A stretch of DNA of 64,000 nt from Streptomyces sp. NBC_00442 (GTDB lineage: Bacteria; Actinomycetota; Actinomycetes; Streptomycetales; Streptomycetaceae). Where the stretch lies: NCBI RefSeq assembly GCF_036014195.1, contig NZ_CP107918.1:2294001-2358000 (forward strand), read 5' to 3'. Positions within the stretch are counted from its first letter, which is position 1; every line of letters begins with the position of its first letter. The notes beneath the pieces were generated by a model. That model did no database searches, was not told the DNA's origin, and worked only from the letters and a program-made list of their open reading frames with translations. Shown one piece after another: positions 1 to 64,000 of this stretch. A program made the translations under genes and the position numbers.

Positions 1-641
1 TGACAGCCATCGAGCAGACCGAGGCGGCGCGCCCGCGAGGCACGCGCCTGCCGCGCCGGGCCCGCCGCAATCAGCTCCTGGGCGCGGCCCAGGAAGTCTT
101 CGTCGCGCAGGGTTACCACGCGGCCGCCATGGATGACATCGCGGAGCGCGCCGGCGTCTCCAAGCCGGTGCTCTACCAGCACTTCCCGGGCAAGCTGGAG
201 CTGTACCTGGCCCTCCTCGACCAGCACTGCGAGTCGCTGCTCCACGCGGTGCGCACCGCCCTCGCGTCGACCTCGGACAACAAGCTCCGTGTCGCCGCGA
301 CGATGGACGCCTACTTCGCGTACGTGGAGGACGAGGGCGGCGCCTTCCGGCTGGTCTTCGAGTCGGACCTGACCAACGAACCGGCCGTGCGCGAGCGCGT
401 GGACCGGGTCAGCCTCCAGTGCGCGGAGGCCATCTCCGACGTCATCGCCGAGGACACCGGCCTCTCCAAGGACGAGTCGATGCTGCTCGCCGTGGGCCTG
501 GGCGGCGTCTCCCAGGTGGTGGCGCGCTACTGGCTCTCCAGCGAGTCGACGATCCCCCGCGACAAGGCGGTCACGCTCCTCACCTCGCTCGCCTGGCGCG
601 GTATCGCGGGCTTCCCGCTGCACGGCACCGAGGGCCACTGA
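1..641 (+). CDS. TetR/AcrR family transcriptional regulator (5' edge cut)
   Basis: One-component repressor of the TetR family. The window begins with TG of an apparent ATG/GTG start whose first base lies outside, so only one base seems to be missing; the frame is open from there (TAIEQTEAARPRGTR...) and gives about 213 residues, usual for the family. The N-terminal helix-turn-helix is clear at about residues 21-67, with the typical AAMDDIAERAGVSKPVLYQ recognition stretch followed by HFPGK. The C-terminal half is a divergent ligand-binding domain with no visible hint of the ligand. A later ATG at 129 would remove part of the DNA-binding domain and is rejected. Its target is unknown. Confidence 0.9.
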   Translation, partial: TAIEQTEAARPRGTRLPRRARRNQLLGAAQEVFVAQGYHAAAMDDIAERAGVSKPVLYQHFPGKLELYLALLDQHCESLLHAVRTALASTSDNKLRVAATMDAYFAYVEDEGGAFRLVFESDLTNEPAVRERVDRVSLQCAEAISDVIAEDTGLSKDESMLLAVGLGGVSQVVARYWLSSESTIPRDKAVTLLTSLAWRGIAGFPLHGTEGH

Positions 642-783
642 ACCGGCCGCGGCGCGATCATTCCTGAAGTGTGTTCGCTCCTGGCGTTCAGGGGCGGGCC
701 ATTTCAGGACCCGTCGCCGGGCTAATGTGTGCAGCGTACGGCGCGGCTGACCGCGCACCGCACGAGGTCGGAGGGACATAGCC

Positions 784-1011
784 GTGGAGGTCAAGATCGG
801 CGTGCAGCACGCACCCCGGGAGATCGTTCTGGAGAGCGGGCAGTCCGCCGAAGAGGTCGAGAGCGCGGTTGCCGACGCCCTCGCCGGCAAGGCGCAGCTG
901 CTCAGCCTCGCGGACGACAAGGGCCGCAGGGTCCTGGTGCCTGCCGACAAGATCGCTTACGTGGAGATCGGCGAGCCGGCGGTCCGCCGGGTGGGCTTCG
1001 GCGCGCTGTAG
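784..1011 (+). CDS. DUF3107 family small protein
   Basis: A 75-residue conserved actinobacterial protein (MEVKIGVQHAPREIVLES...) that matches the DUF3107 pattern: short, beta-rich, with the conserved segment VLVPADKIAYVEIGE near residues 50-64. The start is GTG at 784, preceded by a GGAGGGA-like ribosome binding site at about 771-777. Function is unknown; some automatic annotations call it ATP-binding, but I see no Walker motif. It ends just before a strong hairpin terminator, so it is probably a single-gene unit downstream of the TetR gene. Confidence 0.85.
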   Translation: MEVKIGVQHAPREIVLESGQSAEEVESAVADALAGKAQLLSLADDKGRRVLVPADKIAYVEIGEPAVRRVGFGAL

Positions 1012-1030
1012 TACACACCGGACACCACGG

Positions 1031-1069
1031 AAGGGGTGCCGTCGGTCGAGGAGACCAGCGGCACCCCTT
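1031..1069 (+). terminator. Hairpin terminator after the DUF3107 gene
   Basis: Inverted repeat AAGGGGTGCCG / CGGCACCCCTT (11-bp stem, 17-nt loop) starting 20 bases after the stop codon. It is GC-rich without a long U-run, as is usual in Streptomyces. Confidence 0.75.
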
Positions 1070-1120
1070 TCGCATGCGCGCGCGAGGCCACCGGCGCCGC
1101 TTCCTCCCGTGGCCTCCTCC

Positions 1121-1161
1121 GTCGCTCCCCCGTCGCTCCCCGTTGCTCCCCGTTGCTTCCT
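1121..1161. repeat. Short tandem repeat, about 10-11 bp unit, four copies
   Basis: Units GTCGCTCCCCC, GTCGCTCCCC, GTTGCTCCCC and GTTGCTTCCT follow one another in the gap between the DUF3107 gene and the small membrane protein gene. No function can be assigned. Confidence 0.6.
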
Positions 1162-1249
1162 CCCGGTGAGGGGAGGGTTGCGTTCCGCGAGCGTCGGGTA
1201 GGACGGGTGTGACCGGTTCCGCCCTGGCCACCCCTGGGAGGCGACGCAC

Positions 1250-1513
1250 ATGCTTCTGGAAGCTCTCGGCTCCGCACTGCTGGGATTCGCACTCGCGTGG
1301 GCCGCCGCGGCCCGCCTCGCCCACCGGCTGCCCGACCGCCGCACGGTCCTGGGCGTCGGCCCGCTCGCCGGTCTCTTCGGCGCCTTCCTGACCCACTCCG
1401 CGATCGGACCCGGCCACGCGGTGACCACCGTGCTCGGTGCCGTCTTCGTCGCGGCCGTCCTGCTGTCGCTCCTGCTGCGCCCCACGCGCCGCCTGCGCCG
1501 CTCGGCGGCGTAG
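1250..1513 (+). CDS. Small membrane protein, unknown function
   Basis: 87 residues, ATG start after GGGAGGCGACGCAC, a good ribosome binding site. Two or three hydrophobic stretches (about residues 5-22, 33-50 and 58-76) are separated by short basic turns, ending in a basic tail (RPTRRLRRSAA), which suggests a small integral membrane protein with a cytoplasmic C-terminus. Similar short proteins occur at this position in Streptomyces; I do not recognise a named family. It is convergent with the ferritin-like gene, which ends 47 bases downstream. Confidence 0.75.
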   Translation: MLLEALGSALLGFALAWAAAARLAHRLPDRRTVLGVGPLAGLFGAFLTHSAIGPGHAVTTVLGAVFVAAVLLSLLLRPTRRLRRSAA

Positions 1514-1560
1514 GCGGCCCCGCGGCCCCGCCGGACGAACCGACGGGGCGTCAACGCCCC

Positions 1561-2322
1561 CTAGGCGGCGAGCCCCAGGGCCGCCATCCGCTTGGTGTGG
1601 GCCTTGGTGATCCGCGTGAACATCTCGCCCACCGCCGCGAGGTCGAAGCCCGCGGCCACCCCGTCCACGCCGCCGACCAGCATCGTGGAGAGCGCGTCAC
1701 GTTCGGCCACCACCCGCTGGGCCTGCGAAAGCGCCTCGCCCATCAGGCGGCGCGCCCACAGCGCGAGCCGGCCGCCGACCCTCGGGTCCGCCTCGATCGC
1801 GGCCCGCACCTTCTCCACGGCGAAGTTGCCGTGCCCGGTGTCGTCGAGCACCGCGAGCACCAGGGAGCGGGTGTCGGAGTCCAGGTGGTTGGCGACCTCG
1901 CGGTAGAAGTCGCTCGCGATCGAGTCGCCCACGTACGCCTTGACCAGACCCTCCAGCCAGTCCGACGGGGCGGTCTGCTGGTGGAAGTCGTCGAGCGCCT
2001 TGGCGAAGGGCTCCATCGCCGCCGTCGGCTCCGCGTCGATCTGCGCGAGACGGTTCCGCAGCCGCTCGAAGTGGAGGAATTCGGCGGAGGCCATCTTCGC
2101 CAGCTCCGCCTTGTCCGCGAGGGAGGGGGCCAGCTTCGCGTCGTCGGCGAGCCGCTCGAAGGCGGCGAGCTCGCCGTACGCGAGGGCGCCCAGGAGGTCC
2201 ACGACCGCCGCCCGGTACTGGGGAAGCGCGGAGGCCGTCGTCCAGTCCTGGGCGGCGATCCCGGTGCGCTCGGGTTCCGGGGTGGTTTCTTCGGCTGCAG
2301 TGGCGTTGTCAGACGTCTCCAT
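1561..2322 (-). CDS. Ferritin-like fold protein (MiaE-like family)
   Basis: About 253 residues, largely helical, with repeated acidic and His residues in the arrangement of ferritin-like four-helix bundles: YGELAAFERLADDAK, then a FLHFERL segment, then a C-terminal pair of helices. It matches the actinobacterial ferritin-like family related to tRNA hydroxylase MiaE. The true substrate is unknown, and the metal ligands cannot all be assigned by eye. The start is taken as ATG (METSDNATAAEE); a GTG three codons upstream (2331) is possible. It is transcribed divergently from the DEAD-box helicase, an arrangement often seen in Streptomyces. Confidence 0.8.
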   Translation of the reverse strand: METSDNATAAEETTPEPERTGIAAQDWTTASALPQYRAAVVDLLGALAYGELAAFERLADDAKLAPSLADKAELAKMASAEFLHFERLRNRLAQIDAEPTAAMEPFAKALDDFHQQTAPSDWLEGLVKAYVGDSIASDFYREVANHLDSDTRSLVLAVLDDTGHGNFAVEKVRAAIEADPRVGGRLALWARRLMGEALSQAQRVVAERDALSTMLVGGVDGVAAGFDLAAVGEMFTRITKAHTKRMAALGLAA

Positions 2323-2703
2323 GAACCGCACAATAGCCCGCCCGGGGCACCCCGTAGGGGCCTACTCGATCACACCCGTCGCACCCGCCTCGCGAATTCT
2401 CCCAACACACATGCGCGAATCCGGGGTACAGTGGTAATGCGCCTGCCGAGTATGTCGACGGGCTGCATGAATGAGGATGCCCGGTCGGTTGCTCCGGTCG
2501 GCTCCGACCCGACAGCCCTCCACGGGGCACGTTTCCCCACGTGCGACCGAAGAGGGATCCCTCAGCGGCACGAGCGCTTGAGCGACGGCAGTGGTCCCAC
2601 GCCCCCCGGCATTTCGATCGAATCTGATCCTGTCGGACGACATGGGCACGGTACGACCCGCCGCGTTCGCCTCCGTACCGCGTCTCACAGAAGAGGCAGC
2701 ACC
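2323..2703. promoter_or_regulatory. Divergent intergenic region, ferritin-like gene / helicase
   Basis: About 380 bases between two divergent genes. The helicase frame stays open through it, but codon third positions are A/T far more often than in the body of the gene, so it reads as a long 5' leader rather than coding sequence. It should hold promoters for both genes; I cannot name a single convincing -10/-35 pair. Confidence 0.5.
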
Positions 2704-5139
2704 CTGACTACGTTCCGAGAGCTCGGGATCCTCCCCGAGACCGCCGAAGCCCTTGAAGCCGTCGGCATCGTGTCCCCGTTCCCCATTCAGGAGCTGACGC
2801 TCCCCGTCGCGCTCTCCGGGGCCGACATCATCGGCCAGGCCAAGACCGGCACCGGCAAGACGCTCGGCTTCGGCCTCCCGCTCCTGGAGCGCGTGACCGT
2901 CCCCGCCGACGTCGAGGCCGGCCGCGCCACCTCCGACCAGCTCACCAACACCCCGCAGGCCCTCGTCGTCGTCCCGACGCGCGAGCTGTGCCAGCAGGTG
3001 ACCAACGACCTCCTGACCGCCGGCAAGGTGCGCAACGTCCGCGTGCTGGCGATCTACGGCGGCCGGGCGTACGAGCCGCAGGTCGAGGCGCTCAAGAAGG
3101 GCGTCGACGTGATCGTCGGCACCCCGGGCCGCCTGCTCGACCTCGCCGGCCAGCGCAAGCTGGACCTCTCCCACGTCAAGGCGCTCGTCCTGGACGAGGC
3201 CGACGAGATGCTCGACCTCGGCTTCCTGCCGGACGTCGAGAAGATCATCCAGCACCTGCCGCCGAAGCGTCAGACGATGCTGTTCTCCGCGACCATGCCG
3301 GGCGCCGTCATCGGCCTCGCCCGCCGCTACATGTCGCAGCCCACGCACATCCGCGCCACGTCGCCGGACGACGAGGGCACGACCGTCGCCAACACCGAGC
3401 AGTTCGTCTACCGCGCCCACTCCATGGACAAGCCGGAGATGGTCGCGCGCATCCTGCAGGCCGAGGGCCGCGGGCTCGCGATGATCTTCTGCCGTACGAA
3501 GCGCACCGCCGCCGACATCGCCGAGCAGCTCGCCAAGCGCGGCTTCGCCTCCGGCGCGGTCCACGGCGACCTCGGCCAGGGCGCCCGCGAGCAGGCGCTG
3601 CGGGCGTTCCGCAACGGCAAGGTCGACGTGCTGGTCTGCACCGACGTCGCCGCTCGCGGCATCGACGTCGAGGGCGTCACCCACGTCATCAACTACCAGT
3701 CGCCCGAGGAGGAGAAGACCTACCTCCACCGCATCGGCCGCACCGGCCGCGCGGGCAAGAAGGGCATCGCGATCACGCTGGTCGACTGGGACGACATCCC
3801 CCGCTGGCAGCTGATCAACAAGGCGCTCGACCTGAAGTTCCCGGACCCGCCCGAGACGTACTCGACGTCTCCGCACCTGTTCGAGGAGCTGAAGATCCCG
3901 GCGGGCACGAAGGGCGTACTGCCCCGTGGTGCCCGCACTCGCGCCGGGCTCGCCGCCGAAGAGGTCGAGGACCTCGGCGAGACCGGTGGGCGCGGCCGCA
4001 AGTCCGCCGCCGCGGCTCCCGTCGTCACCGAGGAGCGCCCGGAGCGTACGCGCACGCCGCGCCAGCGCCGCCGCACCCGGGGAGGCTCGCAGGGCGAGGC
4101 CGTCGACACCGCTCCCGCACCCGTCGCGGCTCCGGCCGCCGACGCGGTCGAGACCGTGACCGAGCCGCGCACTCCGCGCCGCCGTCGCCGCACCCGCGTG
4201 GGTGCGCCGTCGTCCGCGCCGCAGGCCGCCGCGGCGCCGGTGGCCCAGGCCGCTCCGGTCGCCGTCGCCGAGCCGGTCGTCGCTCAGGCTCAGGCTCAGG
4301 TCAAGGCCGAGCCCGCCGCCGTGGCCCCGGTCAAGGCGCAGTCGCGGCGTCGTCCCGCCCCGGTCGCCGAGCCCGCCCCCGCCGCGGCCGAGGCCAAGGC
4401 ACGCCGTCGCCGGGTACGCAAGGCCGACCCGGCCTCCGAGGTCGGTTTCGTGACGCCGGAGTCCGCGGCGCTCGAACTGGCGAGGGCCGCGAAGGCAGCG
4501 ACCACCGCCGCGATCACCGTCGTCGCGGAGGCTCCGGCCGCCGTGGCCCCGGCCGTCGAGGCCCAGGCGCCGGTCAAGGCGCGGCGTACGCGGACGAAGA
4601 AGGCCGCGGAAGCGGTCGAGGTCGTCGAGGCCGCACCCGAGGCGGTCGCCGTGACCGCGGTCCTGGAGGTCGAGGCGCCGGTCAAGCCGCGGCGCACGCG
4701 GACGAAGAAGGCCGCGGAAGCGGTCGAGGTCGTCGAGGCCGCACCCGAGGTGGCCGAGGCGCCGGTCAAGGCGCGCCGCACCCGCGCGAAGAAGACCGCG
4801 GAACCCGTTGAGGCCGTCGAGGCCGCACCCGAGGTGGCCGAGGCGCCGGTCAAGGCGCGCCGCACCCGCGCGAAGAAGACCGCGGAACCCGTTGAGGCCG
4901 TCGAGGCCGCACCCGAGGCGGCCGAGGCGCCGGCCAAGCCGCGGCGCACTCGTGCCAAGAAGGCCGTGGCGGTGGCCGAGGTCGCACCCGAGGCGGCCGA
5001 GGCGCCGGTCAAGGCGCGGCGTACGCGGGCGAAGAAGACCGCGGAGGCCGTCGAGGCGGCGCCGGAGGTTGCCGAGGCGCCGGTCAAGGCGCGGCGCAGT
5101 CGGGCGAAGAAGGCCGTCGAGGCCGCCCCCGAGGCGTAA
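2704..5139 (+). CDS. DEAD/DEAH box RNA helicase with repetitive basic tail
   Basis: ATP-dependent RNA helicase, likely acting in RNA remodelling, ribosome assembly or cold adaptation. With a start at 2704 the motifs are: Q motif about 9-30, motif I AKTGTGKT 46-53, PTRELCQQV, TPGR, DEAD 164-167, SAT 195-197, ARGIDVEGV and HRIGRTGR 342-349. The catalytic core ends near residue 400. The remaining ~400 residues are an Ala/Glu/Pro and Arg/Lys-rich tail with repeats of the type EAPVKARRTRAKK, probably disordered and RNA-binding. The proposed start is CTG (LTTFRELG), 7 bases after AGAGG. ATGs at 2437-2467 would add a leader with non-coding base usage. The start is the uncertain part; the family is not. 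Confidence 0.9.
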   Translation: MTTFRELGILPETAEALEAVGIVSPFPIQELTLPVALSGADIIGQAKTGTGKTLGFGLPLLERVTVPADVEAGRATSDQLTNTPQALVVVPTRELCQQVTNDLLTAGKVRNVRVLAIYGGRAYEPQVEALKKGVDVIVGTPGRLLDLAGQRKLDLSHVKALVLDEADEMLDLGFLPDVEKIIQHLPPKRQTMLFSATMPGAVIGLARRYMSQPTHIRATSPDDEGTTVANTEQFVYRAHSMDKPEMVARILQAEGRGLAMIFCRTKRTAADIAEQLAKRGFASGAVHGDLGQGAREQALRAFRNGKVDVLVCTDVAARGIDVEGVTHVINYQSPEEEKTYLHRIGRTGRAGKKGIAITLVDWDDIPRWQLINKALDLKFPDPPETYSTSPHLFEELKIPAGTKGVLPRGARTRAGLAAEEVEDLGETGGRGRKSAAAAPVVTEERPERTRTPRQRRRTRGGSQGEAVDTAPAPVAAPAADAVETVTEPRTPRRRRRTRVGAPSSAPQAAAAPVAQAAPVAVAEPVVAQAQAQVKAEPAAVAPVKAQSRRRPAPVAEPAPAAAEAKARRRRVRKADPASEVGFVTPESAALELARAAKAATTAAITVVAEAPAAVAPAVEAQAPVKARRTRTKKAAEAVEVVEAAPEAVAVTAVLEVEAPVKPRRTRTKKAAEAVEVVEAAPEVAEAPVKARRTRAKKTAEPVEAVEAAPEVAEAPVKARRTRAKKTAEPVEAVEAAPEAAEAPAKPRRTRAKKAVAVAEVAPEAAEAPVKARRTRAKKTAEAVEAAPEVAEAPVKARRSRAKKAVEAAPEA
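4741..4908 (+). repeat. 84-bp tandem repeat inside the helicase gene, two copies
   Basis: Positions 4741-4824 are repeated exactly at 4825-4908, a 28-codon unit encoding an Ala/Glu stretch plus the basic motif KARRTRAKK. More diverged copies flank it from about 4560 to 5130. In-frame copy number is likely to vary between strains. Confidence 0.85.
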
Positions 5140-5152
5140 CCAGCACTACGCG

Positions 5153-5187
5153 AAAGGCCCGGCTCCCCTCCAGGGAGCCGGGCCTTT
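5153..5187 (+). terminator. Perfect hairpin terminator after the helicase
   Basis: Perfect 15-bp stem AAAGGCCCGGCTCCC / GGGAGCCGGGCCTTT with a 5-nt loop, 13 bases after the helicase stop; the AAA/TTT ends suit bidirectional intrinsic termination. Confidence 0.9.
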
Positions 5188-5364
5188 CCCATACCCGCCC
5201 CCAGCCTCGGGGGCTGCGCCCCGGACCCCGGGGGGTTTTCCCACCCTCCCGCCCGTGCGGCAACTCCGAAGGTGCGGCTCCCCGGGGCTGCGCCCCGGAC
5301 CCCCCGAGGGGCTCCGCCCCTCCAACCCCGGCGGGGGCTCCGCCCCCTGCACCCCCGTTCGCGC

Positions 5365-5640
5365 CTAAAGGGCGCTCGTCCTCAAACGCCGGACAGGCTG
5401 AGGACGCCTCCACCGAGCCCCGCAAGGGGCGCGGGGAACCGCGCGAGAAGCAAGCACGGTCCGCACAGGAAAGCGGGGTTAAGGGGCGCGAGGAACTGCG
5501 CGACCAGCCGTCCAGAGCCCGCACCCGAAAGCGGGTTCCAAGGGGCGCGGGGAACTGCGCGGGACGCGGGCACGGCTCGCACACGCAGGCGGTTTTTGGG
5601 GTGGGGCGCGGGGAGGTCCAGAGCCCGGGACCCCGGGTCA
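5365..5640 (+). repeat. Tandem dispersed repeats, ~59-bp unit (locus 1)
   Basis: The gap 5188-5666 has no gene. After GC-rich inverted segments (GGGGCTGCGCCCCGGACCCC type), a ~59-bp unit headed by GGGGCGCGGGGAACTGCGCG starts at about 5426, 5483 and 5542, with a decayed fourth copy at about 5603. Between heads lie similar linkers (AGCACGGTCCGCAC, GAAAGCGGGGTT). The same unit recurs in three other gaps of this window. Confidence 0.8.
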
Positions 5641-5666
5641 CGCGGCGGGGTCGGCGGGACCCCGGG

Positions 5667-6398
5667 TCACGTGGCGGGGGCCGTGCGTCGGCCGGTCCGC
5701 TCGGGGACGCGCAGGTGCCACACCCGGGCCGGGGGAAGGTTGCGCCACACCACGCTCTGCCGCCCCCCGTGCCGTCGGGCGAACTCGTCGATGACCGAGG
5801 ACACTTCACGATGCCTGGCGGCCTCCGCGCGACCGCTGAGAGCGGTACGCACGACACGCGTACCGAGGTAGGCGAAGAACGTCAGATGCCCGCCCGGGGC
5901 CAGCACCGACAGATAGCGGGCCAGGATCGAACGGACCTGCTCCGGCTGGAAGTTGGTGAACGGCAGGCACGAGACGATGACGTCGTACTCCCGGTCGAGC
6001 CGCAGCTCGGTGATCGAACCCGGCAGGATCCTGATCCGGTCGGCCGCCGCCGCCATGACCGGGTCGGTTCGCAGTGCGTCGCGCAGGACCCGTACGAAAC
6101 GCGGATTGATCTCGACGGCGTCCAGCCGGTCCGCGGGCCCGGTGAGCGCGGCCAGCGCCCGGGTCACCGGGCCGGTCCCCGCCCCCACCTCCAGGACCGC
6201 CGCCGGGCGCCGCACCATGGCCGAGGGCCACATCGGGGCGGCCAGCCGGTCGGCGAGGCGCCGGCTGCTCGGCGCGACGGCACCGGTGGTACCGAAGGTG
6301 CGGGCAGCCTCGCGCAGGAACGCGGGCCGGGTGGCAGGGCAGCGGACGGCCGTCTCGGGGGCGGACGCGGGCTGCGGATTCACGTGCGTCGGATCCAT
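5667..6398 (-). CDS. Class I SAM-dependent methyltransferase, phospholipid N-methyltransferase-like
   Basis: About 243 residues from ATG 6398 (MDPTHVNPQPAS); an upstream in-frame ATG at 6434 is possible. SAM-binding motif I is clear (AAVLEVGAGTGPVTRAL), followed by DAVEINPRFV (acidic end of strand 2), ILPGSITEL, and a post-motif YDVIVSCLPFTNF. The order and the LPFTNF motif resemble phospholipid/phosphatidylethanolamine N-methyltransferases and rRNA dimethylase-like proteins; I favour the former at low confidence. It is divergent from the sensor kinase at 6510, with about 110 bases of shared promoter region. Confidence 0.8.
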   Translation of the reverse strand: MDPTHVNPQPASAPETAVRCPATRPAFLREAARTFGTTGAVAPSSRRLADRLAAPMWPSAMVRRPAAVLEVGAGTGPVTRALAALTGPADRLDAVEINPRFVRVLRDALRTDPVMAAAADRIRILPGSITELRLDREYDVIVSCLPFTNFQPEQVRSILARYLSVLAPGGHLTFFAYLGTRVVRTALSGRAEAARHREVSSVIDEFARRHGGRQSVVWRNLPPARVWHLRVPERTGRRTAPAT

Positions 6399-6509
6399 GG
6401 CCACGACGCTAGGAAGCGGCGCGAACCGTGCCATCGGCTGTTGTGCGACGGGCGCACCCTACGAAAGTAGGGGGTCACGATCGCCCGAGTGCGGAGGAGG
6501 GGGGACACT

Positions 6510-7673
6510 GTGGATACCTACGCTTCACCCGTGCTGAATGCGGATGCCCGGAGATGGCCGTGGTGGGCGGAGGCCCTGCTGGTCGTGCTGGTCGGCGAGT
6601 TGTCGGTGCGGACCGGCGTCGTCGGGGCCGACGGCGACGCCCTCGATCCGCGGGTCGCGGGCGCGGCCTTCGCGAGCCTGTCGCTGCTCCTGCGATACCG
6701 GCTCCCCGCCGTCACCGCGGGTGTCACCACCGCCGCGGCCGCCTGGCTCGGGGACCCGCTGCCGCTCCTGATCGCCGTCTTCCACCTCGCCTCGCGGGGA
6801 CGGACCGCGGTCGCCGCGGTCGCCGCGGTGGCGGCGCTGATCGGCAACCACGTCCTGCAGCCCGGCCACCTCCTGTGGAGCGTGCGCTCCTACGGCCCGG
6901 TCATGCCGTTCGGTCTGGCTCTGGCCCTCGGTCTGTGGGCGAACAGCAGACGCCGGCTCGTTGCCGGCCTCACCGTCCGGCTCGATCAGCTACGGGTGGA
7001 GCGTGAACTACGCGTGAAACAAGCCAGGTTGCACGAGCGAGCCAGGATCGCGGCCGAGATGCACGACGTCCTCGCCCACCGCCTCAGCCTGCTGGCCCTC
7101 TATGCGGGTGCGCTGCGCCGACGCGCCGACGAGCTCCCGGAACCGGTCGCCGAACGCATCGCCCAGCTGCGCACCACCTCCAAGGACGCGCTCGACGACC
7201 TGCGCGACGTCCTCGGGGCACTCCGGGACCACACCGACGGCGGCGCCGCCCGGACCCCGGGGCTTCAGGATCTGTCCGAGCTGCTCGACGAGGCCCGCTC
7301 GGCGGGGCAGCGGATCGAGGCCGATGTCCGGGGCAGCGCCGAGGGCCTGCCGGCCAGTCACCGGCTCGCCGTGCACCGCCTGGTGCAGGAGTCCCTCACC
7401 AACGCCCGCAAGCACGCCCCCGGCGCCCCGGTGCGGGTCACCGTGCGGTACGGGCCGCCGCTGTCCACCGTCGAGGTCGGCAATGGCCCGGGGACGGCGC
7501 CCCGGGACGCCGCCGCGCCCGGCGGCTACGGTCTTATCGGGCTGGCCGAGCGGGTCGCCGCCCTCAACGGCAGCCTGCACTACGGGCCGTCCGGCTCCGG
7601 TGGCTGGCTGATCGCCGCCGGACTCCCCCTCGGCCAGGGCGCCAACGGCCGTCCGGAGCAGGGAACTTCATGA
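6510..7673 (+). CDS. Sensor histidine kinase, NarL/LuxR-partner type
   Basis: 387-residue membrane sensor kinase. Four to five hydrophobic segments fill residues ~15-150, followed by a coiled linker, then the HisKA_3 dimerisation box AAEMHDVLAHRLSLL with the phospho-accepting His at about residue 185, and a HATPase domain (NARKHAPG N-box, GYGLIGLAERV G-box). GTG at 6510 is chosen because GGAGGAGGGGGG lies 6-16 bases upstream; a GTG at 6489 precedes that site. The gene overlaps its response regulator by ATGA, so the two are translationally coupled. The stimulus is unknown: no extracellular sensor domain of note is visible. Confidence 0.9.
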   Translation: MDTYASPVLNADARRWPWWAEALLVVLVGELSVRTGVVGADGDALDPRVAGAAFASLSLLLRYRLPAVTAGVTTAAAAWLGDPLPLLIAVFHLASRGRTAVAAVAAVAALIGNHVLQPGHLLWSVRSYGPVMPFGLALALGLWANSRRRLVAGLTVRLDQLRVERELRVKQARLHERARIAAEMHDVLAHRLSLLALYAGALRRRADELPEPVAERIAQLRTTSKDALDDLRDVLGALRDHTDGGAARTPGLQDLSELLDEARSAGQRIEADVRGSAEGLPASHRLAVHRLVQESLTNARKHAPGAPVRVTVRYGPPLSTVEVGNGPGTAPRDAAAPGGYGLIGLAERVAALNGSLHYGPSGSGGWLIAAGLPLGQGANGRPEQGTS

Positions 7674-8458
7674 TCCGTACGCTGATCGTCGACGACGACC
7701 GCCTGGTCCGCATCGCGCTCGCCGACATCCTCGCCGACGATCCGGGCATCACGGTCGTCGCACAGGCCGGCGACGGACAAGAAGCCCTCGACCTGGCCGC
7801 CGCGCAGACCATCGACGTGGCGTTGATGGACATACGCATGCCCCGCATGGACGGAATCACCGCCACCCAACGGCTGCGGGCCCTGCCCCGGCCACCCCAG
7901 GTCGTCATGCTCACCACCTTCGATCTGGACCAGTACGTGTACGACGGGCTCGCCGCGGGCGCCTCCGGTTTCCTCCTCAAGGACACCGACCCCGCCGAGA
8001 TCGTCCGGGCCGTCCACGTCGTCGCCGAGGGGCAGGCCATGCTGCATCCGACGGCGGCCCGCCGCCTCGTCGACCGCTTCCACCGCACGGCCGGCGGCGG
8101 TGTACGGGCAGCTCGGGCCAGGGTCGAGCGGCTCACTCCCCGCGAGACCGATGTGTTCGGGCTGCTGGCCGACGGCGCGTCCAACGCGGAGATCGCCGCG
8201 GTCCTGGGCATGCGGGAAAGCACGGTCAAAGCCCATGTGAGCCGGATCCTGAGCGCCTTGGAAGTGGCCAACCGGGTACAGGCCGCGCTCCTCGCACGGG
8301 ACGCCGCGCTGCACGGGGGCGAACGCGACCGGTCGGCACCGGGTGCCCCACGGGCGCGCGAGGAACCGCGCGACCAGCCGTCCACGGCCCGCGGACAACG
8401 GCGGGGCTTCAGGGGCGCGGGGAACGGCGCGAGGAGCGGGCACGGTCCTCACCCGTAA
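7670..8458 (+). CDS. LuxR/NarL-family response regulator
   Basis: 262 residues. The receiver domain is intact: acidic pocket VDDD near residue 8, phospho-acceptor Asp54 in LMDIRMPRMDG, then LTTFDLD and the Lys of FLLKDTD. The C-terminal LuxR helix-turn-helix (LTPRETDVFGLLADGASNAEIA...ESTVKAHVSRIL) spans about 158-213. It is the partner of the overlapping kinase gene. Odd feature: the last ~40 codons (from about 8340) are read from dispersed-repeat DNA, giving an Arg/Gly/Pro-rich tail absent from the family's normal end, which suggests the original stop was lost or the repeat inserted at the 3' end. Confidence 0.9.
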   Translation: MIRTLIVDDDRLVRIALADILADDPGITVVAQAGDGQEALDLAAAQTIDVALMDIRMPRMDGITATQRLRALPRPPQVVMLTTFDLDQYVYDGLAAGASGFLLKDTDPAEIVRAVHVVAEGQAMLHPTAARRLVDRFHRTAGGGVRAARARVERLTPRETDVFGLLADGASNAEIAAVLGMRESTVKAHVSRILSALEVANRVQAALLARDAALHGGERDRSAPGAPRAREEPRDQPSTARGQRRGFRGAGNGARSGHGPHP

Positions 8459-8510
8459 GCGGGTTGAGGGGCGCGGGGAACCGCGCGATCAGCCACGCAC
8501 GGTCCCACAG
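8345..8510 (+). repeat. Tandem dispersed repeats, ~58-bp unit (locus 2)
   Basis: Three copies of the GGGGCGCGGGGAACCGCGCG-type head start at about 8352 (diverged), 8412 and 8468, with linkers containing CACGGTCCTCACCCG and related sequence. The first two lie inside the response regulator's reading frame; the third fills the gap before the hydrolase gene. Confidence 0.8.
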
Positions 8511-8565
8511 GCGCACCCGTTCGCGCGGCGACGACCCCCCTGCGCAGGGCGGATACGCTCTACTC

Positions 8566-9441
8566 ATGAGTAAGCCCCGCTCCCTCGCCCTCCCGCCCCG
8601 CACCCGTGCGTACCGGCTCCGCACCCCGCGTCAGGAGTTCGCCGTACTCGATTCGCGGCCCGCAGGGCAGCCGCGCGGGACCGTGCTCCTCGTGCCCGGG
8701 TACACCGGCAGCAAGGAGGACTTCCTCGCGCTGCTCGATCCGCTGGCGGACGCCGGGTACCGGGCCGTGGCGGTCGACGGGCGCGGGCAGTTCGAGAGCC
8801 CGGGGCCGCGGTGGCCGGCCGGGTACACCCCGCGCGCCCTCGGCGGCGACGTCCTCGCGCAGGTGGCCGCGCTGGGCGACGGGCCCGTCCATCTCGTCGG
8901 GCACTCCTTCGGTGGGTTCGTCGCCCGCTCGGCGGCCCGGCTCGACCCCACCGCGTTCCGTTCGCTGACGCTGCTCGCGTCGGGGCCGGGCCGGGTCGGG
9001 CCCGAACAGCGCACCAAGATCCGGCTGTTGCAGGCGGCGCTGCCCGTGCTGCCTGCGTCATGGGTGTGGTCGGCGACACAGTGGCTCGACGGCAGGGACC
9101 CGGCGTACCTGCCGGACCCGCCGGAGATCGTGGCGTTCCTCGGCCACCGGTGGTTCAGCACGCGTCCCGCCCAACTCATCGCCACGGGACGGCAGTTGAG
9201 GGTCGAACCGGATCGTACCGAGGGACTCGCGAAGCTGCCGCTGCCGCTGCACGTCGCGTACGGGGACGGGGAAACGGTGTGGGCCGTCAGCGAGTTGGCC
9301 CACATGGCACGCAGCACCGGCGCCCGGCACACCGTGATTCGCGGCGCCGACCACTCCCCCAACGTCTCCCATCCGCACGAACTGACCGTCGCACTCACGG
9401 AGTTCTGGGCCGGCGTCACGGCCGGATCCGGCGCGGCCTGA
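8566..9441 (+). CDS. Alpha/beta fold hydrolase
   Basis: 291 residues. The fold is shown by the oxyanion loop VLLVPGYTGSKEDF, the strand AVAVDGRGQFES, the nucleophile elbow GHSFGG (Ser at about residue 114), and a late GADHSPN supplying the catalytic His; the acid is probably in the VAYGDGETVW loop. No signal peptide, so cytoplasmic. The substrate cannot be predicted. The start ATG (MSKPRSLALPP) is the first after the repeat; the ribosome binding site is weak. Monocistronic by position, separated from the two-component pair by repeat DNA. Confidence 0.88.
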   Translation: MSKPRSLALPPRTRAYRLRTPRQEFAVLDSRPAGQPRGTVLLVPGYTGSKEDFLALLDPLADAGYRAVAVDGRGQFESPGPRWPAGYTPRALGGDVLAQVAALGDGPVHLVGHSFGGFVARSAARLDPTAFRSLTLLASGPGRVGPEQRTKIRLLQAALPVLPASWVWSATQWLDGRDPAYLPDPPEIVAFLGHRWFSTRPAQLIATGRQLRVEPDRTEGLAKLPLPLHVAYGDGETVWAVSELAHMARSTGARHTVIRGADHSPNVSHPHELTVALTEFWAGVTAGSGAA

Positions 9442-9479
9442 GCCGGCACGGCACAGCAGTACGCCGGGTCCGGTGCGGG

Positions 9480-10337
9480 TCAGAACCTGGCTCGCGCCTG
9501 CCGCAGCAGCGCGAGGGCGCTTTCGGAGGGTGAGCCCGCGGCGGTGGTGCACACGGTGAGCACCTGCCCCGGTGAACGGGCGACCGACAGGGCCTGCTGC
9601 GTCACCGTCACCGCACCGACGACCGGATGGCGCAGCTCATAGGTGGCGGCGTCGCACGGCGCCACGCGGTGGTCGCGCCACAACGCCACGAACTCCTCGC
9701 TCTTCATGGTCAGTTCACCGATCAGCTCCGCGAGGAGCGCGTCTTCGGGGTGCCGGCCGACGGCGACGCGCAGGTTGCCGACCACCGCGCGGGCCTTGCG
9801 CTTCCAGTCGGCGTACAGCTCACGGCCGTGGGGGTCGAGGAACAGCATCCGGCTCATGTTGGGGCGCCGTGCCGGCTCGTCCGGGTCGCGGGGGTCGAGA
9901 TGTCCTGCGAGCAGGGCGTGTCCGAGAGCGTTCCAGGCCAGGACGTCCATACGGCGGCCGAGCACGATCGCGGGCACGCCGTCGACGGCTCGGAGCAGGT
10001 CGCGCGTCTCGTCGGCGAGCTTTTCCGGGCGCGGGCGGCGCATTCGGGGCGCGTGGCGGGCGGCGTCGGCGAGGCGATCGAGGTGTGCGCGTTCGTGGGC
10101 GTCGAGCAGGAGGGCGCGTCCGATCGCGTCGAGCACCTCGGCCGACGCGCCGCGCGACAAGCCCTGTTCGAGCCGTGCGTAGTACGAGACGCTGACGCCC
10201 GCCAGTTGGGCCAGTTCCTCCCGGCGCAGTCCTGCCACGCGCCTGCGGGGCCCGAGGTCGCGCAGGCCGACATCCTCGGGTCGCAGCCGCGCCCGTCGGG
10301 CCAGAAGGAAGGTGCCGAGGGGTCCGGGTGCGTTCAT
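9480..10337 (-). CDS. XRE-family regulator with MmyB-like ligand-binding domain
   Basis: 285 residues starting MNAPGPLGTFLLARRARLRP. An N-terminal helix-turn-helix (about 12-75, including RRVAGLRREELAQLAGVSVSYYARLEQG) is followed by the MmyB-type ligand-binding domain (VLAWNALGHALL..., NMSRMLFLDPHGRELYADW). Members of this family bind small, often fatty-acid-like ligands and typically control a divergent neighbouring oxidoreductase or hydrolase. Here the MBL-fold hydrolase gene starts 135 bases away on the other strand and is the likely target; this is inference from layout. Confidence 0.9.
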   Translation of the reverse strand: MNAPGPLGTFLLARRARLRPEDVGLRDLGPRRRVAGLRREELAQLAGVSVSYYARLEQGLSRGASAEVLDAIGRALLLDAHERAHLDRLADAARHAPRMRRPRPEKLADETRDLLRAVDGVPAIVLGRRMDVLAWNALGHALLAGHLDPRDPDEPARRPNMSRMLFLDPHGRELYADWKRKARAVVGNLRVAVGRHPEDALLAELIGELTMKSEEFVALWRDHRVAPCDAATYELRHPVVGAVTVTQQALSVARSPGQVLTVCTTAAGSPSESALALLRQARARF

Positions 10338-10472
10338 CGCCCCAGTATTCGACGCGCGGCCCGCTGCCTGCCACACCCTGCGAGGAGTAGGACAGAGCGG
10401 GAGTGGCGCGTGTCCGCCCCGGTGTCCAGGCTCGGTCCCGTTCGACCACCGTACGGACCCTGGGACGGATTC

Positions 10473-11399
10473 ATGATTCACCCTCCACCCGAGCAGCTCA
10501 CCCTTGGCGACGTCACCGTCACCCGTGTCAAGGAGTTCTACGGCTCGGCCCGGATGTCGCCCGGCCAGTTCTTTCCCGACAGCCCCGACGGCTCGTGGGG
10601 CGAGCAACGGGCTTGGCTGGCGCCCGACTTCTGGGACCCGGCAACGGACGAGTGCCACACCGCGATCCAGTCCTGGCTGCTGCGCAGCGAGGGACGCACC
10701 ATCCTCGTCGACACGGGGGTGGGCAACCACAAGGACCGGCCCTATGCGCCCGTGTGGAGCCGTCTGGACACCGGCTACCTCGCCAATCTCGCCGCGGCGG
10801 GGGTGCGGCCCGAGGACGTCGACCTCGTGATCAACACCCATCTGCACATCGACCACGTCGGCTGGAACACCCGTCTCGACGGCCGGAGTTGGGTGCCGAC
10901 CTTCCCCAACGCCACCTATCTGATGAACCGGCGCGACTTCGACTTCTGGGATCCGGCCAACGGCAACGAGAGCGTGCTGGGGCGCGGGAATCAGAACGTG
11001 TTCGAGGACAGCGTCACGCCGGTCCACCGGGCCGGGCTCACCCGTCTGTGGGAGGGGTCGTACCGGATCGACAAGAACCTGCGTCTCGACCTCGCCGCGG
11101 GACACACGCCCGGCTCTTCGGTGCTCACTCTGGAATCCGGCGGCGACCGGGCCCTGTTCGTCGGGGATCTGGTGCACACCGCGCTGCAGATCGCGGAGCC
11201 CACGACCAACTCCTGCTTCTGCGAGGACCCGGTGGAGTCCCGCGCGACCCGGCACAGACTGCTCGGCCGCGCCGCCGACACCACCATGCTCGTCTTCCCC
11301 GCGCACTTCGGCGGCCATGGTGCGGCCGAAGTCGCGCGCGACGGTGCGAAGTTCGCGATCAAGCAGTGGGCGCCCTTCTCGCGCCTGCCCCCTTGCTGA
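10473..11399 (+). CDS. MBL-fold metallo-hydrolase
   Basis: 308 residues with a complete metallo-beta-lactamase metal site: NTHLHIDHVGW (His123, His125, Asp127, His128), a later His in AAGHTPGSS, the bridging Asp in LFVGDLVH, and a terminal His in VFPAHFGGHG. Related proteins include quorum-quenching lactonases and other soluble hydrolases; the substrate is not determined. ATG at 10473 is chosen as the first methionine before conserved sequence. It is divergent from the MmyB-like regulator and followed 74 bases later by a carboxylesterase gene, so the two hydrolases may be co-transcribed. Confidence 0.88.
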   Translation: MIHPPPEQLTLGDVTVTRVKEFYGSARMSPGQFFPDSPDGSWGEQRAWLAPDFWDPATDECHTAIQSWLLRSEGRTILVDTGVGNHKDRPYAPVWSRLDTGYLANLAAAGVRPEDVDLVINTHLHIDHVGWNTRLDGRSWVPTFPNATYLMNRRDFDFWDPANGNESVLGRGNQNVFEDSVTPVHRAGLTRLWEGSYRIDKNLRLDLAAGHTPGSSVLTLESGGDRALFVGDLVHTALQIAEPTTNSCFCEDPVESRATRHRLLGRAADTTMLVFPAHFGGHGAAEVARDGAKFAIKQWAPFSRLPPC

Positions 11400-11412
11400 G
11401 CAACTCCTCGCC

Positions 11413-11457
11413 GACCGATTCCTTGTCGACCGACTCCTTGCTGACCGACTCCTTCAG
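11413..11457 (+). repeat. Three tandem 15-bp units before the esterase gene
   Basis: GACCGATTCCTTGTC, GACCGACTCCTTGCT and GACCGACTCCTTCAG follow directly on each other between the MBL gene and the esterase start. The esterase frame is open here (encoding repeated TDSL), but the chosen GTG lies downstream. Confidence 0.7.
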
Positions 11458-11473
11458 AGAGGCAGGGCCTCCC

Positions 11474-12913
11474 GTGCCCCATCAGGCAGATCCTGTGGTC
11501 GTCACCCCGGCGGGCGCCGTACGCGGGATCCGCGACGGCTCCGGCGAGCGCTTCCGCGCCATCCCCTACGCCGCCGCCCCCACCGGTGCCGGCCGTTTCG
11601 CCGCGCCCGCGCCGCACCCGGGCTGGTCCGGTACCCGCGACGCCACGCGCCCCGCGCCCACGGCGCCCCAGCCGGCCCGTGACTTCGGTTCGCTGGACAT
11701 GAACCCGTACTTCGGGCCCGGCTGGGTGCCCGCCGACGAGTACCTGACCGTCGACGTCCACACACCGGCCGCCGACGACGGGCGGCGCCCCGTCATGGTC
11801 TTCGTGCACGGCGGCGGGTTCGTCGCCGGTTCGAGCCGCGCCGCGCTGTACGACGGCGGCGCGTTCGCCCGCGACGGTGTCGTTCTCGTCACGCTCACCT
11901 ACCGCCTGGGCATTCCCGGGTTCCTCGATCTCGCGGGTGCGGTGGCCAACCGCGGGCTGCTCGACGTGCTCGCCGCGCTCGGCTGGGTGCGGGACAGCGT
12001 GGGGGCGTTCGGCGGGGACCCCGGGAACGTCACGCTGTTCGGACAGTCGGCGGGGGCCACGCTCGTCGGCGCGCTGCTCGCGACGCCGGAGGCCGACGGC
12101 CTGTTCCGGCGGGCGATCGTCCAGAGCGGCAACGGCGTCGGCGCGTTCACTCCGGAGCAGGCGGGCCGGGTCACCGCGGCCGCGGCCGCCGCGCTGGGCG
12201 TCGAGCCGACCGCCGAGGCGTTCGCTGCGGTCCCGGACGCGGACTTCCTGACGGTCCTGCCCACGCTGGCCGGCCTCGACCTGCGGACCGCCACCGCCAC
12301 GGATCCGCTGGCCGGGCTCAGCCCATTCGCCCCCGTCCTCGCGGTCCAGCCCGCCGATGCCCTCGCCGCCGGCCCGGCCGCCGACGTCGATCTGCTCATC
12401 GGCGCCACCACCGAGGAGGGCAGGCTCTATGTCGTGCCGCAGGGGAAGCTGGAGTCGACCACGGAGGCGGAGCTCCTCGCCGTCGTCGCCCGGGTCCACG
12501 CCGAGCCCGGGGCCGCGCTCGCCGCACACCGTGCGGCACGGCCGGACGCGACGCCGGGTGAGCTGCGCGCCGCCGTGCTCGGGGAGGCCCTGTTCACGGC
12601 CGGTACGACGCGCTTGGCGCGGGCTCACGCGCGGATCTCGGGCGGCCGCACACATCTGTATGCGTTCGGATACCGCTCGACGGCCCTGGGCGGGCGGCTC
12701 GGTGCCGCCCACGCCGTCGAGCTGCCCTTCGTCTTCGATGTCGCCGACAAGCCGTGGCTGCACGGGGAGTCCGGCCTGCTCGGGCCGTCCCCTGTTCCGG
12801 CGGGCCCTGCGGCACGGATGCACGGCGCCTGGGTGGAGTTCGCGCGCACGGGCGACCCCGGCTGGGCTCCCTACGACCCGCGATGCCCCTCGGCGCACCG
12901 CCTCGGCGGCTGA
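11474..12913 (+). CDS. Type-B carboxylesterase
   Basis: 479 residues from GTG 11474 (VPHQADPVVVTPAGAVRG). Family landmarks: RFRAIPYAAAPTG near the N-terminus, oxyanion hole VFVHGGGFVAG, SVGAFGGDPGNVTLFGQSAGA with nucleophile Ser192, acidic residue in ATTEEG, and AHAVELPFVF carrying the catalytic His. No signal peptide, so probably an intracellular esterase. Slightly shorter than typical ~500-residue members but complete. It may be co-transcribed with the MBL hydrolase and convergent with the NYN gene, whose stop is 19 bases away. The start is uncertain because the frame is open upstream through the 15-bp repeats. Confidence 0.88.
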   Translation: MPHQADPVVVTPAGAVRGIRDGSGERFRAIPYAAAPTGAGRFAAPAPHPGWSGTRDATRPAPTAPQPARDFGSLDMNPYFGPGWVPADEYLTVDVHTPAADDGRRPVMVFVHGGGFVAGSSRAALYDGGAFARDGVVLVTLTYRLGIPGFLDLAGAVANRGLLDVLAALGWVRDSVGAFGGDPGNVTLFGQSAGATLVGALLATPEADGLFRRAIVQSGNGVGAFTPEQAGRVTAAAAAALGVEPTAEAFAAVPDADFLTVLPTLAGLDLRTATATDPLAGLSPFAPVLAVQPADALAAGPAADVDLLIGATTEEGRLYVVPQGKLESTTEAELLAVVARVHAEPGAALAAHRAARPDATPGELRAAVLGEALFTAGTTRLARAHARISGGRTHLYAFGYRSTALGGRLGAAHAVELPFVFDVADKPWLHGESGLLGPSPVPAGPAARMHGAWVEFARTGDPGWAPYDPRCPSAHRLGG

Positions 12914-12932
12914 TCCCGTCGGTACTGAGCCG

Positions 12933-13853
12933 TCAGTACTGCGCCTGGAGGTGCTGCCAGAAGCCGTCGCGCAGGGCACGGCGCAGCTCGGCGTGGCCGC
13001 GCAGGGAGTACTGGAGCAGTCGCTCCGCCTCGATGAGGAGGTCCTGGTCGACCGGGCCCGGCAGGTAGGGGTGGCCGGGCAGGAGGTCGGCGAGGGCGGC
13101 GCGCCCGCGCTCGGAGAGCCAGGTCGCGGCGATCCGGGCGCCGACGAAACGCACGTCCTCGCGGCTGGGGGCGGGGCCCTCCTGCTCGTACAGGGTGACG
13201 GGGCGCCGGGTGACGTACGGCTTGCAGAAGTCGAGGTCGAAGGTGCGCTGGCTGTCGACCTCCCAGAGCAGGGGCTCCGCCTGGTTGCGGCCTTCGGCGG
13301 CCTCGATGCCCCAGAGGTGGACGCGCGCGCCGTAGCCCTGGGCGGCCTCGACGGCGGAGACGAGGTCCTCGTCGCCGCCGATCAGCGCGGCGTCGCTGAT
13401 CGCGCGGTGCCTGGCCAGGGACTCCAGGTCGGAGCGGATCAGGGAGTCGACGCCCTTCTGCTGGTTGTTGGCGTTGAGGTTGCCGAGCCTGACCTTGACG
13501 TCGGGGAGCTCGGCGATCGACTGCTGTTCGGTGGTGTGGATGCGGCGGCGGGCGCCGTCGTACCAGTAGACGCGGAGCAGCCGGCTGTCGGCGAAGATCG
13601 TGCGCGCCTTGTCGATGAGGGCCTCGATCAGGCCTTCGGCGTCGAGGTCGAAGGAGCGGCGGTCCTCGGTGCCGGTGACGAGCAGCCCGGCGGCCGCGTA
13701 GACGTAGCCGGCGTCGACGAAGATCGCATGTGTGGAGGGTGTCTTCGCGACTTCGGCGAGCATGCGCTGAAGCAGCTCGTTGGTGCGGTCCAGCTTCCGG
13801 TCGAGCCGGGCCGCGATACCGTCGGGCGCCTGGGGTACCTGGGAATCATCCAT
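12933..13853 (-). CDS. NYN domain protein (PIN-like RNase fold)
   Basis: 306 residues. The NYN/PIN-like nuclease fold is shown by THAIFVDAGYVYAAAG near residue 42, a central RVYWYDGARRR, KGVDSLIRSDLESLA, and AALIGGDEDLVSAVEAAQ, which place the conserved aspartates expected for metal-dependent RNase activity. A C-terminal helical region follows. Known NYN proteins act in RNA processing; the specific target is unknown. The ATG (MDDSQVPQAPDG) is chosen over upstream codons because the upstream frame is rich in rare codons. It is divergent from the small gene at 14131. Confidence 0.85.
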   Translation of the reverse strand: MDDSQVPQAPDGIAARLDRKLDRTNELLQRMLAEVAKTPSTHAIFVDAGYVYAAAGLLVTGTEDRRSFDLDAEGLIEALIDKARTIFADSRLLRVYWYDGARRRIHTTEQQSIAELPDVKVRLGNLNANNQQKGVDSLIRSDLESLARHRAISDAALIGGDEDLVSAVEAAQGYGARVHLWGIEAAEGRNQAEPLLWEVDSQRTFDLDFCKPYVTRRPVTLYEQEGPAPSREDVRFVGARIAATWLSERGRAALADLLPGHPYLPGPVDQDLLIEAERLLQYSLRGHAELRRALRDGFWQHLQAQY

Positions 13854-13943
13854 ACGCTGTCCATTGTCGGCGCCGTGACGGACCGGGCACAACCGGGCAC
13901 ACGCGGTCCCGCCCCGACCCCGATCCTTAGCCACGCGAAAAAT

Positions 13944-13960
13944 TTCCTTAGCGTAGGGAA
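13944..13960. promoter_or_regulatory. Imperfect palindrome in the NYN / small-gene divergent region
   Basis: TTCCTTAGCGTAGGGAA is a near-perfect palindrome (arms TTCC-TA / TA-GGAA) in an AT-richer patch, with a second CCTTAGC copy 21 bases upstream. It could be an operator for either divergent gene. No known regulator is assigned. Confidence 0.35.
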
Positions 13961-14130
13961 TGTTTGCTGGAGGCAACTCGTTGTCCCTTACGGAACGCGT
14001 TGCACAGCAGCCACGCAATCCACTCTTAACGGGCGGGCAACCGCCCCGACGCCTCGCGGGAGCAGGCTGAGCCATCAGCCCCCCGCACCAGTAGTTCTCC
14101 TAGCAGGAGGATCAGACGAAGGGAGAAGCC

Positions 14131-14283
14131 ATGCGCTTCGAAATCATGCGCCTGGACGACGTCGACGGTATCGCCGTTGACAGCACCGTCGTGGACGCCG
14201 CCTCCGTCAACCGGATCGTGCAGCAGGCCGCGGCAATGGGCCAGCGCATCTACATCCGCCCGGCCGAATCCGCGGCCTCGTAA
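14131..14283 (+). CDS. Conserved-looking 50-residue small protein
   Basis: ATG at 14131 preceded by GAAGGGAGAAGCC (good ribosome binding site), stop TAA at 14281. The product begins MRFEIMRLDDVDG, is acidic in the first half (AVDSTVVDAAS), and ends in a basic/aromatic stretch IYIRPAESAAS. Third codon positions are strongly G/C, as for real genes here, and a hairpin terminator follows. No membrane segment, metal motif or named domain is seen. Similar short proteins starting MRFEIMRLDDVDG occur in Streptomyces as far as I recall, but function is unknown. Confidence 0.75.
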   Translation: MRFEIMRLDDVDGIAVDSTVVDAASVNRIVQQAAAMGQRIYIRPAESAAS

Positions 14284-14343
14284 CGCGTAAGAGGTAGTGC
14301 TCCCGCACGTCGGTGATGACCGACGGCGGGTGCCGTATGTGAA

Positions 14344-14377
14344 GGGCGCCCCCGTACATGGATGTACGGGGGCGCTT
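14344..14377 (+). terminator. Hairpin terminator after the small gene
   Basis: Perfect inverted repeat GCGCCCCCGTACAT / ATGTACGGGGGCGC around a GG centre, 61 bases after the stop of the 50-residue gene and ahead of the convergent marC stop; it can serve both. Confidence 0.8.
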
Positions 14378-14438
14378 CTGCGTGTCCGCGGGGCCTTGCC
14401 GGCCGCCGGGGGTGGCTCGGGCTCGGTGCTCCGGGGAG

Positions 14439-15044
14439 TCAGTTGGCGTGGATGACCTGGGTGATGCCGTTGATGATCTGCTGCACCGCGAGGGCGGAGA
14501 GCATCATGCCGGCGAGCCGGGTCACCAGGACGACGCCGCCGTCCTTGATCACGCGGATGATCAGCAGCGAGTACCGCATGGTCACGTACAGCACGACGTG
14601 GATGGCGATGATCGCGGCCCAGACCGACACCTGGCCCGCGAGCGAGTCGTGGTTCTGGACGGCCAGGATCACCTGGACGATCGCGCCGGGGCCGGCGAGC
14701 AGCGGCATGCCGAGGGGGACGAGCGCGACGTTGACGTCCTTGGTCTGCTGGGGCTCGTCGGTCTTGCCGGTGAGCAGGTCGAGCGCGATCAGGAGCAGCA
14801 GCAGCCCGCCCGCGATCATCAGCGCGGGGACGTCGATGTGCAGATACGCCAGGATCTGGTGCCCGACGAGACCGAAGAGCGTGATCACTCCGAGCGCGAC
14901 GGCCGCGGCCTGCCAGGCCATTCTGCGCTGGACCTTGGCGGCCCGCCCGGCGGTGAGCGCGAGGAAGATCGGCGTGATCCCGGGGGGATCCATGATGACG
15001 AACAGGGTGAGGAAGAGGGAGCCGAAGACGGCAGCGTCGAACAC
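14439..15044 (-). CDS. MarC family integral membrane protein
   Basis: 201 residues, six predicted membrane helices, with the family's start FGSLFLTLFVIMDPPG and the internal LVPLGMPLLAGPGAI. MarC proteins were once linked to multiple antibiotic resistance and later not supported in that role; they resemble small-molecule transporters of unknown substrate. GTG start (VFDAAVFGS) after an AAGG ribosome binding site. The next gene on this strand (PHP) starts upstream at 16079 and ends at 15210, so the two may share a transcript despite the 165-base gap. Confidence 0.9.
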   Translation of the reverse strand: MFDAAVFGSLFLTLFVIMDPPGITPIFLALTAGRAAKVQRRMAWQAAAVALGVITLFGLVGHQILAYLHIDVPALMIAGGLLLLLIALDLLTGKTDEPQQTKDVNVALVPLGMPLLAGPGAIVQVILAVQNHDSLAGQVSVWAAIIAIHVVLYVTMRYSLLIIRVIKDGGVVLVTRLAGMMLSALAVQQIINGITQVIHAN

Positions 15045-15209
15045 GGTGAGCCTTGCAGGATGAGGGGGGTGTACGGAGAGATGTGGGGGCCGCGCGGCGC
15101 ACGGGCCGGCCGGGCCCGGACCCCGGGGGCCGCGCGGGGGCGGCCGGACGGGGCTCGTGAAAAAGGGCGGTGCGGGGGCGGGGCCCCGCGGGGCGGGGGG
15201 CGACTCCCG

Positions 15210-16079
15210 CTACGGGCGGTCGCTTCCGCCCGCGCCCGGCACGGGGAAGGCTCCCGTGGCGCGGCGAGTGATCTCGCCGTAGATCTCGGGGTCGGTGGTG
15301 CACTGGCCGAGCCGTACGGTCTTGCGGCTGCCGTGGTAGTCGCTGGAACCGGTGGTCAGCAGCCCGAGCTCGTCCGCGAGGGCGCGCAGCCGGGCCCGCG
15401 TGGGCTCGTCGTGGTCGGTGTGGTCGACCTCGATGCCGTCGAGTCCGGCGGCCGCGAGCTCCGCGATCACCGATTCGGGCACGACCCGGCCGCGCTTGAG
15501 GGCGAGCGGGTGGGCGAAGACGGTGACGCCGCCGGCCGCCTTGACCAGCCGGACCGCCTCGAACGGGTCGAGCTCGTGCTTGCCGACGTAGGCGCGGCCG
15601 CCGTCGCCGAGCCAGTCCGGCACGAAGGCGTCGGAGACGGAGGCGACGACGCCGAGTTCGACGAGTGCCTCGGCGACGTGCGGGCGGCCTATCGAGCCGT
15701 CGCCCGCGATCCGGGCGACCCGCTCCCAGGTGATGGGCACGCCGAGGTCCTGGAGCTTGGCGACCATGCCCTGGGCGCGCGGCACCCGGTCGTCGCGCAC
15801 GAGCTCGCGCTCGCGGGAGAGCTCGGGCTCCTCCGGGTCGAAGAGGTAGGCCAGCATGTGCAGGCCTACGCCGTCGACGCGGCAGGAGAGTTCGGCGCCG
15901 GTGACGAGGGTGAGGTCGAGGTCCGGGAGCGCGGCGACGGCCTCGGCGTATCCGCGGGTGGTGTCGTGATCGGTCAGCGCGACGACGTCGAGCCCGGCGG
16001 CCGCAGCGTTGCGGACCAGCTCGGCGGGGGTGTCCGTACCGTCCGACGCGGTGGAGTGGGTGTGCAGATCGATGCGCAC
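15210..16079 (-). CDS. PHP domain phosphoesterase (TrpH / RnaAM-like)
   Basis: 289 residues from GTG 16079. The N-terminal PHP motif RIDLHTHSTASDGTDTP is at residues 2-16, with VALTDHDTTRG, the His-rich FAHPLALK, and GIEVDHTDHD plus TTGSSDYHG giving the usual set of trinuclear metal ligands. The insert-containing architecture matches the 3',5'-nucleotide bisphosphate phosphatase / RNase AM-type subfamily, so hydrolysis of pAp-like nucleotides or 5' ends of short RNAs is likely. An ORF start further upstream (16166) is not supported by base usage. Confidence 0.88.
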   Translation of the reverse strand: MRIDLHTHSTASDGTDTPAELVRNAAAAGLDVVALTDHDTTRGYAEAVAALPDLDLTLVTGAELSCRVDGVGLHMLAYLFDPEEPELSRERELVRDDRVPRAQGMVAKLQDLGVPITWERVARIAGDGSIGRPHVAEALVELGVVASVSDAFVPDWLGDGGRAYVGKHELDPFEAVRLVKAAGGVTVFAHPLALKRGRVVPESVIAELAAAGLDGIEVDHTDHDEPTRARLRALADELGLLTTGSSDYHGSRKTVRLGQCTTDPEIYGEITRRATGAFPVPGAGGSDRP

Positions 16080-16239
16080 GACGCGTACTCCAGGGCATAA
16101 GGGACGGATCAGGGGACGGTCAAGGATAACCGCCCGCCCACGTGCCGCCGTCCGCACCGCACGCACCCCTCCGGCCGTCGGCCCGCGGTCCGTCGTCCGC
16201 CCGCCCGCGCCTCACCGCCCGCGCCGGCCGTCCGCGCCG

Positions 16240-16878
16240 TCAGGACAGGATGCGCGGGGTGAGGGCCCCGCACGGCAGCAGTTCGACCTCGGCGCCCGCG
16301 TCGCGCAGGTCGGTCAGGACGAGTTCGTCGTACATGAGGAGCCCGGACTGTTCGGGCCACACGATGGCCCACAGCCACAGGCCGCGCGCCTCGCCCGCGA
16401 AGACCGCGCGGTCGTCCGGGGTGCGGGTGACGTGCCACAGCGGGGTGGGCCGGCCGGCCGCGAGGACCTTGCTGTGCGGGGGCTTGTCGACGCTCATGTA
16501 CGGGCCGGGGTCGGGTCCTTCGATCCCCGCGTACCGGGCGCCGAGCCCGACGCCCAGCTCCTCCGCCACCAGGATCAGCTCCCCCAGACCGCCGAGGGGC
16601 CCGGGGCCCGAGCAGGCCACGGCGGTCGCGCGGCCGCCGCTGCGGTCGTCGCCCGCGTAGCCGACGCCGGTGAACAGCCAGCCGACCGGGAGCGGCCAGG
16701 GCATCCATACCGGCACCTGCGAGCGGCGCACCACGACTTCGAGGCCCTCGACGCTGGGCGGGAGGATCGGCTGGAGCGGATGGACCGGGCCGTGGGCGTC
16801 GCACTGCCAGGTGTCGGCGAAGAGACCGGGCGCCCTGACCCGGCCTCCGCACTTCGGGCAACTGGGTTCGCCCCTCAT
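16240..16878 (-). CDS. Streptomyces conserved protein with N-terminal zinc ribbon (DUF6758-like)
   Basis: 212 residues starting MRGEPSCPKCGG. A CPxCG...C segment (residues ~7-27, including WQCDAHGPVHP) suggests a small zinc ribbon. The rest is a conserved alpha/beta region with Trp-rich VPVWMPWPLPVGWLF and LWLWAIVWPEQSGLL. It resembles the family annotated DUF6758 in Streptomyces; function unknown. No membrane segments or signal peptide. It starts 163 bases from the divergent MFS gene. Confidence 0.8.
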   Translation of the reverse strand: MRGEPSCPKCGGRVRAPGLFADTWQCDAHGPVHPLQPILPPSVEGLEVVVRRSQVPVWMPWPLPVGWLFTGVGYAGDDRSGGRATAVACSGPGPLGGLGELILVAEELGVGLGARYAGIEGPDPGPYMSVDKPPHSKVLAAGRPTPLWHVTRTPDDRAVFAGEARGLWLWAIVWPEQSGLLMYDELVLTDLRDAGAEVELLPCGALTPRILS

Positions 16879-16958
16879 AAAGCCCCACGCTCCTCCCCGG
16901 CCGTCGCCCCGTCAAGGACGATCACCCGTCCGGAGGCCGGAAGAAAAGTAGTTTCATG

Positions 16959-17001
16959 TTGCACTCATTAGCCTTGCTAAGTTATTGTGTGCATTGCACA
17001 A
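16959..17001. promoter_or_regulatory. Candidate operator/promoter ahead of the MFS exporter
   Basis: An AT-rich patch in a GC-rich genome contains the inverted repeat TTAGC-CTT-GCTAA (16968-16980), a second element TTGTG...CACAA (16985-17001), and two TTGCAC copies (16959, 16994). Such sites are typical of MarR-family repressors controlling MFS exporters, but no regulator gene is adjacent. Confidence 0.5.
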
Positions 17002-17041
17002 CGATCTTGTGATCACCCATCCAAGGGAAGCGGGAGCTGCC

Positions 17042-18283
17042 ATGCGGCAAGGAAAGGACCCTCTCGACGAAGGCGCGGGAGCCGGCAGTCTGTTGCGCCA
17101 GCCCAAAGCGGTCTGGGCGACCGCGGGCGCCTCCGTCGTCGCCTTCATGGGCATCGGCCTGGTCGACCCGATCCTGCCCTCCATCGCCAAGGGCCTGGAC
17201 GCCACACCCAGCCAGGTGTCCCTGCTCTTCACCTCGTACTTCCTGATCACCGCCGTCGCGATGCTGGTCACGGGGTTCATGTCCAGCCGGATCGGCGGCA
17301 AGAAGACGCTGCTCGTGGGCCTGGCCCTCGTCGTGGTGTTCGCCGCGCTGGCCGGCACCTCGAACTCCGTCGGCGAACTCGTCGGCTTCCGGGCCGGCTG
17401 GGGCCTCGGCAACGCGCTGTTCGTCTCCACCGCGCTCGCCGTCATCGTGGGCGCCGCGGCGGGCGGAAGCGCGGCGGCGATCCTGCTGTACGAATCCGCG
17501 CTCGGGCTCGGCATGGCCTGCGGGCCGCTTCTCGGCGCGATCCTCGGCGACATGAAGTGGCGCTATCCGTTCTTCGGCACCGCGGCGCTCATGGCGATCG
17601 GCTTCATCGCGATCACGGCGTTCCTGAAGGAACAGCCGAAGCCCGCGCGCAGGACCTCGCTGCTCGATCCGATCAAGGCGCTCGGCCACGGCGGGCTCGC
17701 CTCCGCGGCCGCGTCCGCGTTCTTCTACAACTACGCGTTCTTCACGGTCCTCGCCTTCACCCCGTTCGTCCTGAACATGTCGCCGTACAAGTCGGGCGGC
17801 GTCTTCTTCGCCTGGGGTGTGCTGCTCGCGGTGTTCTCGGTGCTGGTCGCGCCACGGCTCCAGCAGCGGTTCGGCTCCCTGAAGGTGCTGGGCGGGTCAC
17901 TCGTCCTGCTCGCCGCCGACCTGGTCGTGCTCGGCTACGGCAACCACACCACCGCGGTCGCCGCGACCGTGGCATCGGGCGCGTTCATCGGGCTCAACAA
18001 CACCGTCTACACCGAGTTGGCGCTCGGCGTCTCGGACGCACCGCGGCCGGTGGCGAGCGCGGGCTACAACTTCGTCCGCTGGTTCGCCGCCGCCGCCGCC
18101 CCTTACTTCGCGCCGAAGATCGAGGAGTGGAGCGACATCCACATCCCGTTCGTGGTGGCGGCCGTCGCGGCGGTGCTCGGAGCGGTGATCGTGTGGGTGC
18201 GGCGCGCGTCGCTCACGCACGAGGCCGAGGAGCTCCGTCCGGAGCACGCGGCCGAGGACGGGGTATCGGTGTTCGCGAACTGA
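17042..18283 (+). CDS. MFS transporter
   Basis: 413 residues with twelve hydrophobic segments. The first helix carries GIGLVDPILPSIAKGL, typical of drug:H+ antiporter-like MFS proteins, and the loop 2-3 motif is FMSSRIGGKK. A cytoplasmic loop sits near residues 195-215 (KEQPKPARRTSLLDP). ATG at 17042 is chosen because GGGAGCTGCC precedes it and the upstream frame (from 16985) reads through the operator. Export of a small toxic compound is likely; the substrate is unknown. A regulator-like palindrome lies just upstream. Confidence 0.9.
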   Translation: MRQGKDPLDEGAGAGSLLRQPKAVWATAGASVVAFMGIGLVDPILPSIAKGLDATPSQVSLLFTSYFLITAVAMLVTGFMSSRIGGKKTLLVGLALVVVFAALAGTSNSVGELVGFRAGWGLGNALFVSTALAVIVGAAAGGSAAAILLYESALGLGMACGPLLGAILGDMKWRYPFFGTAALMAIGFIAITAFLKEQPKPARRTSLLDPIKALGHGGLASAAASAFFYNYAFFTVLAFTPFVLNMSPYKSGGVFFAWGVLLAVFSVLVAPRLQQRFGSLKVLGGSLVLLAADLVVLGYGNHTTAVAATVASGAFIGLNNTVYTELALGVSDAPRPVASAGYNFVRWFAAAAAPYFAPKIEEWSDIHIPFVVAAVAAVLGAVIVWVRRASLTHEAEELRPEHAAEDGVSVFAN

Positions 18284-18663
18284 GCCCGGCCTCGACAGCC
18301 CGTCCGGCATGTGAGGAGGAGCGCCGCTGAGCCGCGATACGGGGCCCGGGGCCGAGCCCCCAGGAATCCCGGCCTTCGGGTGCGGGCCGGTGGGTGGCTG
18401 GTCGCGCAGTTCCCCGCGCCCCTTGGCTACTTGGTGCGGGGCGGCATGGACATCCTCAGCCCGTCCGGCGATTGAGGACGAACGCCCTTCAGGCGCGATA
18501 CGGGGTCCGGGGCGGAGCCCCGGGAATTCCGGCGCCTTCGGGTGCGGCGTGCTCGCTTCTCGCGCAGTTTCCCGCGCTCCCGCAGGGCACCGCACCCGGC
18601 ACCGAACAGTCGCGCCGCCTGGCAGGGCAGCCCGTGCCGAACGGCGCGCCCGCTGGGGTGGCT
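18284..18663. repeat. Gene-free gap with inverted dispersed repeats (locus 3)
   Basis: No gene is seen. At 18395-18424 the dispersed-repeat head occurs in reverse orientation (GCGCAGTTCCCCGCGCCCC), with a decayed copy at about 18550. A second common element (CCCGTCCGGCGATTGAGGACG near 18460 and related sequence near 18300) is followed by GGGGTCCGGGGCGGAGCCCC hairpins. Confidence 0.7.
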
Positions 18664-19248
18664 CTAGTCCAGCGGTACGGACTTGCGCAGCGGGTCGCGC
18701 AGGTCCGTGCCCTGGTTCAGCCACCGCTCCTGGAGCTCCTGCGCCCCCCGCACCCGCTTCCACGCCGCCTCGTTCGTGGTCATCGGCAGCAATGGCAGGA
18801 AGCGGACCGGGTCCATCGGGGCGTCGAGCTCCAGGTCCTCGACGAGCCCGCCGGGCTCGGCCACCAGGACCGAGGTGAAGGGGGCGCCGGGCCACAGCGC
18901 GTCACCGGTGTCGAGCGAGGCACCCGGGGCCACCACCACGCCCTCCACCTGCGGCGAGGCGGCGAGCACGGCGAGCGCGCGGAGCACCTTGTCGGTGTCG
19001 GCGAGCCCGGCGCGCACGGACAGGATCAGCTCGGCCCGCGGGCCCTTCACCGGGTCGGCGAGCGCCGAGGTCGGATCGGCCATCGGCTGGGCGGACATGC
19101 CGAGCGTGGCGTACCGGACGATGTCGCCCTCGACGAACCGCAGCACCTCGATCCGGTCCGTGCCGAGAAAGGTGACCGCGGCACGCGCGTCCGGCTCGCC
19201 CAGCGTGGTGCGCAGCCGGGCCTCGACCAGAGCAAGAACATCATCCAT
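18664..19248 (-). CDS. Suppressor-of-fused (SUFU) domain protein
   Basis: 194 residues from ATG 19248 (MDDVLALVEARLRTTLGEPD). The SUFU-like domain covers most of the protein, with conserved TLGMSAQPMAD, RAELILSVRAG, VLVAEPGG and FLPLLPMTTNEAAWKR. Bacterial SUFU proteins are often immunity or chaperone-like proteins of unclear partner. The frame remains open upstream to a GTG at 19422, which would add 58 residues. I prefer 19248 because the domain starts there; the alternative cannot be excluded since part of the upstream translation has normal codon use. Confidence 0.8.
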   Translation of the reverse strand: MDDVLALVEARLRTTLGEPDARAAVTFLGTDRIEVLRFVEGDIVRYATLGMSAQPMADPTSALADPVKGPRAELILSVRAGLADTDKVLRALAVLAASPQVEGVVVAPGASLDTGDALWPGAPFTSVLVAEPGGLVEDLELDAPMDPVRFLPLLPMTTNEAAWKRVRGAQELQERWLNQGTDLRDPLRKSVPLD

Positions 19249-19733
19249 GGGCCGAGCATAGAAGGCGTATGCAACCGGCAAAGAGGGGGCTTGCGCAGTG
19301 GTGGGCTGATAGTCTTGGCCGCTGTTCGGGACAGCAGGAAGTTCCCCACGGGGGACCGGCTGGAGGAGGTGGGGCTGCGATGGATCGAAGTCGGCCTGGC
19401 AGTACCAACCGCTCTTCCGCACGGCTGCGTTGTTCCCGGTGATCTGTTTCTCTCGGTGATCCGAGAGCCTGTTTACCCGGCCTCCGCGCCCGGAAACACC
19501 TGAGTCTCATGGCGTTTCGCCCAACGGAAGAGCACATCGCCTCGCCTTGTCCGTTTCAGTAGCGAACGCCGTCCGCGCGTGCCCCTGTGGTGCCGCCCGC
19601 TTTGCGAACGTGCGCGATCGACGCCTCACGGGGTGATCCACCCCCTTCGGTCTCCTTCGCCGCAGCACGTCCTCATTCCGGGCAGTTCCAGAGCGTCACG
19701 CCCTACGACGGCCCTCCGTGAAGGAGTCCTGCC
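19249..19733. other. Long gene-free gap ahead of corA
   Basis: About 485 bases. It includes a perfect 7-bp hairpin CTCTCGG-TGAT-CCGAGAG (19451-19468), GGGGGACCGGCTGGAGGAGGT, and a plus-strand frame open to 19503 that lacks a convincing start. It could be a structured 5' leader of the magnesium transporter gene. I do not see the conserved M-box (ykoK) motif. Confidence 0.4.
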
Positions 19734-20927
19734 ATGTCGATGATTCGTGACCTGCGCGCCGTGGTCCGCCCCGCGCTGCGCAAGACCAGCACCCCGTACA
19801 ACGGCTACGACACCACCCGCGACCCGTCGGCGAGCAGCGCCGTCGTCGATTGCGCGGTCTACCGCGACGGGCGCCGCGTGCAGTCCCCGCAGTGCGTCCC
19901 GTCCCCGCCCGGCGCGTCGGGACCGCCGGGCGCGTCCGGTGCCTCCGGCGCTTCCGGTCGGGAAGCGGAGTGCCTGACGCCCCGTGAGGCGATGCGCCGG
20001 GTGCGCGAGGACGGGGGCTTCGCGTGGATCGGCCTGCACGAGCCGACCGAGGCCGAATTCGCGGGTATCGCGGCCGAGTTCGGGCTCCACCCGCTCGCCG
20101 TGGAGGACGCGGTCCACGCCCACCAGCGGCCGAAGCTGGAGCGCTACGACGACACCCTGTTCACCGTCTTCAAGACGATCCACTACGTGGAGCACGCCGA
20201 ACTCACCGCGACCAGCGAGGTCGTCGAGACCGGCGAGGTGATGTGCTTCACCGGCCGGGACTTCGTCATCACCGTCCGGCACGGCGGCCAGGGCTCGCTG
20301 CGCGCGCTGCGCAACCGCCTCCAGGGCGACCCCGAACTCCTCGCCAAAGGCCCCTCCGCCGTGCTCCACGCCATCGCCGACCAGGTGGTCGACGGGTATC
20401 TCGCGGTCGTGGACGCGGTGCAGGACGACATCGACGAGGTCGAGATCGAGGTGTTCTCCGCCCCGGCGAAGGGCAGCCCGCGCGGCGTGGACGCCGGGCG
20501 GATCTACCAACTCAAGCGCGAGGTACTGGAGTTCAAGCGGGCCGTCTCGCCGCTCCTGCGTCCGATGCAGCTCCTGAGCGAGCGCCCGATGCGCCTGGTC
20601 GATCCGGACATCCAGAAGTACTTCCGTGACGTGGCCGACCACCTCGCCCGCGTACAGGAACAGGTCATCGGCTTCGACGAACTGCTCAACTCGATCCTCC
20701 AGGCCAACCTGGCGCAGGCCTCCGTCGCGCAGAACGAGGACATGCGCAAGATCACCTCCTGGGCGGCGATCATCGCCGTACCGACGATGGTGTGCGGGGT
20801 GTACGGCATGAACTTCGAGTACATGCCGGAGCTGCACTGGAGGTACGGCTACCCGGTCTCGATGGGTCTGGTGGCCGTGGCGTGCTTCGTCATCCACCGC
20901 ACCCTGAAGCGCAACGGCTGGCTCTGA
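19734..20927 (+). CDS. corA: CorA-family magnesium/cobalt transporter
   Basis: 397-residue divalent-cation channel. A large N-terminal cytoplasmic domain (about 75-300, including LAVEDAVHAHQRPKLERYDD) is followed by two C-terminal membrane helices; the signature YGMNF (GMN at about 358-360) ends the first, with MPEL in the periplasmic loop. ATG 19734 follows GAAGGAG. Unusual: residues ~58-75 are a collagen-like Gly-X-Y run (PPGASGPPGASGASGASG) inside the otherwise disordered N-terminus. Its 3' end overlaps the convergent EamA gene by 38 bases. Confidence 0.93.
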   Translation: MSMIRDLRAVVRPALRKTSTPYNGYDTTRDPSASSAVVDCAVYRDGRRVQSPQCVPSPPGASGPPGASGASGASGREAECLTPREAMRRVREDGGFAWIGLHEPTEAEFAGIAAEFGLHPLAVEDAVHAHQRPKLERYDDTLFTVFKTIHYVEHAELTATSEVVETGEVMCFTGRDFVITVRHGGQGSLRALRNRLQGDPELLAKGPSAVLHAIADQVVDGYLAVVDAVQDDIDEVEIEVFSAPAKGSPRGVDAGRIYQLKREVLEFKRAVSPLLRPMQLLSERPMRLVDPDIQKYFRDVADHLARVQEQVIGFDELLNSILQANLAQASVAQNEDMRKITSWAAIIAVPTMVCGVYGMNFEYMPELHWRYGYPVSMGLVAVACFVIHRTLKRNGWL

Positions 20928-21849
20928 CGGCCTGTTCCGGCGCCGCTCGGGACGTCCGGCCCGCCCGTACGACGAGGGCGAGGCCGGCCAGGATCACCAG
21001 GAGCGCGGGGTAGGCGAGCGCCGGGGGCCGCTGGCCGAGCCAGAGGGCGGCGATGAGGGCGGCGCCGGGGGTTTCGAGCAGGATCGCCGTGGAGGTGACG
21101 GACGCGCCCAGGTTGGCCACCACGCGGTTGAGCAGCGAGTGCCCGATGAGCTGGGCGGTGAGAGTGAGCAGGCCGAGCTTCAGCCAGGTCGCGCCGGAGT
21201 ACGAGGTGAGCTCGGCCCCGCTGAGGAGCGTGGCGGCCAGCAGGGCCACGGCGGCCGTGCCGTAGCAGAGATAGGTGTACGGCACGGTGTCCACGCTCCT
21301 GCGGACCTCGGCGCCGAGGAGCACGTAGCCGGCGGCCGCGATCCCGGCGCCGAGGGCGAGCGCGTCGCCGGCGAGGGCGCGCGGCGACAGGCTGAGGTCG
21401 ACGCCGGTGAGCAGCAGGACCCCGACACAGGCCGCCAGGGTGCCGCTCCACACCAGGGCCGGGGGGCGGTGGCCGCGCAGGCGCAGCGCGAGGGTCGTCC
21501 AGATCGGGGTGGTGGTGCACAGCGCGGTCGAGGAGGCGACGGACGTCATGCTCAGGCTCGGCAGCCACAGCCCGAAGTGCAGCGCGAGCAGGAGGCCCGC
21601 GCCGATCGTCAGGCCCACCTCGCGCCGGGTCAGCGCGCGCAGCCGGGCCCGGTACCTGAACCAGGCCACCGGTGTCAGGGCGCCCACCGCGAAGGCGTTG
21701 CGCCAGAACGCGACGGCGAGCGCGGGCGCGGCGGTCGCGGCGATCAGCGGCGCGGACAGGGAGACGCCGGCGATGGCGACGCCCAGCAGGACGAAGTCGG
21801 TGCGGGGGACGGCCGTCGGCTGCGGCGGCGGGCTCGTGGCAGTGGTCAC
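20890..21849 (-). CDS. EamA/DMT-family transporter
   Basis: 319 residues with ten hydrophobic segments in two EamA repeats. Typical features are the AFWRNAFAVGALTP loop after helix 2, SSTALCTTTPIWTTL in helix 4 and LLETPGAALIAALWLGQRP in the second repeat. Likely a metabolite exporter (amino acid, sugar or nucleoside); the substrate is unknown. GTG start (VTTATSPPPQ). The C-terminus is encoded antisense to the last 38 bases of corA, so the two convergent genes share their ends. Confidence 0.88.
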   Translation of the reverse strand: MTTATSPPPQPTAVPRTDFVLLGVAIAGVSLSAPLIAATAAPALAVAFWRNAFAVGALTPVAWFRYRARLRALTRREVGLTIGAGLLLALHFGLWLPSLSMTSVASSTALCTTTPIWTTLALRLRGHRPPALVWSGTLAACVGVLLLTGVDLSLSPRALAGDALALGAGIAAAGYVLLGAEVRRSVDTVPYTYLCYGTAAVALLAATLLSGAELTSYSGATWLKLGLLTLTAQLIGHSLLNRVVANLGASVTSTAILLETPGAALIAALWLGQRPPALAYPALLVILAGLALVVRAGRTSRAAPEQAVRASRCASGCGG

Positions 21850-21917
21850 GGCCGCAGCGTAAGGGCCGTCACGGGATTACGGAACTGACTATGCCCGGGG
21901 GCCTCTACTGTGGTGCC

Positions 21918-22427
21918 ATGACGCAGACGTTGCTCGACCAGGCCCTTGTCGAGGAGGCCACCAAGAAGTCCGGGCTCATCTGGGTGCGTGGCGCCGGGGT
22001 GGCCGAGCGGGCCCTGTGGCACGCGTGGATCGACGGGTCGGCGTACGTCGTGGGCGGCGGGCCCGGCGAGCAGCCGCTCGACGGCCTCGCGGACGGCGGC
22101 ACAGCCACGGTGCTGGTGCGCTCCAAGGACAAGGGCGGCCGCCTGGTGACCTGGACGGCGCGCGTCCGCGAGATCCCGCCGGGCTCCGCGGCGTGGGACA
22201 CGGCGGTGGCCGAGCTGAAGGGCAAGCGCCTCAACGCCCCCGACGGGGAGGCGATGCCGGCGCGCTGGGCGGCCGAGTGCCGTCTCCTGGGTCTGACGCC
22301 CGAGGGCCCGCTGGAGCCCGCCCCGGACGGCTCGCTCGCGGTGGCCCCGGTGGCGTCGCCCGCCACGACCCGGCATCCGGTGCCGGCCGCGCTGCCCAAG
22401 CTGCTCCTGAAGCGCAAGCGGCGCTGA
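21918..22427 (+). CDS. Conserved hypothetical protein, possibly PPOX-like fold
   Basis: 169 residues starting MTQTLLDQALVEEATKKSG. The pattern of strands (LIWVRG, ALWHAWIDGSAYVVGGGPGEQ, ATVLVRSKDKGGRLVTWTARV) is reminiscent of the split-barrel pyridoxamine-5'-phosphate-oxidase-like fold, but no FMN-binding signature can be confirmed by eye. Basic C-terminus (KLLLKRKRR). ATG at 21918 is the first start after the divergent EamA gene (68 bases). Similar proteins occur in Streptomyces under 'hypothetical protein'. Confidence 0.75.
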   Translation: MTQTLLDQALVEEATKKSGLIWVRGAGVAERALWHAWIDGSAYVVGGGPGEQPLDGLADGGTATVLVRSKDKGGRLVTWTARVREIPPGSAAWDTAVAELKGKRLNAPDGEAMPARWAAECRLLGLTPEGPLEPAPDGSLAVAPVASPATTRHPVPAALPKLLLKRKRR

Positions 22428-22500
22428 GACCGGGGCCCGTCCGCGGACCGGGTCCGTCCGCGAACCGCGTCCGGCGCCGTGGGGCGGCACGCCGCGGCGG

Positions 22501-23247
22501 CTATGTCGCCGGGAGCTGTTTGCCGTAGTCCACCGTGGCGCCCTTGGCCGGCGGCGCCAGCGTGAAGTCCTTGTTCCAGTCGGCCAGTTCGAGGACGCCC
22601 GCCCCGCCGGCCCGCTGGAAGCGCAGCGGGTAGGGCGTGCCCTGGAGGGCGACGTCGAGGGTGCCGCCCTCGCCGTCCCGGCCCGCCTCGATCCGTATCG
22701 TGCGGACCGCCCCGACCTCGGAGCGGTCGCCCTTGGAGAGCGTGCCCTGAAGGCCGAGCATGCCCTTGAGCAGCACCGACTTCTCGGTGAACCCGCGCAG
22801 CTGCTGATAGGCGGGGTCGCCCGACGGCACCTTGACGTACTTGTCGTCGAGCTTGCCCGCGGCCGCGCTCGCGCCGCCGGGATCGCTGTGCGACCAGAAC
22901 CCCGCGTCCGCCTTCAGGAACAGGTCTTCGCCCACCCGCAGCAGCCCGAACGTGGTCTTCTGCGAGGTGACCGTGCCCGTGCCGCCGCTGTTCTTCAGCT
23001 TCATGTCGATCTTGTACGAGCCGCCCTTGCTGACCAGCGTGCCCGACAGGCGCACGGCGTCGGCGCCGTCGGCCGCGGTGCGCGCCTTGCTCTCGATGTC
23101 GGGGGCGGACAGCTTGCCGACGCCGTTGGTCCCCTCGTCCGGGTCCGTGCCGCACGCGGTGAGGGCTGCGGCGAGCCCCGCGCACAGCACGACGGGCAGG
23201 GCGGCCCTGCGGGCCCGTACCCGCGGGGACCAGGGGGATGAGGTCAC
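22501..23247 (-). CDS. Lipoprotein of the LppX/LprAFG type
   Basis: 248 residues from GTG 23247. A basic N-terminus, hydrophobic stretch and lipobox LTAC (Cys at about residue 32) mark it as a lipoprotein anchored outside the cytoplasmic membrane. The mature domain has the alternating-strand pattern of the LppX/LprAFG family (VRLSGTLVSKGGSYKIDMKLKNSGG..., FLKADAGFW). In mycobacteria this fold carries lipids; in Streptomyces the ligand is unknown. GAGAGGCAG lies about 10 bases before the start; further upstream starts give a non-signal-like N-terminus. Confidence 0.85.
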   Translation of the reverse strand: MTSSPWSPRVRARRAALPVVLCAGLAAALTACGTDPDEGTNGVGKLSAPDIESKARTAADGADAVRLSGTLVSKGGSYKIDMKLKNSGGTGTVTSQKTTFGLLRVGEDLFLKADAGFWSHSDPGGASAAAGKLDDKYVKVPSGDPAYQQLRGFTEKSVLLKGMLGLQGTLSKGDRSEVGAVRTIRIEAGRDGEGGTLDVALQGTPYPLRFQRAGGAGVLELADWNKDFTLAPPAKGATVDYGKQLPAT

Positions 23248-23437
23248 CTGCGTACTGCCTCTCGCATGGATGTGGGGGTCGGCAGACCGCACCCTACCCG
23301 CACGGTCCGCGCCGCCCGCCGGGGCGCCGTACGGACGACCCGCAAGGGCGTACCGCGCGGCCACCGGCTAGCCTGAAGCCCTTGTCCCGCGGTGCGTCGC
23401 GACACGTGGGACACCCGGAACGGAAGGAGGCGCGCAC

Positions 23438-24715
23438 ATGGCGGCAGCCGCCCCCAGAGTCTTCGTCTCCCACCTCTCCGGCGTCGCCGTCTTCGACCCC
23501 AACGGCGATCAGGTCGGCCGGGTGCGCGATCTGGTGGCGATGCTGCGCGTCGGCCGCCGCCCTCCCCGGCTGCTCGGCATCGTCGTCGAGGTGGTGAGCC
23601 GCCGACTGATCTTCCTGCCGATGACGCGGGTCACCGGTGTGGAGTCGGGCCAGGTCATCACCACGGGCGTGGTCAACCTGCGCCGCTTCGAACAGCGCCC
23701 GACCGAGCGGCTCGTACTCGGCGAACTCCTGGACCGGCGCGTCACGTTGGTCGAGAGCGGCGAGCAGGTCACGGTCCTCGACGTCGCGATCCAGCAGCTC
23801 CCGGCCCGTCGCGACTGGGAGATCGACAAGGTCTTCGTACGCCGCGGCAAGTCGGGCGCGCTGCGCCGCAAGGGCGAGACGCTGACGGTGGAGTGGTCGG
23901 CCGTCACGGGGTTCTCCCTGGAGGAGCACGGGCAGGGCGCCGAGAACCTCGTCGCCACCTTCGAGCAGCTGCGCCCCGCCGACCTCGCCAACGTCATGCA
24001 CCACCTCTCGCCCAAGCGCCGGGCCGAGGTGGCCGCGGCCCTCGACGACGACCGGCTCGCCGACGTCCTGGAAGAGCTGCCCGACGACGACCAGGTGGAG
24101 ATCCTCGGCAAGCTGAAGGACGAGCGGGCCGCCGACGTCCTGGAGGCGATGGACCCGGACGACGCCGCCGACCTGCTCTCGGAGCTGCCCGAGGAGGACA
24201 AGGAGCGCCTGCTGACCCTGATGCAGCCGGACGACGCGGCGGACGTGCGGCGGCTGCTCTCGTACGAGGAGCGCACGGCGGGCGGTCTGATGACGACCGA
24301 GCCGATCGTGCTGCGCCCCGATGCCACGGTCGCCGACGCGCTTGCCCGGGTCCGCCAGCAGGACCTCTCGCCCGCGCTCGCCGCGCAGGTCTACGTCTGC
24401 CGGCCGCCGGACGAGACGCCGACCGGCAAGTACCTGGGCATGGTGCACTTCCAGCGGCTGCTGCGCGAGCCGCCGTTCACCCTGGTCAGCTCGGTGGTGG
24501 ACAGTGACCTGAAGCCACTGCCGCCGAACGCCTCGCTGCCGTCGGTGACCAGCTTCCTTGCCGCCTACAACATGGTGGCCGCGCCCGTGGTGGACGAGAG
24601 CGGCTCGCTGCTCGGCGCCGTGACCGTCGACGACGTACTCGACCACCTGCTGCCGGACGACTGGCGCGAGACGGAGTTCCACGGGCCGGAGGGGGTGCCG
24701 GATGGGCGCCACTGA
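23438..24715 (+). CDS. MgtE N-terminal/CBS domain protein without channel domain
   Basis: 425 residues, soluble throughout. An N-terminal PRC-barrel-like segment (VAVFDPNGDQVGRVRDLV, residues ~14-31) is followed by the MgtE N superhelix (about 165-280; repeated pattern DDRLADVLEELPDDDQVEIL) and a pair of CBS domains (about 280-410; GGLMTTEPIVLRPDATVADA). The five-helix magnesium channel of MgtE is missing, so this is a regulatory or sensory protein, perhaps binding Mg2+ or nucleotides. It overlaps the DUF1003 gene by 14 bases and is probably its functional partner. Confidence 0.9.
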   Translation: MAAAAPRVFVSHLSGVAVFDPNGDQVGRVRDLVAMLRVGRRPPRLLGIVVEVVSRRLIFLPMTRVTGVESGQVITTGVVNLRRFEQRPTERLVLGELLDRRVTLVESGEQVTVLDVAIQQLPARRDWEIDKVFVRRGKSGALRRKGETLTVEWSAVTGFSLEEHGQGAENLVATFEQLRPADLANVMHHLSPKRRAEVAAALDDDRLADVLEELPDDDQVEILGKLKDERAADVLEAMDPDDAADLLSELPEEDKERLLTLMQPDDAADVRRLLSYEERTAGGLMTTEPIVLRPDATVADALARVRQQDLSPALAAQVYVCRPPDETPTGKYLGMVHFQRLLREPPFTLVSSVVDSDLKPLPPNASLPSVTSFLAAYNMVAAPVVDESGSLLGAVTVDDVLDHLLPDDWRETEFHGPEGVPDGRH

Positions 24716-25277
24716 CCGGACGGAGGAGCGCACCCGGGCCGCCGGCGCGAGCGCGGTGACGCGCGGCCGCGCCCGGCTCGACCAGCCGCGCTCGGGAAAG
24801 GTGCGGCTGCTCCCGGAGTGGGACCCCGAGGCGTTCGGCCGGTTCAGCGAGCGGATCGCGCGCTTCCTCGGCACCGGGCGGTTCATCGTCTGGATGACCC
24901 TGATCATCATCCTCTGGGTCCTCTGGAACATCTTCGCGCCGAGCAGCCTGCGCTTCGACAACTACCCGTTCATCTTCCTCACGCTCGCCCTCTCCCTCCA
25001 GGCCTCGTACGCGGCCCCGCTGATCCTGCTCGCGCAGAACCGGCAGGACGACCGCGACCGGGTCACCCACGAGCAGGACCGCAAGCAGAACGAGCGGTCC
25101 ATCGCCGACACCGAGTACCTCACCCGGGAAATCGCGGCGCTGCGCATGGGCCTCGGCGAGGTGGCCACCCGCGACTGGATCCGCTCCGAACTCCAGGACC
25201 TGGTCAAGGAGATGGAGGAGCGCAGGAACGTATTCCCGCCGGAGCGCGCCCACGGACGTGACGAAGGCGACCGCTGA
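24702..25277 (+). CDS. DUF1003 membrane protein
   Basis: 191 residues. Two membrane helices (about 62-80 and 88-112: FIVWMTLIIILWVLWNIF and YPFIFLTLALSLQASYAAPLILLAQNRQ) with the DUF1003 signature FDNYPFIFLTLALSLQASYAAP split across this region. A C-terminal charged coiled-coil (DRDRVTHEQDRKQNERS...) faces the cytoplasm. It starts inside the end of the MgtE-N/CBS gene, indicating translational coupling. Function is unknown; the linkage suggests a membrane partner for the soluble MgtE-N/CBS protein. Confidence 0.9.
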   Translation: MGATDRTEERTRAAGASAVTRGRARLDQPRSGKVRLLPEWDPEAFGRFSERIARFLGTGRFIVWMTLIIILWVLWNIFAPSSLRFDNYPFIFLTLALSLQASYAAPLILLAQNRQDDRDRVTHEQDRKQNERSIADTEYLTREIAALRMGLGEVATRDWIRSELQDLVKEMEERRNVFPPERAHGRDEGDR

Positions 25278-25320
25278 CAGGGCTATCCGTACGGTGCGGT
25301 AAGCGCCGTACCATCACCGT

Positions 25321-26454
25321 ATGGCTACGGAAGACGCGGTGCTTGAGGCACTGGCGACGGTGAACGACCCCGAGATCCACCGACCGATCACTGAGCTCGG
25401 CATGGTCAAATCGGTGGAGATCGGTACGGACGGGACGGTCGCCGTCACGGTGTACCTGACCGTCTCCGGCTGCCCGATGCGCGAGACCATCACGAAGAAC
25501 GTGACGGAGGCGGTCGAGCGGGTCGAGGGCGTCAGCCGCGTCGACGTGACGCTCGACGTGATGAGCGACGAACAGCGCAAGGACCTGGCGTCCGCGCTGC
25601 GCGGCGGCACCGCCGAGCGCGAGGTGCCCTTCGCCCAGCCCGGCTCGCTGACCCGCGTCTACGCGGTCGCCTCCGGCAAGGGCGGCGTCGGCAAGTCCTC
25701 GGTGACGGTCAACCTGGCGGCCGCGATGGCGGCGGACGGCCTGAAGGTCGGCGTCGTGGACGCGGACATCTACGGCCACTCCGTGCCCCGCATGCTGGGC
25801 GCCGACGGCCGGCCCACCCAGGTCGAGAACATGATCATGCCGCCGTCCGCGCACGGCGTGAAGGTCATCTCCATCGGCATGTTCACGCCGGGCAACGCGC
25901 CCGTCGTGTGGCGCGGCCCGATGCTGCACCGCGCGCTCCAGCAGTTCCTCGCGGACGTGTACTGGGGCGACCTGGACGTGCTGCTGCTCGACCTGCCGCC
26001 GGGCACCGGTGACATCGCGATCTCGGTGGCGCAGCTGGTGCCGAACGCCGAGATCCTCGTCGTGACCACCCCGCAGCAGGCCGCGGCCGAGGTTGCCGAG
26101 CGGGCCGGCTCGATCGCCGTGCAGACCCACCAGAAGATCGTCGGCGTCGTCGAGAACATGGCGGGCCTGCCGTGCCCCCACTGCGACGAGATGGTCGACG
26201 TGTTCGGCACCGGAGGCGGCCAGAAGGTCGCCGACGGGCTGACGAAGACGACCGGCGCCACGGTGCCGGTGCTCGGCTCCATCCCGATCGACGTCCGGCT
26301 TCGCGAGGGCGGCGACGACGGCCGTCCCGTCGTGCTGTCCCACCCCGACTCCCCCGCCGGCGCCGCGCTGCGCGCCATCGCGGGCAAGCTGGGCGGCCGC
26401 GCCCGCGGCCTGTCGGGCATGTCGCTCGGGATCACCCCGCGCAACAAGTTCTAG
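25321..26454 (+). CDS. mrp: Mrp/NBP35-type Fe-S cluster carrier ATPase
   Basis: 377 residues. An N-terminal MIP18/DUF59 domain (about 5-95, TVSGCPMRETI with the conserved Cys) is fused to a P-loop ATPase with the deviant Walker A GKGGVGKSS (119-127) and the cluster-binding CPHC pair (Cys285, Cys288). It assembles or transfers iron-sulfur clusters to target proteins in the cytoplasm. It lies 43 bases downstream of the DUF1003 gene, so it could be co-transcribed, but the gap allows its own promoter. A strong terminator follows. Confidence 0.93.
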   Translation: MATEDAVLEALATVNDPEIHRPITELGMVKSVEIGTDGTVAVTVYLTVSGCPMRETITKNVTEAVERVEGVSRVDVTLDVMSDEQRKDLASALRGGTAEREVPFAQPGSLTRVYAVASGKGGVGKSSVTVNLAAAMAADGLKVGVVDADIYGHSVPRMLGADGRPTQVENMIMPPSAHGVKVISIGMFTPGNAPVVWRGPMLHRALQQFLADVYWGDLDVLLLDLPPGTGDIAISVAQLVPNAEILVVTTPQQAAAEVAERAGSIAVQTHQKIVGVVENMAGLPCPHCDEMVDVFGTGGGQKVADGLTKTTGATVPVLGSIPIDVRLREGGDDGRPVVLSHPDSPAGAALRAIAGKLGGRARGLSGMSLGITPRNKF

Positions 26455-26507
26455 GCCGCGTACGACAGCGGTAGCCGTACCCGTACCCGTACCGGCAGCG
26501 GCAGCGG

Positions 26508-26539
26508 TAAGGGGCGCTCGCCATTGCGAGCGCCCCTTA
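26508..26539 (+). terminator. Perfect hairpin terminator after mrp
   Basis: TAAGGGGCGCTCGC / GCGAGCGCCCCTTA (14-bp stem, CATT loop), 53 bases after the mrp stop. The intervening bases contain short GTACCC and GGCAGC direct repeats. Confidence 0.88.
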
Positions 26540-26570
26540 CGCGTACCCGGGTGCGGTTACCGGCCCCGCC

Positions 26571-27251
26571 TCACTCGTACGAGGTGAGGTCCTCGATCAC
26601 CGAGAAGCCGAGCCCGTACGCGCTCAGACCGCGCCCGTAGGCGCCCAGGTGCACACCGCTGCGCGCCGACCCCGCGAGGATCCAGCCGAACTCGGACTCG
26701 CGGTAGTGGAACTCGGTGGGCTCGCCGTCCACGGGCAGCGAGAGCGTCGACCAGTCGGCGCCGGCCAGATCGTCGGCGAGTTCCCAGGCCGCCTCGGTCT
26801 GCTGGTCGAGCCAGTCGCCGCGCAGCACGTGGTCCATCTGCGCGGGCCAGGTGAAGGCCAGCAGCCCCGACCCCGCGAGCCAGGCCGCCGAGGAGACCGA
26901 GGTGGCCTCCAGGACGCCCGTACCGTCCCCACTGCGGCGCACGGGGTTGGCGGGGATGGTCACGACCACCGCGAACCTCTCACGGTCGCTCACGGCCGCC
27001 GCCTCGGGCCGTATCGACGGCTCGTCCCCGTGCCCGATCGAGCCGTGCTGGACCGTGCCGTCGGCCGCCACGGTCACCTGCATCAGCCACCGGGGCCCGG
27101 TGAACGCCTCGTCGAGGCCGTACCAGGGGAAGGGCGCGCGCAGATAGCCGTCGACCGTACGCCGGGCACCCGGCACTCCCTCCGGTGTGGACTGGGCGCT
27201 CTGGGGCGCCCCTTGAGCGGACTGCCCCGCTGCCCGGCTTGTCGTCTCCAT
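26571..27251 (-). CDS. Conserved hypothetical protein
   Basis: 226 residues. A disordered N-terminus (about 30 residues of Ala/Gln/Ser) precedes a globular alpha/beta region with FPWYGLDEAFTGPRWLMQV, ERFAVVVTIPANP and ESEFGWILAGSARSGVHLGAYGRGLSAYGL. No catalytic motif or membrane segment is seen. Sits between mrp and tatB; its product is unknown but the gene has ordinary codon use and a GGCGGCC-rich upstream gap. Confidence 0.75.
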   Translation of the reverse strand: METTSRAAGQSAQGAPQSAQSTPEGVPGARRTVDGYLRAPFPWYGLDEAFTGPRWLMQVTVAADGTVQHGSIGHGDEPSIRPEAAAVSDRERFAVVVTIPANPVRRSGDGTGVLEATSVSSAAWLAGSGLLAFTWPAQMDHVLRGDWLDQQTEAAWELADDLAGADWSTLSLPVDGEPTEFHYRESEFGWILAGSARSGVHLGAYGRGLSAYGLGFSVIEDLTSYE

Positions 27252-27383
27252 CTGCCCGGCCGCCTCCTAGATCAGTAGCGTCCGGAGCGGCCCGCCCCCC
27301 TCGGGCGTCCTGGCTTCCGGACAGATGGAGGATAGCCACCTGATCGCGACTCGCCGGAAAAGCCCATGTGGGCTTGGCGTGTA

Positions 27384-27836
27384 TCAGGTGGCGTCGGCGT
27401 CGAACGGGGGGCGCTCGCCCGGGTCGAGCTTCTCTCGCTTCTTGACGAGGTCGGGGGCGCCGCCCGACCCGTTCACCGACCCGTTGGCGGCCGTGGTGGC
27501 CGGGGCCGGCTCACGCCCGTGCACCGCGTCGGCGACCTCTTCCATGTCCTTGCGGAGGTCGAAGCTGCTGCGGATCTCCTTCAGGCCGAGGTCGTCGTTC
27601 TCCATCAGCTGCTTGCGGACGAACGTCTTGGGGTTCAGGTCCTCGAATTCGAAGTCCTTGAACTCCGGGCCGAGCTCGGCCCGGATGTCCTGCTTGGCGC
27701 TCTCGGAGAAGGAGCGCACCTTGCGGATCACGTTCGAGACGTCCTGGATCAGCTTGGGCAGCTTGTCCGGGCCGAAGATGAGCACGGCGAGGACCACGAG
27801 GGTGCCCAGCTCCATGGGCCCTATGTCAGTGAACAC
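27384..27836 (-). CDS. tatB: Sec-independent protein translocase TatB
   Basis: 150 residues from GTG. One N-terminal membrane helix (MELGTLVVLAVLIFGPDKLPKLI, with the FGPDKLP hinge) is followed by an amphipathic helix (QDVSNVIRKVRSFSES) and a charged, disordered tail. TatB works with TatA and TatC in twin-arginine export of folded proteins. Its place downstream of sigma/anti-sigma/HtrA genes matches other actinobacteria; tatA and tatC are not in this window. Separated from htrA by about 210 bases, so it probably has its own promoter too. Confidence 0.92.
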   Translation of the reverse strand: MFTDIGPMELGTLVVLAVLIFGPDKLPKLIQDVSNVIRKVRSFSESAKQDIRAELGPEFKDFEFEDLNPKTFVRKQLMENDDLGLKEIRSSFDLRKDMEEVADAVHGREPAPATTAANGSVNGSGGAPDLVKKREKLDPGERPPFDADAT

Positions 27837-28010
27837 CCGCTGCTCCTCGTGTTCTCATTGCTCGCTGTCCCGGCGCCCGGTCTCGGCTCCGCGTCCCGTC
27901 ATGGACCGCTCCACGGTACCCGGCCGAGCTGTCGGCGCGGTACCTCCGGGGTGACCATTGGGCGTCGGACCGGGTCCGGCCGGCCGGGGACCGCCCGTAC
28001 GGCGGTGTCC

Positions 28011-28064
28011 CCGGCTCAGGAGGCCGAGCCGGGTCTGGTCTCCCCCGGCTCAGGAGGCCGAGCC
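28011..28064. repeat. 20-bp direct repeat across the htrA stop codon
   Basis: CCGGCTCAGGAGGCCGAGCC occurs at 28011-28030 and again at 28045-28064, where it includes the htrA stop. A small duplication of the gene's 3' end explains it best. Confidence 0.7.
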
Positions 28065-30008
28065 GAGCGTCAGGGTCAGCTCCCGCTCCTTGCCGTCCCG
28101 TCGCACCGTCAGACCCAGCCGGTCCCCCGGGCGGTGGGCGCGGATCTTCACGATCAGCTCCTCGCCGCTGTGCACCCGCTGACCGTCCACCTTGGTGATC
28201 ACGTCCTGCGACGCGACGCCGGCCTTGGCGCCGGGGCCGCCGGGGACGACGGCCGGCTTGCCGTCGCTCGCCTTGTCGCCGACGCGCGCGCCGTCGCCGG
28301 TGTACTTCATGTCGAGCGTGACGCCGATCACCGGGTGCGTCGCCCGGCCCGTGTTGATCAGCTCCTCGGCGACCCGCTTGGCCTGGTTGACCGGTATGGC
28401 GAAGCCGAGCCCGATCGAACCGGCCTGGCCTCCGGCCTCGGTGCTGCCGCTCCCGGCGGACCGGATCGCGCTGTTGATGCCGATGACGCGCGCCTTGGAG
28501 TCGACGAGGGGGCCGCCGGAGTTGCCCGGGTTTATCGGGGCGTCGGTCTGGAGCGCGTCCACATAGCTGACGTCGCTGCCGTCACCGCTCTCGCCGCCCG
28601 CCGTGATCGGTCGCTCCTTGGCGCTGATGATGCCGGACGTCACCGTGTTGGAGAGGTCGAAGGGCGCCCCGATGGCCACCACCGGGTCGCCGACCATCAC
28701 GTTGTCGGAGTTGCCGAGCGCCAGGGGCTTCATCCCGGATACGCCGTCGACCCTGACGACCGCGAGGTCGTACCCGGCGTCGCGGCCGACCACCTGGGCG
28801 GGCGCGCTCTCGCCCCCGCTGAACGTCACGGAGATCTTGCCCGAGGCACCGGCGGGCTGCACCACGTGGTTGTTGGTCAGGATGTGCCCGGCGTCGTCGA
28901 GGACGAAGCCGGTGCCGGTGCCGGACTCGGTGGCCCCGGTGACGTGGATGGTGACCACGCTCGGCAGCGCGCTCGCGGCGATCCCGGCGACGCTGTCCGG
29001 CGCCCGGCCCTGCGGCTCCGCGCCGGCCTGCGGGAGGTGCACGCTGGTGAGCTTGCCGTTGCGCTCCACGTACGCCCCCACGCCGCCGCCGATGCCTCCG
29101 GCGACCAGCGCGAGCAGCACCGCACCGGCGAGCAGCGCACCGCGCCGCCGCCTCCGCGGCTCCGGTGGCCGCCCGGCCCCGCCGAACGGCTCACCGGGCT
29201 CACCCCAGGGGTCGTACGCGGCCCACTGCGGGGCCGGGGTCGCCGAAGGCTGCGGGGGTACGGCGTAGCCGGGCTGGGCGGCGGGTGACTGCGGGGTGGG
29301 CACGGGGTCCTGGTACGCGGGCGCCGGGGTGGCGGCCGGTGCCTGGGCTGCGGCGTAGGCGGCCTGCGGCGGCAGCGGGGTCCCCCCGGGCGGCGTCGGC
29401 ACCGGCCGCTGCACGGGCGGCGCGGGCGCCCACGGACCGGGCCCGCCATAGGGCGGGGTGCCATAGGGATCGGGCGCGTGCAACGGGCCGGCCCGCCCGG
29501 CGCCGGGCGGGCCGGCGAGGGGGGCGCTCTCGGCAACGGGGTCGGGGACAGGGGCGGGCTCGGGGCGGTCCACGGTCCCGGCATCGGCGGCGCCGGACGC
29601 GCGGCTCCCTGCGGGCCGGTCGCCGTCCAGGCCGCTCCCGCGCACACCGTCGGGACGGGCCGAGGCGGAGGCCGGCGGGGCCAAGTCGTAGGTGTCGGCC
29701 GGGAGTTCGGCGGGGCTCGCGGGGGCGACCTCGTCGTGGAGGCCCGCGGGGGCGGACGCCGCGGGGCCGGCCCCGTTGTCAGGGCCGGCAGGGTCGGACG
29801 CCGCGAGGCTCGCAGGACCAGCCTCGCCGTGGGAGCCCGCGGGGGCGGACGCCGCGGGGCTCGCGGGGCCGGCGGCCTCGAGAGGGCCGGCGGGGTCGGG
29901 CGCGGGGGCGCAACCGGGTGCCGGGGCGGGGTCGGTGGTGCGCGGGTGGCCCGTCGGTGGACGGCTCCACCATCTGGGCTTCGGCCCGGTGGGCTTCTGC
30001 TCGTTCAT
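28050..30008 (-). CDS. HtrA/DegP-like membrane-anchored serine protease with PDZ domain
   Basis: 652 residues from ATG 30008 (GGGGAGAG upstream). Layout: a ~280-residue disordered Pro/Ala/Gly cytoplasmic region with degenerate repeats (AAGPASPAASAPAG), a membrane helix (GALLAGAVLLALVAGGIGGG), a trypsin-like protease domain with His381 (TNNHVV), Asp414 (YDLAVV) and Ser497 (NPGNSGGPL), and a C-terminal PDZ domain (~555-645). It degrades or refolds misfolded envelope proteins. It lies behind the sigma and anti-sigma genes, as in the mycobacterial sigE-rseA-htrA locus. The N-terminal region is much longer than in many homologues. Confidence 0.93.
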   Translation of the reverse strand: MNEQKPTGPKPRWWSRPPTGHPRTTDPAPAPGCAPAPDPAGPLEAAGPASPAASAPAGSHGEAGPASLAASDPAGPDNGAGPAASAPAGLHDEVAPASPAELPADTYDLAPPASASARPDGVRGSGLDGDRPAGSRASGAADAGTVDRPEPAPVPDPVAESAPLAGPPGAGRAGPLHAPDPYGTPPYGGPGPWAPAPPVQRPVPTPPGGTPLPPQAAYAAAQAPAATPAPAYQDPVPTPQSPAAQPGYAVPPQPSATPAPQWAAYDPWGEPGEPFGGAGRPPEPRRRRRGALLAGAVLLALVAGGIGGGVGAYVERNGKLTSVHLPQAGAEPQGRAPDSVAGIAASALPSVVTIHVTGATESGTGTGFVLDDAGHILTNNHVVQPAGASGKISVTFSGGESAPAQVVGRDAGYDLAVVRVDGVSGMKPLALGNSDNVMVGDPVVAIGAPFDLSNTVTSGIISAKERPITAGGESGDGSDVSYVDALQTDAPINPGNSGGPLVDSKARVIGINSAIRSAGSGSTEAGGQAGSIGLGFAIPVNQAKRVAEELINTGRATHPVIGVTLDMKYTGDGARVGDKASDGKPAVVPGGPGAKAGVASQDVITKVDGQRVHSGEELIVKIRAHRPGDRLGLTVRRDGKERELTLTLGSAS

Positions 30009-30093
30009 GCTCTCCCCGCAACTGACCCGCGTGCTCCGACGAGCACCCCTCCCCGGATTCAACCAGGTCGGCCGGGGCGGCGGCAGGGCGCGG

Positions 30094-31086
30094 TCAGCGC
30101 CGGGCGTAGAGAGGGAGCCCGGAGGCGACGGGAGCCGCCAGGCGCACCGGCGGCGCCGGAGTCACGGTCGGGGCGGCGGTGAGCACTGCGCCGGTGAGGT
30201 CCGTCGTGGTGAGCGGGAGCGTCGCCACGGCGGGCCGTATCAACGGCGGCAGGGACGAGCCGTTCAGGCGGCCGACGGGGAAGGCTCCGCCCAACGGCCG
30301 CACCGGCCCGTTCTGCGCGGGCATGGCGTTCAGGCCGCGCGGTCCCGGCGAGACGGGCGCGGTGGGCTGGGCCGACATGGCTGACAGCAGCCCGGCGGTG
30401 GCACCCCCGCGACGGCGGTCCTCGGCCGAGGCGCCGCTCTGCGCCGCACTGCCGGAACGCAGCGGGACGACACTGCTGCCGCTGCCCGCGGCACGGGCGC
30501 CGGAGGACGAGCCGAGCGGAAGGGTCCCGCCGAGCGCGATGGCCGCGAGGGACACGGCGCTCGCGGCGGCGAACGCGAACCTGCGCCCGCGCCAGGGCGA
30601 GCCCGGCCTGTCCTGCTCGGAGCGGCCCACCTCGTGGATGCGGAAGCCGCCCGTCAGCGCGTCGGGCAGGGCCGCGGCGTGGGCGCCGGCCGGAACGTAA
30701 CCGAAGTCACCCGGGCGGGGAACGCGCGGGTCCACCGGCCCGCCCTGCGCGGAGCCGGGCGTCCCGAGCCGTCCGAAGAATCCGTCGGCCCGGTGTTCCC
30801 CGTCGAACGGTCCCTGCGAGCCGTCGTCGTCACTCGTTCTTCCCACGGGGCCACCGGGCAGTCCCTGGAGGCGGGCGAGGAAGTTCTCCGACGGGGGCGG
30901 CGGGGCCGTGCGCGCGAAGACGTTCTTCAGGTTGCGCTGGGCGTCGGCCTCCGCCTTGCACTTGGCGCAGGTCGCCAGGTGGGACAGGACGCGTTCGCGG
31001 GCGTCGTGGTTCAGCTCGCCGTCGACCAGCGCGGCGAGCCGGTCCCCGAGGTGCTGTTCCGCGGGGGTGGGGTTCGTGCCACTCAC
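30094..31086 (-). CDS. Zinc-containing anti-sigma factor (RseA-like)
   Basis: 330 residues. The N-terminal ZAS-type motif is complete: His36, Cys40, Cys43 in SHLATCAKC, so it should bind and inhibit the adjacent ECF sigma factor. One likely membrane helix ([20 protein letters not shown], about 175-195) is followed by a long low-complexity C-terminal region. The GTG start overlaps the sigma-factor stop (GTGA), giving coupled, balanced synthesis. Release probably depends on envelope or oxidative stress, by analogy with mycobacterial RseA; not shown by the sequence. Confidence 0.88.
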
Positions 31087-31859
31087 GCCATCCCCTCTCC
31101 GGCCGTCCCGAGCGCTCCGTGCGCCACCCCCGCCAGCGCACGCTGCTGCTCGGCGCGGGCTTCGGGCGAACGGTGCTGGAGGGCCTTGCGCAGATGGGAG
31201 CGGCCACGGTGGATCCGGCTGCGGACGGTGCCGAGCTTCACTCCGAGGGTGGCCGCGATCTCCTCGTAGGAGAGCCCTTCGATGTCACAGAGCACGACGG
31301 CCGCACGGAACTCGGGCGCCAGCGTGTCCAGCGCCTGCTGCACATCGGCATCGAAGTGGGCGTCGTTGAAAGCCTGTTGGGGGTTGGGCTCGCGGCTGGG
31401 CAGCCGCTCCGCCGCGTCGTCGCCGAGCGCGTCGAAGCGGATGCGCTGACGGCGGCGGACCATGTCCAGGAAGAGGTTGGTGGTGATGCGGTGCAGCCAG
31501 CCCTCGAACGTGCCCGGCGTGTACGTCGACAGGGAGCGGAAGACACGGACGAAGACCTCCTGCGTGAGGTCCTCGGCGTCGTGCTGATTGCCCGTCAGGC
31601 GGTAGGCGAGGCGGTAGACGCGGCCGCTGTGCGTGCTGACGATCTCCTCCCACGTAGGGGGGGTCCACGCCTGGGAATCCGCGTCGGCGAACGTCGCGGT
31701 AGTTGCGGAGCTGGTAGCGCGGGAACGGTCAGCAATGTTGGTCACGGATTTCGGCTCACCCGCCGACCTGAGGAAGCGCCGGAGCACTCCTCCCCGATCC
31801 ACGGGCGCAGCCGCACCTCCCCTGTCGGCTCTGGTGGTGTCCAGCGGAGCCCCTACCAT
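31083..31859 (-). CDS. sigE: ECF RNA polymerase sigma factor (SigE-like)
   Basis: 258 residues from ATG 31859, which has GAGGTGGCT just upstream; an ATG at 31943 would add 28 residues encoded by AT-rich, promoter-like DNA. Region 2 (about 70-140: [29 protein letters not shown], then [16 protein letters not shown]) and region 4 (about 175-230: [31 protein letters not shown]...[11 protein letters not shown]) are both clear. The gene order sigma, anti-sigma, HtrA, TatB with a divergent O-methyltransferase matches the mycobacterial sigE locus. It is not the S. coelicolor protein historically called SigE; the symbol here follows the mycobacterial one. Confidence 0.9.
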
Positions 31860-32054
31860 AGCCACCTCGCCCGTTAGCTCCGGATAAGAATCTTTACGTG
31901 CATTTGGGGACGGCTTCCGCCCCTCTTCCGTGAACTCGACCATGTGCTCCCCCCGCGGTTCCCCTGTCCTGCATAACGCGCGGTCCCATCTGCGGGTTCC
32001 CGACTCCAGCGGATACAGTCACCGTTGCGCCAACCAAGGGGACAGGAGAGGGCC

Positions 32055-32690
32055 ATTACCGCCAACCGGCAGACGAGCTGGGCGTTCGCCGACGCCTTTG
32101 TCGCCGAGGACGACGCGCTGCGCTGGGCCCGTGACCGGGCCCGGGAGGCAGGCCTGCGTTCGGTGTCCCCGGGGACGGGCGCCGCGCTGCGGCTTCTCGC
32201 TGCCACGGCGGACGCCAAGGCGGTCGCGGAGATCGGCACCGGCACCGGGGTCTCCGGCATCTACCTTCTGCAAGGACTGCGGCCCGACGGCGTGTTGACG
32301 ACCGTCGATCCGGAGCCGGAGCGCCAGCAGTTCGCCAAGCAGGCGTTCCGTGCCGCGGGCTTCGCGACGAACCGGGCCCGATTCATTCCCGGCCGCGCCC
32401 TGGACGTGCTGCCGCGCCTCGCGGACGGCGGCTACGACCTGGTGTTCTGCGACGGCGACCGCATGGAGTCGCTCGACGTGCTCGCTGAATCGTTGCGCCT
32501 GCTGCGGCCCGGCGGGATCGTCTGCTTCGAGGGCGTCTTCGCGGACGGCCGCACCGTCGACTCGGCGGCCCAGCCGCCCGAGGTCCTGCGGCTGCGGGAG
32601 CTGCTGCGCTCGGTGCGCGAGAGCCCCGAGCTCGTGGCGTCGCTGCTGCCGGTCGGCGACGGCCTGCTCTGCGCGGTACGCCGCGGCTGA
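32055..32690 (+). CDS. Class I SAM O-methyltransferase (family 3), probable ATT start
   Basis: 211 residues. SAM motif AEIGTGTGVSGIYLL (residues ~58-72), TVDPEPERQ, and YDLVFCDGD give the typical catechol-O-methyltransferase-like fold; the substrate is unknown. Start: GGAGAGG ends six bases before ATT at 32055 (ITANRQTSWAFADAF), and conserved sequence begins there. The only other option is TTG 32025, which lies before the ribosome binding site. The gene is divergent from the sigma factor, the same arrangement as Rv1220c/sigE in M. tuberculosis. Confidence 0.85.
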   Translation: MTANRQTSWAFADAFVAEDDALRWARDRAREAGLRSVSPGTGAALRLLAATADAKAVAEIGTGTGVSGIYLLQGLRPDGVLTTVDPEPERQQFAKQAFRAAGFATNRARFIPGRALDVLPRLADGGYDLVFCDGDRMESLDVLAESLRLLRPGGIVCFEGVFADGRTVDSAAQPPEVLRLRELLRSVRESPELVASLLPVGDGLLCAVRRG

Positions 32691-32802
32691 CCCGGCGCCG
32701 CACTGCGGCCCTGTCCCCCACGCACAACACCGCCCCGGCACGGCGTGCACGGTCGTGCACACCGAACCGGGGCGGTGAAGAGTCTGCGTCGGACCCGCTA
32801 AC

Positions 32803-32970
32803 TCAGCCGACGACCTTCTTGAGGGCATCGCCGAGGGCATCGGCCTCGTCCGGAGTCAGCTCGACGACAAGCCGACCGCCGCCTTCGAGCGGAACGCGCA
32901 TGACAATGCCCCGCCCCTCCTTGGTCACCTCGAGCGGGCCGTCGCCCGTCCGCGGCTTCATGGCCGCCAT
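32803..32970 (-). CDS. DUF3117 small protein
   Basis: 55 residues (MAAMKPRTGDGPLEVTKEGRG...), strongly conserved across actinobacteria as DUF3117. Start ATG 32970 has GGAAGGGG seven bases upstream; a longer frame to 33048 is rejected. The sequence has two strands (GIVMRVPLEGGGRLVVELTP) and a C-terminal helix (EADALGDALKKVV). Function unknown. It is convergent with the O-methyltransferase gene. Confidence 0.88.
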   Translation of the reverse strand: MAAMKPRTGDGPLEVTKEGRGIVMRVPLEGGGRLVVELTPDEADALGDALKKVVG

Positions 32971-33290
32971 GCTCGTTCCCCTTCCTGAAACCAGCTCATC
33001 GTCAGCCGACGGCCCCCGGGATTGGGCACGCGTCACGGCATCGAACACATTGCTTCCAGGTCATTATCCCGCATCCCAGGACCCGATGACCAACATCGCT
33101 CCGCATCGCTTGCGCAACGCGCTCTATCAAAAGCACACAATTCGGCGATCCGCCTGCGATACTTCGCCGCCGCCGGATCCCCGCGGCACCCGGATTGTTT
33201 GACGCAGGTCACACGCCCGGTGCTCGTGATCTCCGCCATGCTGAGCGGACACGACGACGAAGAAGCATCCGCGACGGAGGGGATCCCACC
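32971..33290. promoter_or_regulatory. Divergent gap, DUF3117 gene / enoyl-CoA hydratase
   Basis: About 320 bases without a gene. On the minus strand a GATAAT-like -10 (33060-33070 region) lies upstream of DUF3117. The plus side has an AT-richer stretch around 33110-33150 but no clear promoter pair. Confidence 0.4.
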
Positions 33291-34091
33291 ATGGCCGACA
33301 CCGTGCTGTACGAGGTGAGCGACGGGCTCGCGACGATCACGATCAACCGGCCCGACGCCATGAACGCGATGAACACCGAGGCGAAGGTCGCCCTGCGCGA
33401 GGCGGTACGCTCCGCGGCCGCGGACGACGCCGTGCGCGCCGTGCTGCTCACCGCGGCCGGCCGGGCGTTCTGCGTGGGTCAGGACCTCAAGGAACACGTC
33501 GCTTCGCTGACGGCGGACCGCGCGGCGGGCACCGGACAGACCATGAGCACCGTGCGCGAGCACTACAACCCGATCCTGACGGCGCTCACCGAGATGCCGA
33601 AGCCCGTGGTGGCCGGCGTCAACGGCGTGGCGGCGGGCGCCGGGCTCGGCTTCGCACTGGCCGCGGACTACCGGGTGGTCGCGGACACGGCGGCGTTCAA
33701 CACCTCGTTCGCCGGGGTGGCCCTGACCGCCGACTCGGGCGTCTCGTGGACCCTGCCCCGCCTGATCGGCCAGTCCCGCGCCGCCGATCTGCTGCTGTTC
33801 CCGCGCTCCATCTCCGCGGCGGAGGCGTACGAGATCGGCCTGGTCAACAAGGTCGTACCGGCCGCCGAGCTGGCCGAAGCCGCCGTCGCGGTGGCCCGCA
33901 CCCTGGCCGAGGGCCCGACCGTGGCGTACGGCGCCCTGAAGGCGTCCCTGGCCTTCGGTGCGGGGCACACCCTGGCCCAGACGCTGCAGAAGGAGGACGA
34001 ACTCCAGGCGAAGGCGGGCGCGTCCGAGGACCACGCCATCGCGGTGGCCGCGTTCCTCGCCAAGGAGAAGCCGAAGTACGTCGGGCGCTGA
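33291..34091 (+). CDS. Enoyl-CoA hydratase/isomerase family protein
   Basis: 266-residue crotonase. Both oxyanion-hole segments are present: AFCVGQDLKEH (~60-72) and NGVAAGAGLGFALAADYRV (~109-127), followed by the active-site region SFAGVALTADSGVSW. The CVGQDL form resembles PaaG-type isomerases/hydratases of phenylacetate and fatty-acid degradation, but no pathway genes are next to it, so the substrate is open. GACGGAGGGGATCCCACC supplies a good ribosome binding site. Monocistronic by position. Confidence 0.88.
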   Translation: MADTVLYEVSDGLATITINRPDAMNAMNTEAKVALREAVRSAAADDAVRAVLLTAAGRAFCVGQDLKEHVASLTADRAAGTGQTMSTVREHYNPILTALTEMPKPVVAGVNGVAAGAGLGFALAADYRVVADTAAFNTSFAGVALTADSGVSWTLPRLIGQSRAADLLLFPRSISAAEAYEIGLVNKVVPAAELAEAAVAVARTLAEGPTVAYGALKASLAFGAGHTLAQTLQKEDELQAKAGASEDHAIAVAAFLAKEKPKYVGR

Positions 34092-34115
34092 GCCCCGTTC
34101 ACCGCCGGGGCGGTG

Positions 34116-34697
34116 TCAGGCGCCGCCCCGCGCCACGCAGTCGGCGAGGTGGTCGTCGACCAGACCGCACGCCTGCATCAGGGCGTACGCCGTGGTCGGG
34201 CCGATGAAGCGCAGGCCGCGCTTCTTGAGGGCCTTGGACAGGGCCGTCGACTCGTCGGTGACGGCCGGGACGTCGGCGAGCGTGCGCGGGGCCGGGCGGG
34301 TGGCCGGGTCCGGTGCGTAGGACCAGATGAGCGCGTCGAGCTCGCCCGGCGACCAGGTGGCGAGCGCCTGCGCGTTGGCGACGGTCGCCTCGATCTTGAG
34401 GCGGTTGCGGATGATGCCCGTGTCGCCCAGCAGCCGTTCCTTGTCGGCGTCGGTGAACTCGGCCACCGCCGCGATCCCGAAGCCGGCGAAGGCGCGCCGG
34501 AAGCCCTCGCGGCGGCGCAGGATCGTGATCCAGGAGAGACCCGACTGGAAGGCCTCCAGGCAGAGCCGCTCGTACAGCGCGTCGTCACCGTGCACCGGGC
34601 GCCCCCACTCGGTGTCGTGGTACGCCACGTAGTCCTCGGTGGACAGGCCCCAGGGGCAGCGAAGGCGCCCGTCGGGCCCGGGGACGGCCTCGCTCAT
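34116..34697 (-). CDS. tag: DNA-3-methyladenine glycosylase I
   Basis: 193 residues. Family features: RCPWGLSTEDYVAYHDTEWGRPVH near the N-terminus (zinc-ligand Cys14 and the substrate-pocket EWG), EAFQSGLSWITILRRREGFRRAF, and C-terminal RFIGPTTAYALMQACGLVDDH with the second set of metal ligands. It removes 3-methyladenine from alkylated DNA in base-excision repair. The start ATG overlaps the stop of the upstream DivIVA-like gene by four bases, so the two are co-translated. Confidence 0.92.
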   Translation of the reverse strand: MSEAVPGPDGRLRCPWGLSTEDYVAYHDTEWGRPVHGDDALYERLCLEAFQSGLSWITILRRREGFRRAFAGFGIAAVAEFTDADKERLLGDTGIIRNRLKIEATVANAQALATWSPGELDALIWSYAPDPATRPAPRTLADVPAVTDESTALSKALKKRGLRFIGPTTAYALMQACGLVDDHLADCVARGGA

Positions 34698-35137
34698 CGC
34701 AGCGGCTCCTCGTCGGCCGGCCCGGCCGCGCCGGGGTTCGTCCCGGGCGCGCCGCGGTGCGGCTCGGAGCCGGGCCCGTGCGGCTCGGGGGCGAAGCCGT
34801 GGGGCTCGGGGTCCGGGCTCCCGGCGGCGGGTGCCGGACGGCCGCGGGCGGCCGCCGACTGGAGCTCGGCGATCCGCGCGTCCCGCTCGGCGAGCTCCGC
34901 GCCGAGGCGGCTCAGCACGTCGTCGACGTCGGCCATCCGATAGCCCCGCAGCACCACCGGGATGCGCATCGCCTCCACGTCGGCGCGGGCCACGGGGCGG
35001 TGTTCGGGCAGCGGGTCCACGAGGTGCTCGGGCTCGGCGTCCGGCAGCACCCCGGCGTCCTCTCCGCCGCCGCCCACCACGGCGAGGGTCACGGCGGTGA
35101 CCACGACGACCATCGCGATCAGCAAGAACCAGAACAC
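34694..35137 (-). CDS. Membrane protein with DivIVA-like domain
   Basis: 147 residues from GTG 35137 (VFWFLLIAMVVVVTAVTLAVVGG): one N-terminal membrane helix, then a short DivIVA-type motif (IPVVLRGYRMADVDDVLSRLGAELAERDARIAELQ) that normally senses membrane curvature or polar growth sites, then a Pro/His/Gly-rich repeat tail (PEPHGFAPEPHGPGSEPH). An AGAGG site seven bases upstream supports this start over the longer frame to 35263. Upstream of and overlapping tag. The membrane anchor with a DivIVA domain suggests a cell-pole or septum role; inference only. Confidence 0.8.
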   Translation of the reverse strand: MFWFLLIAMVVVVTAVTLAVVGGGGEDAGVLPDAEPEHLVDPLPEHRPVARADVEAMRIPVVLRGYRMADVDDVLSRLGAELAERDARIAELQSAAARGRPAPAAGSPDPEPHGFAPEPHGPGSEPHRGAPGTNPGAAGPADEEPLR

Positions 35138-35250
35138 GAGCGAGCCTCTTCCCGACGCCGGAAACTGTCGGGTCCGATCGTGCCATGCGGCACCGGCGGT
35201 TAGGGTCGCAGGCGGACAACGGCCCGGACCACAGCAAAGGACAACAGGGG

Positions 35251-36135
35251 ATGCACAGCGCAACGGACCGCGGCACGCTGCGGCTTGGCCGGCGCGAATT
35301 CACCGCGTACGAACCGGTGATCATGGCGATCGTGAACCGGACCCCCGACTCCTTCTACGACCAGGGCGCCACCTTCCACGACGAGCCGGCGCTGGCCCGC
35401 GTGGAGCAGGCGGTCGCCGAGGGCGCGGCCATCATCGACATCGGCGGGGTGAAGGCGGGCCCAGGCGAGGAGGTCACGGCCGAGGAGGAGGCGCGGCGCA
35501 CGGTCGGGTTCGTGGCCGAGGTCCGCAAGAGGTTCCCCGAGGTCGTCATCAGCGTGGACACCTGGCGGCACGATGTCGCGGCAGCGGTCTGCGAGGCCGG
35601 GGCGGACGTCCTGAACGACGCGTGGGGCGGGTTCGACCCGAAGCTCGCGGAGGTCGCCGCGCGGTACGGAGCCGGTCTCGTCTGCACCCACGCGGGCGAG
35701 GTGGAGCCTCGCACCCGGCCGCACCGGATCGCGTACGACGACGTCGTGGCGGACATCCTGCGGGTCACGGTGGGCCTGGCGGCGCGGGCGGTCGAGCTGG
35801 GGGTGCGGCCGGACGGGATCATGATCGACCCCGGGCACGACTTCGGGAAGAACACCCGGCACAGCCTGGAGGCGACGCGGCGTCTGGAGGAGATGACCGA
35901 CACCGGATGGCCGGTCCTGGTCTCGCTCTCCAACAAGGACTTCGTCGGCGAGACCCTCGACCGGCCGGTGAAGGAGCGGGTGATCGGGACCCTCGCGACG
36001 ACGGCGGTCTCCGCGTGGCTGGGTGCCCGGATCTACCGGGTGCACGAGGTGGCGGAGACCCGTCAGGTCCTGGACATGGTCGCCTCGATCGCGGGGCACC
36101 GCGCACCGGCGGTGGCCCGCCGGGGGCTGGCGTAG
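35251..36135 (+). CDS. folP: Dihydropteroate synthase-family protein (FolP2-like)
   Basis: 294 residues. The pterin-binding TIM-barrel is recognisable: VIMAIVNRTPDSFYDQGATF, IIDIGGVKAGPGEE, ISVDTWRHDVAAAV, LNDAWGG, IMIDPGHDFGKNTRHSLE and a C-terminal RVHEV (the RxH segment). Compared with true DHPS, NVTPDSFSDGG is altered to NRTPDSFYDQGATF. This and the neighbours (DivIVA-like, tag, LOG protein) resemble mycobacterial FolP2 (Rv1207), which as I recall lacks DHPS activity. A role in folate synthesis is therefore uncertain. ATG follows CAGGGG. Confidence 0.85.
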   Translation: MHSATDRGTLRLGRREFTAYEPVIMAIVNRTPDSFYDQGATFHDEPALARVEQAVAEGAAIIDIGGVKAGPGEEVTAEEEARRTVGFVAEVRKRFPEVVISVDTWRHDVAAAVCEAGADVLNDAWGGFDPKLAEVAARYGAGLVCTHAGEVEPRTRPHRIAYDDVVADILRVTVGLAARAVELGVRPDGIMIDPGHDFGKNTRHSLEATRRLEEMTDTGWPVLVSLSNKDFVGETLDRPVKERVIGTLATTAVSAWLGARIYRVHEVAETRQVLDMVASIAGHRAPAVARRGLA

Positions 36136-36230
36136 GACAGGCCCCCGGCGGCTGGTGGCGTACCGGGCCCCAGGTCGTGTCTTCGAAGTCCCGTCCGGCC
36201 GGCGGGAGGACGGGCGCTTGAAGACACTCC

Positions 36231-36992
36231 CTAGTGGCCGGTCTCCTTGGTGACGAGGGCGACGGCCTCGTCCACGTCGTCGGTGACGTGGAAGAGCAGC
36301 AGGTCTCCCTCGGACGCCTTGCCCTGGGCGATCACGGTGTTGCGCAGCCAGTCCACGAGTCCGCCCCAGTACTCCGTGCCGAACAGCACGATCGGGAAGC
36401 GGGTGACCTTGCGGGTCTGCACCAGGGTCAGCGCCTCGAACAGCTCGTCCAGGGTGCCGAGGCCGCCCGGCAGCACCACGAAGCCCTGTGCGTACTTGAC
36501 GAACATGGTCTTGCGGACGAAGAAGTAGCGGAAGTTGATCCCGATGTCGACGTGCGGGTTGAGCCCCTGTTCGAAGGGGAGCTCGATGCCGAGGCCCACG
36601 GAGACGCCGTTGCCCTCCCTCGCGCCCCTGTTCGCGGCTTCCATCGCGCCGGGGCCGCCGCCGGTGATCACGGCGAAGCCCGCGTCGACCAGGGCCCGTC
36701 CGATCCGCACCCCCGCCTCGTAGTCGGGCGAGCCGGCCGGCGTGCGGGCCGAGCCGAACACGCTGATGGCGCTGGGCAGTTCGGCCAGTGCGCCGAAGCC
36801 CTCGACGAACTCCGACTGGATGCGCATGACCCGCCAGGGGTCGGTGTGCACCCACTGCGAGTCACCCTCGGTGTCGAGGAGACGCTGGTCGGTGGTGCCG
36901 GCCTGCACCTGGTCGCGGCGGCGCAGTACCGGTCCGAGCCGCTGCTCGAGCCGCTGCTCCGCCGGAAACGGTGCTCCCTCGGGGTTGGCCAT
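36231..36992 (-). CDS. LOG-family protein (TIGR00730)
   Basis: 253 residues. Lysine-decarboxylase-like Rossmann fold of the LOG family: GSARTPAGSPDY, ITGGGPGAMEAANRGA, and the diagnostic VVLPGGLGTLDELFEALT. These proteins cleave cytokinin-type nucleoside 5'-monophosphates or related nucleotides; an actual lysine decarboxylase activity is not expected. Start ATG 36992 (MANPEGAPFPAEQ) with GGAGG upstream. It sits between folP2-like and dapE, again as in mycobacteria (Rv1205). Confidence 0.9.
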   Translation of the reverse strand: MANPEGAPFPAEQRLEQRLGPVLRRRDQVQAGTTDQRLLDTEGDSQWVHTDPWRVMRIQSEFVEGFGALAELPSAISVFGSARTPAGSPDYEAGVRIGRALVDAGFAVITGGGPGAMEAANRGAREGNGVSVGLGIELPFEQGLNPHVDIGINFRYFFVRKTMFVKYAQGFVVLPGGLGTLDELFEALTLVQTRKVTRFPIVLFGTEYWGGLVDWLRNTVIAQGKASEGDLLLFHVTDDVDEAVALVTKETGH

Positions 36993-37138
36993 GCCGTGCT
37001 CCCTCCGCTGACGATGTTGCACGTGCTCAGCCAGGGTAGGTCGGCGAACGTTACGAATGGCGGAATTCCGGCAGGCCACGCCCCTTGCGAAGCTCTGAAC
37101 GCCGGACACCGGCACCGCGGCGCGGCCGGGCGGCGCGT

Positions 37139-38218
37139 TCAGTCGGTCAGCCAGGCCCGCAGCCGCTGCTCGCACCGGGTGATGCGCTCGACGGCGACGT
37201 GCTCGTCGCGCTTGTGGGCCAGCAGCGCGTCGCCGGGCCCGTAGTTGACGGCGGGGATGCCGAGATCGCCGAAGCGCGAGACGTCGGTCCAGCCGAACTT
37301 GGGCCGTGCGGTGCCGCCGACCGCCGCCATGAAGGCGGCCGCGGCCGGGTGCGAGAGTCCGGGCAGCGCGGCCCCCGAGTGGTCGTCCACGACGAACTCG
37401 GCGATGGCGCAGTCGGCGAAGACCTCGCGGACATGGGCGAGCGCCTCATCGCCGCTGAGGTCGGGCGCGTACCGGTAGTTGACGGTGACCGTGCAGGCGT
37501 CCGGGATCACGTTGCCGGCCACGCCGCCCTCGATCCGTACCGCGTTGAGGCCCTCGTGGTACTCCAGGCCGTCGATCACCGGGCGGCGGGGCTCGTAGGC
37601 GGCGAGCTTCGCGAGGATGGGGGCGGCCGCGTGGATGGCGTTGGACCCCATCCAGCTGCGGGCGGAGTGGGCCCGCTCGCCGCTGGTCCTCAGCAGGACC
37701 CGCAGGGTGCCCTGGCAGCCGCCCTCGACCTCGGTGTCGGAGGGTTCGAGGAGCACGGCGAAGTCGCCGGCCAGCCACTCGGGGTGGGCGTCGGCGATCC
37801 GGCCGAGGCCGTTGAGGTGCGCGGCGACCTCCTCGTTGTCGTAGAACACGAAGGTCAGGTCCCGGTTGGGCGCGGTCACCGTCTGCGCGATGCGCAGCTG
37901 GACCGCCACGCCCGACTTCATGTCGCTCGTGCCGCAGCCCCACAGGATGCCGTCCTCGTCGAGGCGGGACGGCACGTTGTCGGCGATCGGCACGGTGTCG
38001 ATGTGGCCTGCCAGGATGATCCGCTCGGCCCGGCCCAGGTGCGTGCGCGCCACGACGTTGTTGCCGTACCGGTCGACGGTGAGGTGCGTCAGCTTGCGCA
38101 GCTCGCGCTCGATGGCGTCCGCGAGCGCCCGCTCCTCGCCGCTCACGGAGGCGAAGTCGACGAGGCGTGCGGTGAGCGAGGGCGCGTCGGCGGTGAGATC
38201 CAGGGTGGTGGTGGCCAT
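37139..38218 (-). CDS. dapE: Succinyl-diaminopimelate desuccinylase
   Basis: 359 residues, M20 peptidase family. Metal-site signatures: LAGHIDTVP (~70-78), WGCGTSDMKSGVAV (~93-106), FVFYDNEEV, and LLEPSDTEVEGGCQG, with the dimerisation domain about 170-290. It hydrolyses N-succinyl-LL-2,6-diaminopimelate to diaminopimelate and succinate in the lysine/peptidoglycan pathway; the transaminase DapC gene lies at 40092. ATG 38218 (MATTTLDLTADAP) is divergent from the secreted protein gene with 58 bases between. Confidence 0.92.
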   Translation of the reverse strand: MATTTLDLTADAPSLTARLVDFASVSGEERALADAIERELRKLTHLTVDRYGNNVVARTHLGRAERIILAGHIDTVPIADNVPSRLDEDGILWGCGTSDMKSGVAVQLRIAQTVTAPNRDLTFVFYDNEEVAAHLNGLGRIADAHPEWLAGDFAVLLEPSDTEVEGGCQGTLRVLLRTSGERAHSARSWMGSNAIHAAAPILAKLAAYEPRRPVIDGLEYHEGLNAVRIEGGVAGNVIPDACTVTVNYRYAPDLSGDEALAHVREVFADCAIAEFVVDDHSGAALPGLSHPAAAAFMAAVGGTARPKFGWTDVSRFGDLGIPAVNYGPGDALLAHKRDEHVAVERITRCEQRLRAWLTD

Positions 38219-38276
38219 GCGCCCGACCCTAGCTCGCTCGCCGGACCTGCCTTCGCGCTCCAGTACGGTGGGCCCC

Positions 38277-39263
38277 GTGTCCGAGCCCATCACCCTCCCG
38301 CGCCCCTCCCGTCGCGGCCGCCTCTTGCGTGTCGGGGCGGCCTTCGCCGTGCTGCTCGCGATCGCCGGGTATGTGGTGGTGCAGTACGTCAGCGGCGGCC
38401 CCGGCGCTCCGGGGTGCGTGGCGGGTACGGGCGACGGGCCGGGTTCGACGTTCGAGCTCAGTCCCGAACAGGCGCGGAACGCCGCGACGATCACGGCGGT
38501 CGGCACTTCGCGCGGAATGCCGGAGCGGGCCGTGACGATCGCGCTCGCCACCGCCCTCCAGGAGTCCGGGCTCCGCAATCTCGACCACGGCGACCGCGAC
38601 TCGCTCGGCCTGTTCCAGCAGCGGCCCTCGATGGGCTGGGGCACCGCGGAGCAGATCATGGATCCGGTGTACGCGGCCGGGAAGTTCTACGAGCACCTCG
38701 CCGAAGTGCCGGGCTATTCGCGGCTTCCGCTCACGGTGGCGGCGCAGGAGGTGCAGCGCAGCGGTTTCCCGCAGGCGTACGCCAAGCACGAGCCGGACGC
38801 GACGGTGCTGATGGGCGCGCTGACCGGCCGCGAGTCCGCCGCGCTGACCTGCACCGTGGCCAAGAACGCGCAGCCGGGTGACCCCTCGCGGGTGCGCGAG
38901 GAGCTGAGGGGCGCCTTCGGCGACGGCGTGGTGGCGGCACGGCAGCCCGCGGACGCGGCCCGTGACGTCGTCGTGCCGGTACGGGTCACCGAGGGCGCGG
39001 CGGCCTCGGGCACCGGCAGGGAGCAGCGCGGCTGGGCCCTCGCGCACTGGGCGGTGGCGCAGGCCGAGGCGCTGCACATCGCGCGGGTCTCCTACGCGGG
39101 CCGCGTCTGGAGCGCGGACGACTCGGCCGACGGCTGGTCCGCCGCGTCCGCCTCTGCCGCGCGGGCCTCCGCCGCGCCCGTCCCCACCGCCCCGGGTGCC
39201 GCGTCGGGCGGTGCCGGTGCCGGTGCCGGTGCACAAGAGGTACGGATCACCCTCGCGCCCTAA
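38277..39263 (+). CDS. Secreted or membrane-anchored lytic-transglycosylase-like protein
   Basis: 328 residues from GTG 38277. A basic N-terminus and one hydrophobic helix (LRVGAAFAVLLAIAGYVVVQYV) act as signal or anchor. The next ~150 residues resemble the lysozyme/transglycosylase-like domain seen in many Streptomyces secreted proteins (AVTIALATALQESGLRNLDHGDRDSLGLFQQRPSMGWG, residue Glu in LQESG as candidate catalytic acid). The C-terminus is Ala/Gly-rich. Databases often label it 'heavy metal transporter', which the sequence does not support. Cell-wall hydrolysis or binding is inferred. Confidence 0.75.
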   Translation: MSEPITLPRPSRRGRLLRVGAAFAVLLAIAGYVVVQYVSGGPGAPGCVAGTGDGPGSTFELSPEQARNAATITAVGTSRGMPERAVTIALATALQESGLRNLDHGDRDSLGLFQQRPSMGWGTAEQIMDPVYAAGKFYEHLAEVPGYSRLPLTVAAQEVQRSGFPQAYAKHEPDATVLMGALTGRESAALTCTVAKNAQPGDPSRVREELRGAFGDGVVAARQPADAARDVVVPVRVTEGAAASGTGREQRGWALAHWAVAQAEALHIARVSYAGRVWSADDSADGWSAASASAARASAAPVPTAPGAASGGAGAGAGAQEVRITLAP

Positions 39264-39564
39264 CCGGGCACCCGTTCGTACGGGCACTCGTCCGGGGGGT
39301 GGCGTCACGCCCGTCCCGGCGTTTCGCACCCGCGTCCGGACGCCGACCGGGAAAATCGTCCATTCCCTTGCGGCAAAAGGGATCTGACACTACGTCAGGT
39401 AATGCGGCCACGCTTCATTTGCCCGTTTTTATCCAGAGTAGATAATGCGACGCATTGCGAACTCTTTACCCCGGTCCACCGCAACCTCTCCTCCCCTCAT
39501 GGCGGTTGTCACAGCGTCCGAACGCCGGACAGCGACACATTTCCAACCCGTCTGAAGGAGCATC
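39264..39564. promoter_or_regulatory. AT-rich promoter region of the small secreted protein gene
   Basis: About 300 bases without a gene. TTGCCC (39419-39424), a 16-base spacer and GATAAT (39441-39446) form a plausible promoter; the palindrome AATGCG-A-CGCATT (39444-39456) overlaps its -10 and could be an operator. Confidence 0.5.
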
Positions 39565-40017
39565 ATGTCCCTCCCCCTGACCCGTCGGATCGCCCGCGCC
39601 GCGCTGCTCATCGCGGCAGGTGCAGCGCCCGTGGTCGGTGCGGCCGGCTCCGCAAGCGCCGTGGACGTCCCCCAGGTCGCCCCGAACCTCGGCGGCCTGA
39701 CCCAGATGGACCCGAGCTCGGTCAGCAACGCCGTCGACGGGGTGACCCAGAAGGCGACCGGCATGGCCGGCAACACCGGTGCCGACGCCGTCAAGAAGGC
39801 CGTGCCGGCCGCGGGCAAGACGGTCGGGCAGACGGGCAAGGTGGCGACCCCGGCCGCGCAGAAGGCGGCCGGTGACGCGGCGGGCAGCGCGGGCGACATC
39901 CTCGGCTCCGCCGCCAAGACCGCCACCCAGGGAGGCCTGCCCGCCGCGGGCGCCCTGCCCACCCAGGGCCTGCCGAACACCGACCAGCTCCCCCTGAAGG
40001 GCCTGCCGCTCGGCTGA
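39565..40017 (+). CDS. Small secreted protein, unknown function
   Basis: 150 residues with a classical signal peptide (RRIARAALLIAAGAAPVVGAAGSASAV, cleavage likely after ASA at about residue 32). The mature part is Ala/Gly/Thr/Lys-rich and predicted disordered or helical (AGKTVGQTGKVATPAAQKAAGDAAGSAGDILG). Preceded by CTGAAGGAG. Similar proteins in Streptomyces are sometimes mislabelled 'ATP-binding protein'; no nucleotide-binding motif exists. A perfect terminator follows. Confidence 0.82.
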   Translation: MSLPLTRRIARAALLIAAGAAPVVGAAGSASAVDVPQVAPNLGGLTQMDPSSVSNAVDGVTQKATGMAGNTGADAVKKAVPAAGKTVGQTGKVATPAAQKAAGDAAGSAGDILGSAAKTATQGGLPAAGALPTQGLPNTDQLPLKGLPLG

Positions 40018-40035
40018 CCGGGGCGCGGGTGATGC

Positions 40036-40073
40036 GAAGGGGCCCGGGGAGTGCACACTCCCCGGGCCCCTTC
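40036..40073 (+). terminator. Perfect hairpin terminator
   Basis: GAAGGGGCCCGGGGAGTG / CACTCCCCGGGCCCCTTC-type inverted repeat (16-17-bp stem) between the secreted protein gene and the convergent dapC stop; serves both directions. Confidence 0.9.
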
Positions 40074-40091
40074 GCGCGCGCCTGGAACCGC

Positions 40092-41189
40092 CTACCGGGC
40101 CAACCGCTTCACGGCCGCCTCGACGCGCTCGTCGGTCGCCGTGAACGCGACCCGCACGAACCGCTCGCCCGCCACGCCGTAGAAGTCGCCCGGCGCCACC
40201 AGGATGCCGAGCCCGGCGAGGTGGGCCACCGTCTCCCAGCAGCCCTCGTCGCGGGTCGCCCACAGGTACAGGCTCGCCTCGCTGTGCTCGATGCGGAAGC
40301 CGTGCCCCTCCAGGGCCTCGCGCAGCGCCGCGCGCCGCGCCGCGTACCGCGCGCGCTGCTCCTGTACGTGGGCGTCGTCGCCGAGCGCCGCGACGGTGGC
40401 CGCCTGCACGGGCGCGGCGGTCATCATGCCGCCGTGCTTGCGGATCCGGAGCAGTTCGCCCAGCACGTCGGCGTCACCGGCGATGAAGGCCGCCCGGTAG
40501 CCGGCCAGGTTGGACCGCTTGGAGAGCGAGTGGACGGCCACGATGCCCTCGTAGTCGCCGCCGCACACGTCCGGGTGCAGCACCGAGACGGGCTCGGCCT
40601 CCCAGCCAAGCTCCAGGTAGCACTCGTCGGAGAAGACGAGCACGTCGTGCGCGCGGGCCCACGCCACGATGCGGATCAGCTCGTCCTTGGCCAGCACCCG
40701 GCCGGTCGGGTTGGACGGCGAGTTGAGCCAGAGCAGCTTCAGACGGGTGGGGTCGAGTTCGGTCGGGTCGTCGTAGACGACCGGCTCCGCGCCGCACAGC
40801 CGCGCGCCGACCTCGTACGTCGGGTACGCGAGCCGCGGGTAGGCGACCTGGTCGCCGGAGCCGAGGCCGAGCTGGGTCGGCAGCCAGGCCACCAGCTCCT
40901 TGGAGCCGACCACCGGAAGGATGTTGGTGTGCTCGACCGAGCGCGCGCCCAGGCGCTTCTCCAGCCACCCCTTGATCGCGTCCCGCAGCGCGGGCGTGCC
41001 CCACACCGTGGGATAGCCCGGCGAGTCGGCGGCCCCGGTCAGGGCCTCCTGGACGAGCGCGGGGACCGGGTCGACGGGCGTGCCGACGGAGAGGTCCACA
41101 ATGCCGTCCGGGTGGGCCGCGGCCGTCGCCTTGTACGGCTCCAGCTTGTCCCAGGGGAAGACGGGCAGGCGTGAGGAGACTGCGCTCAC
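40092..41189 (-). CDS. dapC: Succinyldiaminopimelate transaminase
   Basis: 365 residues, fold-type I PLP aminotransferase. Signatures are LWLNSPSNPTGRVL, VFSDECYLELGWE and the Schiff-base region SLSKRSNLAGYR with Lys224, which is characteristic of the actinobacterial DapC branch. It converts N-succinyl-2-amino-6-ketopimelate to N-succinyl-LL-diaminopimelate with glutamate, the step before DapE. It lies directly downstream of the ferredoxin gene, with a hairpin between; the fdxA-dapC order is conserved in actinobacteria. Confidence 0.92.
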   Translation of the reverse strand: MSAVSSRLPVFPWDKLEPYKATAAAHPDGIVDLSVGTPVDPVPALVQEALTGAADSPGYPTVWGTPALRDAIKGWLEKRLGARSVEHTNILPVVGSKELVAWLPTQLGLGSGDQVAYPRLAYPTYEVGARLCGAEPVVYDDPTELDPTRLKLLWLNSPSNPTGRVLAKDELIRIVAWARAHDVLVFSDECYLELGWEAEPVSVLHPDVCGGDYEGIVAVHSLSKRSNLAGYRAAFIAGDADVLGELLRIRKHGGMMTAAPVQAATVAALGDDAHVQEQRARYAARRAALREALEGHGFRIEHSEASLYLWATRDEGCWETVAHLAGLGILVAPGDFYGVAGERFVRVAFTATDERVEAAVKRLAR

Positions 41190-41250
41190 GGAAGGTGCTC
41201 ACTTTCTCGTACGTACGGTGTCGCGGCGGCCGCGCCGGGAAACACCACGG

Positions 41251-41278
41251 CCCCGTACGGCAGCTGAGCCGTACGGGG
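41251..41278 (-). terminator. Hairpin between ferredoxin and dapC genes
   Basis: CCCCGTACGGC / GCCGTACGGGG (11-bp perfect stem, 6-nt loop), 16 bases after the ferredoxin stop. It may terminate or attenuate transcription into dapC. Confidence 0.75.
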
Positions 41279-41293
41279 TCCGGGGAAGCGCGA

Positions 41294-41614
41294 TCAGCCG
41301 TTCTGCGGCGGCAGCGCTGCGATGAAGGGGTGGTCCCGCTCGATCAGGCCGAGCTTGGAGGCGCCACCGGGCGAGCCGAGCTCGTCGAAGAACTCCACGT
41401 TCGCCTTGTAGTAGTCCTTCCACTCGTCCGGGGTGTCGTCCTCGTAGAAGATCGCCTCGACCGGGCACACCGGCTCGCAGGCGCCACAGTCGACGCATTC
41501 ATCCGGGTGGATGTACAAGGACCGGGAGCCCTCGTAGATGCAGTCGACCGGGCACTCTTCGATACACGCCTTGTCCTTGACGTCGACACAAGGCTGCGCG
41601 ATGACGTAGGTCAC
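41294..41614 (-). CDS. fdxA: 7Fe-8S ferredoxin
   Basis: 106 residues from GTG 41614 (VTYVIAQPCVDVKDKACIEECPVDCI). Cysteine spacing fits a seven-iron ferredoxin: CVDVKDKACIEECPVDC near the N-terminus (3Fe-4S plus 4Fe-4S ligands) and CVDCGACEPVCPVEAI in the second half. The ~45-residue C-terminal extension (EWKDYYKANVEFFDELGSPGGASKLG) is typical of the FdxA type. Cytoplasmic electron carrier. GAGGAGG lies about ten bases upstream. Probably first gene of an operon with dapC. Confidence 0.93.
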   Translation of the reverse strand: MTYVIAQPCVDVKDKACIEECPVDCIYEGSRSLYIHPDECVDCGACEPVCPVEAIFYEDDTPDEWKDYYKANVEFFDELGSPGGASKLGLIERDHPFIAALPPQNG

Positions 41615-41755
41615 GCTGTCGTTCCTCCTCGATAGGGCGCGGCGGGCCGATCTGCGGCTCCGTCCACGTGGCGCGCGGGAGCGCGGCGTCGTCGATGCCC
41701 GCACCTAGTATCTCCGGTTCGGGGCACGATCCGAACAGGAGGGGCGGAGAGACCT

Positions 41756-42751
41756 GTGGAATTCACCACCGGCGGACGGCTTGAGGTCCGGATTACGGCG
41801 GCCGATACGGGCAAACGCGTATCAGTCCGGCGTCTGAGCTCCAGCGGAACTCCGGGCTCCTTGTTCACGGACACGGTCGGCGTGCTCACCTCGTGGGACG
41901 ATGGTGTGTTGTCGATCACACGAAAGAGCGGTGAGACGGTGCGCATCGAGGAGTCCGCTCTCGTCGCGGGCAAGGTCGTCCCCGCGGCCCCGGCCCGGCG
42001 CCGCGGACCGGCAGCCTCCTTCGAGGAGCTCGCGCCGGTCCTGGCCCGCGCCTGGCAGCCGGTGGAGAGCGAGCGTCTCGGCACGTGGACACTGCGCGCC
42101 GCCGGCGGCTTCACCCGCCGGGCCAACTCGGCCCTCCCTCTCGGCGACCCGGGCCTCCCCCTGCCCGACGCCCTCGATCGCGTGCGCGCCTGGTACGCCG
42201 CCCGGGACCTGCCCGCCTACGTCCAGACCGCGACGGGCGCCGTGGGCACCCAGGAGCGGCTCTGCGCGGAGCTGGAACGGGCCGGCTGGGAGCGCGAGGT
42301 CAGCGCCGAGGTGCGGATCGCGGCGCTCGCCCCCATCGGCGACCTGGACGCCGACGTCTCCCGGGTGCGCCTCGCGCGCACCGTGGACGAGGCGTGGCTC
42401 GGCCGCTACCAGCGGTCGTCGGCCCCCGGCGCGCACGTCCTGAAGGTCCTGGGCGCCGGCCCCTCGGTGTGGTTCGCCTCCGTTCCGGGCGAGGGCGCGG
42501 CGCCCGCGGCGATCGGGCGGTGCGTGGTGGACGGCCGCTGGACGGGGTTCATGGCGGTCGAGGTCGACCCGGCGCGCCGCCGCCAGGGCCTGGCGAGCGC
42601 CGTGATGGCCGCCCTGGCCCGCCGGGCCCTGGACGAGGGCGCGTCGGCGGCCTGGCTCCAGGTGGAGGCGGACAACGAGAGTGCCCGCGCCCTCTACGAC
42701 GGCCTGGGCTTCGCGACCCACCACAGCTACCACCACTTCCGGTCCCGCTGA
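41756..42751 (+). CDS. GNAT family N-acetyltransferase
   Basis: 331 residues. An N-terminal ~80-residue beta-rich domain (GGRLEVRITAADTGKRVSVRR..., GVLTSWDDGVLSITRKSGE) precedes a linker (AARAWQPVESERLGTWTLRAAGGFTRRANSA) and a C-terminal GNAT domain with acetyl-CoA motif A VEVDPARRRQGLASAVMAALARRA (~262-285) and DNESARALYDGLGF. The substrate is unknown. GTG start after AGGAGGGGCGGAG. It heads a plus-strand group with the SirB1-like and C39-like genes, 18 bases before the next start. Confidence 0.88.
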   Translation: MEFTTGGRLEVRITAADTGKRVSVRRLSSSGTPGSLFTDTVGVLTSWDDGVLSITRKSGETVRIEESALVAGKVVPAAPARRRGPAASFEELAPVLARAWQPVESERLGTWTLRAAGGFTRRANSALPLGDPGLPLPDALDRVRAWYAARDLPAYVQTATGAVGTQERLCAELERAGWEREVSAEVRIAALAPIGDLDADVSRVRLARTVDEAWLGRYQRSSAPGAHVLKVLGAGPSVWFASVPGEGAAPAAIGRCVVDGRWTGFMAVEVDPARRRQGLASAVMAALARRALDEGASAAWLQVEADNESARALYDGLGFATHHSYHHFRSR

Positions 42752-42769
42752 CCGGGTACGGGGACGAAC

Positions 42770-43609
42770 ATGGAACCGGAAGACCCGGAAGTCACCGACT
42801 GGCGGCGGGAGTTCGCCGACCAGGCCCGCGCGGAGCGCCCCGACGTGGCGACGCTGTGCCTCCTGCTGGGCGCGGTCGCCGACCCCGCGCTCGGCCAACG
42901 CGGCATCGACGCCGCGCACATCGAGCTCGACCGCCTCGCGGGACTGCTCCCCTTCGGCGTCGGCGGCGCCCGCTCCTGGGCGCTCGCGCTGTCCCGACTC
43001 CTGGGCGGGGACTGCGGGTTCCGCGGCACGGGACACGACTACGAGCGCCTCGAATCGTCCCTGCTGCACCAGGTGCTGCGACGCAGGCGCGGTCTGCCCA
43101 TCCTGCTCTCGGTGGTCTGGATCGAGGTGGCGAGGCGGGCCGGGGCGCCGGTGTACGGGGTGGCGCTTCCCGGCCACTTCGTGGTGGGCTTCGGCCCGCC
43201 CGAGGACCGGGTCCTGGCCGACCCGTTCGACGGGGGACGCCTCCTCGACCCCGACGACGCGGAACTCCTGGTGGCCGGCGCGACGGGCGCACCCCTGGAG
43301 GAGTCGATGCTGAGCCCGGCCGCGCCGCTCGACATCGTCCTGCGCGTCCTGAACAACATCCGCGCCTGGGCCGCGGCCCGCCCGGAGCAGAGCGACGTGG
43401 CCCTGTGGGCCGTGGAACTCTCCCTGCTGCTCCCCTCCCACCCCGCCCGGCTGCGCTTCGAACGGGCCGAACTCCTGGTCCAGCGCGGCGACTTCCTGGC
43501 CGGCGCCGCCGAACTCGACGAGTACGCCGACGTCGTGGACCCCGTGGAGCCGACGATCGCGCAGACGGCACGGAGCCGGGCGCGCGCCGCGCGCGCCATG
43601 CTGAACTGA
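42770..43609 (+). CDS. SirB1-family transglutaminase-like protein
   Basis: 279 residues. The SirB1/transglutaminase-like core is seen in YERLESSLLHQVLRRRRGLPILLSVVWIEVARRAG, VALPGHFVVGF and LADPFDGGRLLDPDD; the usual catalytic Cys is not obvious. A TPR-like C-terminus (LRFERAELLVQRGDFLAGAAELDEY) follows. Function unknown. It starts 18 bases after the GNAT gene, suggesting an operon. Confidence 0.82.
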   Translation: MEPEDPEVTDWRREFADQARAERPDVATLCLLLGAVADPALGQRGIDAAHIELDRLAGLLPFGVGGARSWALALSRLLGGDCGFRGTGHDYERLESSLLHQVLRRRRGLPILLSVVWIEVARRAGAPVYGVALPGHFVVGFGPPEDRVLADPFDGGRLLDPDDAELLVAGATGAPLEESMLSPAAPLDIVLRVLNNIRAWAAARPEQSDVALWAVELSLLLPSHPARLRFERAELLVQRGDFLAGAAELDEYADVVDPVEPTIAQTARSRARAARAMLN

Positions 43610-43709
43610 GAGCCGCCGGCCGGCCGCCGGGGGCCCCGCGGGGCAGCTCGGAGCGCTTCCCGCTTCCCGGTCACGCGGGGGCGCTCCCCGGCCGCCTAGG
43701 GTCGTGATC

Positions 43710-44360
43710 ATGACCGAGCCCATGTCGCCCCCGACCGTCCACCCCGTCCCCTACCACGCCCAATGGGCCTCGCCCGAGCTGGTGGAGGCGATCGTCCGCG
43801 GCGAGCTCGACGCGGCCGAGGACCCGCTGTGGCGTGCTTACGGCGCGGAGAGCCGCGAGGAGTACGCCTGGTGGTCGTGGCGGCTGTGCGGGGTGGCGTG
43901 TCTGAGGATGGCCCTGGAGCACTGGCAGGGCTCGGCCCCCACCGCGATGGAACTCGCGCGGGAGTGCGTGGCGGCGGGGGCGTACGTCCGTCGCGGCGAC
44001 GGCCTCGACGGCCTGATCTACGCCCCGTTCGCGGCGTACGCCCAGGAGCGCTGGGGCCTGAAGGCGGTGGCGCGCCCGCATCTGCCGCTCGCAGAGCTGC
44101 GCCGCCTGATCGAGGCCGGCGGGCTCCTGCTGCTCTCCGTCCACCCCTCGATCCGCGAGCTCGCCCCGTCCCCGGAACGCCGGGGCGGGCACCTGGTGCT
44201 GGCCGTGGGGGCGACCGAGGACGCCCTGGTCTTCCACAATCCCTCCGGCTTCAAGGGCCGCTCCCAGAAGTATGTCCGCATCGCGTGGGCGGAGCTGGAC
44301 CGGTTCTACGCGGGGCGGGGGGTGGCGCTGGGGCCGGGAACCGGCCGCCCCGAGCACTGA
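43710..44360 (+). CDS. C39-like peptidase family protein
   Basis: 216 residues. The papain-like C39 pattern is visible: VHPVPYHAQWASPEL, WWSWRLCGVACLRMALEHW with the candidate catalytic Cys, then RRGGHLVLAVGATEDALVFHNPSG with His and Asn/Asp. No signal peptide or ABC-transporter fusion, so not a bacteriocin processing transporter. The physiological substrate is unknown. ATG 43710 preferred over GTG 43704. It may belong to the same transcript as the two genes upstream (100-base gap). Confidence 0.8.
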   Translation: MTEPMSPPTVHPVPYHAQWASPELVEAIVRGELDAAEDPLWRAYGAESREEYAWWSWRLCGVACLRMALEHWQGSAPTAMELARECVAAGAYVRRGDGLDGLIYAPFAAYAQERWGLKAVARPHLPLAELRRLIEAGGLLLLSVHPSIRELAPSPERRGGHLVLAVGATEDALVFHNPSGFKGRSQKYVRIAWAELDRFYAGRGVALGPGTGRPEH

Positions 44361-44442
44361 ACCGCGACATCCGGCCAATCCCCGCGTGCGCACGGAAAAC
44401 CCTCCCCGAACGGCGGACAGCGGTCACAATCTGTTGACGCTC

Positions 44443-44475
44443 CCTCAACAGGCCGTGCCGCACGGTCTGTTGAGG
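44443..44475. promoter_or_regulatory. 33-bp near-perfect palindrome upstream of a secreted protein gene
   Basis: CCTCAACAG-GCCGTGC ... GCACGGT-CTGTTGAGG forms a long inverted repeat with one mismatch pair, 50 bases before the TTG start at 44525. It may terminate the C39-like transcript or act as an operator/attenuator for the next gene; another TGTTGACGC sits just upstream. Confidence 0.55.
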
Positions 44476-44524
44476 TGAGCACCACTGTGTCCCGTTCCAA
44501 GCCACCGCTATTTCGGGAGTCCCC

Positions 44525-45016
44525 TTGTCACGCCTCAGACCCATAGCCGCACGTCTGGCCCCCGCCCTGCTCCTGCCCCTGCTCGCGGGCCTCGGCCTGG
44601 CCGCGCCCGCCGCCGCCGACCCCGCGCAGGCCGACCTCTCGGTGGCCCTCGACGTCTCGCCCCACGGGCTCGCCATCAACGCGGCCACGTTCAGCGCCAA
44701 CGTCACCAACACCGGGCCGTCCGACGTCAGCGCCGCCCACGTGTGGTTCAGCTATCCGGCCGGGTTCACGGCGCCCTCCGCATCGGGCTGCACGATCGAC
44801 AGGACGAACCGGACCGCGGTGTGCGCGCTGGGCGCGATCCCGTCCGGCGCGACCGTCACCAAGAAGCTGACGCTGCACGCCGGGTTCCTGACGATGAGCG
44901 GCAACCTGCCGGTCACGGCCGCGCTGGTCGACCTGACGCCCAGCGACCCCGATCCGGGCAACAATTCGGCGGTCCGCGTCTGTTCGGCCCTCACCCTGCT
45001 CCTGGTGAGCTGCTGA
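44525..45016 (+). CDS. Secreted DUF11-domain protein
   Basis: 163 residues, TTG start after CGGGAG. A signal peptide (RPIAARLAPALLLPLLAGLGLAAPAAA) is followed by one DUF11/CARDB-like Ig-fold domain (ADLSVALDVSPHGLAINAATFSANVTNTGPSDVSAAHVWF..., NLPVTAALVDLTPSDPDPGNNSA), a type common in surface and spore-coat proteins. It ends with VSC, leaving Cys residues that could form a disulfide (CTID..C, VCSALTLLLVSC). Probably an exported structural protein; its role is unknown. Confidence 0.82.
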   Translation: MSRLRPIAARLAPALLLPLLAGLGLAAPAAADPAQADLSVALDVSPHGLAINAATFSANVTNTGPSDVSAAHVWFSYPAGFTAPSASGCTIDRTNRTAVCALGAIPSGATVTKKLTLHAGFLTMSGNLPVTAALVDLTPSDPDPGNNSAVRVCSALTLLLVSC

Positions 45017-45138
45017 GACACGTCACGGCCGGTGGGCACCGCCCCACCGGCCACCACCCGGCGCCCAAGCCCCGGGGCCTGTCCGGCGGATCTCGTCGGC
45101 ACGCGGGGGCGAGGCCGACCAGATCTGCCGGACAGACC

Positions 45139-45744
45139 CTAGAGCCAGCCCTTCTCGCGGGCGATGCGGACCGCCTCCGCCCGGTTGCGGGCCGCGAGCT
45201 TCTGGATGGCCATGGAGAGGTAGTTGCGGACCGTGCCCTGCGAGAGGCGGAGGACGGTGGCGAGTTCGGCGTTGGTCGCGCCGTCCTGCGCGGCCCGCAG
45301 CACGTCGCGTTCGCGGTCGGTCAGGGGGTTGGCCCCCTCGGCCAGGGCGGCCGCGGCCAGCGTCGGATCGATGACCCGCTCCCCGGTCAGTACGGTGCGT
45401 ACCGCGGCGGCCAGTTGGGCGGCGGGGGCGTCCTTGACCAGGAACGCGTCCGCGCCGGCCTCCATGGCGCTGCGCAGATAGCCGGGGCGTCCGAAGGTGG
45501 TCAGGATCACGATCTTCACTGCGGGCAGCTCACGGCGCAGGACGGCTGCCGCCTCGATGCCGGTGAGGCCCGGCATCTCGATGTCGAGCAGGGCGACGTC
45601 CACCGCGTGGGCGCGGGCCGCCGCCGCGACCTCGTCGCCCCGCGCCGCCTGCGCCACCACCTCCAGGTCCGGCTCCAGACCGAGCAGGGCGGCGAGGGCC
45701 TCGCGGACCATGGACTGGTCTTCCGCCAGGAGAAGTCGGATCAT
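45139..45744 (-). CDS. DesR-like response regulator (NarL/LuxR family)
   Basis: 201 residues. Receiver domain with acidic residues in LLAEDQSM, phospho-acceptor Asp in ALLDIEMPGLTG (about residue 54), LTTFGRPGY and FLVKDAP; C-terminal LuxR helix-turn-helix LTDRERDVLRAAQDGATNAELATVLRLSQGTVRNYLS. Start ATG 45744 overlaps the kinase stop by four bases. With the upstream kinase and ABC transporter it forms a sensor/exporter unit similar to Bacillus DesKR or antibiotic-response systems. Confidence 0.92.
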   Translation of the reverse strand: MIRLLLAEDQSMVREALAALLGLEPDLEVVAQAARGDEVAAAARAHAVDVALLDIEMPGLTGIEAAAVLRRELPAVKIVILTTFGRPGYLRSAMEAGADAFLVKDAPAAQLAAAVRTVLTGERVIDPTLAAAALAEGANPLTDRERDVLRAAQDGATNAELATVLRLSQGTVRNYLSMAIQKLAARNRAEAVRIAREKGWL

Positions 45745-46949
45745 GATCCGGATACTAGAGGGGTTTCGGACGCGTCCGGGATCAGCGGGATCCGCGCGAT
45801 CAGCGTGAAGCCCTTGCGGCCGGCCTCGGTCTCCAGGATCCCCGCCACCTTCTCCAGGCGCTCCGCGAGCCCGGTCAGGCCGTTGCCCGCGACGGGCGCG
45901 CCGGCCCCGGCCCGGCTCGGGCCGTCGTCCCGGACGCGCAGTTCGAGGAACCGGCCGTCCAGGGTCTGGAGTTCGGTGAACGTGACCGCGCAGTGCCGGG
46001 CGCCGCTGTGGCGTACGACGTTGGTCGCCGCCTCGCGCAGGACCCAGGCCAGGACCTCCTCCTCGGCGGCGGGCAGCCCGGCGGGGGCTTCGGTCGGCAC
46101 GTCCGTCCGGATGCCCGCCGCGTTCAACACGGTGCGGGCGCCGGCGAGTTCGGCGGGCAGCGTGACCCTGCGATAGCCGGTCACGGCGGCCCGTACGTCG
46201 ACGAGGGCCTGTCGGCTCACCGCCTCGATGTCGGCCACCTGCACGGCCGCCTGCTCGGGGTGGGCGGGCAGCATCCGTCCGGCCAGCTCGCTCTTGAGGG
46301 TGATGAGGGAAAGCGAGTGGCCGAGCAGGTCGTGGAGATCGCGTGCCATCCTCAACCGCTCCTCGTTCGCGGCCAGTTGGGCGACGGTGGCACGCGCCTC
46401 GCGCAGCTCGACCGAGGTGCGGATCAGATGGCGTACGCCGGTCATCGCGAAGCCGCCGAGCAGCGCGGGGATGGCGAGGCCCGGCAGGACGTCGCCGACG
46501 TGGGCGACGTGCGTGCCGATCACGGTCATGGTGGCGGTCGTCACGAGGATCGCCCACGTCGCGAGGGCCGGCGAGAGCGTGGCCCCGCAGGAGACGGACA
46601 CGTAGACGAAGAGCACGAGCCACGAGCCGCCGAGAGTCAGCGAGAGCGCGAGGGCCACGGCCGCCAGGAGCCCGAGGAGGCTGTAGACGGTCCCGTCGGC
46701 CATCGGGCGTGCGGTGTGCCGCAGCACCAGAGCCAGGTACACGGTGACGAAGCCGGTGAGGCCGGACCAGCCGAGGACGGTGGCCACGGTGGTGTGGTTC
46801 CCGTCCAGCAGATCACTGATCGGGGCGCTCATGAAGGCCAGCCAGATGCCGACCCACATCAGCTTCTGGAGCATCTGGCGGCGCGTCTCGGGGCTGAGCC
46901 CGATCCGCACCGCCGGTGCCTTGCTGTGGCCCTGGTTCACGGCACTCAC
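45741..46949 (-). CDS. DesK-like sensor histidine kinase
   Basis: 402 residues. Six hydrophobic segments in the first ~190 residues form a membrane sensor, followed by the HisKA_3 box RMARDLHDLLGHSLSLITLKSELA (phospho-His in DLHDLLGHSL) and HATPase boxes (LREAATNVVRHSGA, NGLTGLAERLEKV). The GTG at 46949 overlaps the permease stop (GTGA). Its signal is likely sensed in the membrane, as in DesK. It lies in one minus-strand operon: ATPase, permease, kinase, regulator. Confidence 0.92.
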   Translation of the reverse strand: MSAVNQGHSKAPAVRIGLSPETRRQMLQKLMWVGIWLAFMSAPISDLLDGNHTTVATVLGWSGLTGFVTVYLALVLRHTARPMADGTVYSLLGLLAAVALALSLTLGGSWLVLFVYVSVSCGATLSPALATWAILVTTATMTVIGTHVAHVGDVLPGLAIPALLGGFAMTGVRHLIRTSVELREARATVAQLAANEERLRMARDLHDLLGHSLSLITLKSELAGRMLPAHPEQAAVQVADIEAVSRQALVDVRAAVTGYRRVTLPAELAGARTVLNAAGIRTDVPTEAPAGLPAAEEEVLAWVLREAATNVVRHSGARHCAVTFTELQTLDGRFLELRVRDDGPSRAGAGAPVAGNGLTGLAERLEKVAGILETEAGRKGFTLIARIPLIPDASETPLVSGS

Positions 46950-47704
46950 GCCTTCAGGGTGTCCTTCCGGTACAGCCATGCCGCGCCGCCCGCGAAGAGC
47001 AGGAAGTAGAGGACGAGGATGGCGAGGTCCTTGCCGTGCGGGGCGTCGCCCAGCTCGATGGCCTGTCCGAGGGCAGCGTACGCGTGGGTGGGCAGCCATT
47101 CCGCGATGTTCTGCAGCCACTGCGGGAAGACGGTGCTGGGCATCCACAGGCCGCCCAGGATCGACATGCCGAAGTAGATGATCATCGTGATGGGGCGGAC
47201 CGCGTCACCGCTGGCGATGTAGCCGATGGCCACGCCGAGCGCGGCGAAGCAGAGGGAGCCCGCCCAGATGGCGACGGTCAGCGCGCCCCACTGCCAGGCC
47301 TCGAACCGTACGCCCTTGGTGACGGCGGCCACGAGGAAGACGACCACGATGCACGGCAGGGTCACGACGCCCGCGCTGGCGATCTTCGCGAGGACGTAGC
47401 CCCGGCCCGGCAGGGTGGTCAGGCGCAGCTGGCGCACCCAGCCCTTCTCGCGCTCCTTGGCGATCTTCTCGCTGTTGCCCATGAGGACGGCGGTGATCGC
47501 GCCGAAGGACGCCATCGAGACCATGTACAGGGCGGGGAAGGTGAGGTCGGTGCCCTTGACCTTGTCGGTGCTGTTCTGCGAGGCCGCGAAGAGCAGGTAG
47601 AGCGCCGAGGGGTAGACGACCGAGAAGAACATGAACTTCTTGTTCCGCAGGGTGCGGATGATTTCGAGCTTGATCAACGACCCGGAGAAGAATGTGGTCA
47701 GCAT
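46946..47704 (-). CDS. ABC-2 type transporter permease
   Basis: 252 residues with six membrane helices (first at LRNKKFMFFSVVYPSALYLLF, last at LAILVLYFLLFAGGAAWLY). ABC-2 pattern: MVSMASFGAITAVLMG, cytoplasmic KIAKEREKGWVRQLRLTTLP, and GLWMPSTVFPQWLQNIAEWLPTHAYAALG. It exports an unknown compound, perhaps an antibiotic or lipid. Starts inside the end of the ATPase gene and overlaps the kinase start. Confidence 0.92.
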   Translation of the reverse strand: MLTTFFSGSLIKLEIIRTLRNKKFMFFSVVYPSALYLLFAASQNSTDKVKGTDLTFPALYMVSMASFGAITAVLMGNSEKIAKEREKGWVRQLRLTTLPGRGYVLAKIASAGVVTLPCIVVVFLVAAVTKGVRFEAWQWGALTVAIWAGSLCFAALGVAIGYIASGDAVRPITMIIYFGMSILGGLWMPSTVFPQWLQNIAEWLPTHAYAALGQAIELGDAPHGKDLAILVLYFLLFAGGAAWLYRKDTLKA

Positions 47705-48636
47705 GCTGCGTTGGCCTCCTCGGCCGAGGTGATGGCGACGAAGGCCTGCTCCAGGCCGAGGCCCGCGACTTCGAGGTTGCGCGGGTAGAGGCCGAGCCCG
47801 TACACCGCGTGCATCGTGGCGTCGGCGTCGTGCGACTGGATGCGGACGGTGCGGCCGGAGACGTCGATGGTGGAGAGGAAGGGCAGCGCGCGCAGGGCGG
47901 CCTCGTCGATGGCACCCTCCAGGTCGAAGCTGACGCGGCGGGCGCCGGCCTTGGCCTTGATCTCGGCGGCGGTGCCGTCCGCGAGGAGCCTGCCCTTGTG
48001 CAGGACGAGCACGCGGTCGGCGATCGCGTCGGCCTCTTCCAGGTAGTGCGTGGCGAACAGGACCGTACGTCCCTGCGCCGCCTGCTCGCGCATGGTCGCC
48101 CAGAACGCCTGGCGGGCGGTGACGTCCATGCCGGTGGTCGGCTCGTCGAGGACGATCAGGTCGTTGGCGCCGACGGTCGCGAGCGCGAAGCGGACGCGCT
48201 GCTCCTGGCCGCCGGAGAGCTTGTTGACCTTGCGGTCGGCGATCTGGGCGATGCCCGCGCGGTCCATGACCTCGGCCACGGGGTGCGGCTTGGGGTGCAG
48301 GTCGCAGCCGAGCTTGACCAGCTCGCGCACGGTCACGTCCTCCATGAGGCCGCCGCTCTGGAGCATCGCGCCGACCTTGCCGGCGTTGATGGCCTGGGCG
48401 GGCGTCATGCCGAAGAGGCTGACCGTGCCGGAGTCGGCGTTGCGCAGCCCGAGCAGCAGGTCGAGGGTGGAGGACTTGCCGGCGCCGTTGGGGCCGAGCA
48501 GCGCGACCGTCTCGCCGGGGTGGAGCCGCAGCGACAGGTCGGCCACGGCGCGGACGTCGCCGTAGCTCTTGTTCACGTTCTCGAAGCTCACCACGGCTTG
48601 CGCGGTGCGCTCGGCGGGAGGGGCTGTCTGCGTCAT
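47698..48636 (-). CDS. ABC transporter ATP-binding protein (exporter type)
   Basis: 312 residues. Walker A LLGPNGAGKSS (~47-57), signature LSGGQEQRVRFA, Walker B LIVLDEPTTGMD, and switch His in LFATHYLEEAD; the C-terminal ~90 residues are the drug-exporter type extension. Partner of the overlapping permease gene (7-base overlap). First gene of the four-gene operon. Its promoter is probably in the gap before 48945, next to dispersed repeats. Confidence 0.93.
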   Translation of the reverse strand: MTQTAPPAERTAQAVVSFENVNKSYGDVRAVADLSLRLHPGETVALLGPNGAGKSSTLDLLLGLRNADSGTVSLFGMTPAQAINAGKVGAMLQSGGLMEDVTVRELVKLGCDLHPKPHPVAEVMDRAGIAQIADRKVNKLSGGQEQRVRFALATVGANDLIVLDEPTTGMDVTARQAFWATMREQAAQGRTVLFATHYLEEADAIADRVLVLHKGRLLADGTAAEIKAKAGARRVSFDLEGAIDEAALRALPFLSTIDVSGRTVRIQSHDADATMHAVYGLGLYPRNLEVAGLGLEQAFVAITSAEEANAAC

Positions 48637-48944
48637 GGGTCCAGGTTCGCGCGGGGCGGTCCCGCACGGCAGTGCCCCGCGTCGTGACTCCACCATGACG
48701 AATGTCATGCGCCCACCCCGGGGGGCTCCGAGCCCCGTGAGGGGCGCGGGGAACTGCGCGAGAAGCGAGCACGGTCCGCAAGCCGAACCGGGGTTCCAAG
48801 GGGCGCGGGGAACTGCGCGGGACGCGGGCACGGTCCGCGGACGAAAGCGGGGTCAGGGGCGCGGGGAACCGCGCGTGCAGCCCCCGCCGGCCCCGCACCC
48901 GGAAAGCGCACCGGATCTCACCCGGACGCGGGGTGGGCGCGGGC
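48637..48944. repeat. Gap with tandem dispersed repeats, ~58-bp unit (locus 4)
   Basis: Three copies headed by GGGGCGCGGGGAACTGCGCG start at 48741, 48800 and 48856 (spacings 59 and 56), with linkers like those at loci 1 and 2. No gene is present; the promoter of the ABC/two-component operon should lie in 48640-48730. Confidence 0.8.
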
Positions 48945-51080
48945 CTACTCGATCGTGACGGTTCGCTCGGCCGTCGTCTTGCCGCGCAGCGCCGTCTTCA
49001 TCGCCGCAGCCACGTCGTCCGCCGACACCTCGTGCTTCTGACCGCCCTGACTCACCGTCACCCCCTTGAAGGTGCTCCCGATCAGCTCGGTGATCGCCGC
49101 CTTGTCGTACACCTCGACCAGCTTCCCGTCGACCGCCTTCATCGACAGGATCTTTGGCAGCGACTTCTTCGGCCCGAAGGGCAGCGACTTCCCGCCCGCC
49201 TTGATCGTCACGTTCGCCGACATCGCCGGCTTCGCGAACTCGTTCATCGCCCGGTCGATCTCGGTCTGGCTGATGGTGGGCTCGCGGACCGCGACCGGCA
49301 GCGGCACCGCGTTGGCCTTGCCGGTCTGCACCAGCGTCCGGTACGCGTCCCTGACCGCGATCATCGAGCGGTTCACGTCGAGCGACTTGCCCGCCTTGCC
49401 CGGCACGGCCACCGCATTGCCCGGCACGAACTTGATCGTGCCCTCGGTCGCCGAACCCGACGCGCCCGCGAGGTCGGTCAGCGCGACGCCGAGCTTCTCC
49501 TCGTCGACCGGGATGACCGGCTCGGCCACGCGCTTGCCGCCGAAGAGCGAACCGATCACGGACATCGGGTTGTAGTCGGTGCCCGCCGCGTCCCGCACGG
49601 TGGCCTGGCTGTCCAGGGAGAGGCCGGCGATCTCGGGCTTCAGCTCCTCCTGCTTGCCGTCGACGGTGAGGTGCAGCGGCTGGTTGGCGCGCTTCCCGAG
49701 CGTCTGGTCGAGCCGGGAGACCGCCGCCTCCTTGGTTCCGCCGCCGATGTCGACGCCGAGGACCGTGGTGCCCTTGGGGACCTCGGAGTGGTTCAGGACG
49801 AGACCCGCGCCGTACGCCACCGCCACGAGGGCCACCAGGCCGCCGCCGAGCAGCCCCAGCTTGGAGCGGCCCTTCTTGGCGGGCTTGGCCGGGGCGCCGG
49901 TCCGGGCCGGCGGCGCCGGGGGCTCGGCCGCCTCGGCCTCGGGGGCGGGCGCCGGCGGCGGAGTGAGGTGCGGGCCGCCCGCGCCGGGGCCGCCGGACGG
50001 GAAGGACGCGCCGCGGTGCTCCGGAGGAACGACCGGGATGCCGCTGGTGAGGGTGTCACCGGAGACGTGGCCGGCGGGCGCGCCCGCGGCCGGGTTGACC
50101 AGGGGGTTCGCGAGCGGGTTGCCCACCGACGACTGCGCGAACGGGCTCGGCGCGGGGACCTGCGGCGTGAGGATCGCCGTGTCGTCGGACAGCACGGGTG
50201 CCGCTTGCTGACCACCGGGAGCGAAGGGATGACCGCCGCCGGGCTCCGCGTTCTGCCGCGGGCCGTCGCCGCGCCCCATGTCGCCCCCGGGGAAGGGGGC
50301 TTGGCCCGGCTCTTGGCCCATCGCCGACTGCTGGCCCGGGTGTTGACCCGGACCCCCGACGAAGTCCGGCGTGTCGGTGTTCCAGCCGTTCTGGCCGTTC
50401 TGGCCGTTCTGGGCGACCAACGGGTTCGAGGCGCCCAACGCGTCCTGTGCACCCAACGGGTCCTGAGTACCCAGCGGGTTCTGCGCACCCTGCGCGCCGT
50501 GGTTCAGGCCCGCACGGTTGCCGACGGGCCGGGTCGGCAGCGCGGCCTGGCCGGTGACGGGTCCCGTGGTCGGGCCGGACGGCGCGGCGGGTCCGCCGGT
50601 ACCCGCGGCCCCGGTGCCCGATCCGTCCGTACCGTCCGAGAAGTACGGAAGGCCGGGCGCCGCCGGGGTGCCGGAGGGCGGGGTCGCCGAAGGGGTGGAC
50701 GGCGCCGGGGACTTGCGGGGCGCGAACCAGTCGCTGGTGGGCGACCCGTCGGCGGCCGGCTCGTCGGGCGCGGACTCCGGCGCGTCGGGCCTGGGCACCG
50801 AACCGGTGCGCTCGGCCGCGCCCTCCGCCTCCGGCGCCCTGCTCACGTCGCTCATCGGCGTACGCATGACGACCGGCGGAATGGGGCGCGAGCCCGGGAT
50901 GTTGATCCGGATCCGCGTCGTCAGCGTGGTCTCGGTCTTCGGTTCGTCCGGCTCGGCGGCGGGTTCAGGAGCGTCCTGGCCCGCTGACGACGGAGTCCCG
51001 TACGGCGGAGTACCCGAGGGGTACCCGGCTGTGCCCCGTCCCTGGGGGCCGGAGGACGGACTGTCAGTTTCACGACTCAA
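48945..51080 (-). CDS. Large membrane-anchored putative peptidoglycan-binding protein
   Basis: 711 residues from TTG 51080 (LSRETDSPSSGPQGRG) with GGGAG upstream; a GTG at 51110 is the alternative. The first ~370 residues are cytoplasmic, Pro/Gly/Asn/Gln-rich and repetitive (NPLGTQDPLGAQDALGASN). A basic stop (KPAKKGRSK) and one membrane helix (LGLLGGGLVALVAVAYGAGLVL) follow. The extracellular part (~400-711) has repeats resembling the PG_binding_4 / VanW-associated domain (VPKGTTVLGVDIGGGTKEAAVSRL). Probably interacts with the cell wall; no catalytic site is evident. Confidence 0.82.
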   Translation of the reverse strand: MSRETDSPSSGPQGRGTAGYPSGTPPYGTPSSAGQDAPEPAAEPDEPKTETTLTTRIRINIPGSRPIPPVVMRTPMSDVSRAPEAEGAAERTGSVPRPDAPESAPDEPAADGSPTSDWFAPRKSPAPSTPSATPPSGTPAAPGLPYFSDGTDGSGTGAAGTGGPAAPSGPTTGPVTGQAALPTRPVGNRAGLNHGAQGAQNPLGTQDPLGAQDALGASNPLVAQNGQNGQNGWNTDTPDFVGGPGQHPGQQSAMGQEPGQAPFPGGDMGRGDGPRQNAEPGGGHPFAPGGQQAAPVLSDDTAILTPQVPAPSPFAQSSVGNPLANPLVNPAAGAPAGHVSGDTLTSGIPVVPPEHRGASFPSGGPGAGGPHLTPPPAPAPEAEAAEPPAPPARTGAPAKPAKKGRSKLGLLGGGLVALVAVAYGAGLVLNHSEVPKGTTVLGVDIGGGTKEAAVSRLDQTLGKRANQPLHLTVDGKQEELKPEIAGLSLDSQATVRDAAGTDYNPMSVIGSLFGGKRVAEPVIPVDEEKLGVALTDLAGASGSATEGTIKFVPGNAVAVPGKAGKSLDVNRSMIAVRDAYRTLVQTGKANAVPLPVAVREPTISQTEIDRAMNEFAKPAMSANVTIKAGGKSLPFGPKKSLPKILSMKAVDGKLVEVYDKAAITELIGSTFKGVTVSQGGQKHEVSADDVAAAMKTALRGKTTAERTVTIE

Positions 51081-51248
51081 GGCTGGTTCTCTCCCGATTG
51101 GCTCCGCCACCCGGTTTGGTTCGTGTGGTCCTTCTGTGCGGGCGGCTCGGCGGCGCGCACCACCATACTGAACGCCGTCGTTGCGTACGGGGCGGGCCGT
51201 GGAAGGCGCACCCCGTCCCCTTCTACTGCGTCGCGGCGCCCGCGCACG

Positions 51249-51656
51249 TCACTTGCCCAGTCGACCGGCCGGGCCGCCGGGTTGCGCGAATCCGCCGATC
51301 GTGGCGCAGATCACAGCGCCGACCATCCCGCCGAGGAGGAAGACGTACGAGCCGATTCCGGCGCCGAACACGAAGTCGCCCTCGGGCCGCGAGGCGGTCA
51401 GCAGGACGACGGTGACGAGCCAGCCGGCCGCGGGCGCGCCCACTCCGCCCCGGCCGCCCATGAGTTGCGTGCCGGTCCAGAAGAGGCCGACGGCGCCGGC
51501 GAGGGACAGCAGGAGGCCGCCCGGGAACCAGGCGGCCTGGAGCAGCGCCCCGGCGGCGGCGACGAGCGCGCCGAGGACGACGAGCAGCGCGTACAGCGCG
51601 ATGCGGGCCGCTGTGCCGCCCGTCCTTGCGTCATCCATGGCGGTACGACTACTCAC
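51249..51656 (-). CDS. Small membrane protein downstream of mshB
   Basis: 135 residues, four hydrophobic segments ([70 protein letters not shown]). GTG 51656 overlaps the mshB stop (GTGA), so it is translated together with mshB; an ATG at 51638 is possible. A comparable membrane protein follows mshB in mycobacteria. Function unknown. Confidence 0.85.
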
Positions 51657-52537
51657 TTGTCCACACCTTCAAACAGGTCGTGCTCGCGCTGCCCGGCCGC
51701 GGCGCCGGAGACACCCGCGGCCAATTGGTAGTACTCGGTGGTGAAGACCGGCTGGCCCAGGTCGTTGGAGAGCGCGAAGTAGGGCTCCTTGAGGGCGATC
51801 TGGGTCTCGTGCGCGCGCATCGCCGCGTACTTGGCGGCCGCGTACGCGGCTCCGTCGATCTCGGCCGTGATCTGCGACTCGTCCACCACGCCCGGTACGT
51901 CGTCGATGTCCGCGACGCCCGGGAAGTCCGGGTTCGCCGCGCGCAGTCCGGCGAAGGCGCGTTCGGCGACGGGGCGGGGTACGCGGTTCCAGTAGATCTT
52001 CGCGATGGCGTGCGGCTCGCCCCCGCCGAAGTGGCCGGGATCCGCGGCCAGCTCCGCGGCGCGCATCGCGACCCGGTGCGCCTGGATGTGGTCGGGGTGG
52101 CCGTAGCCGCCGTTCGGGTCGTAGGTGATGAGCACCTGGGGGCGCACCGATCGGATCACCTCTACGAGGGACGCGGCGGCGGCGTCCACGTCGGTGTTCC
52201 AGAACGCGCCGGGGCGGTGGTTCTGCTCGACGCCCATCATCCCGGAGTCGCGAAACCGCCCGGGGCCGCCGAGGAAGCGGTGGTCGCCGACGCCCAGTTC
52301 CTTCATGGCGGCGGCGAGTTCACCGCCGCGGTACGCGCCGAGGCCGCCCTCCCGGTCGGGCGCGAGATGGGCGAGCCCCGGCGGGATGACCTCACCCTCC
52401 TCGCCGAGCGTGCACGTCACCAGGGTGACGTGCGCGCCTTCGGCGGCGTACTTGGCCATGGTGGCGCCGTTGTTGATCGACTCGTCGTCCGGGTGCGCGT
52501 GCACCAGGAGCAGACGGCGGGCGGGGAGTTCCGACAT
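51653..52537 (-). CDS. mshB: GlcNAc-Ins deacetylase of mycothiol biosynthesis
   Basis: 294 residues. The PIG-L/LmbE zinc site is complete: HAHPDDE (His15, Asp18) near the N-terminus and [12 protein letters not shown] (His147, His150). Other conserved segments: [32 protein letters not shown] and YYQLAAG near the end. It deacetylates 1-O-(2-acetamido-2-deoxy-glucosyl)-inositol, the second step of mycothiol synthesis; the other msh genes are elsewhere. A related mycothiol-S-conjugate amidase (Mca) is the alternative family member; length and the HPDD/HPDH context fit MshB. Confidence 0.9.
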
Positions 52538-52618
52538 GGGGCAAGCGTACGAGGCCCCGGGCCGGCGGCGCGTGCGGCCGGGCGCCCGCGGCGCCACGGG
52601 ACCGGGCGGGGGCGCCCG

Positions 52619-52813
52619 CTAGAACTTGATCCCCCCGATCATCCCCGCCACGTTGCTGGTGACCTGGCTGATGGTCGGGGCGATCGACGAGCTCGCCAGA
52701 TAGAAGCCGAGCAGGATGCAGATCGCCGCGTGTCCGCCCTTCAGCCCGGATTTCCGGACCAGCAGGAAGACGACGATCGCCAGCAGCACCACCGCCGAAA
52801 TCGAGAGTGCCAC
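52619..52813 (-). CDS. Small two-helix membrane protein
   Basis: 64 residues from GTG 52813 with a textbook ribosome binding site GGAGGTGA seven bases upstream. Two hydrophobic helices (ISAVVLLAIVVFLLVRKSG and HAAICILLGFYLASSS) are separated by a basic turn. Upstream of mshB by 81 bases. No named family is recognised; similar short proteins are frequent in Streptomyces. Confidence 0.78.
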   Translation of the reverse strand: MALSISAVVLLAIVVFLLVRKSGLKGGHAAICILLGFYLASSSIAPTISQVTSNVAGMIGGIKF

Positions 52814-53002
52814 GGCGGTTCACCTCCATCTGTTCCGGTGGGCGGACGGACCCAGCAGTGCGTACAGCCAGCGGGTTGTTACCCACTGAGCGCTACGGAT
52901 CATAACTATCCGTGGGAACGCATTGATCGGGGCACGGGCGCACGAGGGGCGCACGAGGCTCGTGTCCGGGCGGCTCGCGCGGTGCCGGACTAGGTTCCCC
53001 TC

Positions 53003-55174
53003 ATGACGACCACCGCATCCCAAGACCCCACGGACCCCGGGCACCTCTCCTTCCCCCGGCACTCAGCACGCACCCAGCGCTTCACCCTCGGTGCGCCCCG
53101 CGCCTTCACCGTGTCCCCCGACGGCGAGCGCGTCGTCTTCCTCCGCTCGTCGTCGGGCACCGAACGCAGCCATCTGCTGTGGGTGCTGGACCTGGTGCGC
53201 GGTGGTGCGGAGCGCCTCGCGGCGGACCCGGGCGCGCTGCTCGGCGGCCACGATGAGCGGCTCTCCGCCCAGGAGCGCGCGCGGCGCGAACGCAGCAGGG
53301 AGGGTTCGGCCGGAATCGTCGGCTACGCCACCGACGCCGCAGTGGAGCTGGCCGCCTTCGCGCTCTCCGGGCGCCTGTTCACCGCGGAGCTGCGGGCCGG
53401 GACGGCGCGCGAACTGGCCGTGCCGGGCCCGGTGCTCGACCCCCGCCCCTCCCCCGACGGGCGCCTCGTGGCCTATGTGGCCCGGGGGGCGCTGCGGGTC
53501 GTGGGCGCCGAGGGCGAGGACGACCGCGCGCTCGCGGAGCCCGAGTCGGCCGAAGTGACGTACGGGCTCGCGGAGTTCATCGCCGCGGAGGAGATGTCCC
53601 GCTCGCGCGGCCACTGGTGGAGCCCGGAATCGGACCGCCTGCTGGTGGCCCGCGCGGACGAGGCGCCGGTGCGACGCTGGTGGATCGCCGACCCCGCCAA
53701 CCCCGGCCAGGAGCCCACGCGGGTCGCCTACCCGGCCGCCGGCACCCCCAACGCCGAGGTGCGGCTCTTCCTGTACGCACTGGACGGCGCCCGTACCGAG
53801 GTCGTCTGGGACCGGACCCGCCTCCCCTATCTCGCGAGCGTGCACTGGTCGTCCGACGGGGCGCCGCTGCTCCTGGTGCAGTCCCGGGACCAGCGCACCC
53901 AGCTCCACCTCGCCGTCGATCCCGCGTCGGGGACCACCCGGACCGTGCACGTCGACGAGGACCCCGACTGGCTCGAACTCCTGCCGGGCGTCCCGGCCTG
54001 GGCGCCGGACGGCCGGCTCGTGCGGATCGCCGACGAGGGCGGGGCGCGGGTGCTCGCCGTGGGCGACCGGACCCTGACCGGGTCCCAGTTGCACGTCAGG
54101 GCGGTGCTCGACATCGGCGAGAGCGATGTGCTGATCTCCGCGTCCGCCGGGCGCGGGACATCCGCCGCCGGACCCGGCGCCTCCGAAATCGGCGAGATCC
54201 ATGTGTACCGGGTCAATGAACTGGGCACGGAACGCGTCTCGGAGGGGGCCGGCGTGCACTCGGCGGTGCGGTCCGGGGCGGTGACCGTGGTGAGCTCCGC
54301 GCGGCCCGACCGGGCGGGGACGACGGCCAGGGTGGTGCGGGACGGCAAGGAACTGGCCACGATCGTGTCATATGCCGCCACGCCGGGCCTCTCGGTGCGG
54401 CTCCGGCTGACCGAAGGGGGCGCACAGCGCATCCCGTGCGCCGTGCTGCTTCCATCCCACTACCGGGACGCGGACGGTCCGCTGCCCGTACTGATGGATC
54501 CGTACGGCGGACCGCACGGACAGCGGGTGCTGGCCGCGCACAACGCGCATCTCGCCTCGCAGTGGCTGGCCGACCAGGGCTTCGCCGTGGTGGTCGCCGA
54601 CGGCCGCGGCACGCCGGGCCGCTCGCCCGCGTGGGAGAAGTCGGTCAGGGACGACTTCACCGTCGCCCTCGACGACCAGATCGAGGCCCTGCACGGCCTG
54701 GCCGGCGCCTATCCGCTGGATCTCGGACGGGTGGCGATGCGGGGCTGGTCCTTCGGCGGCTATCTCTCCGCGCTCGCCGTGCTGCGGCGCCCCGACGTCT
54801 TCCACGCGGGCATCGCGGGCGCCCCGGTGACGGACTGGGAGCTGTACGACACGCACTACACCGAGCGCTACCTCGGTCTGCCCGCCGAGAACCCCGGGGT
54901 CTACGCGGCCAACTCCCTTGTCGATCAAGGCGTGTTGACACAGCCGGCGAAGCCGGCCCGGCCCCTGATGGTCATCCACGGCATGGCCGACGACAACGTG
55001 GTGGTGGCGCACTCCCTGCGCCTGTCCTCCGCGCTCCTGGTCGCGGGCCACCCCCACGAGGTGCTGCCGCTCACCGGCGTGACGCACATGACCCCGCAGG
55101 AGCAGGTCGCCGAAAACCTGTTGCTCCTGCAAGTGGACTTCCTGCAGCGTTCGTTGGGGATGGTGCGCGGCTAG
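53003..55174 (+). CDS. S9-family prolyl oligopeptidase / dipeptidyl-peptidase IV-like
   Basis: 723 residues, cytoplasmic. The N-terminal ~450 residues form a beta-propeller (repeats such as RAFTVSPDGERVVFLRS); the DPP-IV-type EE helix EFIAAEEMSRSRGHWW supports an N-terminal dipeptide-cleaving enzyme. The C-terminal alpha/beta hydrolase has the elbow GWSFGGYLS (Ser583), Asp in IHGMADDNVV, and His in LTGVTHMTP. It trims peptides, preferentially after Pro or Ala. Adjacent to the oligopeptide importer operon, so it may process imported peptides. A strong terminator follows. Confidence 0.92.
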   Translation: MTTTASQDPTDPGHLSFPRHSARTQRFTLGAPRAFTVSPDGERVVFLRSSSGTERSHLLWVLDLVRGGAERLAADPGALLGGHDERLSAQERARRERSREGSAGIVGYATDAAVELAAFALSGRLFTAELRAGTARELAVPGPVLDPRPSPDGRLVAYVARGALRVVGAEGEDDRALAEPESAEVTYGLAEFIAAEEMSRSRGHWWSPESDRLLVARADEAPVRRWWIADPANPGQEPTRVAYPAAGTPNAEVRLFLYALDGARTEVVWDRTRLPYLASVHWSSDGAPLLLVQSRDQRTQLHLAVDPASGTTRTVHVDEDPDWLELLPGVPAWAPDGRLVRIADEGGARVLAVGDRTLTGSQLHVRAVLDIGESDVLISASAGRGTSAAGPGASEIGEIHVYRVNELGTERVSEGAGVHSAVRSGAVTVVSSARPDRAGTTARVVRDGKELATIVSYAATPGLSVRLRLTEGGAQRIPCAVLLPSHYRDADGPLPVLMDPYGGPHGQRVLAAHNAHLASQWLADQGFAVVVADGRGTPGRSPAWEKSVRDDFTVALDDQIEALHGLAGAYPLDLGRVAMRGWSFGGYLSALAVLRRPDVFHAGIAGAPVTDWELYDTHYTERYLGLPAENPGVYAANSLVDQGVLTQPAKPARPLMVIHGMADDNVVVAHSLRLSSALLVAGHPHEVLPLTGVTHMTPQEQVAENLLLLQVDFLQRSLGMVRG

Positions 55175-55524
55175 AGCCTCACGTCCGACGGCCGGCCGGG
55201 CCCGCGCGAGCCGCCCGGCCGGCCGCATGACCCGCCCGCCGTACGGTGCCCATCACGGCGTGTTCGCATAGCGGGAACGTATCCGTCAAGTTGCCTGCAT
55301 GTTAAGGAATTTGATGGGTATTTAGCACCAGATTCCGGATACGTCGAAAGCCTGTCAAGCACGCGTGTGCACCAAAGGCGAAAATCTTGGGCCAAGTTAC
55401 CCGATGAGTTCCACTCGGCCTGCTCAAACCCCTTGACGCCCACCGCCGGACGGTTGAATCTTCCGATCAACAAAGGACGCCACTCGGCTCTGATGAAACC
55501 TTCCGGTGCGGGGGGCATTGCGAA
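55175..55524. promoter_or_regulatory. Gap between S9 peptidase and opp operon
   Basis: About 350 bases. It holds a perfect hairpin at 55190-55224, then an AT-rich stretch (55265-55400, with GTTAAGGAATTTGATGG), and a TTGACG element at 55433-55438 that could be the -35 of the operon promoter. No gene is seen. Confidence 0.5.
55190..55224 (+). terminator. Hairpin terminator after the S9 peptidase
   Basis: GGCCGGCCGGGC / GCCCGGCCGGCC, 12-bp perfect stem with an 11-nt loop, 15 bases after the stop codon. Confidence 0.88.
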
Positions 55525-56562
55525 ATGACGAGTTCCACAAGAGCTGCCATGGAGCCGACCGATCCACTTTCCGAAGAAGGCGGCGGTCCCACCCCTGACA
55601 GTGGTATGGAAGTAAAGACGAGTGAACTTGTCGGGCGGTCACCCGGGCGTCTCGCGTGGGTCCGGTTCAAACGCGACAAAGTCGGAATCCTTTGCGCCTT
55701 TACGGTTCTCGGATTCGTCCTGGTCGCGGTGGCCGCTCCACTCATCTCCAAGCTGTACGGCAAGGACCCGTATCAGCTGTACGGGCAGGACCGCGGGCTG
55801 CTGAACAGCTTCGGCACGCCGCTCAAGCCCAACGGCGGGATCGACGGCGACTTCTGGTTCGGCCTCGAGCCGAGGCTGGGCCGCGACGTCTTCACGCTGC
55901 TGATCTACGGCATCCGCACCTCGCTGCTCATCGCCCTGGCGGTGACCGTGGTCGCGGTGGTCATCGGGGTCCTGGTGGGCCTGGTGCAGGGGTACCTGGG
56001 CGGCAGGACCGACTACTTCGTCGGCCGGTTCTCGGACCTGATGCTGTCCTTCCCCGCGCAGTTGTTCTTCATCGCCTTCACACCGGTGATCGTGGCCCTC
56101 TTCGTCTCCCCCACCGAAGAGGAGCCGACGTACGTCCGCGTGGTCGCGCTGATCATCGTGCAGCTGCTCCTGGGCTGGATGACGATGGGCCGGCTCATCC
56201 GGGCCCAGGTGCTCTCGCTGCGCGAACGCGAGTTCATCGAGGCGGCCCGGCTCAGCGGCGCGTCGGGGTGGCGGATCATCCGCAAGGAGCTGCTGCCCAA
56301 CATCTGGTCGACCGTGCTCGTGCAGGCGACGCTGCTGCTGCCGGTCAACGTGACCGCCGAGGCCGGGCTGTCCTACCTCGGCGTCGGAGTGAAGAGCCCC
56401 ACGCCCGACTGGGGGCTGCTCTTCCAGGCCGGGGCCACGTACTACGACTCCGATCTCACCTTCATGTTCTTCCCCGGCATCGCGATGGTCGTCTTCGTCG
56501 TCGCGTTCAACCTGCTCGGGGATTCGGTCCGGGACGCTCTCGACCCCAAGACCGTGCGCTGA
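55525..56562 (+). CDS. Oligopeptide/dipeptide ABC transporter permease (DppC/OppC-like)
   Basis: 345 residues. An N-terminal cytoplasmic stretch, the OppC_N helix (KVGILCAFTVLGFVLVAVAAPLI), then five further helices. The EAA loop that docks the ATPase is EFIEAARLSGASGWRIIRKELLPN (~215-238). ATG 55525 (MTSSTRAAMEPTD) with a weak ribosome binding site. First gene of the five-gene operon; the order C, A, B, D, F (permease, binding protein, permease, two ATPases) differs from the common A-B-C-D-F order. Confidence 0.92.
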   Translation: MTSSTRAAMEPTDPLSEEGGGPTPDSGMEVKTSELVGRSPGRLAWVRFKRDKVGILCAFTVLGFVLVAVAAPLISKLYGKDPYQLYGQDRGLLNSFGTPLKPNGGIDGDFWFGLEPRLGRDVFTLLIYGIRTSLLIALAVTVVAVVIGVLVGLVQGYLGGRTDYFVGRFSDLMLSFPAQLFFIAFTPVIVALFVSPTEEEPTYVRVVALIIVQLLLGWMTMGRLIRAQVLSLREREFIEAARLSGASGWRIIRKELLPNIWSTVLVQATLLLPVNVTAEAGLSYLGVGVKSPTPDWGLLFQAGATYYDSDLTFMFFPGIAMVVFVVAFNLLGDSVRDALDPKTVR

Positions 56563-56591
56563 ATTCCGATCATCCTGACAGGCAGGAATCC

Positions 56592-58373
56592 ATGAGAATA
56601 AACAAGGCGCGCCAGGTTTCCGCGGTTCTGGCGGTGGGGGCCCTGGCGCTGACGGCCGCGTGCAGCAGCGGCGGCGCCAGTGACAACGGCTCGGGCTCGG
56701 ACTCGGGCAAGAAGGCCCAGGTACAGAACTTCGGTGTGGGCACCAAGGCGGACTCCACCGGCCCCGCCGTCGCCGTCGACGGCGCCAAGAAGGGCGGCAC
56801 CGCCTACAGCCTCGACCAAGCGGGCTTCGACTACCTGGACCCGGGCCAGCAGTACGTGAGCGACCAGCTCTCGGTGCAGCTGCTCTACAACCGCTCGCTC
56901 ACGGGTTACAAGGTCGACCCGAAGACCGGCAAGACGACCATCGTCGGCGACCTCGCGACCGATGCCGGCACCCCGTCCGACGGCTCGAAGACCTGGACCT
57001 ACACCCTGAAGGACGGGGTGAAGTTCGAGGACGGCACGCCGATCACCACCAAGGACATCAAGTACGGCATCGAGCGGCTCTTCGCCGACTACCAGACGCA
57101 GGGCCCGCAGTACGTCCAGAAGTGGATCTACGGCGACAACTACCGCAAGGAGTACGCGGGTCCCTACGACGGCAAGGAGATCCCTGACGACCACATCTCC
57201 ACCCCCGACGACAAGACCATCGTCTTCCACTTCCTGCAGCCGCACGCGGACACCCCGTACGCGATGGCGATGCCCAACATCTCTCCGGTCCCCAAGGCCA
57301 AGGACGACAAGCAGAAGTACAACAACCACCCCGTCGCCACCGGCCCGTACAAGATCGCGGACTACAAGCCGGGCAAGTCGCTGACCTTCGAGCGCAACCC
57401 CAGCTGGGACCCGAAGACGGACCCGATCCGCAACGCCTACCCGGACAAGTGGGAGTTCCAGCTCGGCATCCAGGAGCCGGGGCTCACCAACCGGCTCGCG
57501 GCCGACACCGGGACCGACAAGTTCGCCATCAACATGTCGAACTCGGCCGACCCGTCGAAGATGCAGTCGCTGACCACCGACGCGCAGTACAAGAGCCGGA
57601 CGGTCAACGAGTACCAGCCGTACGTCGAGGTCTTCAACATCAACACCAAGCGCATCAAGGACCCGAAGGTCCGCCAGGCGCTGGCCTACGCCTTCCCGAT
57701 GCAGCAGGTGCAGCAGGCGTTCGGCGGCGGCGCCCAGGGCGACCTCGGCACCACGCTGATCAGCCCGACCGTGGCCGGCTGGAAGAAGTTCGACCCGTTC
57801 GGCAAGCTCGCCAAGCCCATGGGCGACCCGCAGAAGTCGCTCGACCTCCTCAAGGAGGCCGGCGTCACCACCCCGTACAAGATCTCGCTGGCGTACGCGA
57901 ACACCCCGCGCTGGGACAACGTCACGCTGACCATCCAGAACGCCCTGCAGAAGGCCGGCTTCAAGGTGGAGCGCAAGGCCATCGACCCGACCTCGTACTA
58001 CACGGTGGTCGGCAAGGTGGACACCCCGTACGACATGTACCGCACCGGCTGGGGCGCGGACTGGCCGAGCGGCTCGACGGTCATCCCGCCGACCATGGAC
58101 GGGCGCAACCTGGCGGACGGCACCAACAACTACTCGTTCCTGAACGACCCGAAGGTCAACTCCGAGATCGACCGCATCAACCAGATCACGGACCTGACCA
58201 AGCAGGCCGACGAGTGGCGCACGCTCTCCGAGTACGTGCTCAAGACCGACACGTCGCAGATTCCGTTCATCTTCGACAAGTACTTCAACCTGTACGGTTC
58301 CGGGCTCGGCGGCGTCACCTACAACGAGGTCTACGGGACGATCAACCCGAACACGATCTTCGTGAAGCAATAG
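56592..58373 (+). CDS. Oligopeptide ABC transporter substrate-binding lipoprotein
   Basis: 593 residues. The lipobox LTAAC places the lipidated Cys at residue 24; the mature part is a family-5 solute-binding protein (SBP_bac_5), with TWTYTLKDGVKFEDGTPITTKDIKYGIERLF, DKTIVFHFLQPHADTPYAMAMP, KVRQALAYAFPMQQVQQAF and MYRTGWGADWPSG. It captures peptides outside the membrane for the permeases encoded by the flanking genes. A hairpin follows the gene and may raise its expression relative to the downstream genes. Confidence 0.93.
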   Translation: MRINKARQVSAVLAVGALALTAACSSGGASDNGSGSDSGKKAQVQNFGVGTKADSTGPAVAVDGAKKGGTAYSLDQAGFDYLDPGQQYVSDQLSVQLLYNRSLTGYKVDPKTGKTTIVGDLATDAGTPSDGSKTWTYTLKDGVKFEDGTPITTKDIKYGIERLFADYQTQGPQYVQKWIYGDNYRKEYAGPYDGKEIPDDHISTPDDKTIVFHFLQPHADTPYAMAMPNISPVPKAKDDKQKYNNHPVATGPYKIADYKPGKSLTFERNPSWDPKTDPIRNAYPDKWEFQLGIQEPGLTNRLAADTGTDKFAINMSNSADPSKMQSLTTDAQYKSRTVNEYQPYVEVFNINTKRIKDPKVRQALAYAFPMQQVQQAFGGGAQGDLGTTLISPTVAGWKKFDPFGKLAKPMGDPQKSLDLLKEAGVTTPYKISLAYANTPRWDNVTLTIQNALQKAGFKVERKAIDPTSYYTVVGKVDTPYDMYRTGWGADWPSGSTVIPPTMDGRNLADGTNNYSFLNDPKVNSEIDRINQITDLTKQADEWRTLSEYVLKTDTSQIPFIFDKYFNLYGSGLGGVTYNEVYGTINPNTIFVKQ

Positions 58374-58384
58374 CATCTGCGGCT

Positions 58385-58418
58385 CGGTTTCCCCGGCCCG
58401 GCTGGGCCGGGGAAACCG
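58385..58418 (+). terminator. 15-bp hairpin between binding protein and second permease genes
   Basis: CGGTTTCCCCGGCCC / GGGCCGGGGAAACCG with a GGCT loop, inside the operon. It is likely a partial terminator or mRNA-stabilising element giving more binding protein than permease. Confidence 0.8.
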
Positions 58419-58441
58419 CTTAGCGACGGAAGAGTCAACCG

Positions 58442-59419
58442 ATGTTGCGTTTCCTCGTGCGCCGCGTGCTCGGTGCCATGGTCATCCTGCTACTGATCAG
58501 CATGATCACCTATTTTCTCTTCTTCTTCCTGCCGGCCGACCCGGCCCAGCTTTCCTGCGGCAAACAGTGCAGTCCCCAAAATGTCGCCCTGATCCGCAAG
58601 AACCTCGGTCTCGACCTGCCGATCTGGACGCAGTACTGGCATTACATGGTGGGCATTTTCGCGGGCCGTCACATGCCCATCGGAGACTGCCCGGCGCCCT
58701 GTTTCGGCTACTCCTTCGCCAATCAGCAGCCCGTCTGGGGCACGATCGCCGACAGCTATCCCACGACGCTGTCGCTCGCGGTCGGCGGCGCGGCGGTCTT
58801 CCTCACCGTCGGGGTCTCGCTCGGTCTCATCTCGGCCTGGCGTCAGGGCACGGTCTTCGACCGGGTGGCCAGCTCCTTCTCCCTGCTCGGGCAGTCGGTG
58901 CAGATCTACTTCATCGGCCCGCTCGCGATCCTGCTCTTCTCCACCAAACTGCACTGGCTCAACCGGGGCCATGACGTCGACTGGAAACACGACGCGTTGG
59001 GTTCGGTCGGCGGAATGATCCTGCCCTGTCTGGTTCTCTCGGTGATCTTCTGGTCCAACTACAGCCGCCAGACACGGTCGTTGATGGTGGAGCAGCTGTC
59101 GGAGGACCACATCAGGGCGGCTCGCGCCAAGGGAATGTCGTCCCGGTACGTCTTCTTCCGCTACGCCCTGCGCGGTGCGATGGCCACCATCATCACCATC
59201 TTCGGCGTGGACCTCAGCGCGGTGCTCGGCGGCGCGATCATCACCGAGGTCACCTTCGGGCTGCACGGCCTGGGCCTGCTCTCGGTGTCGGCCGTGCTGA
59301 GCAGCGACCTGCCGCTGGAGATGGCCGTCATGCTCATCGGCGCCACCATCATCGTGCTCTGCAACATCGTCGTCGACATGGCGTACGCCTTCATCGACCC
59401 CCGGATCAGGCTCACCTGA
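58442..59419 (+). CDS. Oligopeptide/dipeptide ABC transporter permease (DppB/OppB-like)
   Basis: 325 residues, six helices. Start MLRFLVRRVLGAMVILLLISMITYFLFFFLPADPA is typical of OppB/DppB. The ATPase-docking loop is DHIRAARAKGMSSRYVFFRYALRG (~222-245). A periplasmic loop carries cysteines (LSCGKQCSPQN; GDCPAPCFGY) that could form disulfides, unusual for this family. Partner of the DppC-like permease at 55525. Confidence 0.92.
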   Translation: MLRFLVRRVLGAMVILLLISMITYFLFFFLPADPAQLSCGKQCSPQNVALIRKNLGLDLPIWTQYWHYMVGIFAGRHMPIGDCPAPCFGYSFANQQPVWGTIADSYPTTLSLAVGGAAVFLTVGVSLGLISAWRQGTVFDRVASSFSLLGQSVQIYFIGPLAILLFSTKLHWLNRGHDVDWKHDALGSVGGMILPCLVLSVIFWSNYSRQTRSLMVEQLSEDHIRAARAKGMSSRYVFFRYALRGAMATIITIFGVDLSAVLGGAIITEVTFGLHGLGLLSVSAVLSSDLPLEMAVMLIGATIIVLCNIVVDMAYAFIDPRIRLT

Positions 59420-59450
59420 CACCCGCAGACCACCCACAGGAGAACCGCCC

Positions 59451-60518
59451 GTGTCCACCTTGAGCCAGACCGCCGCCATTCCGGCGGCCCGAGGGGCCTC
59501 CTCCTTCCTCTCGGTCCGCGACCTGTACGTGCACTTCGCCACCGAGGACGGCACCGTCAAGGCCGTCGACGGACTCTCCTTCGACCTGGAGCGCGGCTCC
59601 ACGCTCGGCATCGTCGGCGAGTCGGGCTCCGGCAAGTCGGTGACCAACCTCGCGGTCCTGGGGCTGCACAACCCGCGCAACACCACGATCCAGGGCGAGA
59701 TCCTGCTCGACGGGCAGGAGCTGACCGGCGCCACGGAGCGGCAGCTGAACCGGCTGCGCGGCAAGAAGATGGCGATGATCTTCCAGGACTCGCTGGCCGC
59801 GCTCTCGCCGTTCTACACCGTGGGCCGCCAGATAGCCGAGCCCTTCATGAAGCACACCGGCGCCAACCGCCGCGAGGCGCGGGCGCGGGCCGTGGACATG
59901 CTGCGCAAGGTCGGCATCCCGCAGCCCGAGCTCCGTGTCGACGACTATCCGCACCAGTTCTCCGGCGGCATGCGCCAGCGCGCGATGATCGCGATGGCGC
60001 TGGTCTGCGACCCGGAGCTGGTGATCGCCGACGAGCCGACCACCGCGCTCGACGTGACCGTCCAGGCGCAGATCCTCGACCTGCTCAAGGACCTCCAGCA
60101 GGAGACCGGCGCGGCGATCATCATCATCACCCACGACCTCGGTGTGATCGCCAAGACCGCCGACAACGTGATGGTGATGTATGCCGGGCGGTGCGTGGAG
60201 CGCGGCACGGTCAAGGAGGTCATGCACCACCCTCAACACCCCTACAGCTGGGGCCTGATCAGCTCCATCCCGCGCCTGGACTCCTCGGTGGAGATTCCGC
60301 TGGTGCCGATCCCCGGCTCCCCGCCGAGCCTGCTGTCGCCGCCGCCGGGATGCCCGTTCCACCCGCGGTGCGGCTTCCGTGACGAGGTGCCGGCCGGCGC
60401 CTGCACCACCGCACGGCCCTCCCTCCTGGAGGCCCAACGGCGGGGTTCGGCCTGTCATCTGACGGGAGATCAGAAGGAAACCATCTTCATCGAGCAGATC
60501 CGCCCCCGGCTGCGCTGA
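59451..60518 (+). CDS. Oligopeptide ABC transporter ATPase (DppD/OppD-like)
   Basis: 355 residues. Walker A GESGSGKS, signature [15 protein letters not shown], Walker [14 protein letters not shown]-loop ITHDLG, and a C-terminal oligo_HPY region with Cys residues ([12 protein letters not shown]...GACTT) that in related proteins may bind a 4Fe-4S cluster. It energises peptide uptake with the DppF-like protein. GTG start 59451 after AGGAG. Follows the permease with a 31-base gap. Confidence 0.93.
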
Positions 60519-60538
60519 GAAGGATTCGGGACATCGCC

Positions 60539-61669
60539 ATGAGTGAGAAGACCATCAGCGTCGCCAAGGACCCGGGCGCCTCGTCCGGGCCCGGCACCAC
60601 GACCCCGCTGCTCGAAGTGAACGGGCTCACCAAGTACTTCCCGATCACCATGGGGTCGTTCTTCAAGCGGCACGTCGGCGACGTGCGGGCCGTCGACGGC
60701 ATCGACTTCCAGATCGGCCGGGGCGAGACCCTGGGCCTGGTGGGCGAGTCGGGCTGCGGGAAGTCGACCACCGGCCGCCTGGTCACCCGGCTCCTGGAGC
60801 CGACCGCGGGCGAGATCCGCTACGCCGGCCAGGACATCACGCACGCCTCACGACGGGGGCTCGCGCCGGTCAGGTCCGAGATCCAGATGATCTTCCAGGA
60901 CCCGTACGCGTCCCTCAACCCGCGCCAGACGGTCGGCGACATCATCGCCAACCCGATGGAGGTCAACGGCATCAAGCCCGCGGGCGGCACCGAACGGCGG
61001 GTCCGCGAGCTCCTGGAGACCGTGGGCCTCAACCCGGAGCACTACAACCGCTTCCCGCACGAGTTCTCCGGCGGCCAGCGCCAACGCATCGGCGTGGCAC
61101 GGGCGTTGGGCCTCGATCCCAAGCTGATCGTGGCCGACGAGCCGGTCTCGGCGCTCGACGTGTCGATCCAGGCGCAGGTGGTCAACCTGCTCCAGGAGCT
61201 CCAGCGGGAGCTGGACATCGCGTTCCTGTTCATCGCCCACGACCTGGCGATCGTGCGGCACTTCTCGCAGCGGGTCGCGGTCATGTACCTGGGCCGGATC
61301 GTCGAGGTCGGCGATCGCGACTCGATCTACCGCAGGCCCCGCCATCCGTACACCCACGCCCTGCTGTCGGCGGTGCCGGAGGCCGTGGTGGAGGAGGAGG
61401 GCGAGGGCCGCGAGCGGATCCGGCTCGCGGGTGACGTGCCGTCGCCGGTCAACCCGCCGTCCGGCTGCCGCTTCCGCACCCGCTGCTGGAAGGCGCGGGA
61501 CAAGTGCGCCGCCGAGACTCCCCCGCTGGTCCGCATCGAGGGCAACCGGGAGGGGCACCTGACGGCGTGCCACTTCCCGGAGGAACCGACGGTCGCGGCA
61601 CGGGACGAGGACGTGGTCCTCGACCCGGCGCTGGTCGCGATCGAGGAGGCGGCACCGGACACCCATTGA
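60539..61669 (+). CDS. Oligopeptide ABC transporter ATPase (DppF/OppF-like)
   Basis: 376 residues. Walker A GESGCGKS, signature FSGGQRQRIGVARAL, Walker [14 protein letters not shown]-loop IAHDLAIVRH and C-terminal oligo_HPY segment [17 protein letters not shown]. It pairs with the DppD-like ATPase. The C-terminal segment is almost the same as that of the ATPase cut by the right edge, so the two are close paralogues. Last gene of the operon; a hairpin follows at 61698. Confidence 0.93.
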   Translation: MSEKTISVAKDPGASSGPGTTTPLLEVNGLTKYFPITMGSFFKRHVGDVRAVDGIDFQIGRGETLGLVGESGCGKSTTGRLVTRLLEPTAGEIRYAGQDITHASRRGLAPVRSEIQMIFQDPYASLNPRQTVGDIIANPMEVNGIKPAGGTERRVRELLETVGLNPEHYNRFPHEFSGGQRQRIGVARALGLDPKLIVADEPVSALDVSIQAQVVNLLQELQRELDIAFLFIAHDLAIVRHFSQRVAVMYLGRIVEVGDRDSIYRRPRHPYTHALLSAVPEAVVEEEGEGRERIRLAGDVPSPVNPPSGCRFRTRCWKARDKCAAETPPLVRIEGNREGHLTACHFPEEPTVAARDEDVVLDPALVAIEEAAPDTH

Positions 61670-61697
61670 CCCGAGTCCGCAGCCTCCGCTCGGAAAA

Positions 61698-61738
61698 GGC
61701 CCGCACCCGTACACCCCAGCACCACACGGGCGCGGGCC
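61698..61738 (+). terminator. Hairpin terminator ending the opp operon
   Basis: GGCCCGC-A-CCCGT / ACGGG-C-GCGGGCC with a 15-17-nt loop, about 30 bases after the last ATPase stop. It separates the importer operon from the RiPP cassette. Confidence 0.75.
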
Positions 61739-61842
61739 GCTCCATGTCCGGCCTACGGCGCCTGCCTTTGGACGAATTAATTCCGGTTGCCGCAGGTGAA
61801 TGGGGCGCGGACAGTAGATAGCACGGAGAAGAAAGTCAACTC

Positions 61843-61871
61843 TTGTTACTCCCGAGGCAATTGCTTAGTGT
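61843..61871 (+). promoter_or_regulatory. Predicted promoter of the RiPP cassette
   Basis: TTGTTA (-35, 61843-61848), 17-base spacer, TAGTGT (-10, 61866-61871), in an AT-rich stretch. Transcription would start near 61878, leaving a ~55-base leader before the ATG at 61933. Confidence 0.55.
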
Positions 61872-61932
61872 TCAGGGCAGATCGCGGCCCGATAACCAGA
61901 TCGTGGACGCTTTGCTGAGAGGGAGAATTACC

Positions 61933-62016
61933 ATGCGCAAGCTGATCCTGACCGGTGCCCTGTTCGCCCGCCTTTCCCGCAAGGACCGTCTCACCAAGGC
62001 GTACATCTACTACTAG
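61933..62016 (+). CDS. Cittilin-type RiPP precursor peptide, core YIYY
   Basis: 27-residue peptide. ATG 61933 has GAGAGGGAG 7-15 bases upstream. Residues 1-22 are a basic, amphipathic leader (MRKLILTGALFARLSRKD then RLTK) and the C-terminus is Ala-Tyr-Ile-Tyr-Tyr, stop TAG at 62014. The Tyr-Ile-Tyr-Tyr end is the core of cittilin from Myxococcus and, as I recall, of RP-66453 from an actinomycete; in cittilin a 27-residue precursor is cross-linked by a P450 at its tyrosines. Atropopeptide cores such as AWYIWY are also similar. Directly followed by a P450 gene, which strongly supports the call. Codon third positions are G/C as in real genes. Too short for usual gene finders. Confidence 0.88.
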   Translation: MRKLILTGALFARLSRKDRLTKAYIYY

Positions 62017-62047
62017 GCCGAACCGGCACTAGACGTAGGTCCATGAT

Positions 62048-62081
62048 CCGGTGGCCGGGGCGCACACGCCTCGGCCACCGG
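62048..62081 (+). terminator. Hairpin between RiPP precursor and P450 genes
   Basis: CCGGTGGCCGGGGCG / CGCCTCGGCCACCGG (14 of 15 pairs, CACA loop), 32 bases after the precursor stop. A partial terminator or stabilising stem here would give many precursor copies per enzyme, a common RiPP arrangement. Confidence 0.75.
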
Positions 62082-62120
62082 CGTTTCTCCGCCCCTCCTC
62101 GATCGTCAAGTGAGGCCGTC

Positions 62121-63443
62121 GTGACCGCAGTCGATACCGTAACCGGCATCCCGGGCCCGGCCGATGACTCCTACCTGGGAAATCTGCACGCCTTCTCCAG
62201 CGACCCGCTCGCATTCCTCACCCGGTGCGCCCGCGACTACGGGGACGTGGTGCGGCTCGGCGACCACAATGTACTTCTGACTGGCCCCGAACTCGTCGAG
62301 CGGATGCTGGTGGACCGGAATGGAGTATTCAGTAAGAAAGGAATTGAGGATTCCGGGAGAGCGGCCCGCGGAAGGGGTTTTCCGCGGGCCATGATGAACA
62401 GCGACGGAGCGGACTGGAAAGCGAAACGGCAGCGTATGCAGCCCGCGTTCGGCCGCACGCTCGCGGTGAAGGCGGCCGGACTCGTCGACGCACAGGGCGA
62501 ACGCATGCTGGCCGGATGGCGGCCCGGCGAGCGGCGCGATCTGCACGGCGACGTCTCGGTGCTGATCCTGCGCCTGGTCACGCAGCTGATGTTCGGCGAC
62601 GAGTTCACCGACCAGGACGCGGCCCTGGTCTCCCGGCTGGTCCGCCCGATCATGGAGCTGTCCACCTCGCCGCTGCTGCTGCCCGACTGGATACCCACCC
62701 CGCGCCATCTGCGGCTCAGGCGCGGCCTGCGCGACATGGACCGGCTCCTGCGCCGGCTCACCGGGAATCCGGCCGCCGTCGACGCGGAGCGCGCCCCCGT
62801 GCTGCACGCCCTCGTCACCGGCACCCCCGCGCCCTCCCCCGCGGAGCTGCGCGACGAGCTGGCGACGCTCGTCCTGTCGGCGTTCGAGACGTCCAACGAC
62901 GCGGTGGTGTGGACGAGTGTGCTGCTCGCCCGGCATCCCGAGGCCGCGCTGCGGGTACGCGACGAGGCCGTCGCCGCGTTCGCCTCCACCCCGCCCGGCC
63001 TGGCCCGGATGGAGCAACTGCCCTATACCAGCGCGGTGGTTCGCGAGTCGCTGCGCCTGTACTCGCCGGCCTGGATGACGAGCCGCGACTCGACGGCCGA
63101 CCTGGAGTTCGGCGGCTTCACCGTGCCGGCCGGCACCACCGTGACGGTGAGCCAGTGGGTCAACCACCGCGACCCCCGGCACTGGGAGCGCGCCGGGGAA
63201 TTCGACCCGGAGCGCTGGCTGGAGGGCGGCGCCAGGAAGATGCCGCGCGGCTCCTACTTCCCGTTCGGGCTCGGCGCGCGGGCCTGCATCGGCGCCTCGC
63301 TCGCCACCACCGAGATCGTGCACATCGTGGCCGACATCTGGCGCCGCCACCGCCTTGAGCTCGTCGACCCCGAAGGCATCACCCCGCGCCCGGCGCTCGC
63401 CCTCCAGCCGATGGGCGTGCGGGTCGTACCGCGCGCGTGGTGA
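62121..63443 (+). CDS. Cytochrome P450, probable tyrosine cross-linking enzyme of the RiPP
   Basis: 440 residues from GTG 62121 (VTAVDTVTGIPGP; GAGG five bases upstream). Heme ligand Cys389 in FPFGLGARACIG, I-helix AFETSNDAVVW with Thr257, and ExxR Glu309/Arg312 in ESLRLYSPAW are all intact, so it should be active. It lies 104 bases after the precursor gene and is the only enzyme of the cassette. In cittilin, biarylitide and atropopeptide pathways such P450s form C-C and C-O bonds between aromatic side chains; two cross-links among the three core tyrosines are predicted here. Redox partners must come from elsewhere; the ferredoxin at 41294 is a possible but unproven donor. A frame start at 62043 would run through the hairpin and is rejected. 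Confidence 0.9.
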   Translation: MTAVDTVTGIPGPADDSYLGNLHAFSSDPLAFLTRCARDYGDVVRLGDHNVLLTGPELVERMLVDRNGVFSKKGIEDSGRAARGRGFPRAMMNSDGADWKAKRQRMQPAFGRTLAVKAAGLVDAQGERMLAGWRPGERRDLHGDVSVLILRLVTQLMFGDEFTDQDAALVSRLVRPIMELSTSPLLLPDWIPTPRHLRLRRGLRDMDRLLRRLTGNPAAVDAERAPVLHALVTGTPAPSPAELRDELATLVLSAFETSNDAVVWTSVLLARHPEAALRVRDEAVAAFASTPPGLARMEQLPYTSAVVRESLRLYSPAWMTSRDSTADLEFGGFTVPAGTTVTVSQWVNHRDPRHWERAGEFDPERWLEGGARKMPRGSYFPFGLGARACIGASLATTEIVHIVADIWRRHRLELVDPEGITPRPALALQPMGVRVVPRAW

Positions 63444-63477
63444 CCGGGACCCGTACCCGAAGGCCCACTCCGCGGGC

Positions 63478-64000
63478 TCACTCCGTCGGCGGGACCACGC
63501 GCTTCTCCTCCGCGAAGTGGCAGGCGGAGGGGTGGTGGGCCGGGCCCTCGGTCATCCGGAACTCGGCCGGCACCGCGAGCAGCGGCACTTCCTGCGCGCA
63601 CCGCTCGCGCGCCTTCCAGCAGCGGGTGCGGAAGCGGCAGCCGGACGGCGGGTTGGCGGGCGAGGGCACGTCACCGGTCAGGATGATCCGTTCGCGGCGC
63701 TCGCGCGCGGCGGGATCGGGGACCGGCACCGCGGAGAGCAGCGCCTGGGTGTAGGGGTGCGTCGGGTGCTCGTAGATCTCCTCGTCCCGGCCGATCTCCA
63801 CGATCCGGCCCAGGTACATCACGCCGACCCGGTCGGAGATGTGCCGGACGATCGACAGGTCGTGTGCGATGAAGACGTAGGAGAGCGAGAACTCGCTCTG
63901 GAGGCGGTCGAGCAGGTTCACCACCTGGGCCTGCACCGACACGTCGAGCGCCGAGACCGGCTCGTCCGCCACGATGATCTCGGGCTGGAGCGCCAGCCCC
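63478..64000 (-). CDS. Oligopeptide ABC transporter ATPase, 5' end beyond the window
   Basis: Only the C-terminal ~173 residues are present; the frame is open to the right edge ([19 protein letters not shown], Walker B). The H-loop [10 protein letters not shown] and oligo_HPY tail [18 protein letters not shown] follow. It is a DppF/OppF-like ATPase, very like the one at 60539, and belongs to a second importer whose other genes lie beyond the window. Convergent with the P450 gene, 34 bases apart. Confidence 0.9.

Follow-up and report, generated by a model that had tools for sequence, protein, structure and literature searches.

The cittilins of Myxococcus xanthus are built on the core Tyr-Ile-Tyr-Tyr, and RP-66453 is an actinomycete product, the same YIYY bicycle in unmethylated form. 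In the cittilin passages of PMC8708641, biosynthesis is described as requiring only a 27-residue precursor and the P450 CitB, which give a tetrapeptide bridged by a biaryl and an aryl-oxy-aryl link. According to the same passages, non-myxobacterial cittilin clusters have no methyltransferase, and the biological function of the bridged peptides is called unknown (PMC8708641). The actinomycete products shandoamide, syrinamides A-B and citreamide (san, syr and cre clusters) are P450-modified RiPPs of the cittilin type obtained from mined clusters expressed in S. albus J1074, and one survey counted 1057 P450-RiPP clusters (sections of PMC12299652 and PMC12352619). Biarylitides and myxarylin also arise from a minimal precursor and a cross-linking P450, but their precursors are of the five-residue MxYxH type and receive a single cross-link (sections of PMC8708641 and PMC12951456), whereas the atropopeptide core carries a conserved first Trp (a section of PMC12352619).

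The locus analyzed here lies in a 64,000-nucleotide stretch (the window, G000:C1:2294001-2358000) of a Streptomyces genome that consists of a single contig of 7.7 Mb. The segment 61933-63443 very probably encodes a cittilin-family precursor and a P450 that would join the three core tyrosines into a bicyclic YIYY tetrapeptide. The features of this pair are as follows.

61933..62016, + strand: citA-like precursor gene (MRKLILTGALFARLSRKDRLTKA-YIYY; NF038373 cittilin_RiPP, 56.7 bits versus a cut-off of 34; purifying selection)
62002..62013, + strand: predicted core peptide Tyr-Ile-Tyr-Tyr (from the sequence; Y-x-Y-Y is terminal in 19/19 relatives read)
62121..63443, + strand: citB-like cytochrome P450 gene with a GTG start (PF00067, 195.8 bits; P450 tree; model mean pLDDT 84.5)

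The precursor reading frame starts with the ATG at 61933, ends with the stop at 62014-62016, and its 27 codons give the product MRKLILTGALFARLSRKDRLTKAYIYY. The original prediction of a 27-codon gene that encodes a leader and YIYY and has G/C in third positions was thus confirmed (GC3 of 0.89, and 0.90 in the P450 gene), and so was its assignment to the cittilin family: the curated NCBIfam model NF038373, 'cittilin family RiPP precursor', covers positions 1-27 of 27, and the gene pair is conserved. By description, the combination of a 27-residue precursor with a P450 is that of M. xanthus (citA and citB in the citA, citB, citC cluster; cittilin passages of PMC8708641). The precursor ends in the Tyr-x-Tyr-Tyr core typical of the family, and the adjacent P450 is related to those found beside other cittilin precursors. 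Likewise, the pair resembles the san, syr and cre clusters in being of the P450-modified cittilin type, a likeness of description and not of precursor sequence. With 27 residues and a YIYY end it is not an MxYxH pentapeptide of the biarylitide kind, and it lacks the Trp of the atropopeptide precursors.

The best start of the P450 is the GTG at 62121, 104 bases past citA, from which an intact frame of 440 amino acids runs to 63443. In its sequence we read FPFGLGARACIG, ESLR and AFETS, which we take to be the heme loop, the ExxR motif and the I-helix motif, respectively. The expectation of an intact P450 after the precursor therefore held, and the earlier span of 61843-63443 takes in the whole gene. 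In a structure comparison, the P450 model was nearest to CYP184A1 (7wzm and 7wzl), with CYP170A1 also scoring high. None of the 50 chains listed for the model was described as a RiPP cross-linking P450, so this model-based comparison contributes little. With the model of the aminopyruvatide P450 ApyO (NF050147), whose cut-off is 525, the window P450 scored 150 bits.

The stop codon of citA is the only one among the 1557 stop codons of the window (six frames) that follows Y-x-Y-Y. Compared with L046, L016 and L017, citA shows 1, 3 and 3 synonymous differences, respectively, and no non-synonymous difference in any of them. Within the clade formed by these four genomes, one of the six citA pairs is identical, and the other five show 1-3 synonymous changes and no non-synonymous one. 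When 12 loci were compared, the synonymous rate per site exceeded the non-synonymous rate in each citA pair that differs. Judging from these substitution patterns, citA is under purifying selection. The original prediction had made conservation of the precursor in related genomes a point on which it could fail; the pair does recur in other genomes, and within the window's clade citA differs by synonymous changes only. The uniqueness of the Y-x-Y-Y ending in the window, the recurrence of the pair elsewhere and the synonymous-only changes together mean that the arrangement is not due to chance. The idea that the small frame is a false gene call beside a P450 of the ordinary catabolic or terpene kind can draw on the fact that the P450 alone matches, for instance, the albaflavenone synthase model, but at 175 bits this match is far under the cut-off of 700. 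As it is contradicted by the conserved pairing, the curated precursor match and the purifying selection, we regard this explanation as practically negligible.

With each genome counted once, the precursor-P450 pair was read in 14 Streptomyces genomes and in five of another actinobacterial family, f91, which makes 19 in all. The residues before the core and the core itself are distributed as follows.

KA-YIYY: the window, L046 (same genome as L015), L016 and L017
LP-YSYY: L018, L163, L019, L020, L022 and L043
AP-YSYY: L021
AP-YMYY: L044 and L164
AP-YNYY: L045
f91 pairs, L147-L151: four RP-YIYY and one AP-YIYY, two of them with GTG starts

The core is thus YIYY in nine pairs, YSYY in seven, YMYY in two and YNYY in one, and it is preceded by Pro in 15 pairs and by Ala in the four of the window's clade. 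In all 19 loci the P450 lies downstream of the precursor (in L043, split over two frames). The leader of the f91 precursors is of another kind (e.g. MKRAAYRIAAKLRIIDGARLTRPYIYY), and yet they score 46.7-53.6 bits with NF038373 (four distinct sequences in five loci). Their P450s fall with proteins of Nocardiopsis and Allonocardiopsis in the P450 tree, which makes f91 likely Nocardiopsidaceae. As far as these sequences go, the three tyrosines, the length of 27 residues and a Pro or Ala ahead of the core are constant, and core position 2 is free. Relatives scanned with NF038373 also passed its cut-off (5/5 in one set and 4/4 in another).

The pair is sparsely distributed. NF038373 matched 5/392 genomes within the genus (own included) and only the own genome among the 396 of the phylum sample, and a profile of 18 P450s at 1e-110 matched 8/394 genomes of the class and 7/343 of the order (overlapping samples, both with the own genome). 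A scan of named genomes gave 27 P450 loci, with a Y-x-Y-Y-ending frame at eight of them (L015-L022); at the other 19, where the P450s are 30-38% identical, no such frame was found. Among plasmids there was no match at 1e-60, and three records had short P450-level DNA matches covering 7-17%.

In the pathway that we propose, the P450 likely binds the conserved leader and would oxidatively form one biaryl and one diaryl-ether bond among the three core tyrosines. This bond pattern is predicted by analogy; relatives make different links. It is conceivable that a P450 acting on the same precursor family makes another linkage here, a single cross-link or e.g. two biaryl bonds, so that the product would be cittilin-type but not cittilin B / RP-66453. 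The cores do vary, the window P450 is just 40-60% identical to many family members, and P450s of related RiPPs switch linkages (a section of PMC12352619). However, 19/19 precursors agree in the positions of their three tyrosines, as two shared links would require, a count in which Y-x-Y-Y was demanded by the text searches but not by the NF038373 hits or by one looser scan. On balance, a different linkage is unlikely. With the predicted biaryl and diaryl-ether bonds in place, the leader would be removed by cleavage after Ala23, through a protease whose gene lies elsewhere than in the pair. The bicyclic tetrapeptide would thereby be released, with a predicted [M+H]+ of 617.2606 (YIYY minus 4 H; 621.2919 for the linear form), and presumably exported. 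The corresponding predicted values for bicycles with Ser, Met or Asn as core residue 2 are 591.2086, 635.2170 and 618.2195, respectively.

No methyltransferase was recognised from 53003 in the window to ~8 kb past its end; the genes recognised there are a single S9 peptidase, the two genes of the pair and those of oligopeptide transporters. The product is therefore expected to be the unmethylated form, presumably cittilin B / RP-66453. In this the locus differs from that of Myxococcus, a host of another phylum, which has the O-methyltransferase CitC (a section of PMC11285071), and it fits what PMC8708641 describes for non-myxobacterial clusters.

The order of genes in the window is an S9 peptidase, five oligopeptide-transporter genes, citA, the P450 gene and then oligopeptide-transporter operons on the opposite strand. 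The two neighbors upstream of the pair are as follows.

53003..55174, + strand: S9 family peptidase (PF00326 + DPPIV_N), a candidate leader peptidase; widespread and outside the cassette
55525..61669, + strand: oligopeptide ABC transporter operon (permease, binding protein, permease, ATPase, ATPase); a neighbor outside the cassette

Hug 2020, the primary cittilin paper, reportedly places a prolyl endopeptidase outside the cluster. Myxarylin likely loses its leader through a PF00326 prolyl oligopeptidase, and the biarylitide clusters characterised have no dedicated protease (sections of PMC12951456). The S9 peptidase of the window was matched in 41/41 genomes searched (own included; partial in G001 and 47% identical in G012), 24 of which are Streptomyces without NF038373. 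Hence, a role as a dedicated cluster protease is not supported, and as a recruited enzyme it is only a candidate. We also considered the prolyl oligopeptidase N-terminal domain PF02897. It is absent from the window's genome and present in 0/2 Ala-type and 1/7 Pro-type cit-positive Streptomyces, 4/31 other Streptomyces and 5/5 f91 genomes. As it is absent from 8/9 cit-positive Streptomyces tested, a protease recognised by the PF02897 model is not needed in Streptomyces, and this candidate was rejected. With PF02897 missing and with Ala where 15/19 precursors have Pro ahead of the core, no leader protease of the type described in print was recognised for the window.

The region between the transporter operon and citA contains three further elements.

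61698..61738, + strand: terminator-like hairpin at the end of the transporter operon that precedes the pair (61698-61710 pairs with 61726-61738, the window having one mismatch; kept in 4/4 close genomes)
61843..61871, + strand: putative promoter TTGTTA-N17-TAGTGT (TTGT and TAGTGT identical in 4/4 aligned close genomes)
61917..61925, + strand: citA ribosome-binding site GAGAGGGAG (7 nt ahead of the ATG; sequence reading)

The pair would be expressed from its own putative promoter, and the hairpin may act as a terminator that parts it from the operon upstream. The stem is not followed by a T run, and a terminator scan gave 0 sites. A strict sigma-70 consensus scan of 61500-63600 also gave 0 promoter sites, and it is conservation that speaks for the promoter. 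The ribosome-binding site has 8/9 bases common to the four genomes (one base differs in L016 and L017). Of the promoter and ribosome-binding site originally proposed, the latter thus stands, while the former remains putative. The GCGGCCCGATAACCAGATC stretch of the citA 5' leader is conserved across the four genomes aligned. Rfam over 61600-62300 gave two weak matches under their gathering scores and none above.

A second hairpin lies between the two genes.

62048..62081, + strand: 15-bp hairpin between the precursor and P450 genes (minimum-energy folds, shuffle tests and stem alignment)

The minimum-energy folds of all 14 Streptomyces citA-citB spacers (83 nt each) contain an uninterrupted stem of 12-15 pairs, and the longest stems in the five f91 spacers have 9, 10, 10, 10 and 14 pairs. 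For 11 of the 12 aligned Streptomyces spacers (L020 was left out), 1, 0, 0, 0, 0, 1, 0, 3, 3, 1 and 12 of 200 shuffles each folded equally well. In the nine loci with alignable stems (L021, L044 and L045 were dropped as their stem sequence differs; L163 and L164 were outside the set), 98.3% of 118 cells pair and 3/15 pairs are changed on both sides. The pairing fraction and the covariation score were each reached by 1/500 shuffles of the alignment, and the number of doubly changed pairs by 97/500. The probable role of the hairpin is to keep expression of the P450 below that of the precursor or to shield the short precursor mRNA.

In 10/14 Streptomyces loci, the gene upstream of citA is the last one of the first transporter operon (the window, L046, L016, L017, L018, L163, L019, L020, L022 and L043). 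The gap is 0.1-0.3 kb in nine of them; L043 has 1.1 kb, within which a crude gene call places a frame on the opposite strand. The second operon directly follows the pair in 8/10 of these loci, with kilobases between in L022 and L043. In L021, L044, L164 and L045 the pair is found at other chromosomal places. The first operon seemed to travel with the pair and was considered as a part of the cluster. However, it adjoins the second operon or its ATPase with the pair absent in 13/20 cit-negative Streptomyces loci (L119, L121, L123, L125-L133 and L136; all 20 genomes belong to the genus sample and none has an NF038373 match). The transporters are therefore not specific to the pair, which bears out the original two-gene reading. 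The gap at these junctions is below 0.6 kb in seven loci (L119, L121, L125, L128, L130, L131 and L136) and 1.4-7.4 kb in six, and the S9 gene is upstream in 12/13, with none found in the L119 stretch. In 6/12 regions (L077, L078, L080, L082-L084) the second operon comes after the S9 gene and the first operon is missing.

On a tree of four transporter proteins from 23 loci, the nine cit-positive loci need four changes, and their union into one clade is rejected (AU p 1.7e-37, with a long-branch warning). The same-site P450s form one clade (11 rows, 96/95) that includes P0007, of which only the P450 protein is represented. Either one old insertion followed by several losses or transfer by recombination via the shared flanks would explain this history. 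The patchy distribution and the four changes could also mean that this is a silent or decaying cassette, left over from a cluster that is disappearing from the site, as could the relative G168 without the pair and the split P450 of G096. Yet neither gene of the window is disrupted, comparison with three close genomes shows no non-synonymous difference in citA, and both the 5' region and the hairpin are conserved; we consider a relic very unlikely. The closest cit-negative relative by its operon (81-84% identity) is L119 of G168, with ~150 bases at the cassette junction and no S9 gene in the stretch. Because the gap between the adjacent operons (window 61669-63478; L119-L136) varies from about 0.1 to 7.4 kb in the 13 cit-negative loci, the junction may be an insertion hot spot.

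In gene order, the only aspect compared, the first operon (M, R, M, C, C) agrees with BldK and SCO5476-80 of S. coelicolor and the second (R, M, M, C, C) with SCO5117-5121 (gene orders from a section of PMC3924187). BldK imports a signal peptide for development (a section of PMC11303876). One could imagine that cross-linked YIYY is a self-made developmental signal, freed by the local S9 peptidase and re-imported by the neighboring importer, with the swaps at core residue 2 (I, S, M, N) being lineage-specific. We consider this a long shot.

The suggestion that the locus and its setting may be undescribed holds in part. Publications already cover the class, its branch in actinobacteria and several products; the locus, the history of its site, the inter-gene hairpin and the split between Ala and Pro before the core are what is added here. 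Among the open-licence papers and passages covered, none was met that reports the window locus, the shared chromosomal site, the inter-gene hairpin or the Ala/Pro split, the last three not having been search targets. The open-licence full texts gave no report of YSYY with a P450, and for YIYY there was none among the matches listed. The window provides a precise, small cassette (1.6 kb, from a genome in a single contig) with which the predicted bicyclic Tyr-Ile-Tyr-Tyr peptide could be made. The 19 pairs with their four cores form a comparison set for P450 tolerance at core position 2 and for leader cutting after Ala versus Pro, and the shared site and the inter-gene hairpin are testable handles on function.

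Several observations on the relatives can be added. In L043 (8602-9919, G096) the P450 is split over two reading frames beside an intact YSYY precursor; its residues 1-315 are 97% and residues 290-439 are 83% identical to P0007, and the split would represent decay or a sequencing error. In L156-L160 the YIYY core is unchanged, but the leader is of a second, diverged type (MKRAAYRIAAKL...) and the P450 is only 40-44% identical, so that these loci offer a natural test of leader-P450 matching. In the P450 tree, all Streptomyces rows group together (20 rows, 100/99). Comparison of the P450s alone shows those of Pendulispora and Archangium to be 55-57% and 47-48% identical to the window P450, respectively. 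Also of note is that P0015 and P0018 from the myxobacterial Pendulispora are nested in the actinobacterial part of the tree (95/90), a placement that hints at transfer between phyla.
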